In this document: positions 1-64,000 of the stretch, one piece after another
How the letters are laid out: each line of letters opens with the position of its first letter
How positions within the stretch are numbered: position 1 is the first letter of the stretch
Assembly (NCBI GenBank): GCA_946479515.1
Contig: CAMLGF010000016.1
Coordinates: forward strand, 5,236 to 69,235
Origin: an uncultured Pseudomonadota bacterium
GTDB lineage: Bacteria > Pseudomonadota > Gammaproteobacteria > Steroidobacterales > Steroidobacteraceae
Direction of reading: 5' to 3'
Length of the DNA: 64,000 bases
The notes under the pieces: model-generated
What the model was told of the DNA's origin: nothing
Database searches by the model: none
What the model saw: only the letters and a program-made list of their open reading frames with translations
Made by a program: the position numbers and the translations under genes

Positions 1-1
1 C

Positions 2-235
2 GACGCGGGCAACTCGCCGGAGATCGCCCAGGACGATGCGGTCACGCTGCTGAGCGCGTCGTTGACGCTCGCGTCCGAGGACGACAAGTGGCGCTTCGTG
101 CTCGGGGCCAGCAATCTCACCGACGAGCTGTACCCGGTGGCGGGCACCTCGTCGCTGACCACGGCTTCCGGTTATGCGGAGATCATCTATGCGCGGCCAC
201 GCAGCGTCAGCCTGACAGTGACCCGCAACTTCTGA
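2..235 (+). CDS. TonB-dependent receptor, C-terminal fragment
   Basis: Only the last 77 codons lie in the window, so the true start is to the left. The reading frame is open from base 2 to TGA at 233-235. The translation has the alternating pattern of outer-membrane beta strands, including GASNLTDELYPV, the usual last-strand region of TonB-dependent receptors, and ends in aromatic Phe (TVTRNF), the C-terminal signal recognised by the BAM machinery. The family imports large nutrients (siderophores, oligosaccharides) across the outer membrane using TonB energy. The substrate cannot be told from this fragment. A strong hairpin follows the stop. Confidence 0.85.
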   Translation, partial: DAGNSPEIAQDDAVTLLSASLTLASEDDKWRFVLGASNLTDELYPVAGTSSLTTASGYAEIIYARPRSVSLTVTRNF

Positions 236-260
236 GCACGCAGTCCCCCTGCGGGCGATA

Positions 261-305
261 GCCCCGCCGCGGTGGCCGGATCTGTACCGGTGACCGCGGC
301 GGGGC
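261..305. terminator. Bidirectional hairpin terminator
   Basis: A perfect 13-bp stem (GCCCCGCCGCGGT at 261-273 with its complement at 293-305) closes a 19-nt loop. It sits between the convergent stop codons of the TonB receptor (235) and the FadR-type regulator (318). There is no clear T-run, so termination strength is uncertain. Confidence 0.6.
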
Positions 306-317
306 GACCTGCGCCGA

Positions 318-1118
318 TCAATCCGCCATCAGCTCCGCCACATTGATGACCGGCGTGCCGGGCGGCGGCTTCGGCCGCTGCTTGCGCGGCATGTCGAGGA
401 TGGCGAGGCGGATCAGGTTCACCATGGCATTGCGCGCACCTCGCGGATCCTTCGCCGCGATGGCGTCATACACTTTCTCGTGATCCGGCACCGCGTTGCG
501 CCGTACCTTGGCGAGGCGATGCTTGAACTCGGTGAGCGAGGTGACCGCGGAGGCCACGCCGTTGGTGAGCGAGACGATGTACGGGTTGCCGGTGGCCGAC
601 AGCAGCGCCGCATGGAATGACCGATCGGCGTCGCGGCCTCTTTCGGTGAGCAGCGTGTAGCGATCCATGTCGAGCAGCGCCTGCCGCATCTGGTCGAGAT
701 GCGCCTGGTTGCGCCGCACGGCCGCCAGCGCCGCGGCGGCGGGCTCGACCACGCTGCGCAGTTCAAAGATTCCGTGGATGACCTCGGGCCTGGGGACACC
801 TGCGAAGGTCCAGGCGAGTACGTCCGGGTCCAGCAGGTTCCACTCGGTGACGTCGCTCACGCGCGTGCCATGCCTCGGCCGGCTGTTCACCAGGCCCTTG
901 GCGCTCAGGATGCGCATGGCTTCTCGGTACGCCGTGCGTGACACTTTGCGGCGCGTGCTCGCCTCGATTTCGCCATCGAGGACGTGCCCGGGCTTGAGGG
1001 TGCCCGACACGATGGCGCGGCCGATGTCCCTTGCAATCGTGCCATGCACCCGCAGCCGCTGGCGTCCGGCCACCAGTGGTGTCGGCGCCTGGCGCGGACT
1101 CAGGCTGTTGCTCGGCAT
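318..1118 (-). CDS. FadR/GntR-family transcriptional regulator (FCD domain)
   Basis: A 266-residue one-component regulator. Residues about 22-92 form a GntR winged helix, with the FadR signature of IVSGTLKPGHVL followed by SRTAYREAMRIL and GLVNSRPRHGTRV. Residues about 110-240 are an all-helical FCD ligand domain with FHAALLSATGNP and DHEKVYDAI. In many FCD proteins a third metal-binding His lies in the last helix; here the equivalent stretch reads AMVNLIRL, with Asn. I chose ATG 1118 because AAAGGGGGG stands directly before it, although the frame is open further upstream. FCD regulators usually respond to sugar acids or small carboxylates. It may control the divergent esterase at 1243, which is inference from position. 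Confidence 0.9.
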   Translation of the reverse strand: MPSNSLSPRQAPTPLVAGRQRLRVHGTIARDIGRAIVSGTLKPGHVLDGEIEASTRRKVSRTAYREAMRILSAKGLVNSRPRHGTRVSDVTEWNLLDPDVLAWTFAGVPRPEVIHGIFELRSVVEPAAAALAAVRRNQAHLDQMRQALLDMDRYTLLTERGRDADRSFHAALLSATGNPYIVSLTNGVASAVTSLTEFKHRLAKVRRNAVPDHEKVYDAIAAKDPRGARNAMVNLIRLAILDMPRKQRPKPPPGTPVINVAELMAD

Positions 1119-1242
1119 GTTCCCCCCTTTGCGTCGCACAGTGTCTCCGATGCGCACTCTCATATCCAACGTCATCGTATCGGCATCGCGGCGCGCCGAG
1201 CGCATCGTAAACTGCCGGCAGGCAACTGCAGGGGGAAGCTCG

Positions 1243-2301
1243 ATGAGGACGAGATCGGTTCTGGTCGCCTTGATGGCGGGTTGTCTGCCGGGTTGGGCGT
1301 TCGCGCAAGTGCAGACCGAGGTTCCGCCAGTGGTCGCGAACGCGCGCCCCGCCGTCCTGGAGCGCGTCCAGGTGCACGGCGATTCGCTGGCCGGCAACCT
1401 GGAGGGAAACGCCGCCGAGCGCGACGTGTTCGTGTTCCTGCCTCCCGGCTATGCCAGCCATCCCAAGCGCCGCTATCCCGTGGTGTACGCGCTGCACGGC
1501 TATTCCATCGGCGCGGAACAGTGGACACACGAGATTCACGTGCCGCAGACGCTCGAGGGTGCTTTCGCCACGGGCACGCCGGAAATGATCGTGGTGCTGC
1601 CCGATGCCAAGACCGTGCACAACGGCTCGATGTACTCCAGCTCGATGACCACCGGCGACTTCGAGAACTTCGTGGCGCGCGACCTGGTCGCGTTCGTCGA
1701 TGCCCGCTACCGCACGCTGCCGGCGCGCGAGAGCCGCGGACTCGTGGGCCACTCGATGGGAGGCTACGGCGCCACGCGCATCGGCATGAAACATGCGGAC
1801 GTGTTCGGCGCGCTCTACATCATGAGCCCCTGCTGCCTGTCCGTGCGTCCGCCGCCGCCGGCGGAGATGCTCGCGACGCTGGCGGCGGTCAAGACGCCGG
1901 CGGATTCCGCCAAGCTGCCGTTCTTCGCGCGCGCCACGCTGGCCACGGCGGCCGCCTGGTCGCCGAACCCGAACAATCCGCCGCTGTATCTCGACCTGCC
2001 GGTGACGGAGGGCAAACCGAACCCCGAGGTGCTGGGCAAGTGGGCCGCGAATGCGCCGCTCGCCTTCGTCGACCAGTACATCGGCAGCTTGCGCCGGTAC
2101 GCCGCCATCGCGATCGACGTCGGCGACCAGGATGGCCTGCGCACGGACACCGCGGCACTGCAGGCCGTGCTACAGCGCTACGGCATCGGCAGCACCTTCG
2201 AGGAATACCACGGCACCCATACCAGCGCGGTGGCGGTGAGATTTCAGGATGAGGTGATGCCGTTCTTCGGCAAGCACCTGCGCTTCGACGCCGCAAAGTG
2301 A
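1243..2301 (+). CDS. Secreted esterase of the esterase-D/S-formylglutathione hydrolase type
   Basis: A 352-residue protein with a Sec signal peptide (residues 1-21, ending in AFA) and an alpha/beta-hydrolase core of the putative esterase family (PF00756). The nucleophile elbow GHSMGG places the catalytic Ser at residue 171, and YHGTHTSAV near the C-terminus probably supplies the His. The family includes feruloyl and acetyl-xylan esterases that remove acyl groups from hemicellulose, which suits the polysaccharide-degrading setting; the exact substrate is unknown. The start is ATG 1243, 6 nt after a GGGGGAAG ribosome-binding site. It is divergent from the FadR-type regulator. Confidence 0.88.
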   Translation: MRTRSVLVALMAGCLPGWAFAQVQTEVPPVVANARPAVLERVQVHGDSLAGNLEGNAAERDVFVFLPPGYASHPKRRYPVVYALHGYSIGAEQWTHEIHVPQTLEGAFATGTPEMIVVLPDAKTVHNGSMYSSSMTTGDFENFVARDLVAFVDARYRTLPARESRGLVGHSMGGYGATRIGMKHADVFGALYIMSPCCLSVRPPPPAEMLATLAAVKTPADSAKLPFFARATLATAAAWSPNPNNPPLYLDLPVTEGKPNPEVLGKWAANAPLAFVDQYIGSLRRYAAIAIDVGDQDGLRTDTAALQAVLQRYGIGSTFEEYHGTHTSAVAVRFQDEVMPFFGKHLRFDAAK

Positions 2302-2333
2302 CCCGCGCGGCTCCGCGGCCGCGCGGGTCTTTC
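2300..2333. terminator. Rho-independent terminator between convergent genes
   Basis: A perfect 11-bp stem (GACCCGCGCGG at 2300-2310, complement at 2319-2329) with an 8-nt loop, followed by TTTC. The left arm overlaps the esterase stop codon. The EF-hand gene ends at 2339 on the other strand, so the hairpin can serve both. Confidence 0.75.
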
Positions 2334-2338
2334 GGTCA

Positions 2339-2683
2339 CTACTGCTGCTGCGACCCGGAAGCCGAATCGTTGGTCTGGGTGACTTCGGCGCGTTCGATGA
2401 AGCCGTCGCCATTTCGATCGTAGCTCGAGAACTGCGCTTCGACCGTGGCGTTCGCCGCGGCCTCGGTCTTGGAGATTCGGCCGTCGCCATCGGTGTCGAG
2501 GGACTCGAACGTCGCGCCCTGTCCCTGGGAAGGCGCATTCTGGTCCGGCGCGCCCTGCTCCGGTGAGGTCTGGGTCGGCGGCTGCGCCGGGTTCGGTTGC
2601 GGTGGCGTGGACTGGCCGACCGCGGCCGCGAGCGGCAGCAACGCCAGGGCGGCGCCGGAGACGAACAGGCTGGATGCTTTCAT
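2339..2683 (-). CDS. Secreted EF-hand calcium-binding protein
   Basis: A 114-residue exported protein. Residues 1-22 are a Sec signal peptide and about 25-53 a Pro/Gln-rich spacer. Two EF-hand loops follow: DTDGDGRISKTE and DRNGDGFIERAE, each with Asp/Asn at positions 1, 3 and 5 and Glu at 12, as needed to bind calcium. The tail is Ser/Gln-rich. Small periplasmic EF-hand proteins of this sort are common in Xanthomonadales and relatives and have no agreed function. ATG 2683 was chosen over a longer frame because it starts the signal peptide. Confidence 0.88.
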   Translation of the reverse strand: MKASSLFVSGAALALLPLAAAVGQSTPPQPNPAQPPTQTSPEQGAPDQNAPSQGQGATFESLDTDGDGRISKTEAAANATVEAQFSSYDRNGDGFIERAEVTQTNDSASGSQQQ

Positions 2684-3261
2684 CGTGGTGGATCCTCTGT
2701 TGCGGATGGGTCTGTAGCTGAATGGAGTCACATTTCAGAGAGGCAATCCGCGTGCCAGCTCTCCGCGGCGCGGATCGCCTCGCCAGGCGCTCGCACGGGC
2801 CGCAGGTCGGCGCCGCTTTGCAAGTCGCGCCCTTGCGTACGCGAAGATTGCAACGCCACCCCGTGCTCCTGTAGGCCTAACTATCGGACCGGTCCTGCGC
2901 CGCCGTGGGAGGCGCGGCGACGTCGCCATTTGCAGGCGATCGACCGGCCGGGGGTGCCGCGGGTGGCGAGGATGGCGCGGCCACCGCGCCTATCTACCAA
3001 CCGGGGACGGTGGCACGGCGCCGGGCGGGCGTGCTCGCGCCCGCGATCGGCGCTCCGCCCGGCGTCATGCGCATCGATTCCGGGCGGCGATCCGGCGCCG
3101 TCAGCCCGAAGCACGGGGCGACGGCGTGACCATCGCCCGTGCGGACTTCCGGGCGGAATTCCCGGGCGCCAACGCCAATCTGTGACGCAGGCCGCCCGCG
3201 AAAGGCCTCCCGGGCCCTCGGGGGGGCTTCACATTGTCAGCCAGCGCGGTATGGTCGCAGC
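2684..3261. other. Gene-free stretch upstream of otsB
   Basis: I recognise no gene in these 578 bases. Open frames exist on both strands but translate to Arg/Ala/Gly-rich sequence with no domain, no signal peptide and no convincing ribosome-binding site. The stretch holds one CTAACTA (2877-2883) and one CTATCTA (2990-2996) of the recurring heptamers described in the findings. It must contain the promoters of the EF-hand gene and of otsB. A decayed gene is possible but not supported. Confidence 0.5.
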
Positions 3262-4005
3262 ATGAGTGCCCACACCGCGCTGATCAGAAGCCACGATCTC
3301 GCCCTGTTCCTCGACGTCGACGGCACGCTGCTGGAGATCGCCGCCACACCCGACCGCGTGCGGGTGCCGGCATCCCTGCGCAACACGCTGCAACTGTCGT
3401 TCCAGCGACAGCACGGTGCGCTGGCCCTGCTGAGCGGCCGTTCGCTCGCCGAGCTCGACCGGCTGTTCGCGCCCTGCGCCTTCCCCGCCTCCGGCAAGCA
3501 TGGTCTCGAAGTGCGACTGCCCGATGGCCGGGTGATACAGCCCAACATCAATCCCAGCGCGCTGGATCGCGCGCGGCGGTGGCTCGGCCTGTTGCGACAG
3601 GAGAATCGCGGCCTGCTGCTCGAGGACAAGGGCGTCGCGCTCGCCATGCACTACCGTCTCGCCCCCAGCCTCGCGCCCGAGGTCGAGCTGGCCATGAACG
3701 AGCTGGCCGCCGAACTGGGCGATCAGTTCGTAGTCCGCCGCGGCAAGTCGGTGCTCGAGCTCATGCCGCGCGGCTTCAGCGAACGCAGCGCCATCGAGCT
3801 GCTCATGGCCCAGCGTGAGTTCTCCGGCCGCACGCCGGTGTTCGTCGGTGACGATCCCAGCGATGAAGTCGGCTTCCAGGCCGTGAACGAGATGGGCGGC
3901 CACAGCATCCGCGTCGGCAACATGGAAGAGACCTCGGCCCGCTACCGGTTCAGCACCGTCGCCACGGTGCAAGCGTGGCTGCGGGACCGCAATCTCAATC
4001 GTTGA
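3262..4005 (+). CDS. otsB: Trehalose-6-phosphate phosphatase
   Basis: A 247-residue cytoplasmic HAD phosphatase that removes phosphate from trehalose 6-phosphate to yield trehalose, an osmoprotectant. HAD motif I is LDVDGTLL (residues about 15-22; the first Asp is the nucleophile and the second the acid/base). The cap region contains GKHGLEVR, typical of OtsB. The acidic motif is GDDPSDEVGF near residue 195; the family usually has GDDxTDE, so Ser for Thr is a conservative change. Length matches the family. No otsA (trehalose-phosphate synthase) is next to it, so the partner must be elsewhere. Confidence 0.9.
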   Translation: MSAHTALIRSHDLALFLDVDGTLLEIAATPDRVRVPASLRNTLQLSFQRQHGALALLSGRSLAELDRLFAPCAFPASGKHGLEVRLPDGRVIQPNINPSALDRARRWLGLLRQENRGLLLEDKGVALAMHYRLAPSLAPEVELAMNELAAELGDQFVVRRGKSVLELMPRGFSERSAIELLMAQREFSGRTPVFVGDDPSDEVGFQAVNEMGGHSIRVGNMEETSARYRFSTVATVQAWLRDRNLNR

Positions 4006-4029
4006 TCCGGCTGATGTCCCGGGAGCCCC

Positions 4030-5958
4030 TCAGGGCACCACCGGCAATATCACCGCGCTCGCCGTGTCACCGCCGAACCAGACACTCTGCATCGCCTTTC
4101 GGTAATCGCCGGGCTTTGCGTACATGATGTTGTCCACATAAGTCTGCGGATTGCGGTCGTAAAGCGGGAACAGGCTGGACTGCACCTGCACCATGATGCG
4201 ATGCCCCGGCAGGAACACGTGGTTCACGTGCGGCAATGACCAGCGGTAGTGCTCGACCTTGCCCGGCTTCAGCGGCGCCGGTTGCGCGAAGCTCTTGAGA
4301 TATCGGCCGCGGAAGATCTCGATGCCGATGGGCAGCTCATAACCCGCCATGGTCGGCTTCGCGCCCTGCGCGGCGTCTTCCGGCATGTCGTTGGGATAGA
4401 CATCGATCAGCTTCACCACCCAGTCGCTGTCCGTGCCGGTGGTGGCGGCGAACAATTGCACCTCGGGCGCACCCATGATGTGCACCGGCGCGTCGAGCGG
4501 CGCGCTGCGCCACGAGGCCACGTCGGGCCGCTCCGAGACGAAGCGCTGATCGCGGATGAGCCAGGGCTTCCACTGCGACGCGTCGCCCATGTCGATGGGC
4601 CGCGGCAGGAACGGCACGGGCTTGGCGGGGTCGCTCACGTATTCCTGGTGGCCCGCGGTCTTCGCCTTGTCGAAGGCCAGCGCGCCATTCGCGCCGAGGT
4701 AGATAGGCCGTGGGGCCCCCACCGGCCAGCGTGCCGAGGGCTGCCACTCGTTGATGCCCGTGGCATAGGTGAGCACGGGTGGCGTCTTCGGATCCGGACC
4801 GCCCTTGAGCCAGTGATCGAAGAACGGCTTGACGTACTTGACCCGCCATTCGCGCGCCGTGTCGCCGGTGAAGATCAACGCGCCGAGGTCGTAGCCGTAG
4901 TGGTTGGCGCCCGAATGCCGCCACGGGCCGATGTGCAGCGACACCTTGTCATTGTTCCGGTCCTTGGGTTCCAGCGCGCGATACACGGCAGGACCGCCAT
5001 AACTGTCTTCCTGGTCCCATTGCCCCACTTCGATCAGCGTGGGCACGGTCAGCGGACGGGCCGCGAGCCATTTGTCCACGGCCTGCAGCGACCAGAAGCG
5101 CGTGTAGGCGGGATTCTCCAGGAACTTGCGCACACCCGGGTAGTGAGCCGCGCCCAATCGGCTGGCGAAGTCCGCCATCGAGCCCGCCTCGAGATAGCGC
5201 GTGTAGTCGTCGCCGCCGCCGAGTGCGAACTCACCGTTGCCCTCGCCCTTGCCGGTGGACAGCTCCACGAGATAGTCGATGGAGCTCACGCGGAAGGCGC
5301 CGTTGTGGAACCAGTCGTCGCCCATCCAGCCGTCGACCATCGGGCTCTGCGGCACCGCCGCCTTGAGCGCCGGATGCGGATTGATCTCGGCCATGAGCGT
5401 GGTGAAGCCGAGATAGCTCGAGCCGATGACGCCGACGTTGCCATTGGATTCCGGCGTGTTCTTCACCAGCCAGTCGATGGTGTCGTAGGCATCGGTGGAT
5501 TCGTCGATGCCGGTGTCGTTGAGCGGCCCGACGATCGGGCGGTTGAGCACCCACTGGCCCTCGGAGCGATGCAGCCCGCGTATGTCCTGGTACACGCGGA
5601 TGTAGCCGTCGTCGAAGAACTCGGCATCCATCACTTCGAGAATGTCGACGCCGCGCTGGCTCGCCACGCGGTGCGTGGAATGGTGCGCGTCATAGGGTGT
5701 GCGCGACAGCAGTATGGGCGCCCCGGACACGCCCTTTTTCATCACCACCACGGTGTAGAGCTTCACGCCGTCGCGCATGGGCACCATGGCCTCGCGGCGG
5801 ATGAAATCCGCGGCGGGCAGCACCTGTTCGTAGTGGTCCATGACATCCGGTGTCATGGGCGTCACCGGCGCCGGTGGCAGGCCGTTCTGGGAAAGCACCG
5901 CGCGCGCGCTGAACGCGAGCGTGGCGATCACGAGAGTACGCAGGGGAAAATGTTTCAT
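4030..5958 (-). CDS. Secreted CocE/NonD (peptidase S15) family hydrolase
   Basis: A 642-residue exported enzyme with an N-terminal signal peptide (MKHFPLRTLVIATLAFSARA). The alpha/beta-hydrolase domain of the X-Pro dipeptidyl-peptidase/CocE family has the nucleophile elbow GVIGSSYLGFT. Later segments WDQEDSYGG and GPWRHSG carry the likely Asp and His. The C-terminal third (VPHVNHVFLPGHRIMVQVQSS) is the jelly-roll domain of alpha-amino acid ester hydrolases, glutaryl acylases and cocaine esterase. Substrates in this family are esters or amides of small acids; specificity cannot be read here. ATG 5958 was preferred over an upstream ATG at 5982 because it directly starts the signal peptide. Confidence 0.88.
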   Translation of the reverse strand: MKHFPLRTLVIATLAFSARAVLSQNGLPPAPVTPMTPDVMDHYEQVLPAADFIRREAMVPMRDGVKLYTVVVMKKGVSGAPILLSRTPYDAHHSTHRVASQRGVDILEVMDAEFFDDGYIRVYQDIRGLHRSEGQWVLNRPIVGPLNDTGIDESTDAYDTIDWLVKNTPESNGNVGVIGSSYLGFTTLMAEINPHPALKAAVPQSPMVDGWMGDDWFHNGAFRVSSIDYLVELSTGKGEGNGEFALGGGDDYTRYLEAGSMADFASRLGAAHYPGVRKFLENPAYTRFWSLQAVDKWLAARPLTVPTLIEVGQWDQEDSYGGPAVYRALEPKDRNNDKVSLHIGPWRHSGANHYGYDLGALIFTGDTAREWRVKYVKPFFDHWLKGGPDPKTPPVLTYATGINEWQPSARWPVGAPRPIYLGANGALAFDKAKTAGHQEYVSDPAKPVPFLPRPIDMGDASQWKPWLIRDQRFVSERPDVASWRSAPLDAPVHIMGAPEVQLFAATTGTDSDWVVKLIDVYPNDMPEDAAQGAKPTMAGYELPIGIEIFRGRYLKSFAQPAPLKPGKVEHYRWSLPHVNHVFLPGHRIMVQVQSSLFPLYDRNPQTYVDNIMYAKPGDYRKAMQSVWFGGDTASAVILPVVP

Positions 5959-6027
5959 GGCATCGCAGCCTACGAGGCGCATCGCCGCGCTGCAAGGCGA
6001 TGGCCGGAGGATGATCGCGGACAGCGC

Positions 6028-6519
6028 TTATTGCTTCGTGTACTTGCCGTCGAATACCACCCGCCACTCTCCGCGGGCATTCACGGCTTCCCAGAGCTGG
6101 CGCACGGAGCCATCGGCATGCGGCGTCCAGGTGACGCGCTGCTTTGCGGGCGCGCCATCCGCGCCCGGCGCCACGCCCTCGAGCACCATGCTCTTTCCGT
6201 TCCAGCGGCCTTCGAGCGTGAGCAGCAGGCCCGTGTCGTCCACCCAGGTCTGATGCCAGAGCTGGCGTGCCACGTCGTAGACGTTGAGGCTTTCGCCGCT
6301 GTAACCGCGGCCATTCGCATAGCGCTCATGGATCACGCAGCCGCCATACTCACGCGTGATGCGGTTGAGCCCGGCGAGCGTGCCGTCGGGACGATGCACC
6401 TGCCAGTCGCCCAGCCAGAAATCGAACTGGCGATGCTCGGCCGCGGTGCAGGCGGGCGGTGCCGCGGCATGACTCGCGGCGGCTGCGAGCAACCCCAGCG
6501 CGCAGAGGAAGCGATTCAT
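6028..6519 (-). CDS. Small exported protein of DUF1579-like type
   Basis: A 163-residue protein with a signal peptide (residues 1-19, MNRFLCALGLLAAAASHAAA). The core FDFWLGDWQVHRPDG, with later TWVDDTGLLLTLEGRWNGKSMVLEG and YTKQ at the end, matches the lipocalin-like DUF1579 type of secreted or cytosolic small proteins, which have no known activity. Its ATG overlaps the TGA of the upstream beta-propeller gene by four bases (ATGA), so the two are probably translationally coupled and act together. Confidence 0.75.
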   Translation of the reverse strand: MNRFLCALGLLAAAASHAAAPPACTAAEHRQFDFWLGDWQVHRPDGTLAGLNRITREYGGCVIHERYANGRGYSGESLNVYDVARQLWHQTWVDDTGLLLTLEGRWNGKSMVLEGVAPGADGAPAKQRVTWTPHADGSVRQLWEAVNARGEWRVVFDGKYTKQ

Positions 6520-8021
6520 TTGGGCAGCCCCCCGAGTTCGAATGCATACAGCCGGCCGTTGAGATCCGCCGCGTACAGCATGCCGTCGGCGATCACCGGG
6601 GCGGCACCGAAACCCCAGGCCTGGCCCGCCTTCACGGCATCCTCGGACGGAGGGTCGAGATAGACCCAGCGGATCGTGCCGGTGCGGCGGTCCATTCCCA
6701 CCAGGGCGCCGGCGCGCGGCCCCGGAAAAGGGCCGCCCCCCACGGTGCCGGCGACCAGCCACTCCTTATTAATAGCGACGCGCTGCCAGGCATAGCCGGG
6801 AACCGCCGTTTTCCACCGCAGTGCGCCATCGGCGAGATCGCGCGCATACACGTGCACGGCATCCGAGGAGCCTGTATAGACCACCCCGTCGCCCACCACG
6901 GCGGGCGATTCGATCCACGAAAACCAGTAGTAGCGGCGCCACTGTTCCCGGCCGGTGGCGGCATCCAGCGAGATCAGGTCGTAGCTGCGGCTGCCCACCA
7001 GCACCCGGTCCCCGGCAACGGTCAGATCGCCAGGCACCGCGAGCGCGGCGTCGAAAGTCCAGCGCGCACTGCCGTCACGCGCAGACACGGCACTCACCTT
7101 GCCGTCATAGGCGGCGAAGATCACCAGGTCGCGATACAGCGCAGGGGTCGCCGTCATGAGGTCGCCGGCCGTGACGCGCCAGCGCTCGCGTCCGGTGGCG
7201 GCGTCCAGCGCATAGAGAGTGTGGTCGCGGCTCGCCAGATACACGCGGTCCCGGTCCGCGGCCACGCTCGAGCCGAAGCGGTCCCAGCGCGTTCCCTTCT
7301 CGTTGGTCGGCAGGCGCGGCGCGCTGCCGGTGTCGACGCGCGCGCGCCAGCTTTCCACGCCGCTCCGCCGGTCGAGCTTGTAGAGGTATCCCGAGTCGGA
7401 ATGTAGATAGACGTGGTCACCGATGGCCCGCGGCTGCGCGCGCACCGGCTTGCCGGAGGCGAACGTCCAGAGCACCCGCCCGGTGCGGTCGAAGGCATGC
7501 AGCACGCCGGCTTCATTGGCCACGTACAAGGTGCCGTCGCGGGCGCGCTCGATGCCGGCCCACACGGGCACGCCGCCGGTGTCCACCGACCATTTCGCCG
7601 TCGGCCGCGGCGCCGGCCAGGCGTTCGCGGGCGGCTTCACCAGGGGCTCAGCGCGCGTGAACTTCACCGGGATCGCATACACCGGCGCGGCCTCCGCCGG
7701 TATCACGCCACTCAGGGTGCGCGTCGCCGCGTTCCAGGACAGTGGAAATGCCAGGCCCTTCGTGTCGATGGAATTTCCCTCGAGCGCGACTTCACCCAGG
7801 TTGATGTCGTACGCGCCGATGGCGGTCAAGGACAGATGCGCCTCGCGCTTGCCGTCCTTCTCGAGGAACTGCAGCGCGAGGTGCGAGGTTTCGCCGCCAT
7901 GCTCCGGGTCCGCCGACCACCATCCCGCCAGATCCTGGAATTGCACGACGGTCTGTGCCCGGGCCGCCATCGCCGCCGTCGCGGTTACGAGCCACAGGAA
8001 GGAACGCAGCGAGGTCTTCAT
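6516..8021 (-). CDS. Exported PQQ-like beta-propeller repeat protein
   Basis: A 501-residue protein. Residues 1-22 are a signal peptide (MKTSLRSFLWLVTATAAMAARA). The second half is a run of about eight propeller blades with the PQQ-repeat consensus, for example LYVANEAGVLHAFDRTG, VYLASRDHTLYALDAATGRERW and MLYAADLNGRLYAFELGG. Blades usually end in Trp after the turn, as here (RERW, SARW, REQW). Such propellers scaffold protein or cofactor binding; I do not see the active-site set of quinoprotein alcohol dehydrogenases, so catalysis is not claimed. It ends in ATGA overlap with the small gene downstream. Confidence 0.82.
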   Translation of the reverse strand: MKTSLRSFLWLVTATAAMAARAQTVVQFQDLAGWWSADPEHGGETSHLALQFLEKDGKREAHLSLTAIGAYDINLGEVALEGNSIDTKGLAFPLSWNAATRTLSGVIPAEAAPVYAIPVKFTRAEPLVKPPANAWPAPRPTAKWSVDTGGVPVWAGIERARDGTLYVANEAGVLHAFDRTGRVLWTFASGKPVRAQPRAIGDHVYLHSDSGYLYKLDRRSGVESWRARVDTGSAPRLPTNEKGTRWDRFGSSVAADRDRVYLASRDHTLYALDAATGRERWRVTAGDLMTATPALYRDLVIFAAYDGKVSAVSARDGSARWTFDAALAVPGDLTVAGDRVLVGSRSYDLISLDAATGREQWRRYYWFSWIESPAVVGDGVVYTGSSDAVHVYARDLADGALRWKTAVPGYAWQRVAINKEWLVAGTVGGGPFPGPRAGALVGMDRRTGTIRWVYLDPPSEDAVKAGQAWGFGAAPVIADGMLYAADLNGRLYAFELGGLPK

Positions 8022-8122
8022 GCGGCGACGCTCGCGGACGCGCAATGCAGTGTCAACCTGCATTCGGCCAGCGGTACAGCCCGCGCGACAAAGCGTTGCG
8101 CGGCGGTTAGATTTGCACGGTC

Positions 8123-9292
8123 ATGAGAATCTGCATCAGCGGCGCGGGAGTGGCCGGGCCCGCGCTCGCCCATTGGCTGCTGCGTCAGGGGCATGAACCC
8201 ACGTTGGTCGAGATCGCTTCGCATTTCCGGGATGGCGGCTACATCATCGACTTCTGGGGCAAGGGCTACGAGCTCGCCGATCGCATGGGCATCCTGCAGC
8301 AGGTACTGGCTCGCGGCTACCGCGTGCGTGAAGTGCGCCTGGTGAATGCCCGGGGCCGCAAGTGCGGCGGCTTCACCACCGAGGCGATGGCCCGCGCGGT
8401 CGGTGGCAGGTTCGTCAGCCTGCCGCGCGGCGACCTCGCCGGCATTCTCTACGACACGGTCAGGGATCGTGTCGAGACCCTGTTCGACAACAGCATCGCC
8501 TCGCTCACCGACACCGGGCGCACCGTGCAGGTGGAATTCACGCACGCCGCGCCTCGCGAATTCGACCTGGTGATCGGCGCCGACGGATTGCACTCCAACG
8601 TTCGCCGCCTGGTGTTTGCGCCCGAGGCCGGCCGCGAGACCTTTCTCGGATGTCACGTCGCCGCCTTCGAAGTCGCCGGCTATCGACCCCGCGACGAGCT
8701 CGTTTACGTGAGCTACGCCGAGCCCGGCCGGCAGATCGCGCGCTTCGCGATGCGCGACGACCGCACGGTGTTCATGCTGATCTTCGCGAGCGACCAGCCG
8801 ATCGAAGCGCCCGGCGGCGGCGAGCGCGGCATCCTGGAGAAAACCTTCCGTGGCATGGGCTGGGAGACCGACGCGATTCTCGCCGCCATGGCGCGCGCGG
8901 ATTCGGTTTATTTCGATCGCGTGAGCCAGGTACATCCGCAACCCTGGAGCGTCGGACGCGTGGCGCTGATGGGCGACGCGGCGCACTGCCCCTCGTTGCT
9001 GGCCGGTGAAGGCTGCGCGCTCGCCATCATCGACGCCTACGTGCTCGCGGGCGAGCTCGCGCGCGCCGGAGGCGACCACGCCACCGCCTTCGGCGCCTAT
9101 GAAAACCGGCTGCGCGGCTTCATCGACGGCAAGCAGCGCGCCGCGCGGAATTTCGCCAGCCAGTTCGCCCCGAGAACCCGGTTCGGTCTGCTCGCGCGCC
9201 GCTGGGCCACGCATGCCATGAGCATCCCGGGTGTGGCGCAGTTGTTGCTCGGCCGCGCGCTGCGCGACGACGTCGACCTTCCGGATTATTGA
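8123..9292 (+). CDS. FAD-dependent aromatic-type monooxygenase
   Basis: A 389-residue cytoplasmic flavoprotein of the PF01494 group (PHBH/TetX-like). The dinucleotide-binding motif is ISGAGVAGPALAHWLLRQGHEPTLVE at the N-terminus (GxGxxG followed by Glu for ribose). The middle motif is DLVIGADGLHSNVR (the DG motif), and the second FAD motif is ALMGDAAHCPSLLAGEGCALAI, all in the standard order. These enzymes use NAD(P)H and oxygen to hydroxylate small aromatic or polyketide substrates. The gene stands alone, convergent with a response regulator 14 bp away, so context gives no substrate. Confidence 0.9.
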   Translation: MRICISGAGVAGPALAHWLLRQGHEPTLVEIASHFRDGGYIIDFWGKGYELADRMGILQQVLARGYRVREVRLVNARGRKCGGFTTEAMARAVGGRFVSLPRGDLAGILYDTVRDRVETLFDNSIASLTDTGRTVQVEFTHAAPREFDLVIGADGLHSNVRRLVFAPEAGRETFLGCHVAAFEVAGYRPRDELVYVSYAEPGRQIARFAMRDDRTVFMLIFASDQPIEAPGGGERGILEKTFRGMGWETDAILAAMARADSVYFDRVSQVHPQPWSVGRVALMGDAAHCPSLLAGEGCALAIIDAYVLAGELARAGGDHATAFGAYENRLRGFIDGKQRAARNFASQFAPRTRFGLLARRWATHAMSIPGVAQLLLGRALRDDVDLPDY

Positions 9293-9306
9293 AGGACGCC
9301 GGCCGA

Positions 9307-9945
9307 TCAGCGATCGACGAGCCCTTCGCGCAGGGCCAGCGCCGCGAGCTCCGCGGCGCTGTGCACGCCGAGTTTGCGCATCAGGCTGGTGCGGTGATTG
9401 TCGACGGTCTTCGGGCTGATGTGCAGCAGTGAGGCGATCTCGCCATTGCCGCGACCCTGGGCGGCCAGCGCCAGGATCTGGCGCTCGCGAGCGGTCAGCC
9501 CGGCCACGGACTCGCCGGCCTCGATCGCCCCGCGCACATCCGACGACACATAGGACTCGCCGGCAACCGCCGCCCGCAGGCCGCGCAGCAGCTCTTCGGT
9601 GTCGCAAGCCTTGGTGAGCACGACGCGCGCGCCCGCGGCATGCAGTTCCGCGAGCTTGAGCTTGCTGTCGATGCCGGTGAGCACGGCGATGCGCGTCTTC
9701 GGACTGAACCGGCGCACCTCGCCGAGCACCGTGGTGCCGCCGGCCTGCGGCATCGAGATGTCGAGGATCAGCAGATCCGGCGCGAGCTTGCGCGTGAGCG
9801 CAATGGCCGTGAGCCCGTTGTCCGCCTCGCCGACGACCTGCACGCCGGGAATGGACTCGACCAGGGGACGCACGGCGCCGCGCACCAGCGCGTGATCGTC
9901 GGCGATCAGCACCGTACAGCGGTTCGCGGTCGTGGACTCCGGCAT
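9307..9945 (-). CDS. NarL/FixJ-type response regulator
   Basis: A 212-residue regulator with an N-terminal receiver and a C-terminal LuxR-type helix-turn-helix. The receiver shows IADDHALV (acidic pair), LLILDISMP (phospho-Asp), and VLTKACD (conserved Lys). The output domain contains LTARERQILALAAQGRGNGEIASLLHISPKTVDNHRTSLMRKLGV, in three normal steps of the family (shown here only as the start LTAREROI-like, HISPKTVDNH and LMRKLGV motifs). Its start overlaps the end of the secreted-protein gene by 40 bp, and the histidine kinase at 12037 is two genes upstream on the same strand, so that kinase is the probable partner. Confidence 0.92.
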   Translation of the reverse strand: MPESTTANRCTVLIADDHALVRGAVRPLVESIPGVQVVGEADNGLTAIALTRKLAPDLLILDISMPQAGGTTVLGEVRRFSPKTRIAVLTGIDSKLKLAELHAAGARVVLTKACDTEELLRGLRAAVAGESYVSSDVRGAIEAGESVAGLTARERQILALAAQGRGNGEIASLLHISPKTVDNHRTSLMRKLGVHSAAELAALALREGLVDR

Positions 9946-11969
9946 GCCGCGCCATGATAGCGCAGCCCCGCCGCGAACCCGCCCGCCAGCAACAGCGCCA
10001 GCAGGCTCATGAGGTCGCAGGCGCCGCCGCCGCCGCTGCCGCTACCGCTGCCACTGCCGCCGCCGCTGCCGCCGTTGCCGCCGCTGCCGCCGTTGCCGCC
10101 GCTGCCGCCACCGCCGCCCGGCACCGACACGGCGATGGCCGCTTCGACATGGTCGCTGAAGCCACCCAAGGTGAAGGGCGTGGCGTCATTGCTCCAGATG
10201 GGCTTCGGGTCGTACAGCGTGGGCGAGATCTGCAACATGGCGAAATTGGGATCGTCGCCCAGGATCGCCTGCATGCCATCGCCGATATAGCCGCCGAGCT
10301 TCACCTGGCCCAGCGTCTCCTGCAGCGCGTTGCTGATCTTCAATTGCGTGTCGTTGGTGAAGGCATTGTGCCGCAGCGAGTAGACGGGCGTGATCGACAC
10401 GCCGCCCTCCGGCTGCTTGAAGATCAGCTTCTCTCCCACTCTCACCACCCGGCTGGACGCGCGCGCGAACTCCGTCTCACCGGCGAGACGGCTCTCCACT
10501 TCCTTGCTGAAGCGCAGCTCGACCTCGAGATGCGGATCGAAGCTCAGCCGCTGGTCCGCGCTGATGAAGGTGGCCAGGTCGAAGTCGAGCAGGTTGACCT
10601 CGGCCTCGAGGATGCCGAGCGGATCCGAGACGATGGCGCCGAGCGGCGCGCCGGCGGCTACGGTGACCGCGTCGAGATCCACGTCCAGGCGCAGCAGGTC
10701 GACGTCCTGCTCACCGTCGTTGACGAACGGCAGCTTGAGGCCATTGCCGTCGGTGATGCCGCCGAGCAGCGTGCGGGCGCCGACGGGCGCGGTGCTGGTG
10801 AGCACGCCGCCCGCGAGCGAGTTGCGCAGCGGCACGCAGTCTCCGCAGGCGAAGCCCGCGGGCACCGGCGTATCGAGCTGCGGCACCGAGAACGCAAACT
10901 CCAGCAGCGAAAATGACAGCGGCCACTTGTATCGCGGCGCCTTCTTCGCGGGCTCCTCGGGAGCGCCAAAGGGCCAGGTGAGCGTGTACTCATAGCGGGC
11001 GTCGACGTGATCCGACACCCCGAGCAGCGTGCGGGTGAGGCCGCTGGCATCGAGCCGCAGGCCGAACAGGCGCTCGCTGCCGTTGGTGAACGGCACCACG
11101 CCATCGATGGCGTCGGGATTGTCGCGCGTGTCCACCGCATACAAGGTGCGCGTCTGGCGCACGGGATTGCCATTGGACTGGTTCACGCCGGCGTACTCCG
11201 CGTCCAGAGCCATGCGCGCGTAGGCGTACATGTCGAGTGCGAGCTCGAACGAGGGATAGCGCGAGTTCATCACGTACGGCGCGCCATCCACGTACGAAGT
11301 GGTGATGGTCACCATGTCGCCGGGCTGCGCGGAATCGGTGTCGACGCCGAGCCGTGCCTGGGCCGTGTAGTCGACGTCGACGCTGCCGAGGTCGTAGCGA
11401 TAACTGCCTTCGAAGCCCACGCGCACGTCCGAGTTGAGGGTGACGATGGCGCCGAAATCGTAGGGTCGCGACGTGCCCGATGTCGGCTTGGAACCGATGC
11501 CCGGCCCCAGATCCTTCACCCACGTCTTGCGGTTGCCGCCGAACGGATCCGGGCACAGATCCCAGCCGAGATGGGGCGGAGCCACGCAATAGTTGCGGCG
11601 GATCTCGCCGTTGATGCACTCGGTCTGCGAGGGGCTGAAGGTGGCGAGATCGACGCCGGCGACGGTGAGCGTGTAGCTCTGTGCCATGCAGATGTCGATG
11701 GCGCGCTGCCAGATCGCCTGCGTCGCGGCCAGCGACAGCGGCACCTGCGAGTTGACGATGCGTCCCTTGCGCAACTGCTCGTCCTGCTGATCGAGCACGT
11801 CGAAGCGCAGGCTCTCGGTTCGCGTCGCGTCACCACCCGGGCCAAACAGGCTCTGGCCCCGCGTGCTGAAACCCAGGTCCGTGAGCCGCTCTACGGGCGC
11901 GGCCGCGGCCTGTCCCACCAGCATCGTCCACGCGGCACCGGCCGCCACCACTACGCTGCGAATTGCCAT
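9906..11969 (-). CDS. Large secreted protein with C-terminal sorting-like tail, function unknown
   Basis: A 687-residue protein I do not recognise. Residues 1-23 form a signal peptide. The body is rich in predicted beta structure, with cysteines at CINGEIRRNYC and FACGDC. Near residue 625 a Gly/Ser/Asn linker begins, followed by ACDLMSLLALLLAGGFAAGL and an Arg-rich end (RSPRPRTAVRC). Linker, hydrophobic helix and basic tail is the architecture of GlyGly-CTERM/MYXO-CTERM-type sorting signals, so surface delivery by a processing protease is plausible. Its ATG follows a good site, GGAGGAAGAAC. An exact 20-bp repeat lies 51-70 bp upstream. The gene sits between a histidine kinase and a response regulator. 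Confidence 0.7.
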   Translation of the reverse strand: MAIRSVVVAAGAAWTMLVGQAAAAPVERLTDLGFSTRGQSLFGPGGDATRTESLRFDVLDQQDEQLRKGRIVNSQVPLSLAATQAIWQRAIDICMAQSYTLTVAGVDLATFSPSQTECINGEIRRNYCVAPPHLGWDLCPDPFGGNRKTWVKDLGPGIGSKPTSGTSRPYDFGAIVTLNSDVRVGFEGSYRYDLGSVDVDYTAQARLGVDTDSAQPGDMVTITTSYVDGAPYVMNSRYPSFELALDMYAYARMALDAEYAGVNQSNGNPVRQTRTLYAVDTRDNPDAIDGVVPFTNGSERLFGLRLDASGLTRTLLGVSDHVDARYEYTLTWPFGAPEEPAKKAPRYKWPLSFSLLEFAFSVPQLDTPVPAGFACGDCVPLRNSLAGGVLTSTAPVGARTLLGGITDGNGLKLPFVNDGEQDVDLLRLDVDLDAVTVAAGAPLGAIVSDPLGILEAEVNLLDFDLATFISADQRLSFDPHLEVELRFSKEVESRLAGETEFARASSRVVRVGEKLIFKQPEGGVSITPVYSLRHNAFTNDTQLKISNALQETLGQVKLGGYIGDGMQAILGDDPNFAMLQISPTLYDPKPIWSNDATPFTLGGFSDHVEAAIAVSVPGGGGGSGGNGGSGGNGGSGGGSGSGSGSGGGGACDLMSLLALLLAGGFAAGLRYHGAACRSPRPRTAVRC
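10018..10121. repeat. GCC-triplet low-complexity tract (Gly/Ser linker codons)
   Basis: A tract of imperfect GCCGCC/GCTGCCGCC units. Read on the minus strand it encodes the Gly/Ser/Asn linker of the secreted protein. It is coding low complexity, prone to length change by slippage, and not an independent element. Confidence 0.85.
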
Positions 11970-12019
11970 GTTCTTCCTCCCGTCGGTGCGGAGAAAGATA
12001 GTTAGGCAGTGCGGCGGCT

Positions 12020-12039
12020 CCCATAGGGTGATCGCCTCA
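12020..12039. promoter_or_regulatory. Copy 1 of exact 20-bp inverted repeat (putative operator)
   Basis: CCCATAGGGTGATCGCCTCA on the plus strand. The reverse complement occurs exactly at 14783-14802. The core CACCC-TAT-GGG(A/T)G is an imperfect dyad. This copy overlaps the histidine-kinase stop codon and ends 50 bp before the start of the secreted-protein gene (11969), so it is placed to control that gene. The binding protein is not known; the response regulators of the cluster are obvious candidates. Confidence 0.5.
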
Positions 12040-13884
12040 TTCGGGCGCCGCCAGCGGCAGTTCCAGCGAGAAGCGCGTGCCTCGGCCCGGCCGCGAGGCC
12101 ACCGCGAGCCCGAAGCCGTACAGAGCCGAAAGCCGGGCCGCGATGCTCAGCCCCAGTCCCAGTCCTTCGCTGCCCGCGGCGCTGCTGCCGCGCACGCCCT
12201 CGCGAAAGACGCGCGCCAGCTCCTCTGGCGGCATTCCGGGTCCGGTGTCCACGACCACCAGCGCCACGCGCGCGCCGGCGCGGCGGCAGCCGATGAGCAC
12301 GCCGCCACGCGGGGTGTACTTCACGGCATTGGCGACCAGATTGCTGGCCACGCGCATCGCCGCCATCGCGTCGATGCGCACCTGCGCCGGACAGCTGCGC
12401 ACGCGGAACTCCAGGCCCTTGGCCTCGGCTTCGTCGCGGAACATGAGCTCGAGATTTCGCACCAGCATGTCGAGCGGCAGCACCTCGCCACCGGTGCGCG
12501 CGCCGGCCTCGCGCGTCGCGCGCCCCGGTCCCTGGCACACGGCGTACTCGGCGGCGAGCCGGTCCAGGTATTCCACGCTGCTGCGGAAGCGCTCCATCAC
12601 GGGTGAGGGCAGCTCCGACTCGCGCGTGAGCCGCGCCAGCGTGGAGCGCAGCGCGACCAGGGGCTGGCGTATGTCGTGGCTCGCCGTCGCGAGCTGCCTG
12701 CCCCGCTGCTCGGATTGCAGCAGGGCCGCGTGCCGTTCGCGACGCACGCGCTGCGAACGCTCGATGAGACCCAGCGCCAGCACCAGGCCCGAATAGGCGA
12801 AGCTCGCGGCGAACGCGTACTGCAACCAGCGCGCACCTTGCAGCCGGCCCAGGCCCTGCATCGCCGCCATCACCGAAAACGTGAGCGTCGGCAGCCAGGC
12901 GATCAGCATGTACCCGGCGGCGCGCTCGCGGCGCCAGCAGCCGCGCAGCGCCGCGATCAGCGTCGCGATGCTCACCGCGATGATCAGCAGGTTGCCGAAT
13001 ACGCCGAGCCAGTCCTGTGAGCCGAACAGGTTCAGGGCGATCTTGGCGAGGCTGAGCACGCCCGCCACGAGGAACAACGTCGCGAGCCGTGGCTGGCGCG
13101 CCGGCAGCTCGAGATACTGGCGCACGAACCAGGCGAACGCGGCGACGCCCACGCCCACCACGGCGCGCCCGGCCAGGATGGTGGCCGCCACCGGGTCGTG
13201 GGCGGGAATGCGGATCTCCCCGCCGAGCAGCGCGAGATAGAACATCTGGCAGACGATGGCCACGGCAAACAAGCCGAAGCCGCGCTCGCCGAGCGCGAGC
13301 GCGAAGCCCAGCGCCAGCAGCGCGACCACGCCCATCATCGACAGCAGCGAATAGCGGACGCGCGTGTGCAGGTCGTCGCGCTGCCGCGCTTCACGAGCCG
13401 TTTCGAGCGCAGCGCGCAGCGGGGTCGGGCCGCGAGCCGTGATGTACAGGTAGAACACCGCGCCCGGTCGCACGGTCTCGCCCAACGGAATTTCCAGCCC
13501 GCGCGACGAACGCGAATCCGCCGCGCCGCCGCCGTCATCCGGGCCATAGTTGCGAAACACGCGTGGCACCGGCTCCCCGGGCCGCCAGAGGCGCACCTCG
13601 AACAGCGCCGCTTCGGTGAGCGACAATCGCGGCCGCTCCGCGGCCGGGATGTGCACTCGCGACGTCACACGCCACCAGTCGCCGCGCAACCTGCCGATGG
13701 GCATGAGCTCGCCGGGCACGTCAGCGAATCTTTCGTCCTGCACACCCGCCGCGAATTGCGCCGGGACCGCATGGCCGGCGGGTAGATGGGCGAGCGACAC
13801 CGAAGGCTCCGACCAGGCGGCGGAGGCCAGGCAGGCCAGCGACAGCGCGAGCAGGACGCGCTTATTCGCCACGCACCCGGACAT
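12037..13884 (-). CDS. 7TM-DISM sensor histidine kinase
   Basis: A 615-residue membrane kinase. After a signal peptide (residues 1-25) comes a periplasmic 7TMR-DISMED2-like sensory domain (about 30-165), then seven hydrophobic helices (about 180-375), a HisKA-type dimerisation domain with ATASHDIRQPLVAL (phospho-His 403), and a HATPase domain with N box SNLVANAVKYTPRGG, G1 DTGPGMP and G2 GLGLGLSIA. Periplasmic DISMED2 domains commonly bind carbohydrate, which fits the genome. The start ATG 13884 overlaps the end of the NlpC/P60 gene by 23 bp. An internal GTG at residue 5 is an alternative start. The NarL-type regulator at 9307 is the likely phosphate acceptor. Confidence 0.9.
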   Translation of the reverse strand: MSGCVANKRVLLALSLACLASAAWSEPSVSLAHLPAGHAVPAQFAAGVQDERFADVPGELMPIGRLRGDWWRVTSRVHIPAAERPRLSLTEAALFEVRLWRPGEPVPRVFRNYGPDDGGGAADSRSSRGLEIPLGETVRPGAVFYLYITARGPTPLRAALETAREARQRDDLHTRVRYSLLSMMGVVALLALGFALALGERGFGLFAVAIVCQMFYLALLGGEIRIPAHDPVAATILAGRAVVGVGVAAFAWFVRQYLELPARQPRLATLFLVAGVLSLAKIALNLFGSQDWLGVFGNLLIIAVSIATLIAALRGCWRRERAAGYMLIAWLPTLTFSVMAAMQGLGRLQGARWLQYAFAASFAYSGLVLALGLIERSQRVRRERHAALLQSEQRGRQLATASHDIRQPLVALRSTLARLTRESELPSPVMERFRSSVEYLDRLAAEYAVCQGPGRATREAGARTGGEVLPLDMLVRNLELMFRDEAEAKGLEFRVRSCPAQVRIDAMAAMRVASNLVANAVKYTPRGGVLIGCRRAGARVALVVVDTGPGMPPEELARVFREGVRGSSAAGSEGLGLGLSIAARLSALYGFGLAVASRPGRGTRFSLELPLAAPE

Positions 13885-14710
13885 CACCCAGCATCGTGCA
13901 GGAGGGAGAAGCGGCGAGATCCTCGGGCTGCACGAGCCGTGGATTCGGATTCGGGTCGGGCTGGCCTGCGACCGGCCCCGCGCCGAGCGCAAAGGCCTGC
14001 CGGAACCTGGCGAGTGTCTGCGCGAACTCCTGCGGCGACACCGTCGGCGCATTGTCGTCCTGCCGGAAATGCTTGCAGAACCATTCGAATCGCCGCCGCG
14101 CCTCCTCGTCCTGCGCCATGCCGTCGCAGAATTCCTGGAACAGTTTGCGCAGGTCGATCTGCCGGTGCGGCCCCTGCTTGCGCTCGGGGATGAGGATCAC
14201 CGGCGCCAGCCGGCCCTGCGGCGTGGCCGCGTTCTCGGCGAGCGCGCGATACACGAGCTCCGAACAACTCATCGCGCCCGTGGACCTCTCGACCAGATAG
14301 TCGAGCAGCATCGCCACGAAGGTACGCAGGCGCTCGTCTTCGATCAGCTTGCGCCGCGCCGCCACCGCCATGCCCAGCGTGAGAATGTCCCCCAGTGGAT
14401 AGGGTGTGTGCTCGAGCGTCGCGATTTTCATGAGCAGCAACGCCTGCTCGGCGCCGCTGAACGGGTGGCCGCCGCGGTCGTGCGGACGGGCGGCGCGCAC
14501 GCACAGATACTGCTGGGTGTTGCGCACGCGGGCATCGGTGTCGACGTAGCGCGCGCCGCTGCCGTGGGCCTCCAGCAGCCGCCCGCGGTCGGCGACGATC
14601 GCCGCGTGGCTGTATTCGGAATCCGAACACCAGGCGATGACCTTGGAGATCTCGGCATTACCCATCATCAGCAACACGTCGCCCGGCTGCAGCTCGTCGA
14701 CGAACACCAT
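13862..14710 (-). CDS. YiiX/permuted NlpC-P60-like cysteine hydrolase
   Basis: A 282-residue protein with no signal peptide. It has the circularly permuted order of the YiiX/YebB-type NlpC/P60 fold: the N-terminal half carries LQPGDVLLM and then SEYSHAAIV (catalytic His), and the Cys comes later in AMSCSELVYRAL (about residue 143). Members cleave or transfer acyl/amide bonds in lipids or peptidoglycan; the substrate is unknown here. The C-terminal 100 residues (FRQDDNAPTVSPQEFAQTLA onward) resemble nothing I know. ATG 14710 is preceded by GGGGGCGCGG. It is the first gene of the leftward kinase cluster; the 20-bp repeat copy 2 lies 73 bp upstream. Confidence 0.78.
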   Translation of the reverse strand: MVFVDELQPGDVLLMMGNAEISKVIAWCSDSEYSHAAIVADRGRLLEAHGSGARYVDTDARVRNTQQYLCVRAARPHDRGGHPFSGAEQALLLMKIATLEHTPYPLGDILTLGMAVAARRKLIEDERLRTFVAMLLDYLVERSTGAMSCSELVYRALAENAATPQGRLAPVILIPERKQGPHRQIDLRKLFQEFCDGMAQDEEARRRFEWFCKHFRQDDNAPTVSPQEFAQTLARFRQAFALGAGPVAGQPDPNPNPRLVQPEDLAASPSCTMLGDVRVRGE

Positions 14711-14782
14711 CCGCGCCCCCTGTTCCCGTGGTCGGCGACTATGCACCAGCGACCCCGCAAATGCGACGTGGGCCGGGCGGGT

Positions 14783-14802
14783 TGAGGCGATCACCCTATG
14801 GG
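14783..14802. promoter_or_regulatory. Copy 2 of exact 20-bp inverted repeat (putative operator)
   Basis: TGAGGCGATCACCCTATGGG on the plus strand, the exact reverse complement of 12020-12039. It lies in the divergent region between the NlpC/P60 gene (start 14710, leftward) and the receiver gene (start 14836, rightward). In this copy the dyad is better, CACCC-TAT-GGGTG. Relative to the receiver gene it has the same orientation that copy 1 has relative to the secreted-protein gene. Confidence 0.5.
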
Positions 14803-14835
14803 TGCGCGGCGCGCAGCGGCCTAGCATCCGCGCCG

Positions 14836-15225
14836 ATGATCCGCGCACTCATCGCCGAGGAGGACGCCGCCGTGCGTGCGCGGCTGCAGCGCGCGCTCGC
14901 CGCCGCGGCCGAGTCCGCCGGCGAGGAATGCGTGATCGCCGAGACCGAGGACGGCCTGACCACCTTCCGCAAGGCGAAGCGGTTGCAGCCGGACCTGGTG
15001 CTGATCAGTTCCAGCCTGCCGCTCGGGGGACGGGTGCAGATCGTGCTGGCGCTGCAGCTGTACGCGGCTCGCGCACGCATCATCGTGCTCGCCGATCGCG
15101 AGGAACGGGCCGAGAATCTGCTGCTGTTCACGCAGGCCGGGGTGCAGGGAGTGCTGCCCAAGCACCAGAATGACGACACGCTGGAACGGGCGATCGGTCG
15201 TGCGCTGCGCGGCGATCGGTCGTGA
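14836..15225 (+). CDS. Stand-alone receiver domain lacking the phospho-aspartate
   Basis: A 129-residue single-domain protein with the CheY fold: IAEEDAAV (acidic residues), then beta-3 DLVLISSSLP, then IIVLADRE (Thr/Ser position replaced by Ala) and VLPKHQ (conserved Lys). In normal receivers beta-3 ends in Asp (VLLDxxLP); here the nucleotides ATCAGTTCC clearly encode Ile-Ser-Ser, so the phosphorylation site is gone. Such pseudo-receivers act by constitutive or ligand-controlled binding. It is divergent from the kinase cluster across the 20-bp repeat, suggesting a modifier of that system. Confidence 0.85.
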   Translation: MIRALIAEEDAAVRARLQRALAAAAESAGEECVIAETEDGLTTFRKAKRLQPDLVLISSSLPLGGRVQIVLALQLYAARARIIVLADREERAENLLLFTQAGVQGVLPKHQNDDTLERAIGRALRGDRS

Positions 15226-15262
15226 GGCCGTGAGGCCGCGACACCGGCCGCCACGCCTGCCG

Positions 15263-15646
15263 CTACTTCGCCGCGTCGATCATGCGGATCGTGGCCTGCT
15301 CGACATCGGCGGCCACCTGCGTGAGCGCCGGCTCCTGCGACAGCGGCGCCAGCATCTGCGCGGGACGGATCATGCCGATGCGCGTCCTGCCGTGATCGGT
15401 GAACACCGAAATGCGGCAGGGCAACGCCATGTTCAGGCGCATGTCCGCGGCCAGCACCTTCGCTGCCTGCGCCGGATTGCAGACCTCGAACACCTTGCAC
15501 TGTTCCGCGAAGGCCTGGCCCTTGCTGCGCAGCGTGTTGCCCAGATCGTGAACGTGCAGCACGCCGAAGCCCTGCGCTTTCACGGCGGCATCCAGGTCCG
15601 ACGCCGCCTGCTCGAAGGATTTCGTGGATTCGACGATGTAATACAT
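15263..15646 (-). CDS. DUF302 family protein
   Basis: A 127-residue cytoplasmic protein. The N-terminal MYYIVESTKSFEQAASDLDAAVKAQGFGVLHVHDLG is the opening of the DUF302 fold, followed by CKVFEVCNPAQAAKVL and LPCRISVFTDHGRTRIGMI in the expected order. Cysteines in CKVFEVC and LPC are typical. DUF302 proteins occur near heavy-metal and sulfur genes but have no proven function. It stands alone, convergent with the pseudo-receiver 37 bp away. Confidence 0.85.
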   Translation of the reverse strand: MYYIVESTKSFEQAASDLDAAVKAQGFGVLHVHDLGNTLRSKGQAFAEQCKVFEVCNPAQAAKVLAADMRLNMALPCRISVFTDHGRTRIGMIRPAQMLAPLSQEPALTQVAADVEQATIRMIDAAK

Positions 15647-15790
15647 GCCGTCAGGCTACGCGCGGGCACCGCACGCGGCCATACGCAATGACGCGAATCG
15701 CGCGACCCGGGGTCCGACAAGTTCGGTTCCGCCGGGACCGCCCGGCCCGTGCGCCGCCACCCTGCGGCGCCGAATGCGTTCCCGCCATCG

Positions 15791-15874
15791 TTCCCGACTG
15801 TCTTTCCGCCCCCTGTTCCCGCGCCCGTTCCCGGGACAACGGCACACCGGCCTAAGCACTTTCCACGGGAACAG
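15791..15874. promoter_or_regulatory. Cluster of TTCCCG/CGGGAA motifs upstream of a lipoprotein gene
   Basis: TTCCCG occurs at 15791, 15816 and 15828, and CGGGAA at 15866. The second and fourth belong to a longer inverted pair, CTGTTCCCG (15813-15821) and CGGGAACAG (15866-15874). The cluster ends 54 bp before the lipoprotein start at 15929. Repeated half-sites suggest a dimeric regulator, but the evidence is weak. Confidence 0.3.
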
Positions 15875-15928
15875 CTGGTGTCCACCGATGCGTTTAAATA
15901 GCATGGCCGGGCAACGCACGGAGGAGCT

Positions 15929-16876
15929 ATGAAGGGGAACATCTCGGTGGCGTGGCTTCTGGCGGCGGCCGTGGCGCTGTCGTCCTGCGGCAGCGATGGC
16001 TCGCAGTACGTGCCATTGCCGCCCGGTGCCCCGGACGGGCTCAGCTACCCGGACCCCAACATGTTCACGCAGGGAGTCACGATCACCCCGCTCGTGCCCA
16101 CCCTCTCCACGGGCACGGCGACTAACTACATGGTGACGCCGGATCTGCCGGCCGGACTCAAGCTCGGCTTCGATGGACGGATCTCGGGCACTCCCACCGA
16201 GCCGCGCGCGCCGGCTACCTACCTGGTCACGGCCGGCAACGCCTCGGGCACCACGTCCTTCGGAGTCAGGATCACCGTGGTCGGCAGGTTCACGATCGGC
16301 GGCACGGTGTCGGGGCTCACCGGCACCGGCCTGGTGCTGACCAACAACGGCGGTGACGATCTCGCCGTGAACGCAAACGGCGAATTCACATTCCCGACCG
16401 CGCTCGGTGCCGGGGCCGGCTACTCCGTGGCGGTCGCCACACAGCCCAGCGGCCAGGCCTGCAGCGTGTCCGGAGGCAAAGGCTTTCTCGCCAACGACAA
16501 CTACGGCCGGGTCATGGTCAGCTGCAGCGCGAATGCCGGCAAGTTCACGATCGCGGCGGGCACCTTGGCGGGCAGATTCGCGGCGCTGCACGGCGGCGAC
16601 CCGGCGAGGGTGCTGTACGTCGCATGCACCGGCCGCGCCCCGCTGGCATCGATACGCGGCTACATCGTCGACCGCGGCACGAATCTCGTCACGCCATTGA
16701 GCGAGCCCGTCTCCCGGTTCGTCATCGCCCCCGACGCCTCATCGCCGGCGCGCTGTGACCCGAATTCGATCGGGGTGGATCCGGACGGACACTGGCTGTA
16801 CGTGACCGACACCGCCGCTGGCGTGGTCTTCGTGTATGCGAACCCGGGCCCCATCGATCAGGTGGTCGTGCAGTAA
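15929..16876 (+). CDS. Putative Ig-domain lipoprotein
   Basis: A 315-residue lipoprotein: the signal peptide ends in the lipobox LSSC (Cys 20). Residues about 35-120 form a putative Ig/cadherin-like domain (He_PIG type) with DLPAGLKLGFDGRISGTPTEP, the classical end of that fold. A second beta-rich segment (GGTVSGLTGTGLVLTNNG) resembles domains found in large surface lipoproteins. The C-terminal part ends in IGVDPDGHWLYVTDTAAGVVFVYA, one blade of a lactonase-type propeller, so the protein may be a shortened relative of longer propeller lipoproteins. The start is ATG 15929 after GGAGG. Confidence 0.75.
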   Translation: MKGNISVAWLLAAAVALSSCGSDGSQYVPLPPGAPDGLSYPDPNMFTQGVTITPLVPTLSTGTATNYMVTPDLPAGLKLGFDGRISGTPTEPRAPATYLVTAGNASGTTSFGVRITVVGRFTIGGTVSGLTGTGLVLTNNGGDDLAVNANGEFTFPTALGAGAGYSVAVATQPSGQACSVSGGKGFLANDNYGRVMVSCSANAGKFTIAAGTLAGRFAALHGGDPARVLYVACTGRAPLASIRGYIVDRGTNLVTPLSEPVSRFVIAPDASSPARCDPNSIGVDPDGHWLYVTDTAAGVVFVYANPGPIDQVVVQ

Positions 16877-17010
16877 ATCGCGGCAGACATCACCGAATTC
16901 GTATGGCCCGCTCGCGCCTTCGCATCACGGCGCGAGGTGCGACGTCCTAGACTTCGAGCACGGACGCCGCCGCTCGACCGGCGCTCTCTCAAAGAAGGGG
17001 ATTCCAGGCC

Positions 17011-18537
17011 ATGACCACTGCATCGGCCCGCAGCCTGCTGCTGACAGTTTCCATCGCGCTCCTGTCACCCGCACAGGCACTCGAGGGCGACATCGGCATT
17101 CACGATCCTTCCACCGTGACCATGGAGGCCGGCCGCTACTACACCTACGGCACCGGTGGCCTGCCCATGCTCAGCTCGGAGGACGGCTGGACCTGGCAGC
17201 GCCAGGGATCCGTGATCGCCTCCCTGCCCGGAGGCAAGCCCGGCGAAGCGACGCTCGCGCGCGGCGGCAACAACAGCTGGGCGCCGGACGTGATCCACGT
17301 CGGCGACCAGTATTTCATGTATTACTCGGCGCCCGGCACGCAGCCGAGATCCGCGATCGGCTTGCTGGTCGGCAAGACGCTCGACCCCCGCTCGCCGCAG
17401 TACGGCTGGCGCGATGCCGGCCCGGTGGTCTGGTCGGACGGCATCGAGGACAGCAATGCCATCGACCCCGGCGTCCTGCTCGATCCCACCGATGGCCGCC
17501 TGTGGCTGACCTACGGTTCGTACTTCGGCTACATCCGCCTGGTCGAGCTCGACCCGAAGACCGGGCTGCGCCGCCATCCGAATCGCGCGCCCATCGACGT
17601 CGCCATCAACTCCGAAGCCTCGGTGCCTATCTACCACGACGGTTGGTACTACCTGCTGGTCACGCACGGCTCGTGCTGCCAGGGGGCGAATTCCACCTAC
17701 AACATCCGCGTGGGCCGCTCCCGCAAGGTGACCGGGCCCTATCTCGACAACATGGGCATCGACATGGTCGAAGGCGGCGGCAAGTTGTTTGCCGGCTCGC
17801 GCGGCCGGCACGTCGGCCCCGGACATTTCGGCCTGCTCGATCTCGGCGCGGGCGTGCAGAAGTTCTCGCTGCATTACGAAGCGGACCTCGATCGCGGCGG
17901 CATCAGCGTGCTCGACATCCGCCCGCTGTTGTGGCGCGATGGCTGGCCGGTGGCCGGCGACAATCTGGTCGCAGGCACGTACACCATCGAGTCGGCGCGC
18001 ACGGGCACTGTGCTCGAGCTGGCCGTGCAAGGCTTTCCGGTGGGGGGCTTCCGCGCACGCCGTGGCGGTCCGCCGCCCGGCGGTCCGCCGCCGGGGAGCG
18101 GCCCACCGCCGCCGCCGCCGGCAGGACCACCCATCCCGGATCAGGACCCCTCGCAGGTTGCGGCCAGCTGGCCCGCGAATACCGACGTGCGCCTCGCACC
18201 GGCGATGCTGCAGGCTCAGCAGAAGTGGCTGATCGCCCCGGTGACGAATGCCGGCGGTTATCCCGGCGCGCCATATTTCCGCATCACCATCGCCGGCACC
18301 GAGCGCGCGCTGACCGCGATTGCGGGCGGTGAAGTGGCGGCGCGCCCTTACGCCGCGGCGCCGGAGCAGCTGTGGCGCATCGACCAGGTCACCGACGGCA
18401 GCTACCGCATCAGCCCGAAGGCGGTGCCCGGCACCGCGGAAATGCTCGCGTTGTCCGCCGTCGGCAGCAGCATGCCCACCCTCGCCAGGTTCGATCCGGC
18501 CAGCGACCGTCAACGCTGGCTGCTGGGAGCACCATGA
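17011..18537 (+). CDS. GH43 endo-arabinanase-type glycosidase with C-terminal accessory domain
   Basis: A 508-residue secreted enzyme. A signal peptide (residues 1-23) precedes a GH43 five-bladed propeller with all three catalytic positions: Asp 32 in IHDPS (base), Asp 152 in NAIDPG (pKa modulator) and Glu 202 in EASVP (acid). The architecture resembles alpha-L-arabinanases that cut the arabinan side chains of pectin. After residue about 340 a Gly/Pro-rich linker (around residue 350-375) leads to a C-terminal region with repeats like KWLIAPV and LWRIDQV, resembling ricin-type carbohydrate-binding domains. It begins an arabinan locus; the next gene overlaps by four bases. Confidence 0.9.
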   Translation: MTTASARSLLLTVSIALLSPAQALEGDIGIHDPSTVTMEAGRYYTYGTGGLPMLSSEDGWTWQRQGSVIASLPGGKPGEATLARGGNNSWAPDVIHVGDQYFMYYSAPGTQPRSAIGLLVGKTLDPRSPQYGWRDAGPVVWSDGIEDSNAIDPGVLLDPTDGRLWLTYGSYFGYIRLVELDPKTGLRRHPNRAPIDVAINSEASVPIYHDGWYYLLVTHGSCCQGANSTYNIRVGRSRKVTGPYLDNMGIDMVEGGGKLFAGSRGRHVGPGHFGLLDLGAGVQKFSLHYEADLDRGGISVLDIRPLLWRDGWPVAGDNLVAGTYTIESARTGTVLELAVQGFPVGGFRARRGGPPPGGPPPGSGPPPPPPAGPPIPDQDPSQVAASWPANTDVRLAPAMLQAQQKWLIAPVTNAGGYPGAPYFRITIAGTERALTAIAGGEVAARPYAAAPEQLWRIDQVTDGSYRISPKAVPGTAEMLALSAVGSSMPTLARFDPASDRQRWLLGAP

Positions 18538-19208
18538 TGAAACCCCTTTTGCCTGCCGCCTGTCTTGCCCTCGCCTTCACACTGAGCGGCGCGTACGCGC
18601 AGACGGAGGCGACCCGTCCGCCACCCGCCACGCTGGTGTCCCCGAAGGGCGCGAGTCAGCCCGTCGATGCGCGCGGGTTCATCCATCGCTGGCTGGTGCT
18701 CGAGCCCGTGAAGGTGCCGGGCCGCCTCACGGAATCCGCGGTGCAGGAGGCGCTGGCTGCCGCGCCGCTCGCCGACCCGGGCGCCAAACTACCGCGCGAC
18801 GGTGACACCGCCAACCTCGGTGGCGCCTCGCAGAACTGGCACGCGCTGGAGACGCTGAACTACAACGTGAACCTGTATCACTTCGCCTGGTCGCTCTCGA
18901 AACCCACGTCCAATGTGCTGTTCTGGGCGCTGACCACGGTGGACTCGCCCCGCGAGATGCGCGACGTGCGCCTGGCCATCGGTTCGAACGCCGCCTCGCG
19001 CTGGTGGCTCAATGGTGAGCCCGTCATCGCGCTCAACGACGACCGCCAGGCAGTGATCGACGACGGCGTGTCGCGACGCCTGACGTTGCGCAAGGGTCGC
19101 AACGTGATCCGCGCCGCCATCATCAATGGCGGCGGCGCCACGGACTTCTGCGCGCGCTTCCTCGACGAGAACGGCCGGCCCCTCCAGGGGCTCGACGTCG
19201 CGCTCTGA
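18534..19208 (+). CDS. Secreted protein of unknown function in the arabinan locus
   Basis: A 224-residue exported protein (signal peptide MMKPLLPAACLALAFTLSGAYA). I recognise no enzyme family with certainty. The second half, NVNLYHFAWSLSKPTSNVLFWALTTV with VRLAIGSNAASRWWLNGEPVI and LTLRKGRNVIRAAIINGGG, has the jelly-roll pattern in which SNAASRWWLNG is typical of domains accompanying glycosidases (acetyl-xylan esterase or GH2-like sugar-binding folds). Its ATG overlaps the TGA of the GH43 gene, and GH51 starts two bases after its stop, so it is almost certainly co-translated with the arabinan enzymes and may bind the same polymer. Confidence 0.75.
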   Translation: MMKPLLPAACLALAFTLSGAYAQTEATRPPPATLVSPKGASQPVDARGFIHRWLVLEPVKVPGRLTESAVQEALAAAPLADPGAKLPRDGDTANLGGASQNWHALETLNYNVNLYHFAWSLSKPTSNVLFWALTTVDSPREMRDVRLAIGSNAASRWWLNGEPVIALNDDRQAVIDDGVSRRLTLRKGRNVIRAAIINGGGATDFCARFLDENGRPLQGLDVAL

Positions 19209-19210
19209 GC

Positions 19211-20875
19211 ATGCGGGCAACGACGCCCGGCGCGCTGCGCCTCGCGCGAACCGCGGTGGCGGGGTTGGCCGGAGCAATCGCGCTCGTCGCAGCGCCGGCG
19301 GCGCGCGCCGCACCGGCCGCTTCGGCCGCGCCCCAGCACGCGCCCCGGAACACGACCCTGCACGCGCGCGTCACCGTGCTCGCCGATCAGCCGGGCGCGG
19401 TCATCGACCCGAATATCTACGGCCAGTTCGTCGAGCATCTGGGCCGCGGCGTGTACGAGGGCATCTGGGTGGGGCCGGATTCGCCCATCCCGAATACGCG
19501 CGGCATCCGCAACGACGTGGTGGCGGCGCTGCGCAAGGTGCGCATTCCGCTGGTGCGCTGGCCCGGTGGCTGTTTCGCCGAGCTCTACCACTGGCGTGAT
19601 GGCATCGGCCCTCGCGACAGCCGTCCGCGCGGGGTCAACACCGCCTGGGGCGACGAGATCGAGACCAACCACTTCGGCACGCACGAGTTCATGGACTTCG
19701 TCGAGCAGATAGGCGCCAGGCCGTACATCTCGGTGAACGTGGCCAGCGGCTCGCCCGGCGAAGCGCAGGCCTGGATGCAATATCTCACCGGCCCCGCGAC
19801 CTCGGGACCGGGCCAGGAGCGCGCGCGCAACGGCCGCACCGAGCCGTGGAAAATCCCCTTCATCGGCATCGGCAACGAGACCTGGGGCTGCGGCGGCAAC
19901 ATGACCGCCGAGTACTACGCCGACGTCTATCGCCAGTACGTGAGCGTGCTGCGGCCCTACGGCACGCCGATCGCATCCGATGCCAATTCCGACGATTACG
20001 AGTGGACCGAGAAACTGCTGCAGCGCGCGTTGTACCGCCATCCCGCCGACCTGCCCACCACGCTCGCCTACGTGAGCCGGCAACCGCAGATCGGCATGAT
20101 TTCCGTGCACTTCTACACGTTCGCCGGCAATGACTGGGGCAAGAAGAGCCCGGCAGTGGGCTTCACCGAGCTCGACTGGGCGCGCTCGATGGAGCGCACC
20201 TGGAAGACCGACGAGATGATCGCGCGGCATTCGGCCATCCTCGACCGCCATGACCCGAAGAAGCAGATCGGCATTTCGTTCAGCGAGTGGGGCGCGTGGT
20301 GGGCGACGGACCGGAACCGGCCCTCGAATCTCTACCAGCAGAACACGCTGCGCGACGCGGTCATCGCCGGGCTCACGCTCAATATCTTCCACAATCACGC
20401 CGAGCGCGTGCGCATGGCGAACCTCGCGCAGCTCGCCAACGTGCTGCAGTCGCTGGTGCTCACCGATGGCCAGCGCCTGCTGCTGACGCCTACCTACCAC
20501 GTGTTCGATCTGTACCAGGCACACCAGGGCGCGACACTGCTGCCCACGCGGGTCTCGGCGCCCGACTACTCCCTCGACGGCGTGACGGTGCCGTCGCTGA
20601 GCGTCAGCGCGTCGCGCCATGCGCAGGGCGCGATCACGGTGTCCCTGGTGAATCTCGACCCGATGAACGACACGAACGTGGTGCTCGATCTAGCCGGCCG
20701 GGCGGTGCGCTCGGCACGCGCGCGCGTGATCACCGCCGCCGCCATGGACGCGCGGCCGGACTTCGGCAAGCCCGACCCGCTGGCGCCGGTGGCGCTCGGC
20801 TCGCTGCGGGTGAAGAACGGCGCGCTGTCGCTGGTCGCACCGGCGAAGTCGGTGATCTCGATCGAGATCGACTGA
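19211..20875 (+). CDS. GH51 alpha-L-arabinofuranosidase
   Basis: A 554-residue exported enzyme with a long Ala-rich signal peptide (residues 1-33). The catalytic (beta/alpha)8 barrel begins at IDPNIYGQFVEHLGR and contains the acid/base Glu 223 in GIGNETWGCGG and the nucleophile Glu 359 in ISFSEWGAWW, both characteristic of GH51. The C-terminal beta domain ends in SLVAPAKSVISIEID. It releases terminal arabinofuranose from arabinan or arabinoxylan, completing the work of the GH43 enzyme two genes upstream. The start is ATG 19211, two bases after the previous stop. Confidence 0.93.
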   Translation: MRATTPGALRLARTAVAGLAGAIALVAAPAARAAPAASAAPQHAPRNTTLHARVTVLADQPGAVIDPNIYGQFVEHLGRGVYEGIWVGPDSPIPNTRGIRNDVVAALRKVRIPLVRWPGGCFAELYHWRDGIGPRDSRPRGVNTAWGDEIETNHFGTHEFMDFVEQIGARPYISVNVASGSPGEAQAWMQYLTGPATSGPGQERARNGRTEPWKIPFIGIGNETWGCGGNMTAEYYADVYRQYVSVLRPYGTPIASDANSDDYEWTEKLLQRALYRHPADLPTTLAYVSRQPQIGMISVHFYTFAGNDWGKKSPAVGFTELDWARSMERTWKTDEMIARHSAILDRHDPKKQIGISFSEWGAWWATDRNRPSNLYQQNTLRDAVIAGLTLNIFHNHAERVRMANLAQLANVLQSLVLTDGQRLLLTPTYHVFDLYQAHQGATLLPTRVSAPDYSLDGVTVPSLSVSASRHAQGAITVSLVNLDPMNDTNVVLDLAGRAVRSARARVITAAAMDARPDFGKPDPLAPVALGSLRVKNGALSLVAPAKSVISIEID

Positions 20876-20934
20876 CAGCGGCGCCCAACTCCCTGTTGAG
20901 CGCACAATATGACCCGACTTCCTCCGGAGGGGAC

Positions 20935-22398
20935 ATGAAGCACACTCGCTCGTTCGTGACCGCGGCCGTCCTCATGGCAGCCATGGCATCCCTGGCACAG
21001 GCGGCGCAGCCCTGCGCGGCGCTGAAGAAATTTTCGATGGACGAGCATCGCGTGGTGATCCGCGACGCCAAGGACATCCCGGCGAGCGCGCCCGACATGA
21101 CGCCCGCCCTGCCCGCGCATTGCCGCGTCGATGGCGTCATCGACGAGCGCACCGGTCGCGACGGCAAACCCTATGGCATCGGCTTCGCCGTGGCGCTGCC
21201 CGCGAACTGGAATGGCCGGTTTCTCTTCCAGGGTGGCGGCGGCTTGAATGGCAGCGTGCAGCCGCCGCTCGGCGCTGGCTATGCGGGCGAACGCAGCGCG
21301 CTGGCGCGCGGCTTCGCGGTGGCGAGCACGGACTCCGGACACAAGTCCACGGGCTTCGACGGCAGCTTCTTCCGCGATCAGAAGGCCGCGCTCGATTTTC
21401 TCTACCAGGCGGTGGCCGAAGTCACCGTGGTCGCCAAGAGCATCGTGAAGCAGCACTACGGCAAGCCGCAGGATCGCGCGTACTTCGTCGGCTGCTCCAC
21501 GGGCGGCCGCGAGGCCATGATCATGTCGCAGCGTTTCCCCGGCTATTACGATGGCATCGTCGCGGTCGCGCCGGCCGCCCGCACCAGCTTCTCGAATCTC
21601 GGCCTGCGCTACGCGGCCACGCAGCTCAAGCAGGCGCCGCCGCTGGGCGACGCCGAACGCAAGCTGGTCGTCGACGGCGTGCTCGAAGCCTGCGACGCGC
21701 TCGACGGCAGCAAGGATGGCTTCGTCTTCGCGCCGCAGAAATGCGAGTTCGATCCGGGGACCTTGAAGATTCCCGCCGCGACGGCCAAGGCCATCCGCGC
21801 CGTCATGCAGGGCCCACGCACCCGCGCCGGGCGGCAGGTCTACCCCGGCTATTTCTGGGACACCGGCATCGCCACCACGCAGGGATTGCCCGGCATCCTC
21901 GCGGGCCCGTTCATTCCCGAGGGACGCCCGGTCGGCGACACCATGGACGTGGACGCGGCGGCCGCCGAGGCCATGGACGCGCGCGCCATGGTGGGCGACA
22001 GCAGCGCCTGGACCAATCTCAGCACCTTCCGCGGCCACGGCGGCAAGCTGATATTCGCGCACGGCGTGAGCGACCCGTGGTTCTCGGCGCAGGAGTCGGT
22101 GCGCTACTACGAGGCACTGGGACACGACAGCACCGACGTGCCGATCGCCGACTGGAGCCGGCTGTTCCTGGTGCCGGGCATGGGCCATTGTGGCGGCGGC
22201 GCGCGCACGCTCGACCAGTTCGACCTGTTGAGCGCCGTGACCGACTGGGTGGAGTCGGGCAAGGCGCCGGACCGCGTGATCGCCACCGGCAAGTCAGCGC
22301 CCGGCGAAAGCCGGCCGCTGTGCCCGTTCCCGCAGCACGCGCAGTACGGCGGCTCGGGCGACGCGCGCGAGGCGACTAACTACATCTGCCGGGAATGA
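20935..22398 (+). CDS. Tannase/feruloyl esterase family protein
   Basis: A 487-residue secreted hydrolase with a signal peptide (residues 1-23) and an excellent ribosome-binding site (CCGGAGGGGAC before ATG). The nucleophile elbow is VGCSTGGREAM, the hallmark of the tannase family (PF07519). FVFAPQKCEFDPGTL matches the family lid, and VPGMGHCGGGART near the C-terminus supplies the His plus the conserved Cys. Cys pairs next to Ser and His form the family disulfide. It would remove ferulic or gallic acid from arabinan/xylan, fitting the GH43-GH51 locus 60 bp upstream. Confidence 0.92.
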   Translation: MKHTRSFVTAAVLMAAMASLAQAAQPCAALKKFSMDEHRVVIRDAKDIPASAPDMTPALPAHCRVDGVIDERTGRDGKPYGIGFAVALPANWNGRFLFQGGGGLNGSVQPPLGAGYAGERSALARGFAVASTDSGHKSTGFDGSFFRDQKAALDFLYQAVAEVTVVAKSIVKQHYGKPQDRAYFVGCSTGGREAMIMSQRFPGYYDGIVAVAPAARTSFSNLGLRYAATQLKQAPPLGDAERKLVVDGVLEACDALDGSKDGFVFAPQKCEFDPGTLKIPAATAKAIRAVMQGPRTRAGRQVYPGYFWDTGIATTQGLPGILAGPFIPEGRPVGDTMDVDAAAAEAMDARAMVGDSSAWTNLSTFRGHGGKLIFAHGVSDPWFSAQESVRYYEALGHDSTDVPIADWSRLFLVPGMGHCGGGARTLDQFDLLSAVTDWVESGKAPDRVIATGKSAPGESRPLCPFPQHAQYGGSGDAREATNYICRE

Positions 22399-22432
22399 CC
22401 GGGGGTCGCCGTCGCTTGCACGATGCCCGGCG

Positions 22433-23770
22433 TCACGGCGCGTTGCGCCGTAACAGACGACCGAATGCCAGCCCGCAGCCGCCGGCGACCACCGAGGCCG
22501 CGAGCACCGCGAGCTTGGCGCTCTTCAACAGCTCCTCGTCGCCGAAGGCGAGATTGGCGATGAAGATCGACATGGTGAAGCCGATGCCGCCCAACAACCC
22601 CAGCAGCAGGATGCCGCGCCAGTTCGTGCCGGCCGGCAGGACGGCGACGCCCAGCTTCACCGCCAGCCACGAGAAGCAGAAGATGCCGAGTGGTTTGCCG
22701 ACCAGCAGCGCGAGAAAGGTGCCCGTCAGCAGCGCGCCGCTACCGGTCCACTCCAGCGCGAAGCCGCCGAGGCTCACGCCCGCATTGGCCAGCGCGAACA
22801 GCGGCATGATGCCGTAGGCCACCCAGGGATGCAGGATGGCCTCGAGGCGAACCACCGGTGAGAGCATCTCCCGTTGCGCCTCGGCGAGCTTGCGAACCGG
22901 GGACACGAGCGCGGCCGAAGGGCGCTCGCTCTGTGCCACGCGCTCACTGAGTTCATCGACCGCTTCGCGCGCCTTCGCGAGCAGGGTCCTCTGGCCCTGG
23001 GGCGTGGACACGGGCGTGAGCAGCCCCAGCAGCACTCCCGCGATGGTCGGGTGGACGTGCGCCTGCAGGAGCCCGAGCCACACCACGAACCCCGCGATCG
23101 CGTAGGGAAGCACGTGACGTATGCCGAGCCGCTGCAGTCCGAGCACGCACACCAGGCCGGCGAGCGCGACCAGCAGGCCCGTCAGACCGACACCTTCGGA
23201 ATAGAACACCGCGATCACGATGATCGCGGCGATGTCGTCGGCAATGGCAATCGCCAGCAGCAGCGCCCGCAGATCGTTCGAGACCCTCGACGAGAGCAAT
23301 GCCAGCACGCCCACGGCGAACGCGATATCGGTGGCGGTCGGCACCGCCCAGCCCCGGGCCAGGTCCGTCCCGCCGTTGATGGCGAGATAGATGAGCGCCG
23401 GTACCAGGATGCCGCCCGCCGCGGCCGCGAGCGGCAGCGCCGCGAGGCGCAGGCCCGACAGCGCTCCCGAGTGGATCTCGCGCCGGATCTCGAGACCGAC
23501 CACCAGGAAGAAAACGGTCATCAGACCTTCGTTGATCCAGAAGCGCAGCGAGTGCGCCACGCTGCGGTCGGCCAACCCCAGCGAAAACGGCGTCTGCCAG
23601 AGCTTCTGGTAGGAGTCGGCCCATGGCGAATTCGCCCAGAGCAACGCGAGCAGCGCCGCGGCCAGCAGCACCAGGCCGCTGCCGGCTTCCACGCGCAGGA
23701 ATCTCTCCAGTGGCTGGATCAACGAACGAATGAGCGAAGACGGCTTCGCCGTCGTGGCGCGCGGACCCAT
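22433..23770 (-). CDS. nhaA: Na+/H+ antiporter
   Basis: A 445-residue inner-membrane protein with about twelve hydrophobic helices. The functional signature is complete: PTATDIAFAVGVLALL carries the helix IV Asp, and AIADDIAAIIVIAVF carries the paired Asp residues of helix V that bind sodium and protons. It exports Na+ or Li+ in exchange for protons and supports pH homeostasis. ATG 23770 was chosen because AAGGAG stands 7 nt before it. It lies 100 bp downstream of the GH43/MFS operon on the same strand and may be co-transcribed; sodium-coupled sugar import is one possible link. Confidence 0.93.
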   Translation of the reverse strand: MGPRATTAKPSSLIRSLIQPLERFLRVEAGSGLVLLAAALLALLWANSPWADSYQKLWQTPFSLGLADRSVAHSLRFWINEGLMTVFFLVVGLEIRREIHSGALSGLRLAALPLAAAAGGILVPALIYLAINGGTDLARGWAVPTATDIAFAVGVLALLSSRVSNDLRALLLAIAIADDIAAIIVIAVFYSEGVGLTGLLVALAGLVCVLGLQRLGIRHVLPYAIAGFVVWLGLLQAHVHPTIAGVLLGLLTPVSTPQGQRTLLAKAREAVDELSERVAQSERPSAALVSPVRKLAEAQREMLSPVVRLEAILHPWVAYGIMPLFALANAGVSLGGFALEWTGSGALLTGTFLALLVGKPLGIFCFSWLAVKLGVAVLPAGTNWRGILLLGLLGGIGFTMSIFIANLAFGDEELLKSAKLAVLAASVVAGGCGLAFGRLLRRNAP

Positions 23771-23870
23771 GGAAGCACTCCTTGTGCCTTGGCGGCCCGG
23801 CCAACGCGATCCTGCCGATGCAGCATGCATCGACACCCGGCTGCATTTCTAGCACCGCAGCTGGGTACGC

Positions 23871-25496
23871 TCAAGTCACCGCGTGCTGATATTCCCGCTC
23901 GCGGTACTCGAACCAGTCGAAGTCCGCGGGATGCGCGGTGCCCGACATGTCCTGGCAGGCGACACCAATGAAGGCGCCGGTGAAGTTGGGCGCGCCCGGG
24001 ACGGTGGCTTCGTCCGACAGGATGCTGGCGTCGAACAGCTCCGGCAGCCACGTCCAGGCGGCGTTGCCAACGCGGAACGCGAAGCGCAGGCGCTCCTGGT
24101 CCACCTCGGCGCGCAATTCGATGCGACCCGCGGGCACCGCGATCGGCGCCGTGAAGAAATCGGACTGCGGCGAATCCGGCGTGCAGGTCATCACGCGCAC
24201 GTGGCGGCCGTGCTGGTCGTCGTTCGTGACGTGCAGGTAATGGAACTTGGTCGAGTTGTAGTAGTAGATGAGGCCGGCGGCCTGCTGGAAATGCAGCGGC
24301 TCGAACTCCAGCGCCGTGCTCGCGCTGAAACAATGCGCCTGCTGGCGACGCGCGACCAGCGACTGCCGGAACACGCTGCCCAGCGACTCGCGGCCGAACA
24401 GCCGCAGATAGCCCTTGCGTGCCGTAAGGCTGAAGAGCTCCTCGGGATACGGCGAGCGCAACCATTGGAAGTCGATGGGCAGCTCGGCCGCATCGAAATC
24501 CTCGCGCACCGGCGATGCGGCGACGGGCGCGGCCGGCAGCGCGGGTGCCGGCGTCTCGAGCTCGGGCAGTCCGCTGCCGTCGAGCGTGCGCAGCCAGTCG
24601 TCCTTGCCCCAGACCATTTTCTGGATGGCCGTCTCGCGGCCGAGCACGCAACGCCCGCGATTGGGCAGCGGACGGCCGCATAGATAGACGGCGTAGGTCT
24701 CGCCCGCCTGCGTGTCGACGAAATCGCCGTGGCCGGCGCGATGCAGTGGTGCGTGCGGACGATCCCGCGCGGTGATGATGTACTTGTCGGGATGCAGCTC
24801 GTACGGACCGGTCAGCGAGCGCGAGCGCGCCATGGTCATGGCATGGCCCCAACCCGTGCCACCCTCGGCGGTGATCAGGTAGTACCAGCCGTTGCGCTTG
24901 TACAGGTGCGGCGCCTCGGTGAAACCGATGGACGTGCCCTTGAAGATGTTGTGCACCGGGCCCACGAGCTTGCGCTCCTTGGCCGAGTACTCCTGCAGCA
25001 CGATGCCGGCGAAACGGCCGCGGCCGGGACGATGATCCCAGAGCTGATTCACCAGGTACTTGCGGCCGTCGTCGTCGTGGAACAGCGAGGGATCGAAGCC
25101 GCTGCTGTTGAGATACAGCGCATCCGACCAGTCGCCGTCGATGGTCGGCGCGGTCACGAGATAGTTGTGGAAGTCGCGCAGCGACGCGCCCGACGCGCCG
25201 CCCACCGTGGTGCGGCCGTAGCGCTTCACGTCGGTGAAGATGAGCCAGAAGAGTCCGTCGGCGTGCGTGAGGCATGGCGCCCAGACGCCGCACGAATCCG
25301 GATCGCCCAGCATGTCGAGCTGCGCCGGCCGGCGCAGCGGCCGCGTGAGCAGCCGCCAGTTCACCAGATCGCGCGAATGGTGGATCTGCACGCCGGGAAA
25401 CCACTCGAACGTGGACGTGGCGATGTAGTAGTCGTCGCCCACGCGCACGATGGAGGGGTCGGGATTGAACCCCTTGAGAACGGGATTGCGGATCAT
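23871..25496 (-). CDS. GH43 beta-xylosidase/alpha-L-arabinofuranosidase
   Basis: A 541-residue enzyme without signal peptide, therefore cytoplasmic. The N-terminus NPVLKGFNPDPSIVRVGDDYYIATSTFEW, with Asp 13 as base, is diagnostic of the XynB-type GH43 subfamily; Asp 135 (FDPSLFHDD) and Glu 194 (FTEAPHLY) complete the triad. The C-terminal 200 residues (LPIDFQWLRSPYPEELFSL onward) are the concanavalin-like domain that closes the active site. It cleaves xylo-oligosaccharides to xylose after import. The ATG overlaps the transporter stop as ATGA, so import and hydrolysis are translationally coupled. Confidence 0.93.
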   Translation of the reverse strand: MIRNPVLKGFNPDPSIVRVGDDYYIATSTFEWFPGVQIHHSRDLVNWRLLTRPLRRPAQLDMLGDPDSCGVWAPCLTHADGLFWLIFTDVKRYGRTTVGGASGASLRDFHNYLVTAPTIDGDWSDALYLNSSGFDPSLFHDDDGRKYLVNQLWDHRPGRGRFAGIVLQEYSAKERKLVGPVHNIFKGTSIGFTEAPHLYKRNGWYYLITAEGGTGWGHAMTMARSRSLTGPYELHPDKYIITARDRPHAPLHRAGHGDFVDTQAGETYAVYLCGRPLPNRGRCVLGRETAIQKMVWGKDDWLRTLDGSGLPELETPAPALPAAPVAASPVREDFDAAELPIDFQWLRSPYPEELFSLTARKGYLRLFGRESLGSVFRQSLVARRQQAHCFSASTALEFEPLHFQQAAGLIYYYNSTKFHYLHVTNDDQHGRHVRVMTCTPDSPQSDFFTAPIAVPAGRIELRAEVDQERLRFAFRVGNAAWTWLPELFDASILSDEATVPGAPNFTGAFIGVACQDMSGTAHPADFDWFEYREREYQHAVT

Positions 25497-26761
25497 GCGG
25501 CGGAACCGGCCGGTGCGGCGACGCGTTCACGAACCACCGCCCAGAGCCAGATGGCCGCGAGGATGTCGAACACCGCCAGCGACACGAAGAACGGATCGTA
25601 GCCGACCACTTTCACCAGTCCGCCGATCAGCAGCGTGAACAGCAATACGCCGAGATTGCCGCACAGGCCCGCGATCCCGGCCACCGTGGCCACTTCGTTC
25701 TTGCGGAACAGGTCCGAAGACATGGTGATGACCGTTATGGACAGCGTCTGGTGCGCGAAACCTCCCAGGCACAGCAGCGCGATGGCCGCGTAGGCACTGT
25801 CTACCTTGCCCACGAAGGCCATGCCCACCATGAGCAGCGCACCCACGGTGAACGCCCAGCGGCGCGCATTGATCAGCCCGATGCCGCGCTTCTGCAGCCA
25901 CAGAGCGATTGCCGGGCCCGCGAGACAACCGACGTCGGCGGTCACGAAGGGCAGCCAGGCGAACATCGCGATCTGCTTGAGATCGAAGCCGCGTTCGTTC
26001 ATCAGGTAGAAAGGCACCCAGAACGACAGCGTTCCCCAGGTGGGATCGGCGAGCAGCCGCGGAATGGCGATGCCCCAGGTGTTGCGCTGCTTGAGCAAGG
26101 ACAGCAGCGAGGGCTTGGCGCCCGTGGCGGCGAGATGCGATTCCTGCCCGGACTCGATGTACTCGCGCTCTTGCGGCGAGAGCTTGGGGTGGTCTTTCGG
26201 CGAGTAGTAGAACTTGAACCACAGCGCCACCCACACCAGCGCCGCGATGCCGGAGATGACGAACGCCAGCCGCCAGCTGTGGAACAGGATGGCCCAGGCC
26301 ACCAGCGGCGCCGCCAGCATCGAACCGAACGAGGCGCCGATATTATAAAAGCCGCCGGCAAAGCCGCGTTCCTTCGCGGGAAACCACTCGGCCACGGCTT
26401 TCATGCCGCCCGGTTGCGCCGTGCCTTCGGCAAAGCCCATGAGGCCGCGCAGCACCGCGAGCATCTGCCAGCTGTTCGCCGCGCCGTGCAGCGCCATGAT
26501 CACGGCCCATGCCAGCGCGAACAATCCGAAACCGAGCTTGAGGCCGATGACGTCCATCACGTAGCCCGCCAACGGCTGGAACATGATGCCCGCCTGGAAG
26601 ATGCTGGTGATCCAGCCGTATTCCTTCTCGGTGATGCCCAGCTCGCCCGTGAGCGTGGGCGCCGCCACGCCCAGCGAGGCGCGCGTCAGGTAGTTGAGTA
26701 TGGTGCCGATGGTGATCAGGCTGATCATCCACCACCGCAAAGCGTATAGCCGACGGATCAT
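25493..26761 (-). CDS. MFS transporter, anion:cation/hexuronate-type
   Basis: A 422-residue inner-membrane transporter with twelve hydrophobic segments. GRxxGxKxG-like loop residues appear in VMDVIGLKLGFGLFALAW, and RGLMGFAEGTAQPGGMKAVAEWFPAKERGFA is the strongly conserved loop of the ACS/hexuronate (ExuT-like) branch. The overlap with a GH43 beta-xylosidase suggests it imports xylose, xylo-oligosaccharides or an aldouronic acid; the precise solute is inference. The frame cannot extend upstream because a stop lies seven codons before. Its own ribosome-binding site is weak, and a 10-codon frame with a strong site ends on its ATG. Confidence 0.9.
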   Translation of the reverse strand: MIRRLYALRWWMISLITIGTILNYLTRASLGVAAPTLTGELGITEKEYGWITSIFQAGIMFQPLAGYVMDVIGLKLGFGLFALAWAVIMALHGAANSWQMLAVLRGLMGFAEGTAQPGGMKAVAEWFPAKERGFAGGFYNIGASFGSMLAAPLVAWAILFHSWRLAFVISGIAALVWVALWFKFYYSPKDHPKLSPQEREYIESGQESHLAATGAKPSLLSLLKQRNTWGIAIPRLLADPTWGTLSFWVPFYLMNERGFDLKQIAMFAWLPFVTADVGCLAGPAIALWLQKRGIGLINARRWAFTVGALLMVGMAFVGKVDSAYAAIALLCLGGFAHQTLSITVITMSSDLFRKNEVATVAGIAGLCGNLGVLLFTLLIGGLVKVVGYDPFFVSLAVFDILAAIWLWAVVRERVAAPAGSAA

Positions 26762-26790
26762 CGGCGAACCCGCCGCATTTCATTGGTCAT
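26758..26790 (-). CDS. Putative 10-codon leader/upstream frame
   Basis: ATG at 26790-26788 reads MTNEMRRVRR and stops with TGA at 26760-26758, overlapping the transporter ATG by four bases. Its ribosome-binding site AAGGGGGG, 5 nt before the ATG, is far stronger than anything before the transporter start. It could be a coupling leader that delivers ribosomes to the transporter. Two consecutive Arg-rich codon pairs lie at its end. Translation is unproven. Confidence 0.4.
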   Translation of the reverse strand: MTNEMRRVRR

Positions 26791-26959
26791 GTCATCCCCC
26801 CTTCGGCAACCGCAACGCCGGGATGTGGCCGGAACCCTAGCATGGCTCCGCGGCAGATGCGCGATAGCGTTTTGGTGATGCATCGATTCCGACCTGCGGG
26901 TTGCTCCCGGGCGCGGCAGGCTCTAGAAAGTACGTCCCACTTACAATCCAGATTCCGCC

Positions 26960-27775
26960 ATGAAAAACCCACCGTTTCGAGTCTTCGCCCTGCTGCTCGG
27001 CGTCCTGGTCCTGACTTCCCTCGACGCCGGCGCCGCGGAATCCGCCAAGGCCGGCGAGAAGCACACGTTCGTCCTCGTCCACGGCGCCACGGCCGGCGGT
27101 TGGGAATGGAAGAGCACCGGCAAGTTCCTGAGCGACGACGGCCACACTGTCTACCGCGCCACGCTCACCGGACTCGGCGAGCGCGAGCACCTGAACAGCC
27201 CCGACATCGATCTGCAGACCCACATCAACGACGTGGTGAACCTGATCCTGTACGAGGACCTGCACGACGTCGTGCTCACCGGCCACAGCTATGGCGGCAT
27301 GGTCATCACCGGCGTGATGGATCGCGTGCCCGATCGCATCAAGCACGTGGTGTTCCTCGATGCCGCCGTGCCCGACGATGGCATGTCCATCTGGGATCTG
27401 TTCGGCGGCACCGGCCCGCAGGATCCGGAGCGCTTCAAGGACGGCTTCATGCAGGTGCCGTGGGTGAAGCCCGGCACGCCGCCGCCGCACAACGTCAAGC
27501 AGTCGATCAAGTGCTTCAACCAGCCGGTGTCGTACAAGAATCCGGCGGCCAGGGCGCTGCAGGTCACCTACGTCGCATTCGTACCCAAAGACAAGTCCGC
27601 CGAAGAACGCGCGAAGACGGACAAGAGCTGGCAACGCGCGGTGTCGCGCGGCTGGACCATCCGCACCTTTCCCGGCGGCCACGTGGCCCAGCAGGAAGAT
27701 CCGCGCGGCGTGGCCACGCTGATCGAGCAGTCGGTGAACGACCGGAACCAGGCGCCAGCCGTCGCGGGCAAGTGA
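26960..27775 (+). CDS. Exported alpha/beta hydrolase (salicylate esterase-like)
   Basis: A 271-residue protein with a signal peptide (residues 1-26). TFVLVHGATAGGWEWK is the oxyanion-hole segment, LTGHSYGGMVITGV the nucleophile elbow (Ser about 112), and FPGGHVAQQEDP supplies the His. This pattern (HGA-GGWxW, then GHSYGG) is that of the EstC/salicylate-esterase/hydroxynitrile-lyase-like branch of alpha/beta hydrolases, which cut small aromatic or aliphatic esters. The neighbourhood offers no clear pathway. It is convergent with a TonB receptor across a strong hairpin. Confidence 0.87.
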   Translation: MKNPPFRVFALLLGVLVLTSLDAGAAESAKAGEKHTFVLVHGATAGGWEWKSTGKFLSDDGHTVYRATLTGLGEREHLNSPDIDLQTHINDVVNLILYEDLHDVVLTGHSYGGMVITGVMDRVPDRIKHVVFLDAAVPDDGMSIWDLFGGTGPQDPERFKDGFMQVPWVKPGTPPPHNVKQSIKCFNQPVSYKNPAARALQVTYVAFVPKDKSAEERAKTDKSWQRAVSRGWTIRTFPGGHVAQQEDPRGVATLIEQSVNDRNQAPAVAGK

Positions 27776-27780
27776 TCCGG

Positions 27781-27812
27781 CGGGCGCAGCGGTCGGCTGA
27801 CCGCTGCGCCCG
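27781..27812. terminator. Strong bidirectional hairpin terminator
   Basis: A perfect 14-bp stem (CGGGCGCAGCGGTC, 27781-27794; complement 27799-27812) with a 4-nt loop GGCT, placed between the convergent stops of the hydrolase (27775) and the TonB receptor (27821). No T-run follows on either side. Confidence 0.75.
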
Positions 27813-27820
27813 CGCTCCGC

Positions 27821-30800
27821 TCAGAACTTCATCCTGAAGCCGGCCGTGTAGTAACGGCCCATATCGTCGTAGAAGCCCAGGGTCGGGTAGAACAAGCCCG
27901 GAATACCCGAATTCGACGGATACAGCGGCGCCCGTTCGTTCAACAGGTTGTTCACGGTGAGGAACCCTTCGACGGTGCTGTCGTCGCCGATCTCGAACTG
28001 CTTGCTGATCGTGGTATCGAGGACGTTGTAGGCGTCCAGGCTCGAATCGACGTAGTTCTGGTTGCCCGTGGGGTTGGAAACGCCACCGTTCAGGCGGTTG
28101 TCGCTCGACTTGAGACTGACGCTGCTCAGCCAGCGGTTCTGCAACGCCACGCTCCAACTGCCGTTCTCATACGAAACGAACGTGGTCTGCATCAGCTTGG
28201 GCTGGACCGCCCAGGTGTAGAACGTCGAAGCCGGCGTGTTGAGCGTCGAGTTCGCCAGCTGGTAGGTGGCCATGTGCCGCAGGGAGAACTGTCCGCCTGC
28301 GAGATCGAAGCTGTAGTCGATCTGCAGATCGTAGCCGTGGGTCTTCTGCAGTGCCGCGTTGAGCGGCGAATTGCGGATTTCCGTTGGCATGTTGAACGCC
28401 GGATTCGTGAAATTCGGATCGCCCGGGTCCGTGATCGGGCGAATGGCCAGCGTACAGAACGGTGAGTCGTAGGCAGGCGCACTGGCCGTACAGAGGCCCT
28501 GGATGGCATCACTCTGGTAGCTGATGCCCGTGATCGCATTGGTCAGGCGGGTCTGCCAATAGTCGAGCGCCACGCTGAATCGCGGAATCGCGGGCGGCGT
28601 CACGACCAGTCCCGCCGTGACGGTCTTCGCTTCCTCCGGCGTCAGGTCCGGATTGCCGCGCGACACGAGCCGCATGCCCGAGCTGTTGCCCCCGGTCAGG
28701 CGGTCGTTGAATCCTGTCGAAGTAACACCCGCCGGCTGGAACAAGTCGTTGAGATTCGGCGCCCGGAAGTCGGACGACAAGGTGCCGCGGAACCTGAGCG
28801 CATCGACGATCTGCCAATTGAGGCCGAGCTTCCAGGAATCTCCCGCGTCGAAGTTCGAATATTTGGCGCGCCGACCGGCCAGATTGGCCGAGAGCTCTTG
28901 AAATCCCGGTACGTCCACGAGCAGCGGAACGTTGAACTCCAGCGCGAACTCGTAGACATGATTCTTGGCATCGACCGGCGCGTTGGTGTTCTGCACCCAA
29001 CGCAACGGCGCAGAGCCGTTGGCCAGGCACAGACGCAATCCCGTGCAGTTGACGAAATCGGAGGGCAGGAAATCGCTTTCCATCACGTACGTGGCCCACC
29101 GCGCCTCGGCAGAAAGGTTGGCCCTGATCTCGCCTGCCGGCAGTCCGAGTCCCCACAATCCACCGCCGATCGAGACACCGACATCGTCGAGCTCCTGGGT
29201 CAGCAGCCACGACGTGGGGTTGCGCAGGTATTCATAGGCTTCCGCCGAAGGACCGGCCGGATCGGTGATGTTGAGCGGCACGCAGCCCGGGTAGAGAGTG
29301 GCGAACTGCGGCTGGGTGCTGACCCAGCACTTGATGGTGCCGCCATCGTCGACTGCATCCAGCGCCGCGAGGTACTTCGCATTGTCGGTGTTGTTGGGAT
29401 TGGTGACCGACAGCTCACTGACGGCGTGGTTGTAATACACATCCCAGTTGAGGCCGCCCAGCTCTCCAGTAGCGCCGGTCTCGACGTTCCAGGCCTTCTG
29501 GTCGCCGAAGGTGCGATACAGCCGGTTCGGACTGCCGTTGGCGGGCTTTCCGTCGACGTTGTTCCAGATGTACGACGCCGCGGAGAAATACGGCGTGTTC
29601 GGCGGCGGTGGCGGCGTGCTGTTGGTCTGTGGTGAGGTCGGCGGGCTTGCCGGCAGGCACCGCCAGCCGGTGGCCGCCGGAGTCGTGCAGTCGATGCCCG
29701 CGCCCAGCTGCTGCTGTGTGGCCGGGGCCAGGAACGGATTGTCGGCGAACATCGAGTTGGGGCGCCCGGGCGAGGGACTGACTACCCAGTTGATCCAGTC
29801 CGAGGTGTTCTCGGCTTGTGCCCAGGATCCCTGCACGTACCAGTTGGCGGACTCGCCCAGTTCGAGGCTGAAGCGCGCAAACACGTCCTTCATCTCGACT
29901 CCCGAGCGGAACGTGCCGTACTTCACCCAGCCGCCGTCACCCCCCGAATCGAGCGTGCCGGTGATGGGAGTGCCACGGACCAGCGGGCTCAGGACCCCCG
30001 CCTGGTTGAAGGTGTAGTTGTTGAAGGCGCAGGCGGTACCGCAATTCACGGTGCCGTACTGGGCGCTGTTGACCACGCGCCCGTACGGGGTGTTCCGGAA
30101 GGGGTTGGCCTGTGTGCCGTTTCCGGTCAGCAGCCAGGCCTGGCCATCCTCGCCGTAGGGCCGATCGGCGATCGGAATCATGTCCTGGTGCCGGAAGCGC
30201 GCCGATGCTTCGAAATGGCCGCGATCACTGAGAAGCGACGTGCCCCAGGCGACGCCGAGCTGGTATTCGTCGCCGTCGCCGTACTTCGACAGGCCGTAGT
30301 CGCCCTTCACCGAGAACCCGGTGAAGTCCTTGTCCAGCAGATAGTTGACCACGCCGGCCACGGCGTCGGAGCCGTAGATCGCCGAGGCACCGCCCGTGAC
30401 GATGTCCACCCGCTTGACCAGCATCTGCGGCATGACGTCGATGTTGACCGAGCCGTCCTGATTGTTCGGCGCGACGCGATGACCGTCCAGCATCACCAGC
30501 GTGCGGGAGGGGCCGAAATTACGCAGCGACAGGGTGTTGCCGCCGTTGTTGGTGCTGCCGTTGCCCTGCGTGCGCGGCGTACGGCCACCCATGATGTTGG
30601 GCAATTTGTTGAGCGCGTCGGCGGTGTCGCTGGGCGTGGTCACCGCGAGCGCGCTGATGTCGACGGAAGTGATCGGGGTCGGCGAGCGCACCACTTCGGT
30701 GATGGTGCGCGAACCGGTCACCGTGATCGTGGTGATTTCCTCGCCGGCGGCACCCTGGTCACCCGCGGTCGCGGCCTGCGGCGCGGGCCCGTTGGCTTGC

Positions 30801-30880
30801 GCCCGGACGGAGTTGGCACCCAGGGCAGCCGAAACCCCCAGGGCGACCAGTGATGCCCGGAAAACGGTCCGTGAAGTCAT
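27821..30880 (-). CDS. TonB-dependent receptor
   Basis: A 1019-residue outer-membrane receptor. After the signal peptide (residues 1-27) lies a TonB-box-like GEEITTITVTGSRT, then the plug domain (VVRSPTPITSVDISAL, with GPSRTLVMLDGHRVAPNNQDG and RVDIVTGGASAIYGSDAVAGVVNYLL), followed by a 22-strand barrel ending in aromatic RYYTAGFRMKF. The plug style GSRIxxxxxxSxxP and NIxxMP is that of the large iron-independent receptors expanded in polysaccharide degraders. It lies downstream of a GH9 gene on the same strand, so gluco-oligosaccharide uptake is a reasonable guess. ATG 30880 is preceded by AGGGGGACAAG. Confidence 0.93.
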   Translation of the reverse strand: MTSRTVFRASLVALGVSAALGANSVRAQANGPAPQAATAGDQGAAGEEITTITVTGSRTITEVVRSPTPITSVDISALAVTTPSDTADALNKLPNIMGGRTPRTQGNGSTNNGGNTLSLRNFGPSRTLVMLDGHRVAPNNQDGSVNIDVMPQMLVKRVDIVTGGASAIYGSDAVAGVVNYLLDKDFTGFSVKGDYGLSKYGDGDEYQLGVAWGTSLLSDRGHFEASARFRHQDMIPIADRPYGEDGQAWLLTGNGTQANPFRNTPYGRVVNSAQYGTVNCGTACAFNNYTFNQAGVLSPLVRGTPITGTLDSGGDGGWVKYGTFRSGVEMKDVFARFSLELGESANWYVQGSWAQAENTSDWINWVVSPSPGRPNSMFADNPFLAPATQQQLGAGIDCTTPAATGWRCLPASPPTSPQTNSTPPPPPNTPYFSAASYIWNNVDGKPANGSPNRLYRTFGDQKAWNVETGATGELGGLNWDVYYNHAVSELSVTNPNNTDNAKYLAALDAVDDGGTIKCWVSTQPQFATLYPGCVPLNITDPAGPSAEAYEYLRNPTSWLLTQELDDVGVSIGGGLWGLGLPAGEIRANLSAEARWATYVMESDFLPSDFVNCTGLRLCLANGSAPLRWVQNTNAPVDAKNHVYEFALEFNVPLLVDVPGFQELSANLAGRRAKYSNFDAGDSWKLGLNWQIVDALRFRGTLSSDFRAPNLNDLFQPAGVTSTGFNDRLTGGNSSGMRLVSRGNPDLTPEEAKTVTAGLVVTPPAIPRFSVALDYWQTRLTNAITGISYQSDAIQGLCTASAPAYDSPFCTLAIRPITDPGDPNFTNPAFNMPTEIRNSPLNAALQKTHGYDLQIDYSFDLAGGQFSLRHMATYQLANSTLNTPASTFYTWAVQPKLMQTTFVSYENGSWSVALQNRWLSSVSLKSSDNRLNGGVSNPTGNQNYVDSSLDAYNVLDTTISKQFEIGDDSTVEGFLTVNNLLNERAPLYPSNSGIPGLFYPTLGFYDDMGRYYTAGFRMKF

Positions 30881-31057
30881 CGTCTTGTCCCCCTGGGTCG
30901 GCTGGCGCAGGCCTGCGCCGCTGTCGCGACCCGGGCGGGACGCTATCACGGAGTTTTACTAAAGCAACATGGTTTCCAGAATGTCATCGTCGGATGTCCA
31001 TTCCCATATCGGTAGATAGAAAGTGGACTCAAACTACATTGCGCGGGCGCGACTGTT

Positions 31058-33037
31058 TCAGGGAACGAAGCGCGCCAGCAGGCGCAGGTAGCTCGTCTGG
31101 TAGCCGTCCGAGTTCTCGGTCACCGACCAGGAATTCAGCGGCCAGCTGGTGTTGAAGTCCAGGTACGACTTCTGCGGCGGCTGCCCGGTCGGCGGCGACA
31201 GCACCATGGCGCCGCAGGCCAGGGACACGCCCGGGCAGCGATCGTCCCAGCTGTACGAGGGATTCGGGCCACCCACCAGGAACCCGGGCGGCGGGCCGAA
31301 GGTGGAACTGCGGACGCTGTCCCACTTGGCGCTGCCGTCCGCGAACCAGGAGTGGTAGAACTGGTCCACGGAATTCTCCGCGCCGAAATCCGCCATGTTC
31401 GATAGATAGACCTTGCCGAGCGGATTGACGCCGTGCAGGTAGTGCAGATAAGCGGCGCCGGCATCGAGCGCGGCCGCGGCCGGATGCGTGCTCAAGCCAT
31501 AGGTGGCCTGGTCGACGAACATGCCGCCGGCCAGCGCCTTCACCGCGTTGCTGCCCCAGGTGTAATCGGTGATGAAGGCGCCATACGGATCGCGGCGCGA
31601 GCTGACGGCTCCCCAGCCGTCGACGCCGTCCCACAGGCTCACGTAGCGCTCGCGGATCGCCGAGGCCACGCCGCTCGTCGCGCCCGGCAGCGACGCGTAG
31701 AACAGCAGCGTCTGCGTCCACTCGGCGTTGAACGGCGACAGCCAGGACGCGGCGAACATGGGCGCGCTGGTGTAGTTCGCGTCGACGAAGTCGCGATACG
31801 CGGCGTCGCCGGTGAGTGCGAATAGATAGACAGCCGCGACCACCTTCTTCGCCAGGCGGCCCGCATCGTCCACTTCCTGCTGCCCTGCCCCGAGGCCGGC
31901 CGTGCCTGCGGACTGCTCGTTGTTGCGGAAGGTCACCGCCGGGTTGGCGCTCGCCCAGTTCCAGGCGGTTTCGGCGCGGTCGCGCAGGTCCGCGGCGTAC
32001 GCCGTGAACTCGGGCGTTCCCAGCGTGGCATACACCCGCGCGGCCTGGGCGAATGCGGCAGCGGTGGACAGCGTCGCCGAGGTGCTGGCGCTGCCGTACA
32101 GGCTCTGCCCCGTGGTGCTCGACGGCGGACTGCTGCAGGCCAGGCCCACGATGGACAGCACGGAGCCGTCGCCATTCTGCATGCGCACCAGGTGATCGAC
32201 ACCCCATTTCACTTCGTCGAGCAGATCGGGCACGCCGTTGCCCGACTCCGGAATGTTGAAATCGTCGGTCCACACCGTGGTGTTCTCGGTGTACGCGTGC
32301 AGCAGGCCCACGACATAGCCCGCGGTCCAGTTGGTGTACTTGTTGCAATCGCCCGCGTCGTACCAGCCGCCGCGCAGATCACGCTCGGTGGACGCATCCT
32401 GCGGTGCGTCGTAGCGGCGCGCGTTCGCATCCTGCAGCGGGCCCAGGTGGCTGGCGCCATCCTCCCAGGCCGCGGCGGCGAACGGCACCGACTTCGCGTG
32501 GCCGGCACGCTGATAGAAGAACGTGCGCATCGCCTGCACGAGCACGGGCCGGTAGACGTCCGCGCCGATCGTGAAGCGCGCCGATGTCACATTGCGCTCG
32601 ACGTCGCGCACCTCGTACGCGCCGGGCGCGGTCACCGCGCTGAAATCGAACAGCCAGGCACGGTCGCCGGAAGTGGCATCGGTCGCGCCACCGTTCCAGG
32701 TCGTGGCCGAGCCGCTCAGCACCACCGCGTCGCTGGCCGTGTTCACCACCTGCAGCGTCGCGCCGGGCGTGTACGCATCGGCGCTGTCGAAACCGGAGAC
32801 CGGATCGCGGAGCACGGCGATCTTCTGCTGGTCCGGCAGATAGCCGAACTGATCGACCACGATGAATGGGCCGTCGCCCGTGACCAGCACGGGAGGCGGC
32901 GGCGGTGGCGGATTGTTGCCCGAGGGCGGTGGCGAGGAGCCTCCGCCGCCGCCCCCGCCGCAGGAACTCAAACCAGTGATCAGACCAAGCAGACAGGCCA
33001 CGCTCAGGCGGGCCGACGGAATTTTCGAATGGCTCAC
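31058..33037 (-). CDS. GH9 endoglucanase/cellodextrinase lipoprotein
   Basis: A 659-residue lipoprotein. The start is taken as GTG 33037, because GGGAG lies 7 nt before it and it directly gives a signal peptide ending in the lipobox LSSC. A Gly/Ser/Pro-rich linker follows. Residues about 40-140 form the Ig-like (CelD_N) domain, and the rest the (alpha/alpha)6 GH9 barrel: GGWYDAGDCNKYTNW carries the base Asp residues, HYLHGVNPLGKVYLSN the substrate His region, and WSVTENSDGYQTSYLRLLA the proton-donor Glu. GH9 enzymes hydrolyse beta-1,4-glucan. It precedes a TonB receptor and is divergent from a LysR regulator. Confidence 0.92.
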   Translation of the reverse strand: MSHSKIPSARLSVACLLGLITGLSSCGGGGGGGSSPPPSGNNPPPPPPPVLVTGDGPFIVVDQFGYLPDQQKIAVLRDPVSGFDSADAYTPGATLQVVNTASDAVVLSGSATTWNGGATDATSGDRAWLFDFSAVTAPGAYEVRDVERNVTSARFTIGADVYRPVLVQAMRTFFYQRAGHAKSVPFAAAAWEDGASHLGPLQDANARRYDAPQDASTERDLRGGWYDAGDCNKYTNWTAGYVVGLLHAYTENTTVWTDDFNIPESGNGVPDLLDEVKWGVDHLVRMQNGDGSVLSIVGLACSSPPSSTTGQSLYGSASTSATLSTAAAFAQAARVYATLGTPEFTAYAADLRDRAETAWNWASANPAVTFRNNEQSAGTAGLGAGQQEVDDAGRLAKKVVAAVYLFALTGDAAYRDFVDANYTSAPMFAASWLSPFNAEWTQTLLFYASLPGATSGVASAIRERYVSLWDGVDGWGAVSSRRDPYGAFITDYTWGSNAVKALAGGMFVDQATYGLSTHPAAAALDAGAAYLHYLHGVNPLGKVYLSNMADFGAENSVDQFYHSWFADGSAKWDSVRSSTFGPPPGFLVGGPNPSYSWDDRCPGVSLACGAMVLSPPTGQPPQKSYLDFNTSWPLNSWSVTENSDGYQTSYLRLLARFVP

Positions 33038-33180
33038 GAATGGGCTCCCGGGACGACGCGAGAAATTAGCGACGAGCGACCGCCGAATGGAAGTACGACT
33101 TTGTACGCCGCGTTGCGCGAACGGAATGAAACGCAAGCGGGATCAATCGGGTACATCTCCGGTGCCGCACGAAACCACGA

Positions 33181-33200
33181 TGTACAAGATTGAACTTACA
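33181..33200. promoter_or_regulatory. Putative LysR-type operator (TGTA-N12-TACA)
   Basis: The inverted pair TGTA (33181-33184) and TACA (33197-33200) is spaced by 12 bases in the 222-bp region between the divergent GH9 and LysR genes. LysR regulators typically bind interrupted dyads near T-N11-A in such positions. Arms of four bases can occur by chance, so this is a candidate only. Confidence 0.3.
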
Positions 33201-33259
33201 TTTGACTGAGTAATGCCTCTAGGTTCTGGCGAACTCTTTCCTGAGGAGGCCAGAACCTC

Positions 33260-34270
33260 GTGAATACGGCTAATCCTTGGTACATCCGCGCCCGGCTGCG
33301 CACACGGCATCTGCTGCTGCTCACGTTCATCGGCGAAGAAGGCAACATCAACAAGGCCGCCGAACTGTTGAATATGTCGCAGTCGGCGGCCTCGCGCCTG
33401 CTCAGCGACCTGGAGGACATCATCGGCTGCCAGCTCTTCGACCGGCTGGCCCGTGGCGTGCGCCCCAACTGGTACGGGGTGACCATGATCCGGCACGCGC
33501 GCACCGCGCTTTCCAGCCTGACGGAGGCCGCCAGCGAGATCGACCTGTTGCGGACCGGCCGCACGGGCCAGGTCAACGTCGGGGTGATCTCCGGGCCGGC
33601 GATCGGCTTCGTGCCACGCGCCGTGGCACGCGTGGCACGCGAACATCCGCTGCTTCGGATCCGGCTGCACGTGGAATCCAGCGACCAGCTGCTGGAAGCC
33701 CTGCAGGCCGGCAGCATCGAAGTCATGGTGGGCCGGCTGCTCGATCGCCACGACAAGTCGAACTATGACTACCAGCGCCTGGCCGACGAGCCCATCTGCG
33801 CCGTGGTCCGCAACGGTCACCCGCTGCTCGACCGCCAGGACCTGCCGCTCGAGGAGCTCGCGAGCGCCCCCTGGATCGTGCCGCAGGTGGGCAGCATCCT
33901 GCGCCACCGGTTCGATCTCATGTTCCGCGACGCGGGACATCCGGCGCCGGCACAAGTCATCGAGGCCGCCTCTCCCATGGTGGTGACGCGCCTGCTCGAG
34001 GAGACCGACCATCTCGCCGTGCTGGCGGCCGACGTCGCCGAGTACTACGCCACCTTCGGCCTCATCGCCATTCTTCCGGTCACGCTCTCCTGCCACATGG
34101 ACTCGTTCGGCATCATCACCCGCAAGGACTGGACACTCTCGCCGGCGGCCTGCGTGGTTTGCGAAGCCCTCGAGGAGGCCGTGGGGAACGCGGGAACCGG
34201 AGGCCGCCCGCCGGTGCGGCCTGCCGCGCGTGCCCGCGCCGGGGCCGCCGAACTGGCGGTGGGATCCTGA
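33260..34270 (+). CDS. LysR-family transcriptional regulator (GbpR-like)
   Basis: A 336-residue regulator. The N-terminal winged helix reads LRTRHLLLLTFIGEEGNINKAAELLNMSQSAASRLLSDLEDIIGCQLFDRLARG, in the style of the galactose-binding-protein regulator (GbpR) branch, where the first helix begins with RLRxRHLxLL. The effector domain spans about residues 100-310 (VNVGVISGPAIGFVPRAV, IEVMVGRLL, PWIVPQVGS). The start is GTG 33260 with GAGGAGG 10 nt before it. The family usually activates sugar-uptake and catabolic genes; the divergent GH9 and the TonB receptor behind it are the natural targets. The Ala/Arg-rich last 35 residues are an ill-conserved tail. Confidence 0.9.
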   Translation: MNTANPWYIRARLRTRHLLLLTFIGEEGNINKAAELLNMSQSAASRLLSDLEDIIGCQLFDRLARGVRPNWYGVTMIRHARTALSSLTEAASEIDLLRTGRTGQVNVGVISGPAIGFVPRAVARVAREHPLLRIRLHVESSDQLLEALQAGSIEVMVGRLLDRHDKSNYDYQRLADEPICAVVRNGHPLLDRQDLPLEELASAPWIVPQVGSILRHRFDLMFRDAGHPAPAQVIEAASPMVVTRLLEETDHLAVLAADVAEYYATFGLIAILPVTLSCHMDSFGIITRKDWTLSPAACVVCEALEEAVGNAGTGGRPPVRPAARARAGAAELAVGS

Positions 34271-34413
34271 GATTCCGGTAGCCGGAACGGGGACCTGCGG
34301 CCGGCGCGGCGGCGGAGGCCCCGAGATCGTGGTTTCACCGACGTACATGCTTGATTCGAGGGCGCGTTACACTGCCGTCCGGGTCACCTTCAACATGACC
34401 CCCATTGGGCGGT

Positions 34414-35895
34414 ATGACCTCGCGCGACGCAGAGCGACAGGAACTGGACAGAGCGGTCGAGCTTCTCGGACGGAGCACCCGGCCCGGCCGCCTGCTGGAG
34501 TACCTGGGCTCGAAGTATTTCCAGCAGCAGGAAGCCCAGCTCACCGAATTCAACATCGCCGTCGACGTCTTCGGCCGCTCGGACAAGACCTTCGATTCCA
34601 CGGAAGACGCCGTGGTCCGTGTCGAAGCGCACCGGCTGCGCAAGAAACTCCGCGATCTCTACGAGAAGGACCGCCGCGGGCAAGGCCTGCAGCTCACACT
34701 GCCCGCCGGCACGTACGTGCCGCAATTCACCCCGATTCTACCGGTGGATGCGCCGCAGGACACGCCGGCACCTGAGGCAGCCGGACGGCGCCGCGTCGCG
34801 ATCTGGGCGGGGGCCCTGGGCATCGTCGCCGTGATCGTCGCCGGCATCGCCGCCCTGGTGTTGAACGAGCACGCGCAGCAGCCGACAGCGGCCCGCCGGG
34901 CCGCGGCGCCCGAGCCCGAGCCAGCGCAGGGCGCGCCGGCCGCCGCCGGTGCCCTCGGCGAAGTGCACATGCTCGCCGGCTATACGGGCAGTGAGGTGAT
35001 CGACAGCTCCGGCGTGCGCTGGACGCCGGATCGCTACTTCGCCCAGGGCGGGCAGTGGTCGCGGGAAACCGGGTTCATCCGCGGCACCAGCCGGCCCTTC
35101 CTGTTCTCCAACTGGCGCACCGGCGAGTTCGGATACGACATCCCGATGGCGCCGGGCAGCTACGAGTTGCGCCTGTACTTCGTCTCACCGCTGTCCGTCG
35201 GCGACGAAAAAGTCGCGGGATTCAACGTGGCGCTGCAGGGCAAACCGCTGCTCGAAGCCTACGACGTCATCATGAGTGCCAACGGCGCCGACGTGGGCGA
35301 CGAGCAGGTGTTTCGCGATGTCTCGCCCGGCGCGGACGGCTTCGTGCGCCTGTGGTTCTCGAACCAGACCTCCACGCCGTTTCTCAGCGCGCTCGAGCTC
35401 ACGCCGGGCACGCCCGGCCAGCTCCGGCCCATCCGCATCACCATGCAGCCCACGTCCTATGTCGACCACGCGGGCCGGCACTGGCGTCCCGATGATTACT
35501 ACATCAACGGCTTTCGCTCGGTCGAGCGCCGCAGGGTCAGCGGTACCGAAGACCCCGAGCTGTTCGGCGCCGAGCGTTTCGGACACTTCAGCTACGCCAT
35601 CCCGGTGGACCGGCGCGGCCGGTACACAGTCATCCTGCACTTCGCCGAGTTCTATCATGGCCCGCAGCTGCCGGGCGGCGGCGGCACGGGGAGCAGGATC
35701 TTCCACGTGTTCTGCAACGGGCAGACCCTGCTCCGCGATTTCGACATCTACAAGGAGGTCGGCAGCCGGCGCGTGGTCAGCAAGACCTTTCCGAACATCA
35801 TTCCGTCCGCGCAGGGCAAGATCAATCTCATGTTCGAGCCGGTCATCAACAACGCCACCGTCTCGGGCATCGAAGTCATCGAGGAGCAAAGCTGA
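34414..35895 (+). CDS. Membrane-anchored malectin protein with N-terminal DNA-binding-like domain
   Basis: A 493-residue protein in three parts. Residues 10-105 (YFQQQEAQLTEFNIAVDVFGR, then FDSTEDAVVRVEAHRLRKKL and LTLPAGTYVPQF) match the winged-helix-like domain often fused to TolB/TPR sensors in acidobacteria and proteobacteria. Residues 128-150 form one transmembrane helix. Residues about 175-320 and 330-490 are two malectin domains, which bind di-glucose-type sugars. The order suggests a one-component sensor: periplasmic sugar binding, cytoplasmic DNA-binding output. ATG 34414 was chosen over an in-frame TTG at 34405. It is convergent with the fucosidase, overlapping it by 20 bp. Confidence 0.8.
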   Translation: MTSRDAERQELDRAVELLGRSTRPGRLLEYLGSKYFQQQEAQLTEFNIAVDVFGRSDKTFDSTEDAVVRVEAHRLRKKLRDLYEKDRRGQGLQLTLPAGTYVPQFTPILPVDAPQDTPAPEAAGRRRVAIWAGALGIVAVIVAGIAALVLNEHAQQPTAARRAAAPEPEPAQGAPAAAGALGEVHMLAGYTGSEVIDSSGVRWTPDRYFAQGGQWSRETGFIRGTSRPFLFSNWRTGEFGYDIPMAPGSYELRLYFVSPLSVGDEKVAGFNVALQGKPLLEAYDVIMSANGADVGDEQVFRDVSPGADGFVRLWFSNQTSTPFLSALELTPGTPGQLRPIRITMQPTSYVDHAGRHWRPDDYYINGFRSVERRRVSGTEDPELFGAERFGHFSYAIPVDRRGRYTVILHFAEFYHGPQLPGGGGTGSRIFHVFCNGQTLLRDFDIYKEVGSRRVVSKTFPNIIPSAQGKINLMFEPVINNATVSGIEVIEEQS

Positions 35896-37390
35896 TCTTG
35901 AACGCGCTGGCATGCGGCGCCGGCAGCTGATCGGGCAGATCGATGACCAGCGCCGCATCGGTGGCGTGGAACTTCAAGGCTCGGCCTCCCAGCAGATGCA
36001 CGCTGCGCACCGCGCGCGCTTCGCGACCGGCGGCGCGGCCCAGCGACGTCACGGACACGCTGCCGCGCGGTTCGCCCAGCGTGATGGCGTACAGCGCGCG
36101 GCCCTTGGTGGTGAAGCGGATGTCCTGCGCGGTGTACTCGGCGTTCTCCTTGAAGGCCCCGCTCGAGGTGCGCGTCGGCCCCTCGCCGTACACCGTCCAC
36201 GGACGCGTGCCGTGGATGGCTTCCGCATTGACGCTCATCCACTGCCGCAGATCCGCCAGCAGTGCCTGCGACTCCGGCGGCAGACTGCCGTCCGGATAGA
36301 GCACGACGTTCAGCAGCAGGTTGCCGTTCTTGCTCACGATGTCGGCGAGCATGCGGATGACGTCCGGGCCGGTCTTGTACTGGTAACCATCGGAGTAGAA
36401 CCAGTCGCCATTGGACGTATCCGTCTGCCAGGGCAGCGGATTGATGCCCTCCATCACGCCGCGCTCGACGTCCTGCACGCAGGCTTCGGGGTAGAACTCT
36501 CCGGACCCGAGCGCCTTGCAGTTGTAGACCGCATCGAGGCGGCCGCGCCGGGCGATGCTCTGGTTGTACAAATGGGCGACGAGCGAGCGGCCCACTTCCC
36601 CGAAGGGAATGCCGCCATCGGAGTACAGCAGGTCCGGCTCGTACGCATCGATCAGGTCGCTGATGCGCTTGAACCAGATCTGGTGAAACGCCGGATCGGT
36701 GGTGTACCAGGTCTGGCCGTTGCCCTTGTACGGCTCGTCGTGGCGCGGGTGATAGAGATCGGCATAACGCGGATCGGCGCCGTCGTAGTCGATGCCGATC
36801 TTCGGCCAGAACTGATCGTAGGAATGGCTCGGGTAGAACCAGTTGTGGCTGGCGCCGAGATGCTCCGACACACCGAAGCGCAGACCGCGCCGGCGCGCCG
36901 CATCCCGCCAGGCGCCGACGATGTCGCGCTTCGGGCCCATCGCCACGGCGTTCCAGCGATGGTGGCGCGAGTTCCACAGGTCGAAATTGTCGTGATGCAC
37001 GCCCATGCTGACGAAGTACTTCGCGCCCGCCGCGACGTATTGTTCCATCAGCGCTTCGGGATCGAATTTCTCGGCCTTCCAGAGCGGAATGATGTCCTTG
37101 TAGCCCTTCTCGGACGGATGGCCGTAGTGCTCGAGATGGTGCGTGTAGTGGCGATGGCCCGGCACGTACATCTGGCGCGCGTACCAGTCGCCCGCCCGCG
37201 GCACGGCCTGCGGCCCCCAGTGCGCCCAGATGCCGAACTTGGCATCGCGGAACCAGGCCGGCGTCTGGAAGGTTCGCAGCGATTCGGCGTCGGGCCGGAA
37301 CGGTCCGCGGGCCACCGGCAATGGCGCGGCCGAGGCCAGCGCCGCGACTCCGAGGGGTGCTCCTAACAAGGCTCGTCTGCTCAGCTTCAC
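35876..37390 (-). CDS. GH29 alpha-L-fucosidase
   Basis: A 504-residue enzyme with a Tat signal (MKLSRRALLG), so it is exported folded. The GH29 barrel shows FGIWAHWGPQAVPRAGDWYARQMY (the HWG motif), YVAAGAKYFVSMGVHHDNFDLW, and the nucleophile Asp 258 in YEPDLLYSDGG. The C-terminal beta-sandwich (TRTSSGAFKENAEYTAQDIRF onward) is typical. It removes alpha-L-fucose from xyloglucan, fucoidan or host glycans. The start is GTG 37390, with GGGAG 8 nt upstream. The last 20 bases overlap the convergent malectin gene, leaving no room for a terminator between them. Confidence 0.92.
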   Translation of the reverse strand: MKLSRRALLGAPLGVAALASAAPLPVARGPFRPDAESLRTFQTPAWFRDAKFGIWAHWGPQAVPRAGDWYARQMYVPGHRHYTHHLEHYGHPSEKGYKDIIPLWKAEKFDPEALMEQYVAAGAKYFVSMGVHHDNFDLWNSRHHRWNAVAMGPKRDIVGAWRDAARRRGLRFGVSEHLGASHNWFYPSHSYDQFWPKIGIDYDGADPRYADLYHPRHDEPYKGNGQTWYTTDPAFHQIWFKRISDLIDAYEPDLLYSDGGIPFGEVGRSLVAHLYNQSIARRGRLDAVYNCKALGSGEFYPEACVQDVERGVMEGINPLPWQTDTSNGDWFYSDGYQYKTGPDVIRMLADIVSKNGNLLLNVVLYPDGSLPPESQALLADLRQWMSVNAEAIHGTRPWTVYGEGPTRTSSGAFKENAEYTAQDIRFTTKGRALYAITLGEPRGSVSVTSLGRAAGREARAVRSVHLLGGRALKFHATDAALVIDLPDQLPAPHASAFKISFAPR

Positions 37391-37476
37391 CGGCGTATCT
37401 CCCGAGAATGTCCCGCGGACGTTTTAGCAATTCGATTTCATATGTGCAAACCGATGTCGGTGCTACAGTGCCGGCG

Positions 37477-38412
37477 ATGAATGCACGTAGCGCATGGGTA
37501 CTGCTGCCCGCCCTGCTGGCGGTTCTGACGTGGGCGGCGGGCGTGTCGGCCCGCGACGGCGGCCCGGCGGCGCGGCCCATCCGCGTGCTCATCGTCGACG
37601 GCTTCAGCAACCACGACTGGCGCCTCACTACCCGCTCGATCCGCGCCATCCTCGAACCCACCGGCTTGTTCTCCGTGGACGTGTCGACCGCGCCGCCCGA
37701 CGCCGCCGCGGACGGCTGGCAGCGCTGGCGTCCCGATTTCTCCGGCTACGACGTGGTCATACAGACCTGCAACGACATCAACGGCGGGCCCGCCTGGCCG
37801 CGGCCGGTGCAGGAGTCCTTCGAAAGATTCGTGCGCCGCGGCGGCGGCGTGTACGTCTGGCACTCGGGCAACAACGCGTTTCCCGACTGGCCGGCGTACA
37901 ACGACATCATCGGCATCGGCTGGCGCAAGAAGAATGCCGGCACGGCGCTGGCGGTGGCCGACGACGGCAGGATCCGGCGGATACCGCCGGGCCAGGGCGA
38001 GGACACGGGCCACGGCGAACGCTTCGACGCCCTGGTGCAGCGGCGCGGCGAGCATCCCATCCACCGCGGCCTGCCGCGCGCGTGGCGCGCGGCGAACATC
38101 GAGGTGTATTACCACGTGCGTGGTCCGGCGAAGCACGTCGACGTGCTCTCGTACGCGCGCGAGCCGCACACCGGGCGCAACTGGCCGATCGAGTGGACAG
38201 TGCGCTACGGCCGCGGCCGGGTCTACACCTCGACGCTGGGCCATGTGTGGCGCGGTGACGTGCAGCCGGTGACGGTGCGCGATGCCGGCGTGCAGACATT
38301 ATTGGTACGCGCGCTGCAGTGGCTCGCGCGGCGGCCGGTCACCTGGCCGGTGCCGGCGGATTTTCCGACCGCGACGGCGACTTCCGTGCGCGGAGAATTG
38401 AGCCTGCCCTAG
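37477..38412 (+). CDS. Secreted ThuA-like domain protein
   Basis: A 311-residue exported protein (signal peptide residues 1-25, ending in VSA). The class-I glutamine-amidotransferase-like ThuA fold is seen in RVLIVDGFSNHDWRLTTRSIRAIL, YDVVIQTCNDINGGPAWP, FVRRGGGVYVWHSGNNAFPDW and MLGHVWRG-like LGHVWRGDVQPVTV near the end. The ThuA domain is linked to trehalose and other sugar utilisation, mostly as secreted sugar-metabolism accessories without proven chemistry; no nucleophile Cys is evident. It is divergent from the fucosidase gene by 86 bp and probably shares its regulation. Confidence 0.85.
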   Translation: MNARSAWVLLPALLAVLTWAAGVSARDGGPAARPIRVLIVDGFSNHDWRLTTRSIRAILEPTGLFSVDVSTAPPDAAADGWQRWRPDFSGYDVVIQTCNDINGGPAWPRPVQESFERFVRRGGGVYVWHSGNNAFPDWPAYNDIIGIGWRKKNAGTALAVADDGRIRRIPPGQGEDTGHGERFDALVQRRGEHPIHRGLPRAWRAANIEVYYHVRGPAKHVDVLSYAREPHTGRNWPIEWTVRYGRGRVYTSTLGHVWRGDVQPVTVRDAGVQTLLVRALQWLARRPVTWPVPADFPTATATSVRGELSLP

Positions 38413-38876
38413 CTGAGAGCGCCGGCTTGCAGCTTGTTCAACAGCGCGCTCAGCGCCATCGGCTGCACCGGCTTGGCCAGGCAGCCCATGAATCCCGCCG
38501 CGCGGGCGAGCTCGGCATTGCCGAACACAGGTAATTCGGCCACGGCCAGCAGCGGCACGCGGCGGACGCCACCCGACAGATGCGAGCGGAATTTCTGTGC
38601 CAGCTGGTAGCCCGTCATGTCAGGCAGTTCGAGATCGAGCATTGCGACCGCGGGTGAGAAATCCACGGCCGCCACGAGCGCGCGACGCGCCGAGTACGCG
38701 GTGAACGTCGTCAGGTAGCCGAGGTCGCGCAACGTGCGCTTCAGCGCATCGGCCGAACGCATGTCCTCGTTGACGATCAGGATCCGCAGGTTAGAGGGCG
38801 CGAGCTCCGACACCGGCTCCGCGTCTTCGTCCTGGAGAACGAGTCTGCGAAGCATGGAATGACAATGGATCTGCAT
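38409..38876 (-). CDS. Single-domain response-regulator receiver
   Basis: A 155-residue protein with a CheY-type domain from residue about 30: RILIVNEDMRSADAL (one acidic residue replaced by Asn, leaving Glu-Asp), the phospho-acceptor in AVAMLDLELPDMTGYQL, and CLAKPV with the conserved Lys. The N-terminal 28 residues are an uncharacterised extension. There is no output domain, so it should signal by protein contact. Its TAG overlaps the TAG of the convergent ThuA gene within CTAG. No kinase is next to it. Confidence 0.85.
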   Translation of the reverse strand: MQIHCHSMLRRLVLQDEDAEPVSELAPSNLRILIVNEDMRSADALKRTLRDLGYLTTFTAYSARRALVAAVDFSPAVAMLDLELPDMTGYQLAQKFRSHLSGGVRRVPLLAVAELPVFGNAELARAAGFMGCLAKPVQPMALSALLNKLQAGALS

Positions 38877-38930
38877 GAGCTTCTCCCTGGCAGTGGGCGG
38901 AGCGGCGCCCTCTTGTCGATCAAGCGCCCA

Positions 38931-39203
38931 TCAATAGCGCGCGAATCCGCCGCCGCTGCGGGGCTTGTCCTGCGCTTCGTTGATCTTGAGCGCGCGGCCA
39001 TCGTAGTCCTTGCCGTTCAGCGCCTGCATGGCGCGCGAGGCGTCTGCATTGGACATCTCGATGAAGCCGAAGCCACGCGGGCGGCCCGTGTCGCGGTCGT
39101 TGATCAGCGCAACCTTCTCCACCGTGCCATGGGCAGCAAAGAGAGTGCGAACGGCGTCTTCGGTGGCCGAGAAGGGCAGGTTTCCGACATAGAGTTTGGT
39201 CAT
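38931..39203 (-). CDS. RNA recognition motif (RRM) RNA-binding protein
   Basis: A 90-residue protein that is one complete RRM. RNP-2 is LYVGNLPF (residues about 4-11) and RNP-1 is RGFGFIEM (about 42-49); both have the aromatic residues that stack on RNA bases. A short Gly/Arg tail (RSGGGFARY) follows. Small RRM proteins of bacteria are often cold- or stress-induced RNA chaperones. ATG 39203 was chosen because RNP-2 starts directly after it. The leader just before the ATG contains a run of seven T on the coding strand. Confidence 0.9.
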   Translation of the reverse strand: MTKLYVGNLPFSATEDAVRTLFAAHGTVEKVALINDRDTGRPRGFGFIEMSNADASRAMQALNGKDYDGRALKINEAQDKPRSGGGFARY

Positions 39204-39400
39204 GAAAAAAATCTCGAATGAAAGGTAGGAATGATCCGCGGCGAACGCATTGCTGCGCACCGGGAGTTCGGGAGGCTTTTGAGATGGCTTTATGGCCTGT
39301 GAGGATGCGCCGGGAGGGCGCGAGGCCAAGGAGTCAAGGCGAAAGGATCACGAGCGCGGCCACGGTAGCACGCCGCGCCGCGAATAGCTCGTGAATTCGG

Positions 39401-39649
39401 CTGACGCGCGTCACATCCGACAGCGCCGGTCTCGCGCCGCAGCTCATCGCGCCGGGGCAGCTGGCCGCGGCCTCCGGTCCCGCCGCCCTCGCGGCGCTGG
39501 CCTGGATCGTCGCCCTGCCCTTCATTGCAATCGCGCACCTGGCGGGCGGGCCGGTCCGCTCGCCGCGGCCGGCCTGCGCGCGCTACGTCCGCGAGACCAA
39601 TGCCTTCCTGCCCGGAAGGCCGCGGCGCCCGCCGGGAACCGCTGACTAG
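39401..39649 (+). pseudogene. Open frame without a standard start, possible gene remnant
   Basis: The frame is open for 83 codons to TAG 39647-39649 and has the GC-rich third positions of a real gene here. It contains a hydrophobic stretch, LAALAWIVALPFIAIAHLAG, followed by an Arg/Pro-rich tail. There is no ATG, GTG or TTG at its beginning; the first codons after an upstream stop are ATT CGG CTG. It may be the 3-prime end of a decayed gene or a small membrane protein that uses a rare start. I recognise no family. Confidence 0.25.
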
Positions 39650-40198
39650 CTACTGTGGCGGGAATTTCCGCAGGATGGCCGCCACCGCGATCGGAATCTG
39701 TTCCGCCGCGTTCGCCACGTCGCGTTCCGTGATGCGCTTGGTGGCCCAGCCGTGCCAGACGGGCTGGTTGCTGCGCCCGTCGAACACGTCGATGGACAGC
39801 GTGCCCTCGCGATACGTGGAGACGTCGGCATCGGTGCCGATGTAGGTCCAGCCCCAGCCCCAGGCGCTGCGGAAGCGCACGGGGTACGACTGCACGTTGA
39901 TGCGATCGCGCGCTCCCACGGTGTAGGACACGACGAAGTCGGCGCTGTCCGCATCGGGCGCCTTGCGGAAGCCCTTTTCGGCGAGCTGCGTCTCGATGGC
40001 CTCGACGATTCGCCGGCGATTGAGCGGACTGACCCTCACGTCCGCGTCCGGCGGCGCGATCAGCGGGTCGTCGGCGATCCAGGCATACGACTGATAACGC
40101 GAGAAATCGTTGCGCGTGTCGAAGTCGGACTTCGCCTTCATGGGCGTGGCGCAGGCGGCCAACATCGCAGCGAGCATGATCGAGAGCAGAAATTTCAT
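39650..40198 (-). CDS. DUF4136 lipoprotein
   Basis: A 182-residue lipoprotein with lipobox LAAC (Cys 16). The fold is recognised from FDTRNDFSRYQSYAWIADDP at the beginning, RRRIVEAIETQLAEKGFRKA in the middle, and LSIDVFDGRSNQPVWHGWATKRI, all standard for DUF4136. The family is common in Proteobacteria and Bacteroidetes, is attached to the outer membrane and has no known activity. A Gly/Trp motif SAWGWGWTY is typical. It is transcribed away from the SMP-30 gene. Confidence 0.88.
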   Translation of the reverse strand: MKFLLSIMLAAMLAACATPMKAKSDFDTRNDFSRYQSYAWIADDPLIAPPDADVRVSPLNRRRIVEAIETQLAEKGFRKAPDADSADFVVSYTVGARDRINVQSYPVRFRSAWGWGWTYIGTDADVSTYREGTLSIDVFDGRSNQPVWHGWATKRITERDVANAAEQIPIAVAAILRKFPPQ

Positions 40199-40547
40199 GG
40201 GGCACCCGGCGGATCTGGAACGTTCGCGGGCAATGCTGCGCCCACCGCGGATTCAACGGCATAGGGGCCATTCCATACCGGAGTGCGCGCTCGGCACGAT
40301 GTCGGAGCGGTGGGGCCTTACGCGTAGCGTCACCCGCCGGCGCTGGCAAGCAGGCTGCCAATAATGATATCGGCGGCTGCGTTTTCGGATATCCATAGAC
40401 CAATTCTCGCCAGCGTGCGGCGCCGGAATAGTCTAACTTCCGCACCGGAGCTGAATTTGCACGTGTTGAAGGCCGGGGGATATCGGTCCGTCAAACTAGT
40501 TTCACTCCGTCAGCGGACGTGACCTACAACGAACGAGGGACATCGAT
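40199..40547. promoter_or_regulatory. Divergent 349-bp intergenic region with dyads
   Basis: No gene is seen. The region serves the DUF4136 lipoprotein (leftward) and the SMP-30 lactonase (rightward). GATATC occurs three times (about 40367, 40388 and 40480). The perfect 10-bp palindrome AAACTAGTTT (40493-40502) is flanked by two direct copies of TCCGTCA (40487-40493 and 40506-40512), 19 bp apart, which look like an operator 46-61 bp before the lactonase start. Confidence 0.4.
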
Positions 40548-41651
40548 ATGAAGATACGAGCTCGCAGTCTCGTGGCTGTGCTGGCTTCCTTGGCATGCAT
40601 TTCATCCGCAATCGTCGCCGACGCGTCCGATCAACGGGGGCCGCACAGGCACCCGGGGCCGCAGACGCGGCTCTCCGGCGAAATCATTCCAGTCGACATC
40701 TACGATCCGCTGGGCCTGGTGGCGCGCGGCCCGCAAGGCCAGCTGCACGAGCTCGCCGCGGGCTTCGGCTTCACCGAGGGCCCGGCGGCCGACCGCCATG
40801 GCAACGTGTATTTCACCGACCAGCCGAACGACAAGATCTATCGCTGGGATGCCGGCACCGGTGCGATCACGCTGTGGCTGGAAGGCACCGGCCGCGCCAA
40901 CGGCATGATCTTCGACCGCGAGGGCAACCTGATCGCCGCGGCCGACATGTACGGCGAGCTGTGGAAGATCCGCCCGGACGGCAGCCACAAGGTGCTGATC
41001 GACAACTACCAGGGCAAGCTGCTGAACGGACCGAACGACGTCTGGATCAACCCGGCGAGCGGCGGCATCTACATCACGGACCCGATCTTCCCGCGCAATT
41101 ACTGGGAGCCGGGCGATCCGCGCCAGCAGGGGTGGGAGCCGACTCACTCGGAGCAGGCGCCCCAGGGCAAGGGCGGCCACGTCTACTATCTACCGCCGCA
41201 TGGGCGCAAGCTGGTGCGGGTGACCTCCGATGCGCTGGGCTGGGAGTCCGACTCCTGGCCGAATGGCGTGGTCGGCACGCCCGACGGCAGGAAGCTGTAC
41301 GTCAACAAGTGGTACTACGAAGACAAGGGCGGCACCTGGGTGTTCGACATCCGGCGCGACGGCACGCTCACCAACATGCGCAAGTTCCTCGACATCGGCG
41401 GCGATGGCATGTCGATGGATGAGCGCGGCAATATCTACATCAGCAATGGGGCTGGCGTGATGGCGTTCGACCCGAACGGCAACCACATCCTGACCATCCC
41501 CACCGGCGGCGGCGCCACCAACAACACCTTCGCCGGCCGCGATGGCAGGACCCTGTTCATCACCGGCCCGGCCAACAAGGTGACCGCGATCCGCATGAAC
41601 GTGCGTGGCTCCGAGGCTGGCTGCCCCGGGTCCCCGCATCGGCATCACTAG
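40548..41651 (+). CDS. Secreted SMP-30/gluconolactonase family protein
   Basis: A 367-residue exported six-bladed propeller. A signal peptide (residues 1-26) is followed by FGFTEGPAADRHGNVYFTD (metal-binding Glu), GRANGMIFDREGNLIAA, LLNGPNDVWINP (metal-binding Asn) and DIGGDGMSMDERGNIYI (metal-binding Asp), in the order expected for calcium or zinc lactonases. It would hydrolyse a sugar lactone such as gluconolactone or xylonolactone in the periplasm. The tail ends in His/Pro (PGSPHRHH). The start is ATG 40548 after GAGGGAC. A clear hairpin follows the gene. Confidence 0.9.
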   Translation: MKIRARSLVAVLASLACISSAIVADASDQRGPHRHPGPQTRLSGEIIPVDIYDPLGLVARGPQGQLHELAAGFGFTEGPAADRHGNVYFTDQPNDKIYRWDAGTGAITLWLEGTGRANGMIFDREGNLIAAADMYGELWKIRPDGSHKVLIDNYQGKLLNGPNDVWINPASGGIYITDPIFPRNYWEPGDPRQQGWEPTHSEQAPQGKGGHVYYLPPHGRKLVRVTSDALGWESDSWPNGVVGTPDGRKLYVNKWYYEDKGGTWVFDIRRDGTLTNMRKFLDIGGDGMSMDERGNIYISNGAGVMAFDPNGNHILTIPTGGGATNNTFAGRDGRTLFITGPANKVTAIRMNVRGSEAGCPGSPHRHH

Positions 41652-41667
41652 CCGCGTCGCTGAGATT

Positions 41668-41694
41668 CCCCGGGCGGCGCGCAGCCGCCCGGGG
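41668..41694. terminator. Bidirectional hairpin terminator
   Basis: A perfect 11-bp stem (CCCCGGGCGGC, 41668-41678; complement 41684-41694) with a 5-nt loop, between the convergent stops of the lactonase (41651) and the TPR gene (41696). Its right arm abuts the TPR stop. Confidence 0.75.
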
Positions 41695-41695
41695 T

Positions 41696-43024
41696 TCACG
41701 ATGCCAGCAGCTGCGCGCGTTCGAGCAGCTGCCGGTTGAAGAGGCTCTGCGGTTTGTGCGCCAGGCGTTCGGCGATCAGCGCGCGCGCCAACGACGAGCG
41801 CCCGGCACGCAGTGCGGCCTCGGTGGCGGTCAGCTGCAGCAGATCGCGCTGCGCATGGCTGCCGCCGTAGCGATGCGCGAAGGCGCGCACCCGCTGCAGC
41901 TCGTCCACGGTGATCTCGAAATCCTGCCCATCGAAGGCCTGCAGCGCGCGCGCCACGGGCAGGCCCACCTCGCGGCTCATCATGGCGTTGGTGTCCTTGC
42001 GGCGCGCGGCCGCATCCAGGCCCTCGAGAATGCGGCGCGACTGGCGCTGGTTGCCGGTGGCGAGGAATGCCATCAGCGCGTGCGCATCGTTGAAGGCGTA
42101 GTAGCCCGCATCGCCGAGCGCCTCCCAGCTGCGCGCGAGCTCGTTCCAGCGCTCGCCGACGTCGATGCCGCGCAGTCGCAACCGCCACAGCAGCGCCGAG
42201 GCGTCGACCATCTCGCCCGCGACGCAGGTGGCCGCCGGCCGGATGTGCGTGTCGTACAACGCCAGCGCCGTGCCGCAGTCGCCCTCGTCGAGATGGAACA
42301 GCGCGAGATGCCACCAGTTGTGGAAGGCCAGGAAGTTGTGCCGGCTCCAGTCGGGCGCGCTCTTCTCGAGGAAATCGATGCCGACGCGCGTCTGGCCGCG
42401 CATCTCGTACACGTGCGCCACGGCGTGCGCCGCCCAGATGTCGGGCGGGTTCAACTCGATGGCGCGGCGGCCGATGGCCTCGGCGTCGTCGTACGCGCCA
42501 CATTCCTCGAGGCCGAAGGCATGCATGCCGAGAATGGCGCCGCGCAGCGGATCGGCCGCGCCCCAGGCACGCAGTGCCTGCGCCGGCCGGTCGCGCAGCA
42601 TGCTGGCATGGCCCAGCAGGAAATCCATGAGGTGCGCGATCTGCAGCGCCAGGAAATCGCGCGGATATTCCGCGCAGATGTCGCCGTAGAGCTTGGCGGC
42701 GCCCGCGAAGTCGCGGCCGAGCCAGGCGCGCACCGCGTTCAGATGCATGCGCTCGCGTTCGAGCGCGTGGCCGACGTGGCGTTCCGCCGCGGCCAGCGCG
42801 GCGGCAATCGCCGCCTCGCAGCCCTGCTCGCTGCTGGTGGCGAGCATCCCCGCCTTGAAGCAGTGGCCCATGATGAAGCTGGGATCGAGCCCCAGCGCCT
42901 CATCGATGGTGGCGATGGGATCGGTGCGGTAGAACGCGAACTGGGTGACCGCCTGGTCGTACAGATCGAGAGCGATGCGGTGGCGCGCCGAAACGGCGTT
43001 GCCGAGCTGGTCGATGAGATTCAT
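41696..43024 (-). CDS. Tetratricopeptide repeat protein 38-like protein
   Basis: A 442-residue cytoplasmic helical-repeat protein without signal peptide. Segments such as NPPDIWAAHAVAHVYEMRGQTRVGIDFLEKSAPDW, and FLAFHNWWHLALFHLDEG, are characteristic of the TTC38 family (human TPR protein 38 and many bacterial homologues), whose function is unknown; metal-like His pairs in FHNWWH are conserved. ATG 43024 was chosen for GGAGA 6 nt upstream. Its promoter region carries a palindromic 33-bp element shared with the gene at 47156. It directly follows the AAA regulator on the same strand. Confidence 0.85.
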   Translation of the reverse strand: MNLIDQLGNAVSARHRIALDLYDQAVTQFAFYRTDPIATIDEALGLDPSFIMGHCFKAGMLATSSEQGCEAAIAAALAAAERHVGHALERERMHLNAVRAWLGRDFAGAAKLYGDICAEYPRDFLALQIAHLMDFLLGHASMLRDRPAQALRAWGAADPLRGAILGMHAFGLEECGAYDDAEAIGRRAIELNPPDIWAAHAVAHVYEMRGQTRVGIDFLEKSAPDWSRHNFLAFHNWWHLALFHLDEGDCGTALALYDTHIRPAATCVAGEMVDASALLWRLRLRGIDVGERWNELARSWEALGDAGYYAFNDAHALMAFLATGNQRQSRRILEGLDAAARRKDTNAMMSREVGLPVARALQAFDGQDFEITVDELQRVRAFAHRYGGSHAQRDLLQLTATEAALRAGRSSLARALIAERLAHKPQSLFNRQLLERAQLLAS

Positions 43025-43050
43025 GGGCATTCTCCAGGTCAATTACCCTG

Positions 43051-43083
43051 AAGGCGTGATCCCGCGAGGAACAATGTTCCTCG
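43051..43083. promoter_or_regulatory. Copy A of 33-bp element with GGAACAnTGTTCC palindrome
   Basis: The element contains AAGGCGTGA (43051-43059), a CCG, and the perfect palindrome GGAACA-A-TGTTCC (43068-43080). It agrees with copy B (47195-47227) at 26 of 33 positions, with identical spacing. It lies 27-59 bp upstream of the TPR-38-like gene, immediately beyond the AAA regulator stop codon. Confidence 0.65.
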
Positions 43084-43090
43084 CCGCGCG

Positions 43091-46000
43091 TCATTCCGGC
43101 CGGTATGAACAGAAGGAGCCGGTGCGGATGGCCCAGTTCAGGTGCCTGCCCGCCACGGGGCATTCACGGGCGATGCGCTCGATCGCATGCTTGAGCCGGC
43201 GCTGGACGTTGACCCGCGCGCGCTCCACGTTGGAGCCCGATCGTCGCGCGCGGCCGTCGAGCCCGAAGGCTCGCGACAGCTCCGCACTCAGCTGCTCGAT
43301 CTCCTCTCTGGCGGCCTCGGCGCCGGCCAGATCGTGGCGACTCTCGGCCTCTTCCAGCTGCTCGCGCAGGCATTCCAGGCGGCTGCGGTAATCGCGCCGC
43401 GCCTGCGGGTCGAGCGCCTCGCCGCAGTCGCCGCCATCCACCGGCTGATCGCCGAGATTGGCGCCCATCAGATCGAGCACGTGGACCTCGCGACCCGGGA
43501 TCGCCACCAGCCTCGCCAGCATCTGCAGGCCGCGGCTGTCGCGCAGCCGGAACGATTCGCTCTCGCAGCGACAGACCCAGACCTCGCCGTCCTGCACCAG
43601 CTGGAAGTACGACACCGCCGGCAGGCCCGCGCCCGCGGACGGCGTCTCGGGCGGCGGCCTGTCGCCGCCCTGGGCGAGCCCTTGCTCGAGCTGCCGCAGG
43701 CCGAGCTCGGCCGCCATGGCGCGGGCTTCGCCGAGCAGCGCCAGTGCACGCGCGGAAGCCGCGCCGTCGCGCGGGGTCGCTTGCAGCCATTCGAGCACGA
43801 TCCTCGCGAACCACGGTCGCGCATCCATGCGGCGCGCCAGCTCGATCGCCCGCGCGAAGTGTTCCTCGGCCGCGTCCCGTCGGCCCAGCGCCACGGCGAG
43901 CATCGCCAGGCTGCGCGCCACCGGACCCATCCAGCGCAGGCCGAGCATGCCCCAGTGGCCGCAGCGATCCTGGTAGGGAAGCAGGCCCTCATACGCGAGT
44001 TCGACCAGCGGACGCTGGCCCAGCGCCGGTAGATAGTCCCCGAGGCAACTGAGGGCGCCCATGTCGCAGAACTTGACGATGGCGCGCAGCCCGGCCTCGT
44101 CCAGGTCGGCGCCCGCGGGCTTGCGTCCGAAGCAACGCCAGCCGGCCGCGAGCAAGGCGGGCCGCAGGTACAGGTGCGATTGCGTCAGCCGCCCGCACTC
44201 GCGCTCCAGCCGCGCGCACAGCGCATCGAGCTGTTCGCGGTCTTCCCTGATCTCCGCGAGTGCGAGCTGCTGCACGAGCAGCGTCAGCGGCGCATTGGAA
44301 TCCTGCGCACGGTCCGCGAACTGGCGGGCGCGCGCCAGCGCCGCCTCGGCGGCCGCGAACTCGCCGCGCGACGTGGCGCGCATCACCTTGAGCGCCTCCG
44401 CGGTCCATTGGTAGTGAGGCAGGCACAGCTGCCGGGCGAGGCCGTCGCACTGCGCGATGGCGTCGTCGAGCGTGGCGGCTTCGGCGAGCTCCATCGCGTC
44501 CACCGCCGAGCGCCAGTAGCCGCGCATGCACTCGGGCATGTCGCCCAGCTGCCGCGCGAGGCGCACGTATTCCTGGTTCAACGCCAGGCGCTCGACCGGG
44601 TCGCCGAGATCCATCAACGCCGACACCGCACTGCGCAGCGTGGTGAGCAGCGTGCGCGCGTCGCCCGCGGTGCGCGCCAGCGCGATCGCCTCGCGCGCCA
44701 GCGCCGCGGGCTCGGCCGGATCCGCGGCCGGTTGCAGGGCCGCGGCCAGCCGCGCCTGCAGGCGCGCGCGGCGGTCGAGGTCGCCCTCGCCCAGCCGCGC
44801 CAGTGCCGCCTTCAGCAGGCCGACGAGCCGCGGGTCGACGCAGCCGAACGTGAAGATGCTGCCGTAGGTGAGTGCCGCGTCGGCGAGCAGCGGCGCATCA
44901 TCGAGCGCATCGCCAATGCGAAAGGCTTCCGCGCTGTTGCGCCGCCCGGCGTCCAGGTCGCCCGCGCGGATCTGCGCCGCGGCCAGCTCGAGCAACAGCC
45001 GCGCACGGGTGAGCTCGGACCCTGGCCGCTCGCCGGCGAGCTGCAGCGCGCGGTTGTAGCACAGCGCCGCGTCGAACGAATGGCGCGCCTCGGCCTGGTG
45101 CGCCGCCTGGCGCCAGGCTTCGATGGCGCCGCCGGTGGCCTGCTCGCCGGACTCCTCGAGATGCTGCGCCAGGGCCGCCCACGAGATCGTCGTGCCGCTC
45201 TCGGCGCGCGAGCGCATGCGCTGTGCTTCGCGCTCGTGCAGCTCGCGCCGCTCCACGGCCGGCAGCGACTCGTGAAAGGCCTCGCGCACCAGCATGTGCT
45301 CGAACCTCAACCCCGTGCCCGCGTCCCGTTCGAGGAGGCCGCACGCCACGGCCGGCGCCAGCAGCTCGCGCACTTCCGTCTCCGTGCAGCCCGCGATCTG
45401 CGCGAGTGCCGCAGGCTGAAAACTGCGGCCCAGCACCGACGCCATGCCGAGCAGCGAACGGCTGCGCTCCGGCAGTTGCGTGGCACGCTCGAGCACGGCC
45501 AGGCGGATGCTCGACGGCGCATTCAGCAGGTTGCCGCGCTCCAGTCCGAGCTCCACGACCTCGGCGAGATACAGCGGATGGCCCTCGGTGAGCGCGAGCA
45601 AGGCGGCGACGTCCTGCTCCAGCGGTCGCTCGCCCGTGGACAGGCGCAGGTATTCGCGCACGTCGTCGCGCTCCAGCCGGCGCAGCGGCAGCTGGATGGC
45701 CGCGCGGCCCAGGCGCGTGATGATGTTGCCGATGCGCGGCTTCTGGATCTCGGCGTCGCGCAGCGTACCCACGATCAACACGCGCGAGCCGTGCAGCTGG
45801 CGGATCGCGAACTCCAGTAGCAGCAGCGAATCCGTATCCACCGCATGCAGGTCTTCGAGCACGAGCAGGAGCGGCTCGGCCGACGCGCATGCGGACAGCA
45901 GCGTCGACACGGCATCCATGAGCCGGAAGCGCGCCTGTTCCGGTTCGAGGCGCGCGGCATCGGCGCGTGGCGACACCAGTTCCGGCACCAGCTCGGCGAG

Positions 46001-46327
46001 CGCGGCGGCCAGGTGCGGCTGGTCCCGCAGGGCGGTGCGCGCGCAATCGCGCGCCAGCAGCGAGCGCAAAATCTGAATCCATGGCCAGTAGACAGGCGCG
46101 CCACCCGACTCCCACGCGAAACCCCAGTGGATGGACGCGCTGCGCGAGGCCTGTTCGGCCGCGAACTGCGCCAGCAGGCGGCTCTTGCCGATGCCGGGCT
46201 CGCCGCTCACCAGGCAGAGCGTGCCGCGGCTCTCGTCAGCCGCCGACAGCGCGCTGGCGAGTGCGGCAAACTCGCGGCCGCGCCCTACGAACCCGCGGGT
46301 CCGGCCTCCTGAGGGGTTTGCACGCAC
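43091..46327 (-). CDS. Large AAA ATPase regulator (LuxR/adenylate-cyclase-associated type)
   Basis: A 1078-residue cytoplasmic STAND-type protein. FVGRGREFAAL leads to a P-loop ATPase with Walker A GEPGIGKSR (residues 42-50) and Walker B LLLVLEDLHAVD (153-164). A long TPR-like helical middle follows. The C-terminal about 170 residues (LRDSRGLQMLARLVAIPGR, then RVNVQRRLKHAIERI and RHLNWAIRTGSFCSYRP) match a winged-helix-like output known from actinobacterial homologues. The start is GTG 46327, since GGAG lies 7 nt before it; longer frames lack a site. Such proteins sense a ligand through the TPR region and regulate transcription. The two neighbouring genes share an operator-like element. Confidence 0.8.
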   Translation of the reverse strand: MRANPSGGRTRGFVGRGREFAALASALSAADESRGTLCLVSGEPGIGKSRLLAQFAAEQASRSASIHWGFAWESGGAPVYWPWIQILRSLLARDCARTALRDQPHLAAALAELVPELVSPRADAARLEPEQARFRLMDAVSTLLSACASAEPLLLVLEDLHAVDTDSLLLLEFAIRQLHGSRVLIVGTLRDAEIQKPRIGNIITRLGRAAIQLPLRRLERDDVREYLRLSTGERPLEQDVAALLALTEGHPLYLAEVVELGLERGNLLNAPSSIRLAVLERATQLPERSRSLLGMASVLGRSFQPAALAQIAGCTETEVRELLAPAVACGLLERDAGTGLRFEHMLVREAFHESLPAVERRELHEREAQRMRSRAESGTTISWAALAQHLEESGEQATGGAIEAWRQAAHQAEARHSFDAALCYNRALQLAGERPGSELTRARLLLELAAAQIRAGDLDAGRRNSAEAFRIGDALDDAPLLADAALTYGSIFTFGCVDPRLVGLLKAALARLGEGDLDRRARLQARLAAALQPAADPAEPAALAREAIALARTAGDARTLLTTLRSAVSALMDLGDPVERLALNQEYVRLARQLGDMPECMRGYWRSAVDAMELAEAATLDDAIAQCDGLARQLCLPHYQWTAEALKVMRATSRGEFAAAEAALARARQFADRAQDSNAPLTLLVQQLALAEIREDREQLDALCARLERECGRLTQSHLYLRPALLAAGWRCFGRKPAGADLDEAGLRAIVKFCDMGALSCLGDYLPALGQRPLVELAYEGLLPYQDRCGHWGMLGLRWMGPVARSLAMLAVALGRRDAAEEHFARAIELARRMDARPWFARIVLEWLQATPRDGAASARALALLGEARAMAAELGLRQLEQGLAQGGDRPPPETPSAGAGLPAVSYFQLVQDGEVWVCRCESESFRLRDSRGLQMLARLVAIPGREVHVLDLMGANLGDQPVDGGDCGEALDPQARRDYRSRLECLREQLEEAESRHDLAGAEAAREEIEQLSAELSRAFGLDGRARRSGSNVERARVNVQRRLKHAIERIARECPVAGRHLNWAIRTGSFCSYRPE

Positions 46328-46420
46328 GCCCGATCTCCAACCTCTGCAAGCTTGTTTGTTTGTCTGGCAGCCGAGAGCGCGCGATGGTACTGCATCGGCG
46401 GCTCGCGGTAAGCCAAATGA

Positions 46421-46456
46421 CGCGGCGAGCCGCTGGCTCTCCAGCGACTCGCCGCG
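46421..46456 (-). terminator. Rho-independent-like hairpin terminator
   Basis: A 16-bp stem (46421-46436 pairing with 46441-46456) around a 4-nt loop. The single mismatch on the plus strand becomes a G-U wobble in the minus-strand RNA, so the fold favours leftward transcripts. It lies 32 bp after the stop of the gene at 46488, and separates it from the AAA regulator. Confidence 0.7.
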
Positions 46457-46487
46457 CATCGACTGCGGGCGCGAGGCCCGCCCGGCC

Positions 46488-47156
46488 TCAACCAATGGCG
46501 CCGGTGGCCGCGAGCGCGGGCTCGCGCCCCGCCGCCGCTTCCACATTGCGCTTCACGTAGGTCGCATTCGGCGTCAGTTTCCGTGCCTTGGCCAGGTCGT
46601 TGTGCGCCGCAACCTCGTCACCGGACAACAGGTGCATCACGGCGCGATTCGAATACGCGGCCGCGACGTCCTTGTCGAGCGTCCGGCGCGACACGTCGAA
46701 GCGATTGCCATTGCGGCGGCGGACCTCGATGGCGCCATCGATGGCCGAATCGCAGAAGCCTTCGGCATCGGCCCACTGGCGCAGCAGCGTGTGCGCGACG
46801 CACTGGTTAGTCAGCTCATAGGCCGATTTGCGCGACGCCTTGCGGGCCTGCAACTGCTCGAGGGCCTTGCCGGTCTTGCCGCGCACCAGCGCGAGACCGC
46901 CGGGCGCGTCCGTGTACGACGCCAGCACCAGGATCCGGCGCTGTTCCTGCGGGCATTCGGCGACCGACCGCTGCACGCGCTTGGGCAGCAGCACCGACTT
47001 GCCCGGGTGGCTCGCGGGACGCTGCACGGCCAGCGTGGTGAACGAGCACTCGTCGCGGATCACGGCAGTGGCGTCGGCCGCGTTCGTGTCTGGCGACAGG
47101 CCGCCCAGCGCGGCGGTGAGCAGGGTGGCAGCGATGATGTGGTTGCGAAAAGACAT
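46488..47156 (-). CDS. Exported TPR-like protein, function unknown
   Basis: A 222-residue protein with a signal peptide (residues 1-26, ending NA-ADA). Cysteines occur in DECSF, AECPQEQ, NQCVAH and EGFCDSA, enough for disulfides. The C-terminal half, DKDVAAAYSNRAVMHLLSGDEVAAHNDLAKARKLTPNATYVKRN, is one or two TPR units. The function is unknown. The ribosome-binding site AAGGAGA is excellent. The upstream region carries element B, matching the one before the TPR-38-like gene, so the two genes are probably co-regulated, although they differ in cell location. Confidence 0.75.
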   Translation of the reverse strand: MSFRNHIIAATLLTAALGGLSPDTNAADATAVIRDECSFTTLAVQRPASHPGKSVLLPKRVQRSVAECPQEQRRILVLASYTDAPGGLALVRGKTGKALEQLQARKASRKSAYELTNQCVAHTLLRQWADAEGFCDSAIDGAIEVRRRNGNRFDVSRRTLDKDVAAAYSNRAVMHLLSGDEVAAHNDLAKARKLTPNATYVKRNVEAAAGREPALAATGAIG

Positions 47157-47194
47157 GGGATTCTCCTTGAAGGTTTGATGGATGATTCGCCTTC

Positions 47195-47227
47195 AAGGCG
47201 TGACACCGGACGGAACAGTGTTCCGCG
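47195..47227. promoter_or_regulatory. Copy B of 33-bp element with GGAACAnTGTTCC palindrome
   Basis: AAGGCGTGA (47195-47203), CCG, and palindrome GGAACA-G-TGTTCC (47212-47224), with the same 17-base offset as in copy A. It lies 39-71 bp upstream of the exported TPR-like gene. GGAAC is also the usual -35 sequence of ECF sigma factors, so a promoter is an alternative reading. Confidence 0.65.
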
Positions 47228-47343
47228 GACGCGGCCGGCGCGTTCCCGCCGGCAGGACGCGCGACCCTGGCATTTCCGCTAATGCGCTTTCATGCCGCAC
47301 CGCTTTGCGCTTCAATCCGATCGCTTGAAACGAAGGGGGCGTC

Positions 47344-49002
47344 TTGAAACACGTGTGGTTGGTGGCCCTGTCCACCTGTGTGATGGCCGGCGCGGCCGCG
47401 GCCGGAGCGTCGAGTGCGGATCTCACCGCGTATCGCAACCTTCCCCTGTGGGAGCCGGCAAAGGTGCCTGATGCGGCGGGCAATGGCCCGCTGGATGCGC
47501 CCTTCCTCACGGTATTCCCGCCCCGCGCCGGCACGGCGAACGGCAGCGCCGTGATCGTCGCGCCCGGCGGCGGCAACATCATGCTGATGTACGGCGGCGA
47601 GGGCGCGGACGTCGCCGAGGTCTTCAACGACTGGGGCGTGACCGCCTTCGTGCTCACCTACCGCCTCGCGCCTCACTACGACAACGACGCGCGCACGCGC
47701 GAAGCGGAGCGCGCGCTGCGCCTGGTGCGTGCCAACGCCGCGCGCTGGCATCTCGACCCCGCGCGCATCGGCTTCATCGGCTTCTCCGCCGGCGGGCACC
47801 TGGCGCGCGCGCTGATCGACGCCGCCGATGCGGGCGATGCGAATTCCGCCGATCCACTCGAGCGCGTGAGCTCGCGACCGGACTGGGCCGGGCTGATCTA
47901 TGGCGCCGGGCGGACCGCCGAAGGCAGATCGCTGCAGGACTATCCACCTACTTTCCTGCTGTCCGCCGCCGGCGACCAGGGCCCCTCGCTCGCCAACGCG
48001 CAGCTCTTCATGGATCTCACACGGGCCGGCGCGGTCGCCGAGCTACACGTATACCAGCGCGGACGACACGGCTTCGGCAGCGGCATCGGCAGCTCGGAGT
48101 TCGCCGACTGGATGCCGCGCCTGCGCGGCTTTCTGCGCATCAACGGCTTCCTGCCGCCGGACGCCGCACCTGCTCCGCCAAACGCAAAGGCGGCCGCAAA
48201 CGCAGCCGCGGCTCCCTCGCCGGTTCGCACCGTGAACGACGGTTACGGCGACTACGTCTTCGTGCCCGCCGGCGCGTTCAAGATGGGCGATGACGGCACT
48301 CGCGGCTGGGCGCGCGAACGGCCCGCGCACCTGGTCGAGCTCGATGCGTTCTACATCTCCCGGTTCGAGATCACCAATCGCGAGTGGCGCCGATTCCGCG
48401 ACGACCCCGGTTACGACGATGCGCGCTTCTGGCCCAATGGTCAGGTGGTGCCGCGCGAGCAGATACCCTACTGGACCCAGGCCAACAACCACGGCGGCGG
48501 CACGCCGGACAGCGACGAGTATCCGGTGATCGGCGTGAACTGGGACGCCGCCACCGCGTACTGCGCCTGGCTCAGCGCCCGCACCGGCAAGCGCTACCGC
48601 CTGCCCACCGAGGCCGAGTGGGAGAAGGCGGCGCGAGGCACCGACGGCCGCCTCTACCCCTTCGGCGCCGTCATCGATCGCAGCCGGGCTAACTACGTGG
48701 GCGCCCAGGCGTTCGACACGGTGATGCGCGTGGGCGAGCTCGCCGGCGGCGCCTCGCCGTACGGCGCCTTCGACATGGCGGGCAACGTCATGGAGTGGAC
48801 GCAGGACTGGTACGACCGCGACTACTACTCGGTGTCGCCGCGCCGCAATCCGCAGGGACCTGCCACCGGCGCTTATCGGGTGGTGCGCGGCGGCAGCTTC
48901 TTCGTCGAGCCCTTCGATCTGCGCGCCTCGGCGCGCTCGGCGGCATGGCCGTCGTTCAAGGCGCATCGCATGATCGGCTTGCGGCCGGTGCGGGAACCCT
49001 GA
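47344..49002 (+). CDS. Secreted fusion of an acetylesterase-type hydrolase and a SUMF1-like domain
   Basis: A 552-residue exported protein. TTG 47344 is taken as start, since AAGGGGG lies just before it and a signal peptide (residues 1-21) follows. Residues about 30-275 are an alpha/beta hydrolase with PGGGNIML (oxyanion region), IGFSAGGHLA (Ser 148) and RGRHGFGSG (His). A Pro/Ala linker (about 272-295) joins a formylglycine-enzyme-like SUMF1 domain (YVFVPAGAFKMGDDG, LPTEAEWEKAARG, FDMAGNVMEWTQDWY, VVRGGSFF). The catalytic Cys of true formylglycine enzymes is absent, since the end reads MIGLRPV, so a binding role is likelier. Confidence 0.85.
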   Translation: MKHVWLVALSTCVMAGAAAAGASSADLTAYRNLPLWEPAKVPDAAGNGPLDAPFLTVFPPRAGTANGSAVIVAPGGGNIMLMYGGEGADVAEVFNDWGVTAFVLTYRLAPHYDNDARTREAERALRLVRANAARWHLDPARIGFIGFSAGGHLARALIDAADAGDANSADPLERVSSRPDWAGLIYGAGRTAEGRSLQDYPPTFLLSAAGDQGPSLANAQLFMDLTRAGAVAELHVYQRGRHGFGSGIGSSEFADWMPRLRGFLRINGFLPPDAAPAPPNAKAAANAAAAPSPVRTVNDGYGDYVFVPAGAFKMGDDGTRGWARERPAHLVELDAFYISRFEITNREWRRFRDDPGYDDARFWPNGQVVPREQIPYWTQANNHGGGTPDSDEYPVIGVNWDAATAYCAWLSARTGKRYRLPTEAEWEKAARGTDGRLYPFGAVIDRSRANYVGAQAFDTVMRVGELAGGASPYGAFDMAGNVMEWTQDWYDRDYYSVSPRRNPQGPATGAYRVVRGGSFFVEPFDLRASARSAAWPSFKAHRMIGLRPVREP

Positions 49003-49120
49003 GCGGCCGCGAGTGTCGCGCGCGCCGGTTCACAAACCGGCGGACCGCGCGACGGGGCGCGCAACCACGCGCCGTCTAATGTTCGTGAGCGCAGATCTCA
49101 GCGCGCCCAGGAACATCAGT

Positions 49121-49777
49121 GTGTTCACCGACACAGCCATCGTCGCGACAGAGCGACAGAGCGGCAGCGAGTGCCGCGAAATCACGCCGGTCGCTGCCGA
49201 GTATCGCCTCGCCGCCTGCGACCGCGACGACGCGCGCCGCCGCGAGGCGGAAGCCTTCGTCCGCCGGCGATTCCTGCGCAGTCATGGCGCGCACGTCAGC
49301 AACTTCATGCCGACGCTGCTGCTGCTGAGCGACGCGCACGGCGAGCTTGCCGCCGTGGCGGGCTTGCGCTGCGCGGCGGATGAGCCGCTGTTCCTGGAAC
49401 GATATCTGCCGGTCCCCATCGAGCAGGCCATTGCGCTGCGCCGGCCGGTCGCGGTGAGCCGCGCGCAGATACTCGAGATCGGCAATTTCGCCGCCGCGGA
49501 TTCGCGCCGCGCGCGCATCCTCATGTCGTTCATGCCGGCGTGGTTTCTGGCGCGCTCCGCGCGCTGGATCGCGTTCACGGCCACATCCGCAATACGAGCG
49601 TTGCTCGCCACGATGGGCGGGCGCTGTCTCGAACTGGCCGCTGCCGACGGCACGCGCGCCGCCGGCTGCGGCGACGAGTGGGGCCACTACTACTCGGCCG
49701 ATCCGCGTGTCATGGCGGGCTACCTGCCATCGGCGCGGCGCATTCCCGCGTTGTGGAGGGCGCCGCATGGAAATTGA
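49121..49777 (+). CDS. Thermostable-hemolysin family protein (PF12261-like)
   Basis: A protein of 218 residues if started at GTG 49121 (AGGA 8 nt upstream); ATG 49079 gives 14 more residues but has no site and rare codons. RRREAEAFVRRRFLRSHGAHVSNFMPTLL, then VAGLRCAADEPLFLERYL and ILEIGNFAAADSRRARIL are typical of the delta-VPH/thermostable-hemolysin family, whose fold resembles GNAT/acyl-homoserine-lactone-synthase-like acyltransferases, so an enzymatic rather than lytic role is plausible. It is the first gene of a five-gene operon and overlaps the AMP-ligase gene by 11 bp. Confidence 0.75.
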   Translation: MFTDTAIVATERQSGSECREITPVAAEYRLAACDRDDARRREAEAFVRRRFLRSHGAHVSNFMPTLLLLSDAHGELAAVAGLRCAADEPLFLERYLPVPIEQAIALRRPVAVSRAQILEIGNFAAADSRRARILMSFMPAWFLARSARWIAFTATSAIRALLATMGGRCLELAAADGTRAAGCGDEWGHYYSADPRVMAGYLPSARRIPALWRAPHGN

Positions 49778-51242
49778 CTGCCTGCTCGGCGACACGCCGC
49801 GGCTCGCGCCCGGCCGCACGGCGCTCACGGATGGCATCCGATCCCTCACTTACGGCCAGTTGTCACCTCGGGTTCGCGACGAGGCAGCGGTGCTGCGCGA
49901 GTCGGGCGGCCTGCGTTTCGCGTTGCTCGCCGAGAACGGCTGCGACTGGGCCATTGCGGACCTGGCGATCCATCACCTGAACCGCGTGAACGTGCCTCTG
50001 CCGGCGTACTTCACCGCCGCGCAAATGCGCCATGCCATCGACGATGCCGGCATCGACACGCTGATCACCGACCGGCGCGACGAGCTGCTGGATCGTTGGC
50101 CCGAGTTCTCCGTGCTGGGGACGATGTGCGCGGGCACTCTCGCCGTGCTGCGGCGATCGGTGGAGCCGGCGCAGCGCCGCGCGATTCCCGCCGGCATCAC
50201 CAAGATCACCTACACCTCGGGCAGCACGGCAGAGCCCAAGGGTGTCTGCCTGCCGGGTGCCGCGCTCGACCGGGCGACGCGCGCCATGGTGCAAACTACC
50301 GCCGCGCTGGGCCTGCGGCGGCACCTGTGCCTCCTGCCGCTGCCGACCTTGCTCGAGAATCTGGCGGGAGTGCATGCGCCGCTGCGCTCGGGCGCCACCT
50401 GCGTGATTCCGGCCACGTCGCAGACCGGCATGAGCTATGGCGCGCTCGATCCGCAGCGCCTGCTGCACGCGCTGGCCCGGCACCGCCCGGAGAGCCTGGT
50501 GTTGGTGCCCGAACTGCTCCGCCTCATCGTGCGCGCCGCGCAGGGTGGATACCCGCTGCCCGACTCGCTGCAGTTCATCGCCGTGGGCGGCGCCCCGGTC
50601 GCGCACAGCCTGCTGGAAGAGGCGGCGTCCCTGCGCCTGCCCGTCTTCGAAGGCTATGGCCTGAGCGAGTGCGGCTCGGTGGTCTGCCTGAATACACCCC
50701 GCGCGCGGCGCCTCGGCAGCGTGGGCCGCCCGCTGCCGCACGTCGGCGTGTCGGTGGATGGACGGGGCGAGCTGCGCGTCTCGGGATGGGTCATGTCCGG
50801 CTATCTCGGCGACACGCAGGTCGAAGGCCCGCGGGAGATCGCCACCGGCGATCTCGGCGAGATCGATGCGGAGGGCTTCGTCTACATCCGCGGCCGTCTG
50901 CGCAACCTGTTCATCACCAGTCTCGGGCGCAACGTCTCGCCCGAGTGGATAGAGCGCGAGCTCGCGCACGAGCCGGCGATACGCCACGCGGTGGCGGTCG
51001 GCGAGGGCCGGCCGGAGGTGCGTGCGCTCGTCTGCCCCGCCAGGCCTGACCTGGCACGGACGGACATCGAACACGCCGTCGAGCACGCGAACGAACGGCT
51101 GCCCGACTACGCGCGCGTGCGCCACGTGGCATGCATGCCCGAGATGCCCACCTTGTCTAACGGCCTGCTGACCGCGAACGGTCGGCTGCGGCGCGAACGG
51201 GTGCTGGAGAAATTCGGCAGCCTGCTCGAAGTGGCCGCCTGA
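49767..51242 (+). CDS. AMP-binding acyl/aryl-CoA ligase-type enzyme
   Basis: A 491-residue adenylate-forming enzyme. The phosphate-binding loop is ITYTSGSTAEPKGV, the A5 region is FEGYGLSECG, and GDLGEIDAEGFVYIRGRLRNLFITSLGRNVSP carries the ATP-binding Asp and the hinge. The C-terminal Lys-containing subdomain is shorter than normal, ending in LSNGLLTANGRLRR, whose Gly-Leu-Leu-Thr matches the final A10-type motif though the usual catalytic Lys is not obvious (an Asn-Gly stands there). It should activate a carboxylic acid, probably a fatty acid. It starts inside the previous gene and is followed after 15 bp by the oxidase gene. Confidence 0.88.
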   Translation: MEIDCLLGDTPRLAPGRTALTDGIRSLTYGQLSPRVRDEAAVLRESGGLRFALLAENGCDWAIADLAIHHLNRVNVPLPAYFTAAQMRHAIDDAGIDTLITDRRDELLDRWPEFSVLGTMCAGTLAVLRRSVEPAQRRAIPAGITKITYTSGSTAEPKGVCLPGAALDRATRAMVQTTAALGLRRHLCLLPLPTLLENLAGVHAPLRSGATCVIPATSQTGMSYGALDPQRLLHALARHRPESLVLVPELLRLIVRAAQGGYPLPDSLQFIAVGGAPVAHSLLEEAASLRLPVFEGYGLSECGSVVCLNTPRARRLGSVGRPLPHVGVSVDGRGELRVSGWVMSGYLGDTQVEGPREIATGDLGEIDAEGFVYIRGRLRNLFITSLGRNVSPEWIERELAHEPAIRHAVAVGEGRPEVRALVCPARPDLARTDIEHAVEHANERLPDYARVRHVACMPEMPTLSNGLLTANGRLRRERVLEKFGSLLEVAA

Positions 51243-51257
51243 AACCTGGAGGAACCC

Positions 51258-51944
51258 GTGTCCCACTTTTCCGAACTGATCTCGCGCACCACGTCCGACC
51301 GCGCGCAATTGCAGGCCACCCCGGTGATCGCGCGCGCGCTGCGCGGCGAGGTGACTCGCGAGCTGTACCTGGACTTCCTCGCGCAGGCCTATCACCACGT
51401 GCGCCACACCGTGCCACTGCTCATGGCAGTGGGCGCGCGGCTGCCCGCACGGCACCAGTGGCTGCAGAAAGACCTGGTGCACTACCTCGAAGAGGAGCAG
51501 GGACATGACGAGTGGATTCTCTCCGACATCGCCGCCGCCGGCGGCGACGCGGCCGCGGTGCGCGACGGTGCGCCCGGCCTCGAGACCGATGCCATGATCG
51601 CCTATGCCTACGATACGGTGACGCGACGCAACCCCGTTGGCTTCTTCGGCATGGTGTACGTGCTCGAAGGCACCAGTGCGGCGCTCGCGCTCGACGCCGC
51701 CGATGCCATCCAGCGCACGCTGGCCCTGCCCAACAAGGCCTTCACCTATCTGCGCAGCCACGGCTCGCTCGATCAGCAGCACGTGGGCCACCTGGCAGCG
51801 ATCGTCGATCGCTTCGACGCCGCGGCCGACCTGCCGGCGGTCATCGTCTGCGCGCGCGCCATCTTCCGGCTGTATGGCGACGTATTCCGTTCGTTGGACC
51901 CGGCCGGTCACGCGCCGCGGCCGGCTCTCCGGGGGGCCGCATGA
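51258..51944 (+). CDS. Haem-oxygenase-fold (TenA/PqqC/UndA-like) iron oxidase candidate
   Basis: A 228-residue helical-bundle protein starting at GTG 51258 (CTGGAGGAACCC site). YLEEEQGHDEWILSDI provides a Glu-x3-His pair and HGSLDQQHVGHL an Asp/His pair, in the positions that bind iron in haem-oxygenase-like diiron oxidases such as UndA. Older databases call such proteins TenA-family. Beside an acyl ligase, oxidation or decarboxylation of an activated fatty acid is a fair guess, but no product can be named. It overlaps the following SDR gene as ATGA. Confidence 0.8.
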   Translation: MSHFSELISRTTSDRAQLQATPVIARALRGEVTRELYLDFLAQAYHHVRHTVPLLMAVGARLPARHQWLQKDLVHYLEEEQGHDEWILSDIAAAGGDAAAVRDGAPGLETDAMIAYAYDTVTRRNPVGFFGMVYVLEGTSAALALDAADAIQRTLALPNKAFTYLRSHGSLDQQHVGHLAAIVDRFDAAADLPAVIVCARAIFRLYGDVFRSLDPAGHAPRPALRGAA

Positions 51945-52759
51945 CGCTCGCGCACCGACGCATCCTGCTGACCGGCGCCACGGGCGGCATCGGCCGCGTC
52001 ATCGCCCGGCATCTGCTCGACGAGGGCGCGCACGTGCTGCTCGTGGGCCGTGACCCGGCCGCGCTCGATGCGATGGTGCATTCTTTCGCTTCCACGGCCG
52101 AGCGGGTGCAGGCGCAGCGCGCCGATCTCACGCGCGCCGCGGACCGCGCGGCGCTCTGCTCGCTCGCATGCCAGTGGCATGGCGGAGTCGACGTGCTCAT
52201 AAACAACGCCGGCGTCAATCCGTTCTCGATGTACGAAGACCTGGGCGCGGAGCAGCTCGACCAGTGTCTCGCCGTCAACGTGCAGGCGCCCATGCACCTG
52301 TGCCGCGAGCTGCTGCCCTCACTCAAAGCCCGCGAGTCCGCGGCCATCGTCAACATCGGCTCGGTGTTCGGCTCGATCGGCTATCCAGGATACGTGGCGT
52401 ACTCGGCCACCAAGTTCGCCATCCGCGGTTTCTCGGAGGCATTGCGCCGCGAGCTCGCCGACAGCCGCGTGGAAGTGAAGTACCTCGCGCCGCGCGCGAC
52501 GCGCACCGCGATGAACAGCGCCGCCGTCGAAGAAATGAATGCCCAGCTCGCGGTGGCGATGGATCCGCCCGAGCGGGTCGCGCGGCAGCTCATCGCGCTG
52601 CTCGAACCGCGCCGGCATTCCTCGGTTGTCGGCTGGCCCGAAAAGTTCTTCGTCAAGCTCAATGCCCTGCTGCCCGGCCTCGTCGACCGCACCGTCCGCG
52701 GGCAGCTGCCACTCATTCGCGCATTCGCGGCCGTGCGCCAGGAGATATTTTCCAAATGA
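51941..52759 (+). CDS. Short-chain dehydrogenase/reductase
   Basis: A 272-residue NAD(P)-dependent enzyme. The cofactor motif TGATGGIG (residues about 11-18), NNAG (about 88-91), the catalytic Ser in VNIGSVFGS and Tyr-x3-Lys in YSATKFA are complete. The extra C-terminal helix region (GWPEKFFVKLNALLPGLVDRTV) resembles membrane-associated SDRs acting on lipids. It overlaps the oxidase stop and the next start (ATGA each). It probably reduces or oxidises a carbonyl made by the upstream enzymes. Confidence 0.93.
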   Translation: MTLAHRRILLTGATGGIGRVIARHLLDEGAHVLLVGRDPAALDAMVHSFASTAERVQAQRADLTRAADRAALCSLACQWHGGVDVLINNAGVNPFSMYEDLGAEQLDQCLAVNVQAPMHLCRELLPSLKARESAAIVNIGSVFGSIGYPGYVAYSATKFAIRGFSEALRRELADSRVEVKYLAPRATRTAMNSAAVEEMNAQLAVAMDPPERVARQLIALLEPRRHSSVVGWPEKFFVKLNALLPGLVDRTVRGQLPLIRAFAAVRQEIFSK

Positions 52760-53439
52760 ACATCAGGACTTCATGGCACCGGTGGCTGGAATCTCTGGCC
52801 GTCGCGCTGGCCCTCCTGCCGGCACTGCCCGCGTTCGCGGACGATGCCCCCTTTGCGACCGAGCTCGCCGGCATCCAGCAAGCCTGGGACCAGGCAAACT
52901 ACCGCTCGGCCAATCCGGCGGACAAGCTGCGCCAGCTCGAAACGCTGTCGGCGCGCAGCGAGGCGCTGGCCCGCCAGTATCCGCGCAGCGCCGAGCCGCT
53001 GATCTGGGAAGGCATCGTGCTCAGCACCTACGCCGGCGCCCGGGGTGGCCTGGGCGCGCTGTCGTTTGCCAAGCGCTCCCGCGACTGCCTGCTCGCGGCC
53101 ACGCGCCTCGACCCCGCCGCCCTGCACGGCTCCGCCTATACCAGCCTCGGCGCACTCTATTACAAGGTGCCCGGCTGGCCGGTCGCCTTCGGCAGCGACG
53201 ACAAGGCGAGCGAATTCCTGCACAAGGCTCTGGCGCTCAACCCGGACGGCATGGACCCAAACTACTTCCTCGGCGAATTCCTCTACGAGCAGGGCGACTA
53301 TGCGCGCTCCCTGCAGCACCTGCAGAAGGCGCTGGCGGCGCCATCGCGCCCCGACCGACCCATCGCCGATGCCGGCCGGCGGGCCGAGATCGATGCGCTG
53401 CTGGTGAAGGTGCGGGCCCGGTTGCAGGTCAACCGCTGA
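52756..53439 (+). CDS. Exported TPR protein of the same operon
   Basis: A 227-residue protein with a signal peptide (MNIRTSWHRWLESLAVALALLPALPAFA). Helical pairs such as PLIWEGIVLSTYAGARGG and FLHKALALNPDGMDPNYFLGEFLYEQGDYARSLQHLQKALA are TPR units, in a family often annotated as TRAP-type or TPR periplasmic proteins. Its ATG overlaps the SDR stop (ATGA), so it is the last gene of a translationally coupled five-gene set. A periplasmic partner suggests the product of the pathway is exported or acts at the envelope. Confidence 0.85.
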   Translation: MNIRTSWHRWLESLAVALALLPALPAFADDAPFATELAGIQQAWDQANYRSANPADKLRQLETLSARSEALARQYPRSAEPLIWEGIVLSTYAGARGGLGALSFAKRSRDCLLAATRLDPAALHGSAYTSLGALYYKVPGWPVAFGSDDKASEFLHKALALNPDGMDPNYFLGEFLYEQGDYARSLQHLQKALAAPSRPDRPIADAGRRAEIDALLVKVRARLQVNR

Positions 53440-53462
53440 CCTCCCGGCGCGTTTCGTCATGC

Positions 53463-54551
53463 ATGAGTCTCGGAAAGCTCGCCTGCATCGGAATTCTGTC
53501 CGCCGGCCTCGCGGCTTGCGGCGGTAGTTCGTCGAATCCGCCGCCGGCATCGCCGCCGCCGGCGGATCCCTTCGCCGCGGTCGACAGCGCCGCCAACGCG
53601 GTCTTCACGGCCCAGGGCCTCACCGGCATGGGCGTGGCCGTCTACGATGCGCAGGGCGTGAAGCGCTTCGAAAAGATGTACGGAACCTTTGCGCCGGACC
53701 AGCGTGTGGCGATCGCGTCGGCATCCAAGATGGTGTCCGGCCTGACGATACTGCGGCTGGTCGAGCAGGGATTCCTCTCGCTCGATTCGACGACCGGCGC
53801 CGTGCTCGGCTGGACCGGCCCGCAGGCCACCATCACGCTGCGCCAGTTGCTGTCGTTCACCTCGGGACTGCCGCCCGATGCCGACTGCGCCTACCAGCAG
53901 CTGGTCACGCTCGCCGACTGCGTGGCGACGATCTCCGGCATGACCCTGGTTGCGACGCCCGGAACGCGGTTCGACTACGGCAGCACGCATCTGCACGTCG
54001 CGGCTCGCATGGCCGAGGTGGCCACGGGCGAACCCTGGGCCGCGATCTTCGCGGCGCAGCTCAAGACGCCTCTCGGGCTCGGCGCCGACGCGCTCTATTA
54101 CTCCGCGCCGCGCCAGGCGCTGGGCACTTCGAATCCGCTCATCGCGGGTGGCTTGCGCGCCACCATGAACGAGTACGCGCGCGTGCTGCAGCTGGAATTC
54201 GCTCGCGGCGTGTTCGCCGGCAACCGCCTGCTGGCCGAGGCGCTGTTCGTCGCGCAGGCCACCGAGCCCTTTCCGGACGCAGTGATCGGCAATTCACCGG
54301 TGCAGTCGCTCGGCCTCGAGTTTCACTACGGGCTGACCGCCTGGCTGGAATGTCCCCCGCCCGCCGTCGACTGCGCCGTGATCTCCTCTCCCGGCGCGTT
54401 CGGCTTCACACCCTGGGTAGACCGGGACGGCGGCTACTACGCCATGATCGCGATGGAAGTCGATCGCTCGCAGATGGGCGTGGTGAACTTCTCGGTGCAA
54501 CTCGCGCAGCAGCTCAAACCGCTGATCCGCGTGGCACTGCAGGCGCCGTGA
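53463..54551 (+). CDS. Beta-lactamase-fold serine hydrolase lipoprotein
   Basis: A 362-residue lipoprotein with lipobox LAAC (Cys 19) followed by a Gly/Ser/Pro spacer. The penicillin-binding fold has the SxxK nucleophile in VAIASASKMVSG, the YxN-like motif as FDYGSTH (Tyr-Gly-Ser), and a GAFGFTPWVDRDGGYYAMI segment corresponding to the third motif (H/KxG). Class-C-like esterases, D-peptidases and EstB relatives share this pattern. The function could be an esterase or peptidase; beta-lactam resistance is not implied. It follows the operon by 23 bp and may be its sixth gene, or independent. Confidence 0.87.
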   Translation: MSLGKLACIGILSAGLAACGGSSSNPPPASPPPADPFAAVDSAANAVFTAQGLTGMGVAVYDAQGVKRFEKMYGTFAPDQRVAIASASKMVSGLTILRLVEQGFLSLDSTTGAVLGWTGPQATITLRQLLSFTSGLPPDADCAYQQLVTLADCVATISGMTLVATPGTRFDYGSTHLHVAARMAEVATGEPWAAIFAAQLKTPLGLGADALYYSAPRQALGTSNPLIAGGLRATMNEYARVLQLEFARGVFAGNRLLAEALFVAQATEPFPDAVIGNSPVQSLGLEFHYGLTAWLECPPPAVDCAVISSPGAFGFTPWVDRDGGYYAMIAMEVDRSQMGVVNFSVQLAQQLKPLIRVALQAP

Positions 54552-54582
54552 ATGCAGGGCGTCGCGCGCCAGGCCCTGCGCG

Positions 54583-55620
54583 TCAATGAGCGGTGAAGGA
54601 AAGCCCCGCCACCGCGCCGCGCTCCATCTCCTTCCGGATCGCCTGGCCGAGCTCGAGCACGGCGGAGGCATAAAAAGTGGAACGGTTGTAGCGCGTGATC
54701 ACTTCGAAGTTGGTGAAGCCCGCGAAGAACTTCGAGGCCTTGCCCGGCGTCGGCAGCTCGAAAATCGAACACGGCCCGGCCGGCGGATCCGAGCCCGCGA
54801 ACACCACGCCCTTGCCCTGCACCTCGAGCACGTCGTGGACGCGTTCGAGTCCGCTGATCAGGTCCGGCTCGCTGCCCGGCAGCAGCCGCACCGGCGCTTT
54901 CGCCACCTCACCGGGAACCCAGCCGAATTCCCGGATGTAGTTGGCGACGCTGCCGATGGCGTCGACGGCGCTGCGCCGCAGGTCGATGACGCCGTCGCCG
55001 TCGAAGTCCACCGCGTACCTGCGGTAGCTGGATGGCATAAACTGCGGCAGCCCCACCGCGCCCGCATACGAACCCTTGATGGCCAGTGGATCGATGCCCT
55101 TGTCGCGCGCCAGCAGCAACAGTTCCTTCAACTCGTCGCGGAAGAAATCCTGGCGACGCGTGCCGTCGAAGGCGATCGTGGCCAGCGCATCCACCGCGCG
55201 GAACGAGCCCGTGTTCTGCCCGTAGCGCGTCTCGACCCCCAGGATGCCGAGAATCACTTCCGGCGGCACCCCGAACTCTTCCCGGGCGCGCCGCAGCTCC
55301 ACGGCATGCTCTGTCCAGAAATCCTTGCCCGCCGAAATGAGCTCGGGCGTGAGGAATTTCGCGCGGTAGTTCTCATAGGACCTGGCGGGAGACGGCGCCG
55401 AGCTCGGCGTCGGCGTAATCAGCCGCACCACCGTCGGCTGGTAGCGCACGGCGCCCAGCACGCGTTCGAGATCCGCGGTGTCGATGCCGTGCTCCTCGCT
55501 CATTACCTCGATGAACGAGCGCACGTCGGCGCGTTCGAGATAGCCCGAGGCCTGCGCCGACGCTGCCGCCAGCAGGCAGAGCGCCATCAACGATGCGATC
55601 GTCGTGACTACGGGTTTCAC
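54583..55620 (-). CDS. mltB: Membrane-bound lytic murein transglycosylase B-type
   Basis: A 345-residue periplasmic enzyme that cleaves the glycan strands of peptidoglycan, giving 1,6-anhydro-muropeptides. The catalytic Glu is in LGVETRYGQNTGSFRAVDAL (family GVETxYG), and GSYAGAVGLPQFMPSSYRRYAVDFDGDGVIDL is the second MltB signature. The signal peptide (SLMALCLLAAASAQA) has no lipobox Cys in the usual place, so the enzyme is probably soluble (SltB-like). GTG 55620 is used as start; a TTG 33 bp upstream is possible. It is convergent with the serine-hydrolase gene. Confidence 0.9.
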   Translation of the reverse strand: MKPVVTTIASLMALCLLAAASAQASGYLERADVRSFIEVMSEEHGIDTADLERVLGAVRYQPTVVRLITPTPSSAPSPARSYENYRAKFLTPELISAGKDFWTEHAVELRRAREEFGVPPEVILGILGVETRYGQNTGSFRAVDALATIAFDGTRRQDFFRDELKELLLLARDKGIDPLAIKGSYAGAVGLPQFMPSSYRRYAVDFDGDGVIDLRRSAVDAIGSVANYIREFGWVPGEVAKAPVRLLPGSEPDLISGLERVHDVLEVQGKGVVFAGSDPPAGPCSIFELPTPGKASKFFAGFTNFEVITRYNRSTFYASAVLELGQAIRKEMERGAVAGLSFTAH

Positions 55621-55677
55621 TGAGCGCGCTCGGAATTGCCGCGGGAGACGCAAAGTTAAGCCGCGGCGCGTGGCGAG

Positions 55678-55923
55678 TCAGTGATCGTTTTCACATGATG
55701 CGCGCGCCGGCCGTGAGCCGCGCCCTGCGCGCTTGCCCGCATAGCTCCGCGCGGCCAACTCCAGGCCCACGAAATCCGAGCGCGCGAGGGCCGCAACCGA
55801 AACCTCATCCAGCCCCCATTCCGCTGCGACGGCGCGGGGCCGGCGAACGAAGCGCTCGCGAAAATCCGCGTCGGTGAACAAGCGCGCCAGCAGCGCTTCG
55901 CAGGCCTCATCCTGATCACGCAT
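55678..55923 (-). CDS. Small protein of the MNIO cluster (partner or precursor)
   Basis: An 81-residue protein whose start overlaps the end of the MNIO gene by 8 bp. Residues ALLARLFTDADFRERFVRRPRAVAAEWGLDEVSVAALA resemble the small leader-like or DUF2063-like helical proteins that accompany MNIO enzymes (LFTDxxFRxxFLxxP... pattern). Two cysteines are present, one near the N-terminus (DEACEALL) and one five residues before the end (ASCENDH). It is either a binding partner presenting the substrate or itself a ribosomal-peptide precursor with a modified C-terminal Cys. I cannot choose between them. Confidence 0.65.
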   Translation of the reverse strand: MRDQDEACEALLARLFTDADFRERFVRRPRAVAAEWGLDEVSVAALARSDFVGLELAARSYAGKRAGRGSRPARASCENDH

Positions 55924-56794
55924 GGCGGCGCACCTGCGGTTCCGCGCGCGGCCTGACCGTCCGCAGGGCGGCGCGCGCGGCGTCCAGCTCGGCGAGCAGC
56001 ACGTCCACCGACGGGTAATTGCCATCGCGTTCGAGAATCACATCGAAGGGGCGCGGAGCCTGCGCCGACAGAGCGCCCAGCAATTCGAACACGGCTGCCG
56101 GCGGCGAGTGGACGTGGTCATCGAGCAGCCGCCGCTCGCCGGTGCTCGACTCGATCCACTTGCCCCCGGAGAGGTGCACACATTGCACCGATGCCAGCGG
56201 AAACTCGCTCAGGTCCGCGAGAGCATCGCGACGGGCATTGGCCGCGTTGGCATACAGGTTGTGCAGGTCCAGCAACAACGGTGCGCCGCTGGCGTGCAGG
56301 ATGTGGCGGGTCCACGTGGCCTCGCTGCAGGTGGACGTGGGCGGCTCGAACAGCGTCGCGATGTTTTCGAGCCGGGGCAGCGAGCCGGTGACTGCACGAG
56401 CGCGCTCGAGATTGCGGACGCATTGCTCCACGGTGCGCGCCGTGCGCGGTGGCATGGCGAGGTGCCCGATCTCGATGCCCCCTGCGCGCACGAAGGCCAG
56501 GTGCTCGGACCAGCACTCCGGACGTACGTGCTCGATGAGCCGCGCCATGCTGTCGAGGCGGCGTTCATCGACGGGCGAAGCCGAGGCGAGACCCATGCCC
56601 ACGCCGTGCAGGTGCACGGGCACTTCCCGCGCGAGGCCACGCAGCGCGTCCCGCTCGCGGCGGGACGCATGAAAGTAGTTGTCAGCGATCACTTCGACGA
56701 GGTCAATGCGGTCGAGATGCAGGAGAATCGCGGCCGCCAGCTCTGGTCGCCAGCCCATGCCGACGCGCGAGCTGCCCTCAGCTGCCACAACCAC
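55916..56794 (-). CDS. MNIO (DUF692) multinuclear non-haem iron oxidase
   Basis: A 292-residue TIM-barrel enzyme of the MbnB/TglH/DUF692 group. Likely metal ligands appear in family order: HLHGVGMGL (His 61, His 63), SEHLAF (Glu 97, His 98), RLENI (Glu 143), LLLDLHNLYANA (Asp 176, His 178, Asn 179), HLSGG (His 207), DDHVH (Asp 226, His 227) and ILERDGNYP (Glu 255). Known members oxidise cysteines in peptides to thio-oxazoles, oxazolone/thioamide or excise the beta-carbon. The start is GTG 56794, 5 nt after AGGAGG; this site lies inside the Cys/Gly-tail codons of the upstream gene. Confidence 0.9.
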   Translation of the reverse strand: MVVAAEGSSRVGMGWRPELAAAILLHLDRIDLVEVIADNYFHASRRERDALRGLAREVPVHLHGVGMGLASASPVDERRLDSMARLIEHVRPECWSEHLAFVRAGGIEIGHLAMPPRTARTVEQCVRNLERARAVTGSLPRLENIATLFEPPTSTCSEATWTRHILHASGAPLLLDLHNLYANAANARRDALADLSEFPLASVQCVHLSGGKWIESSTGERRLLDDHVHSPPAAVFELLGALSAQAPRPFDVILERDGNYPSVDVLLAELDAARAALRTVRPRAEPQVRRHA

Positions 56795-57656
56795 CGCAAC
56801 CTCCTCCGCAGCCGCCGCCGCCGCAGCTCGAACCGCAGGCCGACGAGCAGGCCAGGTTTTCTCTCAATTTCTGTTTGCTGATCCTGGCGGCAGAGGGATA
56901 GACCACACGCGGCAGCGCCGCGAGCCCAAAGGTCGCTGCCACCAGCACGGCCTCATTGGTGGCGCCGGTGGCGGACATTCTGCCCACGCGGTCCTTCAGG
57001 CGTGCAAACAAGGTCTGCTGATCGTGCAATGCCCGCCGGCCCTCGCTCGTGCGAGGCAAGCGATAAATGGCGTACGCGGCCGCCAACGCGGCGAGCGTGA
57101 GCATGACCAGGAACGCGATGTTCGTGTGTCCCCGCTGCACGGCAATGACGATCTTCGTGACGGACAGCGCCGCCAGCGAGCCCGCGATCAACACAAGCGC
57201 CGGACGGCGCCGGACATACTCGGCATCGTCGGCCATCAGGCCCTCGGTACGCAGAGGAGCGGTGTATTCCTCGGCAGCCAATCTGAGCAGTGGGTCCTGC
57301 AGCAGGTCCTTCATGGTGAGCCGCGCGGAGCACTGCCTCAGTAGCGTCACTTCGAGCGGATGGGTCACGGCCTCAGGCGACGTGAGTCCGGTGGTGATGA
57401 AGTACTCGCCGACCCGGGTCAGCAGTTTGCGCTCGTGGAGCGCGAACAACAGGGTATGCAGCAGCTCGCGCTGCCCGCCACGCAAGTAGGAGACCAGGTA
57501 GGGGTCGCGAAGAAGGCGCCGCGCCATTGGCGATGCATCCCGCTGCGGACCCTGCAAGATGCCCAGAACGACCAGCAGGAGCAGCAGCAATGCCGCCAGA
57601 CTCGCGATTAGATAGAGCACCAGGAAGGCTGGGCCAGGCAGGTCGAAAGGATTCAT
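56778..57656 (-). CDS. TIGR04222-like membrane protein with six-Cys Gly/Cys tail
   Basis: A 292-residue inner-membrane protein. Hydrophobic helices lie at about residues 9-32 (FLVLYLIASLAALLLLLLVV) and in two segments near 155-200. The soluble loop between them (MARRLLRDPYLVSYLRGGQRELLHTLLFALHERKLL) is the core of the TIGR04222 domain, a family of unknown function usually followed by low-complexity sequence. The last 23 residues have the spacing C-x3-C-x3-C-x4-C-x3-C-x2-C in Gly/Ser. Cysteine-rich tails beside an MNIO enzyme suggest these are the oxidation targets. The stop overlaps the enzyme gene by 17 bp. ATG 57656 was preferred over GTG 57665. Confidence 0.85.
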   Translation of the reverse strand: MNPFDLPGPAFLVLYLIASLAALLLLLLVVLGILQGPQRDASPMARRLLRDPYLVSYLRGGQRELLHTLLFALHERKLLTRVGEYFITTGLTSPEAVTHPLEVTLLRQCSARLTMKDLLQDPLLRLAAEEYTAPLRTEGLMADDAEYVRRRPALVLIAGSLAALSVTKIVIAVQRGHTNIAFLVMLTLAALAAAYAIYRLPRTSEGRRALHDQQTLFARLKDRVGRMSATGATNEAVLVAATFGLAALPRVVYPSAARISKQKLRENLACSSACGSSCGGGGCGGGCGGCGS

Positions 57657-57666
57657 CGCAGCCACC

Positions 57667-58398
57667 CTACTTCGTCGCCCGCGGCGCGATGGCGCGCGCG
57701 AAGTCGATGAGCTGCGCGAGCAGCCGCAACGAATCGGCGGTGACGGGCTGGCCCTGGTCGCGAATCTGCTGGCTGCGCTCGATCAATGCCACCGCACCGT
57801 GGTGCGACGCCAGCTCCAGCAGCGCGTCTTTCGGTGTGGTCGCCGGCTGACCTGCCAGCTCTCGCAGCGCCACCGCCGACGCGCGCAGCGGACCCACGGC
57901 CTCGGCGAGAACACGCGTGCGGGCATGATCGTTGTGCAGCAGCAGCGACTGCCGCAGGCGCAGCGAGAGGTTGAGCAGCACTTGCGCGACGCGGCGACTC
58001 AGCGCCTCCTTGCTGATGGAAAGCGAAGCAAACGGGTCCGCGCCATGCAGCACACGCCGGCGGTGCAGGATGTCGAAGTACTTGACCGCGAAGGCTTCCG
58101 TCGCCGCCAGAAGCTCGTCTTCGAGCAGCACCAGGGGCTTGAGGTCGATGGCCGCCGCCAGCGCCTGTGCGCGCGCGCGCCAGTCTTCGACCTGCGCCAG
58201 ATCGATGTGCGTGAACACCATGAGCAAGTTCACGTCCGAGGTCGCCCGCAAGCGCCCTTCCGCGGCGGAGCCGAACAACACGATGGACTTGAGTGAGGCG
58301 CCGAAGGCGTCTATCGACAGCTGCGCGAACTCCGCCAGCGCAGCGGCGATGTCGGCCGGAAGATCGCTTGCCCAGAGTTCCCGACGCGTCGCAGCCAT
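57667..58398 (-). CDS. Nucleotidyltransferase-fold protein with altered active site
   Basis: A 243-residue protein. The N-terminal polymerase-beta-like fold shows IVLFGSAAEGRLRATSDVNLLMVF (residues about 39-62). The GS motif is normal, but the paired catalytic acids (SDxD) read SDVN, so one Asp is Asn, and activity may be reduced or lost. The C-terminal half is helical (LSRRVAQVLLNLSLRLRQSLLL), like substrate-binding HEPN-type helices. It ends 10 bp before the TIGR04222 start and is the first gene of the MNIO cluster, which suggests a regulatory or modifying part. Confidence 0.82.
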   Translation of the reverse strand: MAATRRELWASDLPADIAAALAEFAQLSIDAFGASLKSIVLFGSAAEGRLRATSDVNLLMVFTHIDLAQVEDWRARAQALAAAIDLKPLVLLEDELLAATEAFAVKYFDILHRRRVLHGADPFASLSISKEALSRRVAQVLLNLSLRLRQSLLLHNDHARTRVLAEAVGPLRASAVALRELAGQPATTPKDALLELASHHGAVALIERSQQIRDQGQPVTADSLRLLAQLIDFARAIAPRATK

Positions 58399-58461
58399 TG
58401 GCCCTCCCAGGTTTGGCGGCGAGGATTATGGCTTGGCGCCGGTTATATTGCAGTTAGACCG

Positions 58462-59247
58462 CTATTCACCGTAGCGCGCCACGTGCCGCTGGTACGCCAG
58501 CAGATGTCGCAAGGCCTCGCGCGGCCGGTTGGCCTTCTCATGCAGGCGCGCCAGGTTGAAATGCGCGTCGCAGAGCAGCGGGTCCTGCGCCAGCGCGTCG
58601 CGATAGGCCGCCATGGCCTCCTCTTCGCGCTGCAGGTCCTCGAGCAGGATGGCGAGGTTGAACGACAGCAATGCACTCGAAGACTTGGCCTGTCGATACA
58701 GGCGCTCCGCGGCCTGCAGCTGCCCATCGAGATGCAGCAGGCGGCCGAGATTGATGCGCGCTTCCAGGTGATCTTCCTGAGCGTTGAGCGCCGCGAGATA
58801 AGCCGCGCGCGCGGCGGCCACGTCGGTGTCCTCGAGCTCGTGGCCACGCTGGTAGTGCTCGTTCGCGAGCGCCGCCGCCGGCGGTTCCCGCTCCTGCCGG
58901 AGCGCCGCCACCTGCCCGGCCGCGGGCTTCGGCTGCAGCGGCAATGCGTATTGTCCCGAGGCCTCCCATTCGCTCGCGCCCTCGCGCACGGCGAGATCCC
59001 TGCCGGTCGCGGCCAGCGTCACGGAAATGCGTCCCTCCGGCAGCGCGCGCCGGATCTGCTCCAGCGCGGCCAGTATCCGGGCCGGGGATATCTTCGCCGC
59101 CTTGAGCGCGCCCGCGACGCGCAGCACCAGCAGGTCCTGAAACGAGTACCGGCCCGTGCCGATGAATCCGGCCTGGCTCAGCTTCCTGATGAGCGCTGGT
59201 GGGAGCCCGAACAGTCTGCGCAAATCTGCCGGCGAGTACTCCTGCAT
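58462..59247 (-). CDS. MerR-type HTH protein with TPR domain
   Basis: A 261-residue fusion. The first 75 residues (SPADLRRLFGLPPALIRKLSQAGFIGTGRYSFQDLLVLRVAGAL) are a MerR winged helix, and residues about 140-255 are TPR repeats (AARAAYLAALNAQEDHLEARINLGRLLHLDG, then AMAAYRDALAQDPLLCDAHFNLARLHEKANRPREAL). TPRs replace the usual effector domain, so the regulator probably senses a protein or peptide. It starts 6 bp after the stop of Ku on the same strand and is likely co-transcribed with it. A short GAGGTG site precedes the ATG. Confidence 0.85.
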   Translation of the reverse strand: MQEYSPADLRRLFGLPPALIRKLSQAGFIGTGRYSFQDLLVLRVAGALKAAKISPARILAALEQIRRALPEGRISVTLAATGRDLAVREGASEWEASGQYALPLQPKPAAGQVAALRQEREPPAAALANEHYQRGHELEDTDVAAARAAYLAALNAQEDHLEARINLGRLLHLDGQLQAAERLYRQAKSSSALLSFNLAILLEDLQREEEAMAAYRDALAQDPLLCDAHFNLARLHEKANRPREALRHLLAYQRHVARYGE

Positions 59248-59253
59248 TTCACC

Positions 59254-60132
59254 TCAACGCCGCGAGGATCGTCGCGCCGAGGCAGCTGCTCCCGGCGCGG
59301 GCGCCTTCTTGGGCGCCTTGCGCTCTTTCGCCCCGGCCCTGCCGCCGCGGGTATTCAAGCTCGCCTTCAGGATTTCCATGAGATCGACCACGTTGCTGCC
59401 GCGCTCGGTGGCAACCGGCGGCTCCGCGAAGGTGACTTCCTTGCCCTCGACCTTGCGCTGGATCGCGGCCTCGACCCGCGCGCGATGCTCGTCCACGTAC
59501 TCGTTCGGATCGAAACGCCTGGCCGCGAGCTGCTCGATGAGCTGATTGGCGAGCTTCAGCTCCGCATCCGACACCGGCGCCGCCTCCACGCCCAGGTCCT
59601 TGATCGAACGCACCTCCGCCTTGAAGTGCAGCTGATGCATGGCGAGGCCGTCGTCCATGGGGCGCAGGATGACGATGTGCTCCTTGCCGCGGGAAATCCA
59701 TCTGCCTACCGCGCATTGCTTCGCCTTGTCGAGCGCGGTGGCGAGCAGCGAGTAGGGTTTCGCGCCGCCCTTGTCGGGCGCCAGGTAGTAAGTGCCGTCG
59801 AAGTACACCGGGTCCACCGACTCCAGCGGCACGAACTGCGTGATATCGATGGTGTGGGTCGTCGTGTCCTCGAGCGCCTTCAGCTCCTCGGGCGAGAACA
59901 TCACGTACTGGCCCTTGGCGAACTCGTAGCCCTTGGTCATCTCGGCGCGCTCCACCAGCTTGCCGTCGTTCACCGCGACGTACTGCTGCTTGACGCGCGA
60001 ACCGTCCTTCTGCCGCAGCAGATTGAACGAGAGGCGCTCGCTGGAGATCGTGGCCGAATAGAGCTTGACCGGGATCGCCACCAGGCCGAAGGAGATGGTG
60101 AGCGAGGCGATGGAGCGGGCATTGCTGGGCAT
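59254..60132 (-). CDS. ku: Ku protein of bacterial non-homologous end joining
   Basis: A 292-residue DNA-end-binding protein. The ring core is recognised by SIASLTISFGLVAIPVKLYSAT at the start, FNLLRQKDGSRVKQQYVAVNDGKLVERAEMTKGYEFAKGQYVMFSPEEL and RFDPNEYVDEHRARVEAAIQRKVEG at the end of the core. A Lys/Arg/Ala-rich tail (KERKAPKKAPAPGAAASA) provides extra DNA binding. Ku recruits LigD to double-strand breaks; no ligD is in the window. ATG 60132 was chosen because the conserved core begins directly after it. Confidence 0.93.
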   Translation of the reverse strand: MPSNARSIASLTISFGLVAIPVKLYSATISSERLSFNLLRQKDGSRVKQQYVAVNDGKLVERAEMTKGYEFAKGQYVMFSPEELKALEDTTTHTIDITQFVPLESVDPVYFDGTYYLAPDKGGAKPYSLLATALDKAKQCAVGRWISRGKEHIVILRPMDDGLAMHQLHFKAEVRSIKDLGVEAAPVSDAELKLANQLIEQLAARRFDPNEYVDEHRARVEAAIQRKVEGKEVTFAEPPVATERGSNVVDLMEILKASLNTRGGRAGAKERKAPKKAPAPGAAASARRSSRR

Positions 60133-60271
60133 GGAGCACAGATATGCCATCGCCGCGCGTGCATCAACCGGCCCGCGCAGCAAGCGCTGCAGGCCAAGCG
60201 GTGGAAAAGAACGGGTTCCTATCCGGTTTGTCAGACGGTGCCGATGAACATCCGGCCGGCACCGCTGAAAA

Positions 60272-61432
60272 TCAGTTCGCCGAGACGCCGGTCGGGGGCC
60301 GCGGTGTGGGACCGGCAGCCGCGGCGCCGACCTTGGCCGCGACATAGTCGCCTAGCTTCTTTCCGCTCGCGCAGAAGCCGCGGGTCACACCCGCGCCCGA
60401 ACACATTTCCTGCGTCCAGCGGGCATCGTTCAGGAAGGTGTAGTTGAGCTGCAGATTGGCGCCCGCGGTGCGGTTCAACGACCCCTTGAACGCCTCCATC
60501 TTCTTGTCGGAATCGAAACGCGTGGCGGTGGTCGTTCCCGAACAGTTGCGCGTGAGGCCCCACTCCATGCTGTTGCCCTTGGAGACGCTGTCCTGGATCG
60601 TCACGCTGTGCGAACCGTTGCCGTCGCTCGAGAAGCGGCCGTAGTCGCCACTGGCGGTGATCACGGACTGGCTGATGGTGCCGACGTTCGAGTGGCTCTG
60701 GTGAGTGTTGATCACCTGGCCGCCGATGTTCTCCGAAGAGCTGTTCGCTTCAGAGATCGCATCGACGAGGATCGCGCCCTTGATGCTGAAGCCCTCGGTG
60801 TCGTACATGTTGTAAGCCGCATGCGGCTCGAACTCGGTGCAGCTGGAACTGCCCTGCCCCCAACCACCGTCAGGCCGGAAGATCACGTTCTCCATCACGA
60901 CGTTCGACACCTGATAAGCGAGCGCGAGATAGCGGCCGCCGCGGCCGTAGAACGCCGAGTCGTAGATCTTGGTGTTCGCACCGATCAGCGCATTCACCGT
61001 GTTGCCGCAGGACGGCCCACCAACGAACGACATGCGGCGATACGTGTTCCCCGAGCCGAGGGTCTTCTGGTCACTCGACTTGACGATGATGCCGCGCATC
61101 TCGAAGCCGCCGTTGCCGGGATTGAAACCACCCGTGAAGGTCACTTTTCCATCGTTCTCCGCGGCGACGATCACGCCGCCTTTGATCGAGCCGACGGAAC
61201 CCGAGTACGTGCCATCGGCGATCAGCAAGGTGTCGCCGGAAGATAGAGAGGACATGCAGCCCGACACGCTCGAGCAACTGCCCGGCATGCGCACCGTCGC
61301 GGCCTCGGCCGTTCGGAAAGGAATTGCGCTCACCACGGCGGCGCCGATGGCAAATGGCAACCACCAGAGCTGGCGGCGCGCGGCCGCGTGGGTGTGAGAT
61401 CCGAGTTCAGCGTCGACGCGAAAACCAGCCAT
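60272..61432 (-). CDS. Exported right-handed beta-helix protein
   Basis: A 386-residue secreted protein. A signal peptide (about residues 21-45, WWLPFAIGAAVVSAIPF) is followed by GDTLLIADGTYSGSVGSIKGGVIVAAENDGKVTF, the usual opening of parallel beta-helix proteins, and many short repeats (IIVKSSDQKTLGSGNTYRRMSFVGG, SFVGG, NVVMENVIFRP, SIKGAILVDAIS). Ser, Asn and Thr are abundant and codon use is less GC-rich than in neighbours. The fold is shared by pectate lyases, alginate lyases and adhesins; I see no complete lyase active site. The start is ATG 61432, with GAGGT 7 nt upstream. Confidence 0.8.
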   Translation of the reverse strand: MAGFRVDAELGSHTHAAARRQLWWLPFAIGAAVVSAIPFRTAEAATVRMPGSCSSVSGCMSSLSSGDTLLIADGTYSGSVGSIKGGVIVAAENDGKVTFTGGFNPGNGGFEMRGIIVKSSDQKTLGSGNTYRRMSFVGGPSCGNTVNALIGANTKIYDSAFYGRGGRYLALAYQVSNVVMENVIFRPDGGWGQGSSSCTEFEPHAAYNMYDTEGFSIKGAILVDAISEANSSSENIGGQVINTHQSHSNVGTISQSVITASGDYGRFSSDGNGSHSVTIQDSVSKGNSMEWGLTRNCSGTTTATRFDSDKKMEAFKGSLNRTAGANLQLNYTFLNDARWTQEMCSGAGVTRGFCASGKKLGDYVAAKVGAAAAGPTPRPPTGVSAN

Positions 61433-61648
61433 TAGACATACCTCGATCTTGAGTCTGTGTGCTCTGCTGCAGTTGTACGGATACTGCTCCGCGTTCGCTG
61501 GGCCTGCCACTGTCTCGACGAGGCGACAGCGCAGTGAGCAATGTTTGCAACCAACAGGGGAATTAGTACCTCAACTGTGTACCAGTTCCGCCTGTGGCCG
61601 TAGGTGTTTGCCTAGCAGCCCCTTGATTAACGCCCTGGATTCGGGGAG

Positions 61649-62749
61649 TCAATCGAGCGCGTCACCGCCCAGCCCCAGGAAATCCCCCATGCGCCCGAGC
61701 TCCGCATCGAGCGCCTGCCGGAAGCCTGAATCCCGCGGCGCGCGCCCCGCCGTGTAACCCAGCGTCGGGACCAGGCGGCCATTCGCGACCGATAGATTGG
61801 CCCAACCAATCACCGCGTCCCGCCACAGCAGCGGCAGCGCGTAGTACCCGCGCACGCGCTTCGCCGGCGGCGTGTACGCCTCGAAGCGATAGGCCCAGCC
61901 CCAGAAGATCTCGAACCGGTGTCGATCCCAAACTACCGGATCGAATGGCGCGAACAGCTTCACCGCGTCCGGCACGCGGTACCGCCGTGAGCGCGGGTCC
62001 TCGCCCGCCGGCCAGTACCAGGTGTGACCCTCCACTTTCGCATTCGGCAGCCGCGCCTTCGCGCGATGCCACGCCTGCCTGCGCGCCCTGCCCCAATGCG
62101 GTACCGCGTAACGCAGACGCATGATGAGCCCCGACAACGTGCGCGCCGGCAGCGGTGCATATTTGTTGACGATGACGTCCACCAGGCGATCCATCGCCGC
62201 CACCGCATCGTCGGGCGCCGGATGCACCTCGCGCACCGCATAGAGACGCACACCGCCCTCGCGACGCGCGATGCGCAGCAGGCCCCGGTAGTGCATGCCA
62301 TCGAGCAGCTGCGTCGACGCATTGCTCGAGCCGCCGAACCAGTTGGTCACCTTGCCATGCGCGAAATGCGCATCCACCTCGCGCGGATGCACGACGCCTC
62401 TCGCACGCACGAAGTCCAGCACCTCGGCCGCCTGGCGCCAGCGCGCGCGCGACCACGGGTGTCGCGCCTTGCGGGGATGCATCAGCGCCTGAAGGTCGCG
62501 CGTCACGAAGCCGTAGTTGACGAAGAAGTCCTCTTCGATCCGCAGGCGCGGATAACGCCGCTCCAGGTCGCCCGCGCGATAGTCGATGACGCGATGGCGG
62601 AGTGTCAGGTCCTGCGCGCGCGCCGGTGCGCGGATCGGGTCCGCCTGCACGAAGCCCAGACGCGCGACCGCCTTGGGCAGCGTCGTGGGTTTGAACAGGG
62701 AGCGCGCGATGGCGTAGCGGCGCAGATCGTCCAGGCTCAGCGGGTTCAT
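61649..62749 (-). CDS. YcaQ/AlkZ-type winged-helix DNA glycosylase
   Basis: A 366-residue protein of the HTH_42 family. The N-terminal FVQADPIRAPARAQDLTLRHRV contains the QxD motif that carries the catalytic residues in AlkZ and YcaQ, and the C-terminal KLFAPFDPVVWDRHRFEIFWGWAYRFEAYTPPAKRVRGYYALPLLWRD is a family signature. Members unhook interstrand crosslinks or remove bulky alkylated bases; AlkZ is usually in toxin clusters, YcaQ is stand-alone, as here. Full length fits the family. Confidence 0.88.
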   Translation of the reverse strand: MNPLSLDDLRRYAIARSLFKPTTLPKAVARLGFVQADPIRAPARAQDLTLRHRVIDYRAGDLERRYPRLRIEEDFFVNYGFVTRDLQALMHPRKARHPWSRARWRQAAEVLDFVRARGVVHPREVDAHFAHGKVTNWFGGSSNASTQLLDGMHYRGLLRIARREGGVRLYAVREVHPAPDDAVAAMDRLVDVIVNKYAPLPARTLSGLIMRLRYAVPHWGRARRQAWHRAKARLPNAKVEGHTWYWPAGEDPRSRRYRVPDAVKLFAPFDPVVWDRHRFEIFWGWAYRFEAYTPPAKRVRGYYALPLLWRDAVIGWANLSVANGRLVPTLGYTAGRAPRDSGFRQALDAELGRMGDFLGLGGDALD

Positions 62750-62836
62750 GGCGGTGCGCGCAGCTTAGCGCAACCGGCACGCGCCGACGATGGCGCTGCA
62801 TCGTGCGTCATTTCCTAACTACTTCACGTATGCCTG

Positions 62837-62865
62837 TTCACATCCGGCGCCGTAGCACGTATACT
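62837..62865 (+). promoter_or_regulatory. Sigma-70-type promoter of the HNH gene
   Basis: TTCACA (62837-62842) and TATACT (62860-62865) are separated by exactly 17 bp. The -10 differs from TATAAT at one position, the -35 from TTGACA at one. The predicted RNA start is about 62872, 26 bp before the ATG at 62898. In this GC-rich window so good a match is unusual. Confidence 0.65.
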
Positions 62866-62897
62866 GTATGCATAGCCAGCCTCACAAGGACGTGCGT

Positions 62898-64000
62898 ATG
62901 CGCTCACTCGACCAACTTGCCAGCGAGATCTGCACCCTCGCCGGCCATATCAACGCTGCCAACCATCGCTTCCTCGGGCTCGTCGCCGAGTTCGATCGGC
63001 GTAGCGGCTGGGCGGCGAGCGGATGCCAGTCCTGCGCCCATTGGCTCAACTGGAAGTGCGGCATCGCGCTTGGCGCCGCGCGGGAGAAGGTTCGTGTGGC
63101 ACGCGCGCTGGAGGGGCTGCCGAAGATCTCCGCCGCCATGGGGAGCGGCCGGCTCAGCTACTCCAAAGCGCGCGAGATCACGCGTATCGGGAATGCGTCG
63201 AATGAGGATTATCTGCTGTCCATCGCCGATCACGGCACTGCCGCCCACGTCGAGAGGCTCGTGCGTGCGTACCGGCGCTGCCAGGAGGCCGAGGAGCTCA
63301 CGCGCGATCAGCGCCAGCAGCAGAACCGGCGCGTCAGCTTCCGGTATGACGACGATGGATCGCTGATCCTCACCTGCCACTTGCCCGCGGAGACCGGTGC
63401 GCTCGTGATGAAGGCGCTCGATATCGCGGTGGAGAGTCTGCCGATCTACGAGGACGTTCCGGCGGGAACGTCCAGGCAGGTCGTTCCCTATAGCGCCCGC
63501 CGCGCCGACGCCCTCGCCCGCGTTGCCGAGGGCTTCCTCGCGCACGACGTCATCGAGTCGCCGGGCAGCGATCGGCAGCAGATCGTCGTGCATGTCGCGG
63601 CCGAGACCTTGCGCAGGCGCACCGCCGGCTGCTGTGAGATCGAGCACGGCGTTTCCATCGCCGCCGAAACTGCGCGACGGTTCGCGTGCGATGCCAGTCT
63701 CGTCACGCTGGTCGAAGATGCGGACGGCGAGCCGCTCAATGTCGGGCGCAAGACACGCCTGATCTCCGCGCCGCTGCGCCGCCTGCTCACTGCGCGTGAC
63801 AAGGGGTGCCGCTTCCCTGGATGCAGCCATGCGCGATACATCGACATGCACCACATCAAGCATTGGGCAAATGGAGGCGAGACGAGGCCATCCAACCTCG
63901 TGTCGCTATGCCGTTTCCATCACCGCACCGTGCATGAGGGCGGGTTCGATGTGCAGGTGCTGGACGATGGAGCGATCCGCTTCGTGGATCCGCACGGCGA
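62898..64000 (+). CDS. DUF222/13E12-type HNH endonuclease, truncated by window end
   Basis: The frame is open from ATG 62898 (AAGGA site) to the last base, 367 codons, with no stop, so the C-terminus is missing. The DUF222 region begins at LDQLASEICTLAGHINAANHRFLGLVAEFDRRSGWAASGCQSCAHWLNW. The HNH zinc-finger nuclease is near the end: CRFPGCSHARYIDMHHIKHWANGGETRPSNLVSLCRFHHRTVHE, with all Cys and His ligands. DUF222 nucleases are often multi-copy and associated with mobile DNA, mostly in actinobacteria. Their role is not known. Confidence 0.9.
   Translation, partial: MRSLDQLASEICTLAGHINAANHRFLGLVAEFDRRSGWAASGCQSCAHWLNWKCGIALGAAREKVRVARALEGLPKISAAMGSGRLSYSKAREITRIGNASNEDYLLSIADHGTAAHVERLVRAYRRCQEAEELTRDQRQQQNRRVSFRYDDDGSLILTCHLPAETGALVMKALDIAVESLPIYEDVPAGTSRQVVPYSARRADALARVAEGFLAHDVIESPGSDRQQIVVHVAAETLRRRTAGCCEIEHGVSIAAETARRFACDASLVTLVEDADGEPLNVGRKTRLISAPLRRLLTARDKGCRFPGCSHARYIDMHHIKHWANGGETRPSNLVSLCRFHHRTVHEGGFDVQVLDDGAIRFVDPHG

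Follow-up and report, generated by a model that had tools for sequence, protein, structure and literature searches.

Exchange between MNIO and radical SAM enzyme genes beside TIGR04222 membrane proteins with a conserved Gly/Cys tail

The window, by which we mean the whole stretch of 64,000 nucleotides analyzed here, contains four consecutive leftward genes that overlap or nearly touch, an arrangement claimed in a preliminary description of this DNA and confirmed by the coordinates. These are a nucleotidyltransferase-like (NT) gene (57667..58398, (-) strand, 243 aa), a gene for a TIGR04222 membrane protein (56778..57656, (-) strand, 292 aa from an ATG, or 295 aa from an alternative GTG start at 57665), an MNIO/DUF692 gene (55916..56794, (-) strand, 292 aa from a GTG start), and a gene for an 81-aa protein that is predicted to be all-helical and is a probable MNIO partner domain (55678..55923, (-) strand). 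The MNIO gene shares 17 bases with the TIGR04222 gene and 8 with the 81-aa gene. The TIGR04222 protein ends in 24 residues of Gly, Ser, and Cys, ACSSACGSSCGGGGCGGGCGGCGS (56781..56852, (-) strand), which form the proposed modified core and are directly followed by the stop codon (56778-56780, (-) strand); the six cysteines previously noted in this tail are indeed there. Because the genes of the cassette abut or overlap, there is no space between them for a further peptide gene, which could nevertheless lie elsewhere.

The membrane protein matches the NCBIfam profile TIGR04222 with 94.5 bits (cut-off 43), and its low-complexity tail lies beyond the end of the profile. Hydropathy and an AlphaFold2 model (pLDDT 87.5, tail disordered) predict approximately three transmembrane helices, with a soluble domain between helices 1 and 2 and further helices after the third. 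A Foldseek search of the PDB for the fold of the TIGR04222 domain returned no matches at E <= 0.001. A weak sequence link to DUF2207_C appears in the homologues of loci L069 (20.2 bits) and L073 (21.5 bits), both below the cut-off of 33, and PF20990 is precomputed for several TIGR04222 homologues. The window protein opens with MNPFDLPGP and runs straight into its first transmembrane helix, leaving no Sec signal peptide. In L073 and L075, by contrast with this usual form, an apparent signal sequence (judged by eye) is followed by an outer domain, which in L073 matches the DUF2207 N-terminal domain below threshold (15.7 bits vs 24.4), and the proteins of L037, L063, and L065 have one additional early helix. 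These variants imply that the usual first helix is oriented N-out, which would make the soluble domain cytosolic. The membrane side of the tail hinges on a fourth hydrophobic segment that is borderline by sequence and model (mean hydropathy 1.27 in A2; approximately 15 helical residues, kinked, in the AlphaFold2 model), and the tail may be cytosolic or periplasmic; passages of PMC12452194 call it periplasmic. The median hydropathy peak of this segment is 1.65 in members with MNIO and 1.86 in those with a radical SAM enzyme, and the peak is at least 1.6 in 20/32 and 10/17 of them, respectively.

The neighboring enzyme is a predicted iron/oxygen peptide oxidase of the MNIO/DUF692 family, matching PF05114 with 209.8 bits (gathering score 25). 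Its closest named families are BufB (176.2 bits, cut-off 310) and HvfB (122.4 bits, cut-off 360), both below cut-off. It aligns with two DUF692 proteins in the PDB, 3bww and 8hci, and its motifs HLHG, SEHLAF, LENI, LDLHN, VHLSGG, and LERDGNYP match like motifs in 3bww by eye; LDDH has no clear placement in that alignment. We take the iron ligands to be among these aligned, conserved polar motifs.

The NT protein reaches no family cut-off, the best matches being the MntA antitoxin (26.4 bits vs 60) and Polbeta (20.6 vs 26.9), and a search for relatives among PDB sequences returned none at E <= 0.1. The usual nucleotidyltransferase motif is SDxD. The window protein has GSAAEGRLRATSDVN, with Asn in place of the second catalytic Asp (SDVN), and therefore lacks the Asp pair of an active MntA-like nucleotidyltransferase. 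This is the rule in the family: SDxN occurs in 30/34 members, SDVD in two (L060, L061), and another motif in L020, the one remaining member (L068) being absent from the motif display.

We surveyed 66 TIGR04222 genes in 64 loci, including the window; the sample was drawn from outside the Actinomycetota, the phylum to which passages of PMC12452194 assign most TIGR04222 proteins. Within 2 kb of the TIGR04222 gene, we found MNIO for 32/66 genes, a radical SAM/SPASM enzyme for 19/66, neither for 15/66 (for one of these, L018, the contig ends within the locus), and both for none. Excluding the window and 20 loci picked by tail motif, the counts were 19 with MNIO, 11 with radical SAM, 0 with both, and 14 with neither. 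All 44 window-like members (at least 90 bits against a window-type profile, a threshold set after the data had been seen, with the lowest member, L041, at 90.0) have one enzyme or the other. No MNIO was found anywhere in 17/18 of the radical SAM genomes, although many genomes are metagenome-assembled, so that a missing MNIO is no proof of absence; 9/14 genomes of the enzyme-less loci have an MNIO elsewhere. A tree of 49 genes required seven enzyme exchanges, at least five of them forced by starred, well-supported branches. Among 200 bootstrap trees, the 5%-95% range was six to seven exchanges, and none was compatible with a single change. Across this sample, the TIGR04222 gene is linked to genes of two enzyme families that exclude each other and have replaced each other repeatedly, and the partner domain goes with MNIO. 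NT relatives occur in 19/32 MNIO loci, 13/18 radical SAM loci, and 1/14 loci with neither enzyme.

The domain formed by the 81-aa protein is present in 22/32 MNIO loci, 0/18 radical SAM loci (Fisher p 8e-7), and 0/14 loci with neither. It stands as its own gene of 67-97 aa in at least eight MNIO loci and forms a C-terminal fusion with MNIO in L001 and L058; elsewhere, proteins of 159-211 aa encoded after MNIO begin with a homologous domain. Because the domain accompanies MNIO only and is sometimes fused to it, the 81-aa protein, to which the preliminary description gave no role, is, as judged from sequence, probably an MNIO partner domain and not a substrate. The gene directly follows MNIO and its homologues occupy the same place elsewhere, as in PME-type 2 partners. 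The protein is too short to include an RRE part, it has no match to DUF2063 (PME-type 1) at E <= 1, and a profile of six of its longer relatives matched neither NGO1945 nor TglI among PDB sequences. Its model is all-helical, with a pLDDT of only 70. We considered whether the 81-aa protein could itself be a RiPP precursor, given that its helical part resembles NHLP/Os17 leaders (Os17, 31.7 bits vs cut-off 40; TIGR04509, 25.6 bits vs 34). We rejected this reading as very improbable, since 10 homologues (P0122-P0131) have neither a Cys core nor conserved residues past the helical part, and since both the fusions and the homology to longer post-MNIO proteins speak against it.

The radical SAM proteins that stand in for MNIO belong in part to the family of SbtM, the radical SAM enzyme of a thio(seleno)oxazole RiPP that Lewis et al. 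reportedly described in 2021. In 7/18 radical SAM loci (L008, L013, L014, L043, L069, L070, and L072), the protein passes the SbtM (TIGR04082) cut-off of 350 bits, with 474-538 bits. The other 11 fall below it and are 22-31% identical to the SbtM-type proteins, so their product could differ; six of them match several SPASM families about equally. None of the seven SbtM-type proteins is full-length, as their matches begin at positions 195-198 of 516 and they lack approximately the first 195 positions; for comparison, 10/13 over-cut-off SbtM proteins in the phylum of genome G002 begin at profile positions 1-40. The radical SAM gene lies on the opposite strand in 4/19 gene pairs and upstream in two, and in L008 a channel gene separates it from the TIGR04222 gene. 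Selenocysteine in the tail, the classic expectation for SbtA/SbtM, was rejected: the 19 genes of the radical SAM group end in a mixture of stop codons (TGA 5, TAG 8, TAA 6), with no Gly/Cys-like read-through beyond the tail.

The tail itself is conserved in part. The preliminary description had made conservation of Cys number and spacing a check on its proposal; the number varies, from 3 to 8 in the last 50 residues of 120 listed homologues, but the terminal CGGCG is conserved, and GCGGCG is invariant in all 36 homologues selected from these 120 for alignment. Given this invariance and the Gly/Cys tails kept in AT-rich loci (L056, L039, L038, and L073-L075; 34-44% GC), the tail is not a by-product of GC-rich DNA. 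Among members with MNIO, 168/197 tail cysteines are in a Cys-Gly context. Tails are alike whichever enzyme is nearby, as seen in the window (CGSSCGGGGCGGGCGGCGS, MNIO) and in L069 (CSSCSSCGGGGCGGGCGGCGS, radical SAM). A CGGCG-type terminus also occurs in members that lack a neighboring MNIO or whose genome yielded none, so the terminus alone does not indicate MNIO.

From the sequences, we think it reasonably probable that the cassette matures a membrane-anchored Cys tail through MNIO and its 81-aa partner, with an SbtM-like enzyme substituting elsewhere. The TIGR04222 protein would be synthesized and its transmembrane part inserted, and MNIO, with the helical partner, would oxidize several tail cysteines. 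Each of these, with the carbonyl of the preceding residue, would most likely become a 5-thiooxazole as in bufferins, at a loss of 4 Da per Cys. Once modified, the tail may hold copper, or some other soft metal, at the membrane. Elsewhere, MNIO and its partner would be supplanted by a radical SAM/SPASM enzyme that belongs to the SbtM thio(seleno)oxazole family or is close to it, which would explain why the tail can remain unchanged. Because NT is kept with either enzyme, it may serve the TIGR04222 protein itself. Oxygen supply may drive the exchange. The fullest form of this reading, a 5-thiooxazole string made by an O2-using MNIO with its partner or by an O2-independent SbtM-like enzyme, swapped at least five times with substrate and NT kept, presumably according to oxygen supply, and serving as a membrane-tethered metallophore, is one that we hold tentatively, at somewhat under an even chance.

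Both enzymes might instead act on the tail and make different products (for example, a thiooxazole vs a thioether or an epimerized residue), so that a modified tail is conserved and its chemistry is not. SPASM enzymes make many different products, and the 11 radical SAM proteins below the SbtM cut-off, including the six with about equal SPASM scores, would fit; however, seven proteins do exceed the cut-off, the tails of the two groups share their motifs, and Cys number does not differ significantly between them (Mann-Whitney p 0.09). We regard such a divergence in chemistry as unlikely. Slightly less likely still is that the tail stays unmodified, with a structural or metal-binding role, while MNIO and its partner modify another peptide or act elsewhere. 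A CGGCG-type terminus in 11 of the 15 genes without a nearby enzyme, which have up to seven tail cysteines, fits this view, as do TIGR04222 proteins in genomes without MNIO, found in our data and mentioned in passages of PMC12452194. Tail cysteines are, on the other hand, more numerous when an enzyme is nearby (51 vs 14 genes, p 1e-4), although the enzyme-less members also form a more divergent subfamily. The tightly packed genes exclude an intervening peptide gene, though not one elsewhere, and the late Cys of the 81-aa protein is missing from P0122-P0131. A swap of two peptide-modifying families beside the same tail would also need some other cause.

The idea of the tail as a target of MNIO is not new: subsets of TIGR04222 tails have already been put forward as MNIO substrates in passages of Antoine et al. 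2025 (PMC12452194). The wide gene linkage and the exchange pattern strengthen this link, which the preliminary description had also drawn and which remains a prediction from sequence. The window shares with those published clusters the membrane protein family, the enzyme family, the proposed tail substrate, and PME-type 2 partners, as far as these passages describe them. The exchange of MNIO and radical SAM enzymes beside TIGR04222 is new relative to the literature we located: in open-access sources, judged from listings and passages, we found no description of a TIGR04222-radical SAM link, and in the main text of PMC12452194, TIGR04222 is not linked to radical SAM enzymes, a term that occurs twice and in the reference list only.

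Bufferins and captophorins are described in passages of PMC12668002 as 5-thiooxazole RiPPs made by MNIO with a DUF2063 partner, the MNIO product being a 5-thiooxazole at -4 Da, and passages of PMC12538549 name bufferins and the SbtMa peptide as two RiPPs reported with thiooxazoles; structure assignments in this class have been disputed and revised, as passages of both papers relate. The window resembles bufferin and captophorin systems in that its MNIO is nearest to BufB and HvfB and tail cysteines of the MNIO members are mostly followed by Gly. It differs in that its candidate precursor is a membrane protein without a Sec signal peptide and its partner is the small helical protein, not a DUF2063-RRE protein. 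The likeness to SbtM systems lies in the radical SAM/SPASM enzymes found beside TIGR04222 in MNIO's stead; the window itself encodes MNIO, and the TIGR04222-linked SbtM-type forms differ in their missing N-terminal part and in showing no sign of selenocysteine read-through.

Published genome mining, in the passages of PMC12452194, did not settle what modification the tail might bear or what TIGR04222 proteins do. The exchange with SbtM-type enzymes leads one to predict that thiooxazoles form, with each modified Cys 4 Da lighter and a band at about 302-305 nm. It also makes the SbtM-type enzyme a candidate maturase for TIGR04222 clusters without MNIO. If the proposed reading is true, two unrelated iron enzymes would converge on one modification of a membrane protein, an aerobic/anaerobic enzyme swap inside ribosomal-peptide-type chemistry on the tail of an integral membrane protein and not on a free peptide. 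Many TIGR04222-MNIO clusters seem to lack partner genes according to passages of PMC12452194, which also mention very small post-MNIO proteins (adjamnio-V) without recognizable relatives. In contrast, the partner domain is present in about two-thirds of the MNIO loci in our sample, at times as the short separate gene described above, which suggests that a small partner gene may often have gone unnoticed.

Four consecutive leftward genes, as the preliminary description had it, are tightly packed at 55678-58398 and encode a nucleotidyltransferase-fold (NT) protein (57667-58398), a TIGR04222 membrane protein whose tail has six Cys, a DUF692 enzyme (MNIO), and an 81-aa protein (55678-55923). The flanking genes for an MltB-type murein transglycosylase (54583-55653) and a TPR protein (58462-59247) lie outside this cassette and gave no indication of membership in it; just upstream, 59254-60345 appears to encode a Ku-like (non-homologous end joining) protein. 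According to the available text of Antoine et al. (2025, PMC12452194), TIGR04222 proteins account for 40% of >1,000 Cys proteins that have no signal and are encoded ahead of MNIO genes, and MNIO is absent from one third of TIGR04222-bearing genomes. The same text proposes subsets of TIGR04222 as MNIO substrates; therefore, the central idea of the preliminary description, that the TIGR04222 tail is a candidate MNIO substrate, is already published.

The first 20 surveyed loci were obtained by sequence pattern, every one selected for a GGGCGGCG tail. Profile searches covered the class (369 genomes, 6 over the cut-off) and order (250, 8) of L015 and the phyla of the acidobacterial L004 (396, 19), the myxobacterial L020 (282, 6), L014 (194, 4), L006 (45, 2), and the Thermodesulfovibrio MAG L002 (148, 8), the last of which we take to be Nitrospirota. 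These genome sets are not disjoint, G008 appearing in two of them and some genomes being represented among the pattern-obtained loci as well; Actinomycetota lie outside all of them. MNIO was sought genome-wide in the TIGR04222-positive genomes. Gene-neighbor clustering identified the NT family (19 loci) and a radical SAM family (9 loci, none with MNIO); when eight of these radical SAM proteins were built into a profile, it gave further matches near TIGR04222 in L008, L016, and L069-L075.

Among 66 TIGR04222 genes at 64 loci, MNIO is present beside 32, a radical SAM gene beside 19, and neither enzyme beside 15; none has both. The corresponding counts (MNIO, radical SAM, both, neither) are 30, 14, 0, and 0 for window-like members (≥90 bits), 19, 11, 0, and 14 without the pattern-selected loci and the window, and 18, 6, 0, and 0 when both restrictions apply. 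No MNIO was found anywhere in 17 of 18 radical SAM genomes, the remaining one (G292) carrying it elsewhere, and 9 of the 14 genomes with neither enzyme nearby have an MNIO elsewhere.

What comes closest to a confirmed prediction of the idea that the two enzymes replace each other is a set of Nitrospirota loci obtained after it arose: all seven new ones have the radical SAM gene, in genomes where no MNIO was found. Against it count three new loci from the phylum of L014 (L076-L078), which have neither enzyme. A maximum-likelihood tree of 49 genes requires seven changes between MNIO and radical SAM, at least five of them forced by strongly supported branches; the window's own row is a long branch placed without good support. 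Divergent TIGR04222 proteins at L036, L037, L062-L065, and L076-L078, mostly with ..CGGCGGGGD-like tails and neither enzyme nearby, may be served by a further maturase or by none; several of these loci have a VDxxWHxHL-like stretch in the N-terminal part or a neighboring gene.

The window protein has at least 2149 homologues among 7994 scored candidates. Conservation of the tail cysteines held for the terminal motif, G286 C287 G288 G289 C290 G291 being invariant in 36 of 36 aligned sequences from the 120 homologues listed, but not for Cys number, which varies from 3 to 8 in the last 50 residues of those 120. Across a wider alignment of 88 sequences, C287 shows no variation, and conservation of C290 is at least 90%.

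We propose that the TIGR04222 protein would be translated and its membrane part inserted first, after which the neighboring enzyme would oxidize the tail Cys; where that enzyme is MNIO, a partner would present the substrate to it. An N-out orientation is most likely for the first helix and would place the soluble domain on the cytosolic side, in contrast to the "large periplasmic domain(s)" described in the available text of PMC12452194. Because MNIO is akin to BufB (176 bits, under the BufB cut-off of 310) and SbtM-type enzymes replace it, the tail product is probably a thiooxazole; by analogy with bufferins, the tail might bind metal. Oxygen may have driven the enzyme exchange. Thermodesulfovibrio, groundwater, and Victivallales appear among the record titles of the radical SAM loci, and two of these loci are, judging by their names, presumably from termite-gut isolates.

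Seven of 18 radical SAM proteins exceed the TIGR04082 (SbtM) cut-off (NCBIfam), and all 18 keep CxxxCxxC and six further Cys. The SbtM-type proteins share 54-88% identity with one another and 22-31% with the other 11. SbtM is over the cut-off in 13 of 148 Nitrospirota genomes; among these, the N-terminal ~195 positions are missing only from the three that are linked to TIGR04222. Short SbtM-like radical SAM genes (143-160 bits) also occur at G1439:C6, G1427:C39, and G1455:C46, in Nitrospirota genomes with no TIGR04222 match listed. In the accessible portions of the literature, thiooxazole is reported for the SbtM peptide (Lewis et al. 2021, as cited in PMC12538549; reference list of PMC12668002), an MNIO product is described as a 5-thiooxazole, -4 Da (PMC12668002), and structure assignments of the class were disputed, then revised (PMC12538549, PMC12668002).

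At E up to 0.01, 11 homologues of the 81-aa protein were found, one nearly identical; their core is invariant and their tail unconserved. Its domain is present in 22 of 32 MNIO loci (E up to 1e-6), more weakly in L044, L050, and L056, and in 0 of 18 radical SAM and 0 of 14 "neither" loci; in L001 and L058 it forms a C-terminal fusion with MNIO, and longer versions carry an added second region. Of the 50 loci that have either enzyme, 32 contain an NT relative, compared with 1 of the 14 loci that have neither (Fisher p = 2e-4). Their motif is GSAAEGxLRxTSDxN, whose last position is usually the second catalytic Asp in nucleotidyltransferases. SDxN occurs in 30 of 34 members, so that Asp is replaced by Asn there, which suggests that metal use is altered or that the family is one of pseudo-nucleotidyltransferases. 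Both MNIO and radical SAM loci can have a TrkA-N/ion-channel (RCK-type) gene in the vicinity of TIGR04222 (L004, L005, L008, L011, and L047, neighbor cluster 6; L073:181-1686); when Pfam was run on the L008, L011, and L073 genes, a channel domain was observed in L008 and L073.
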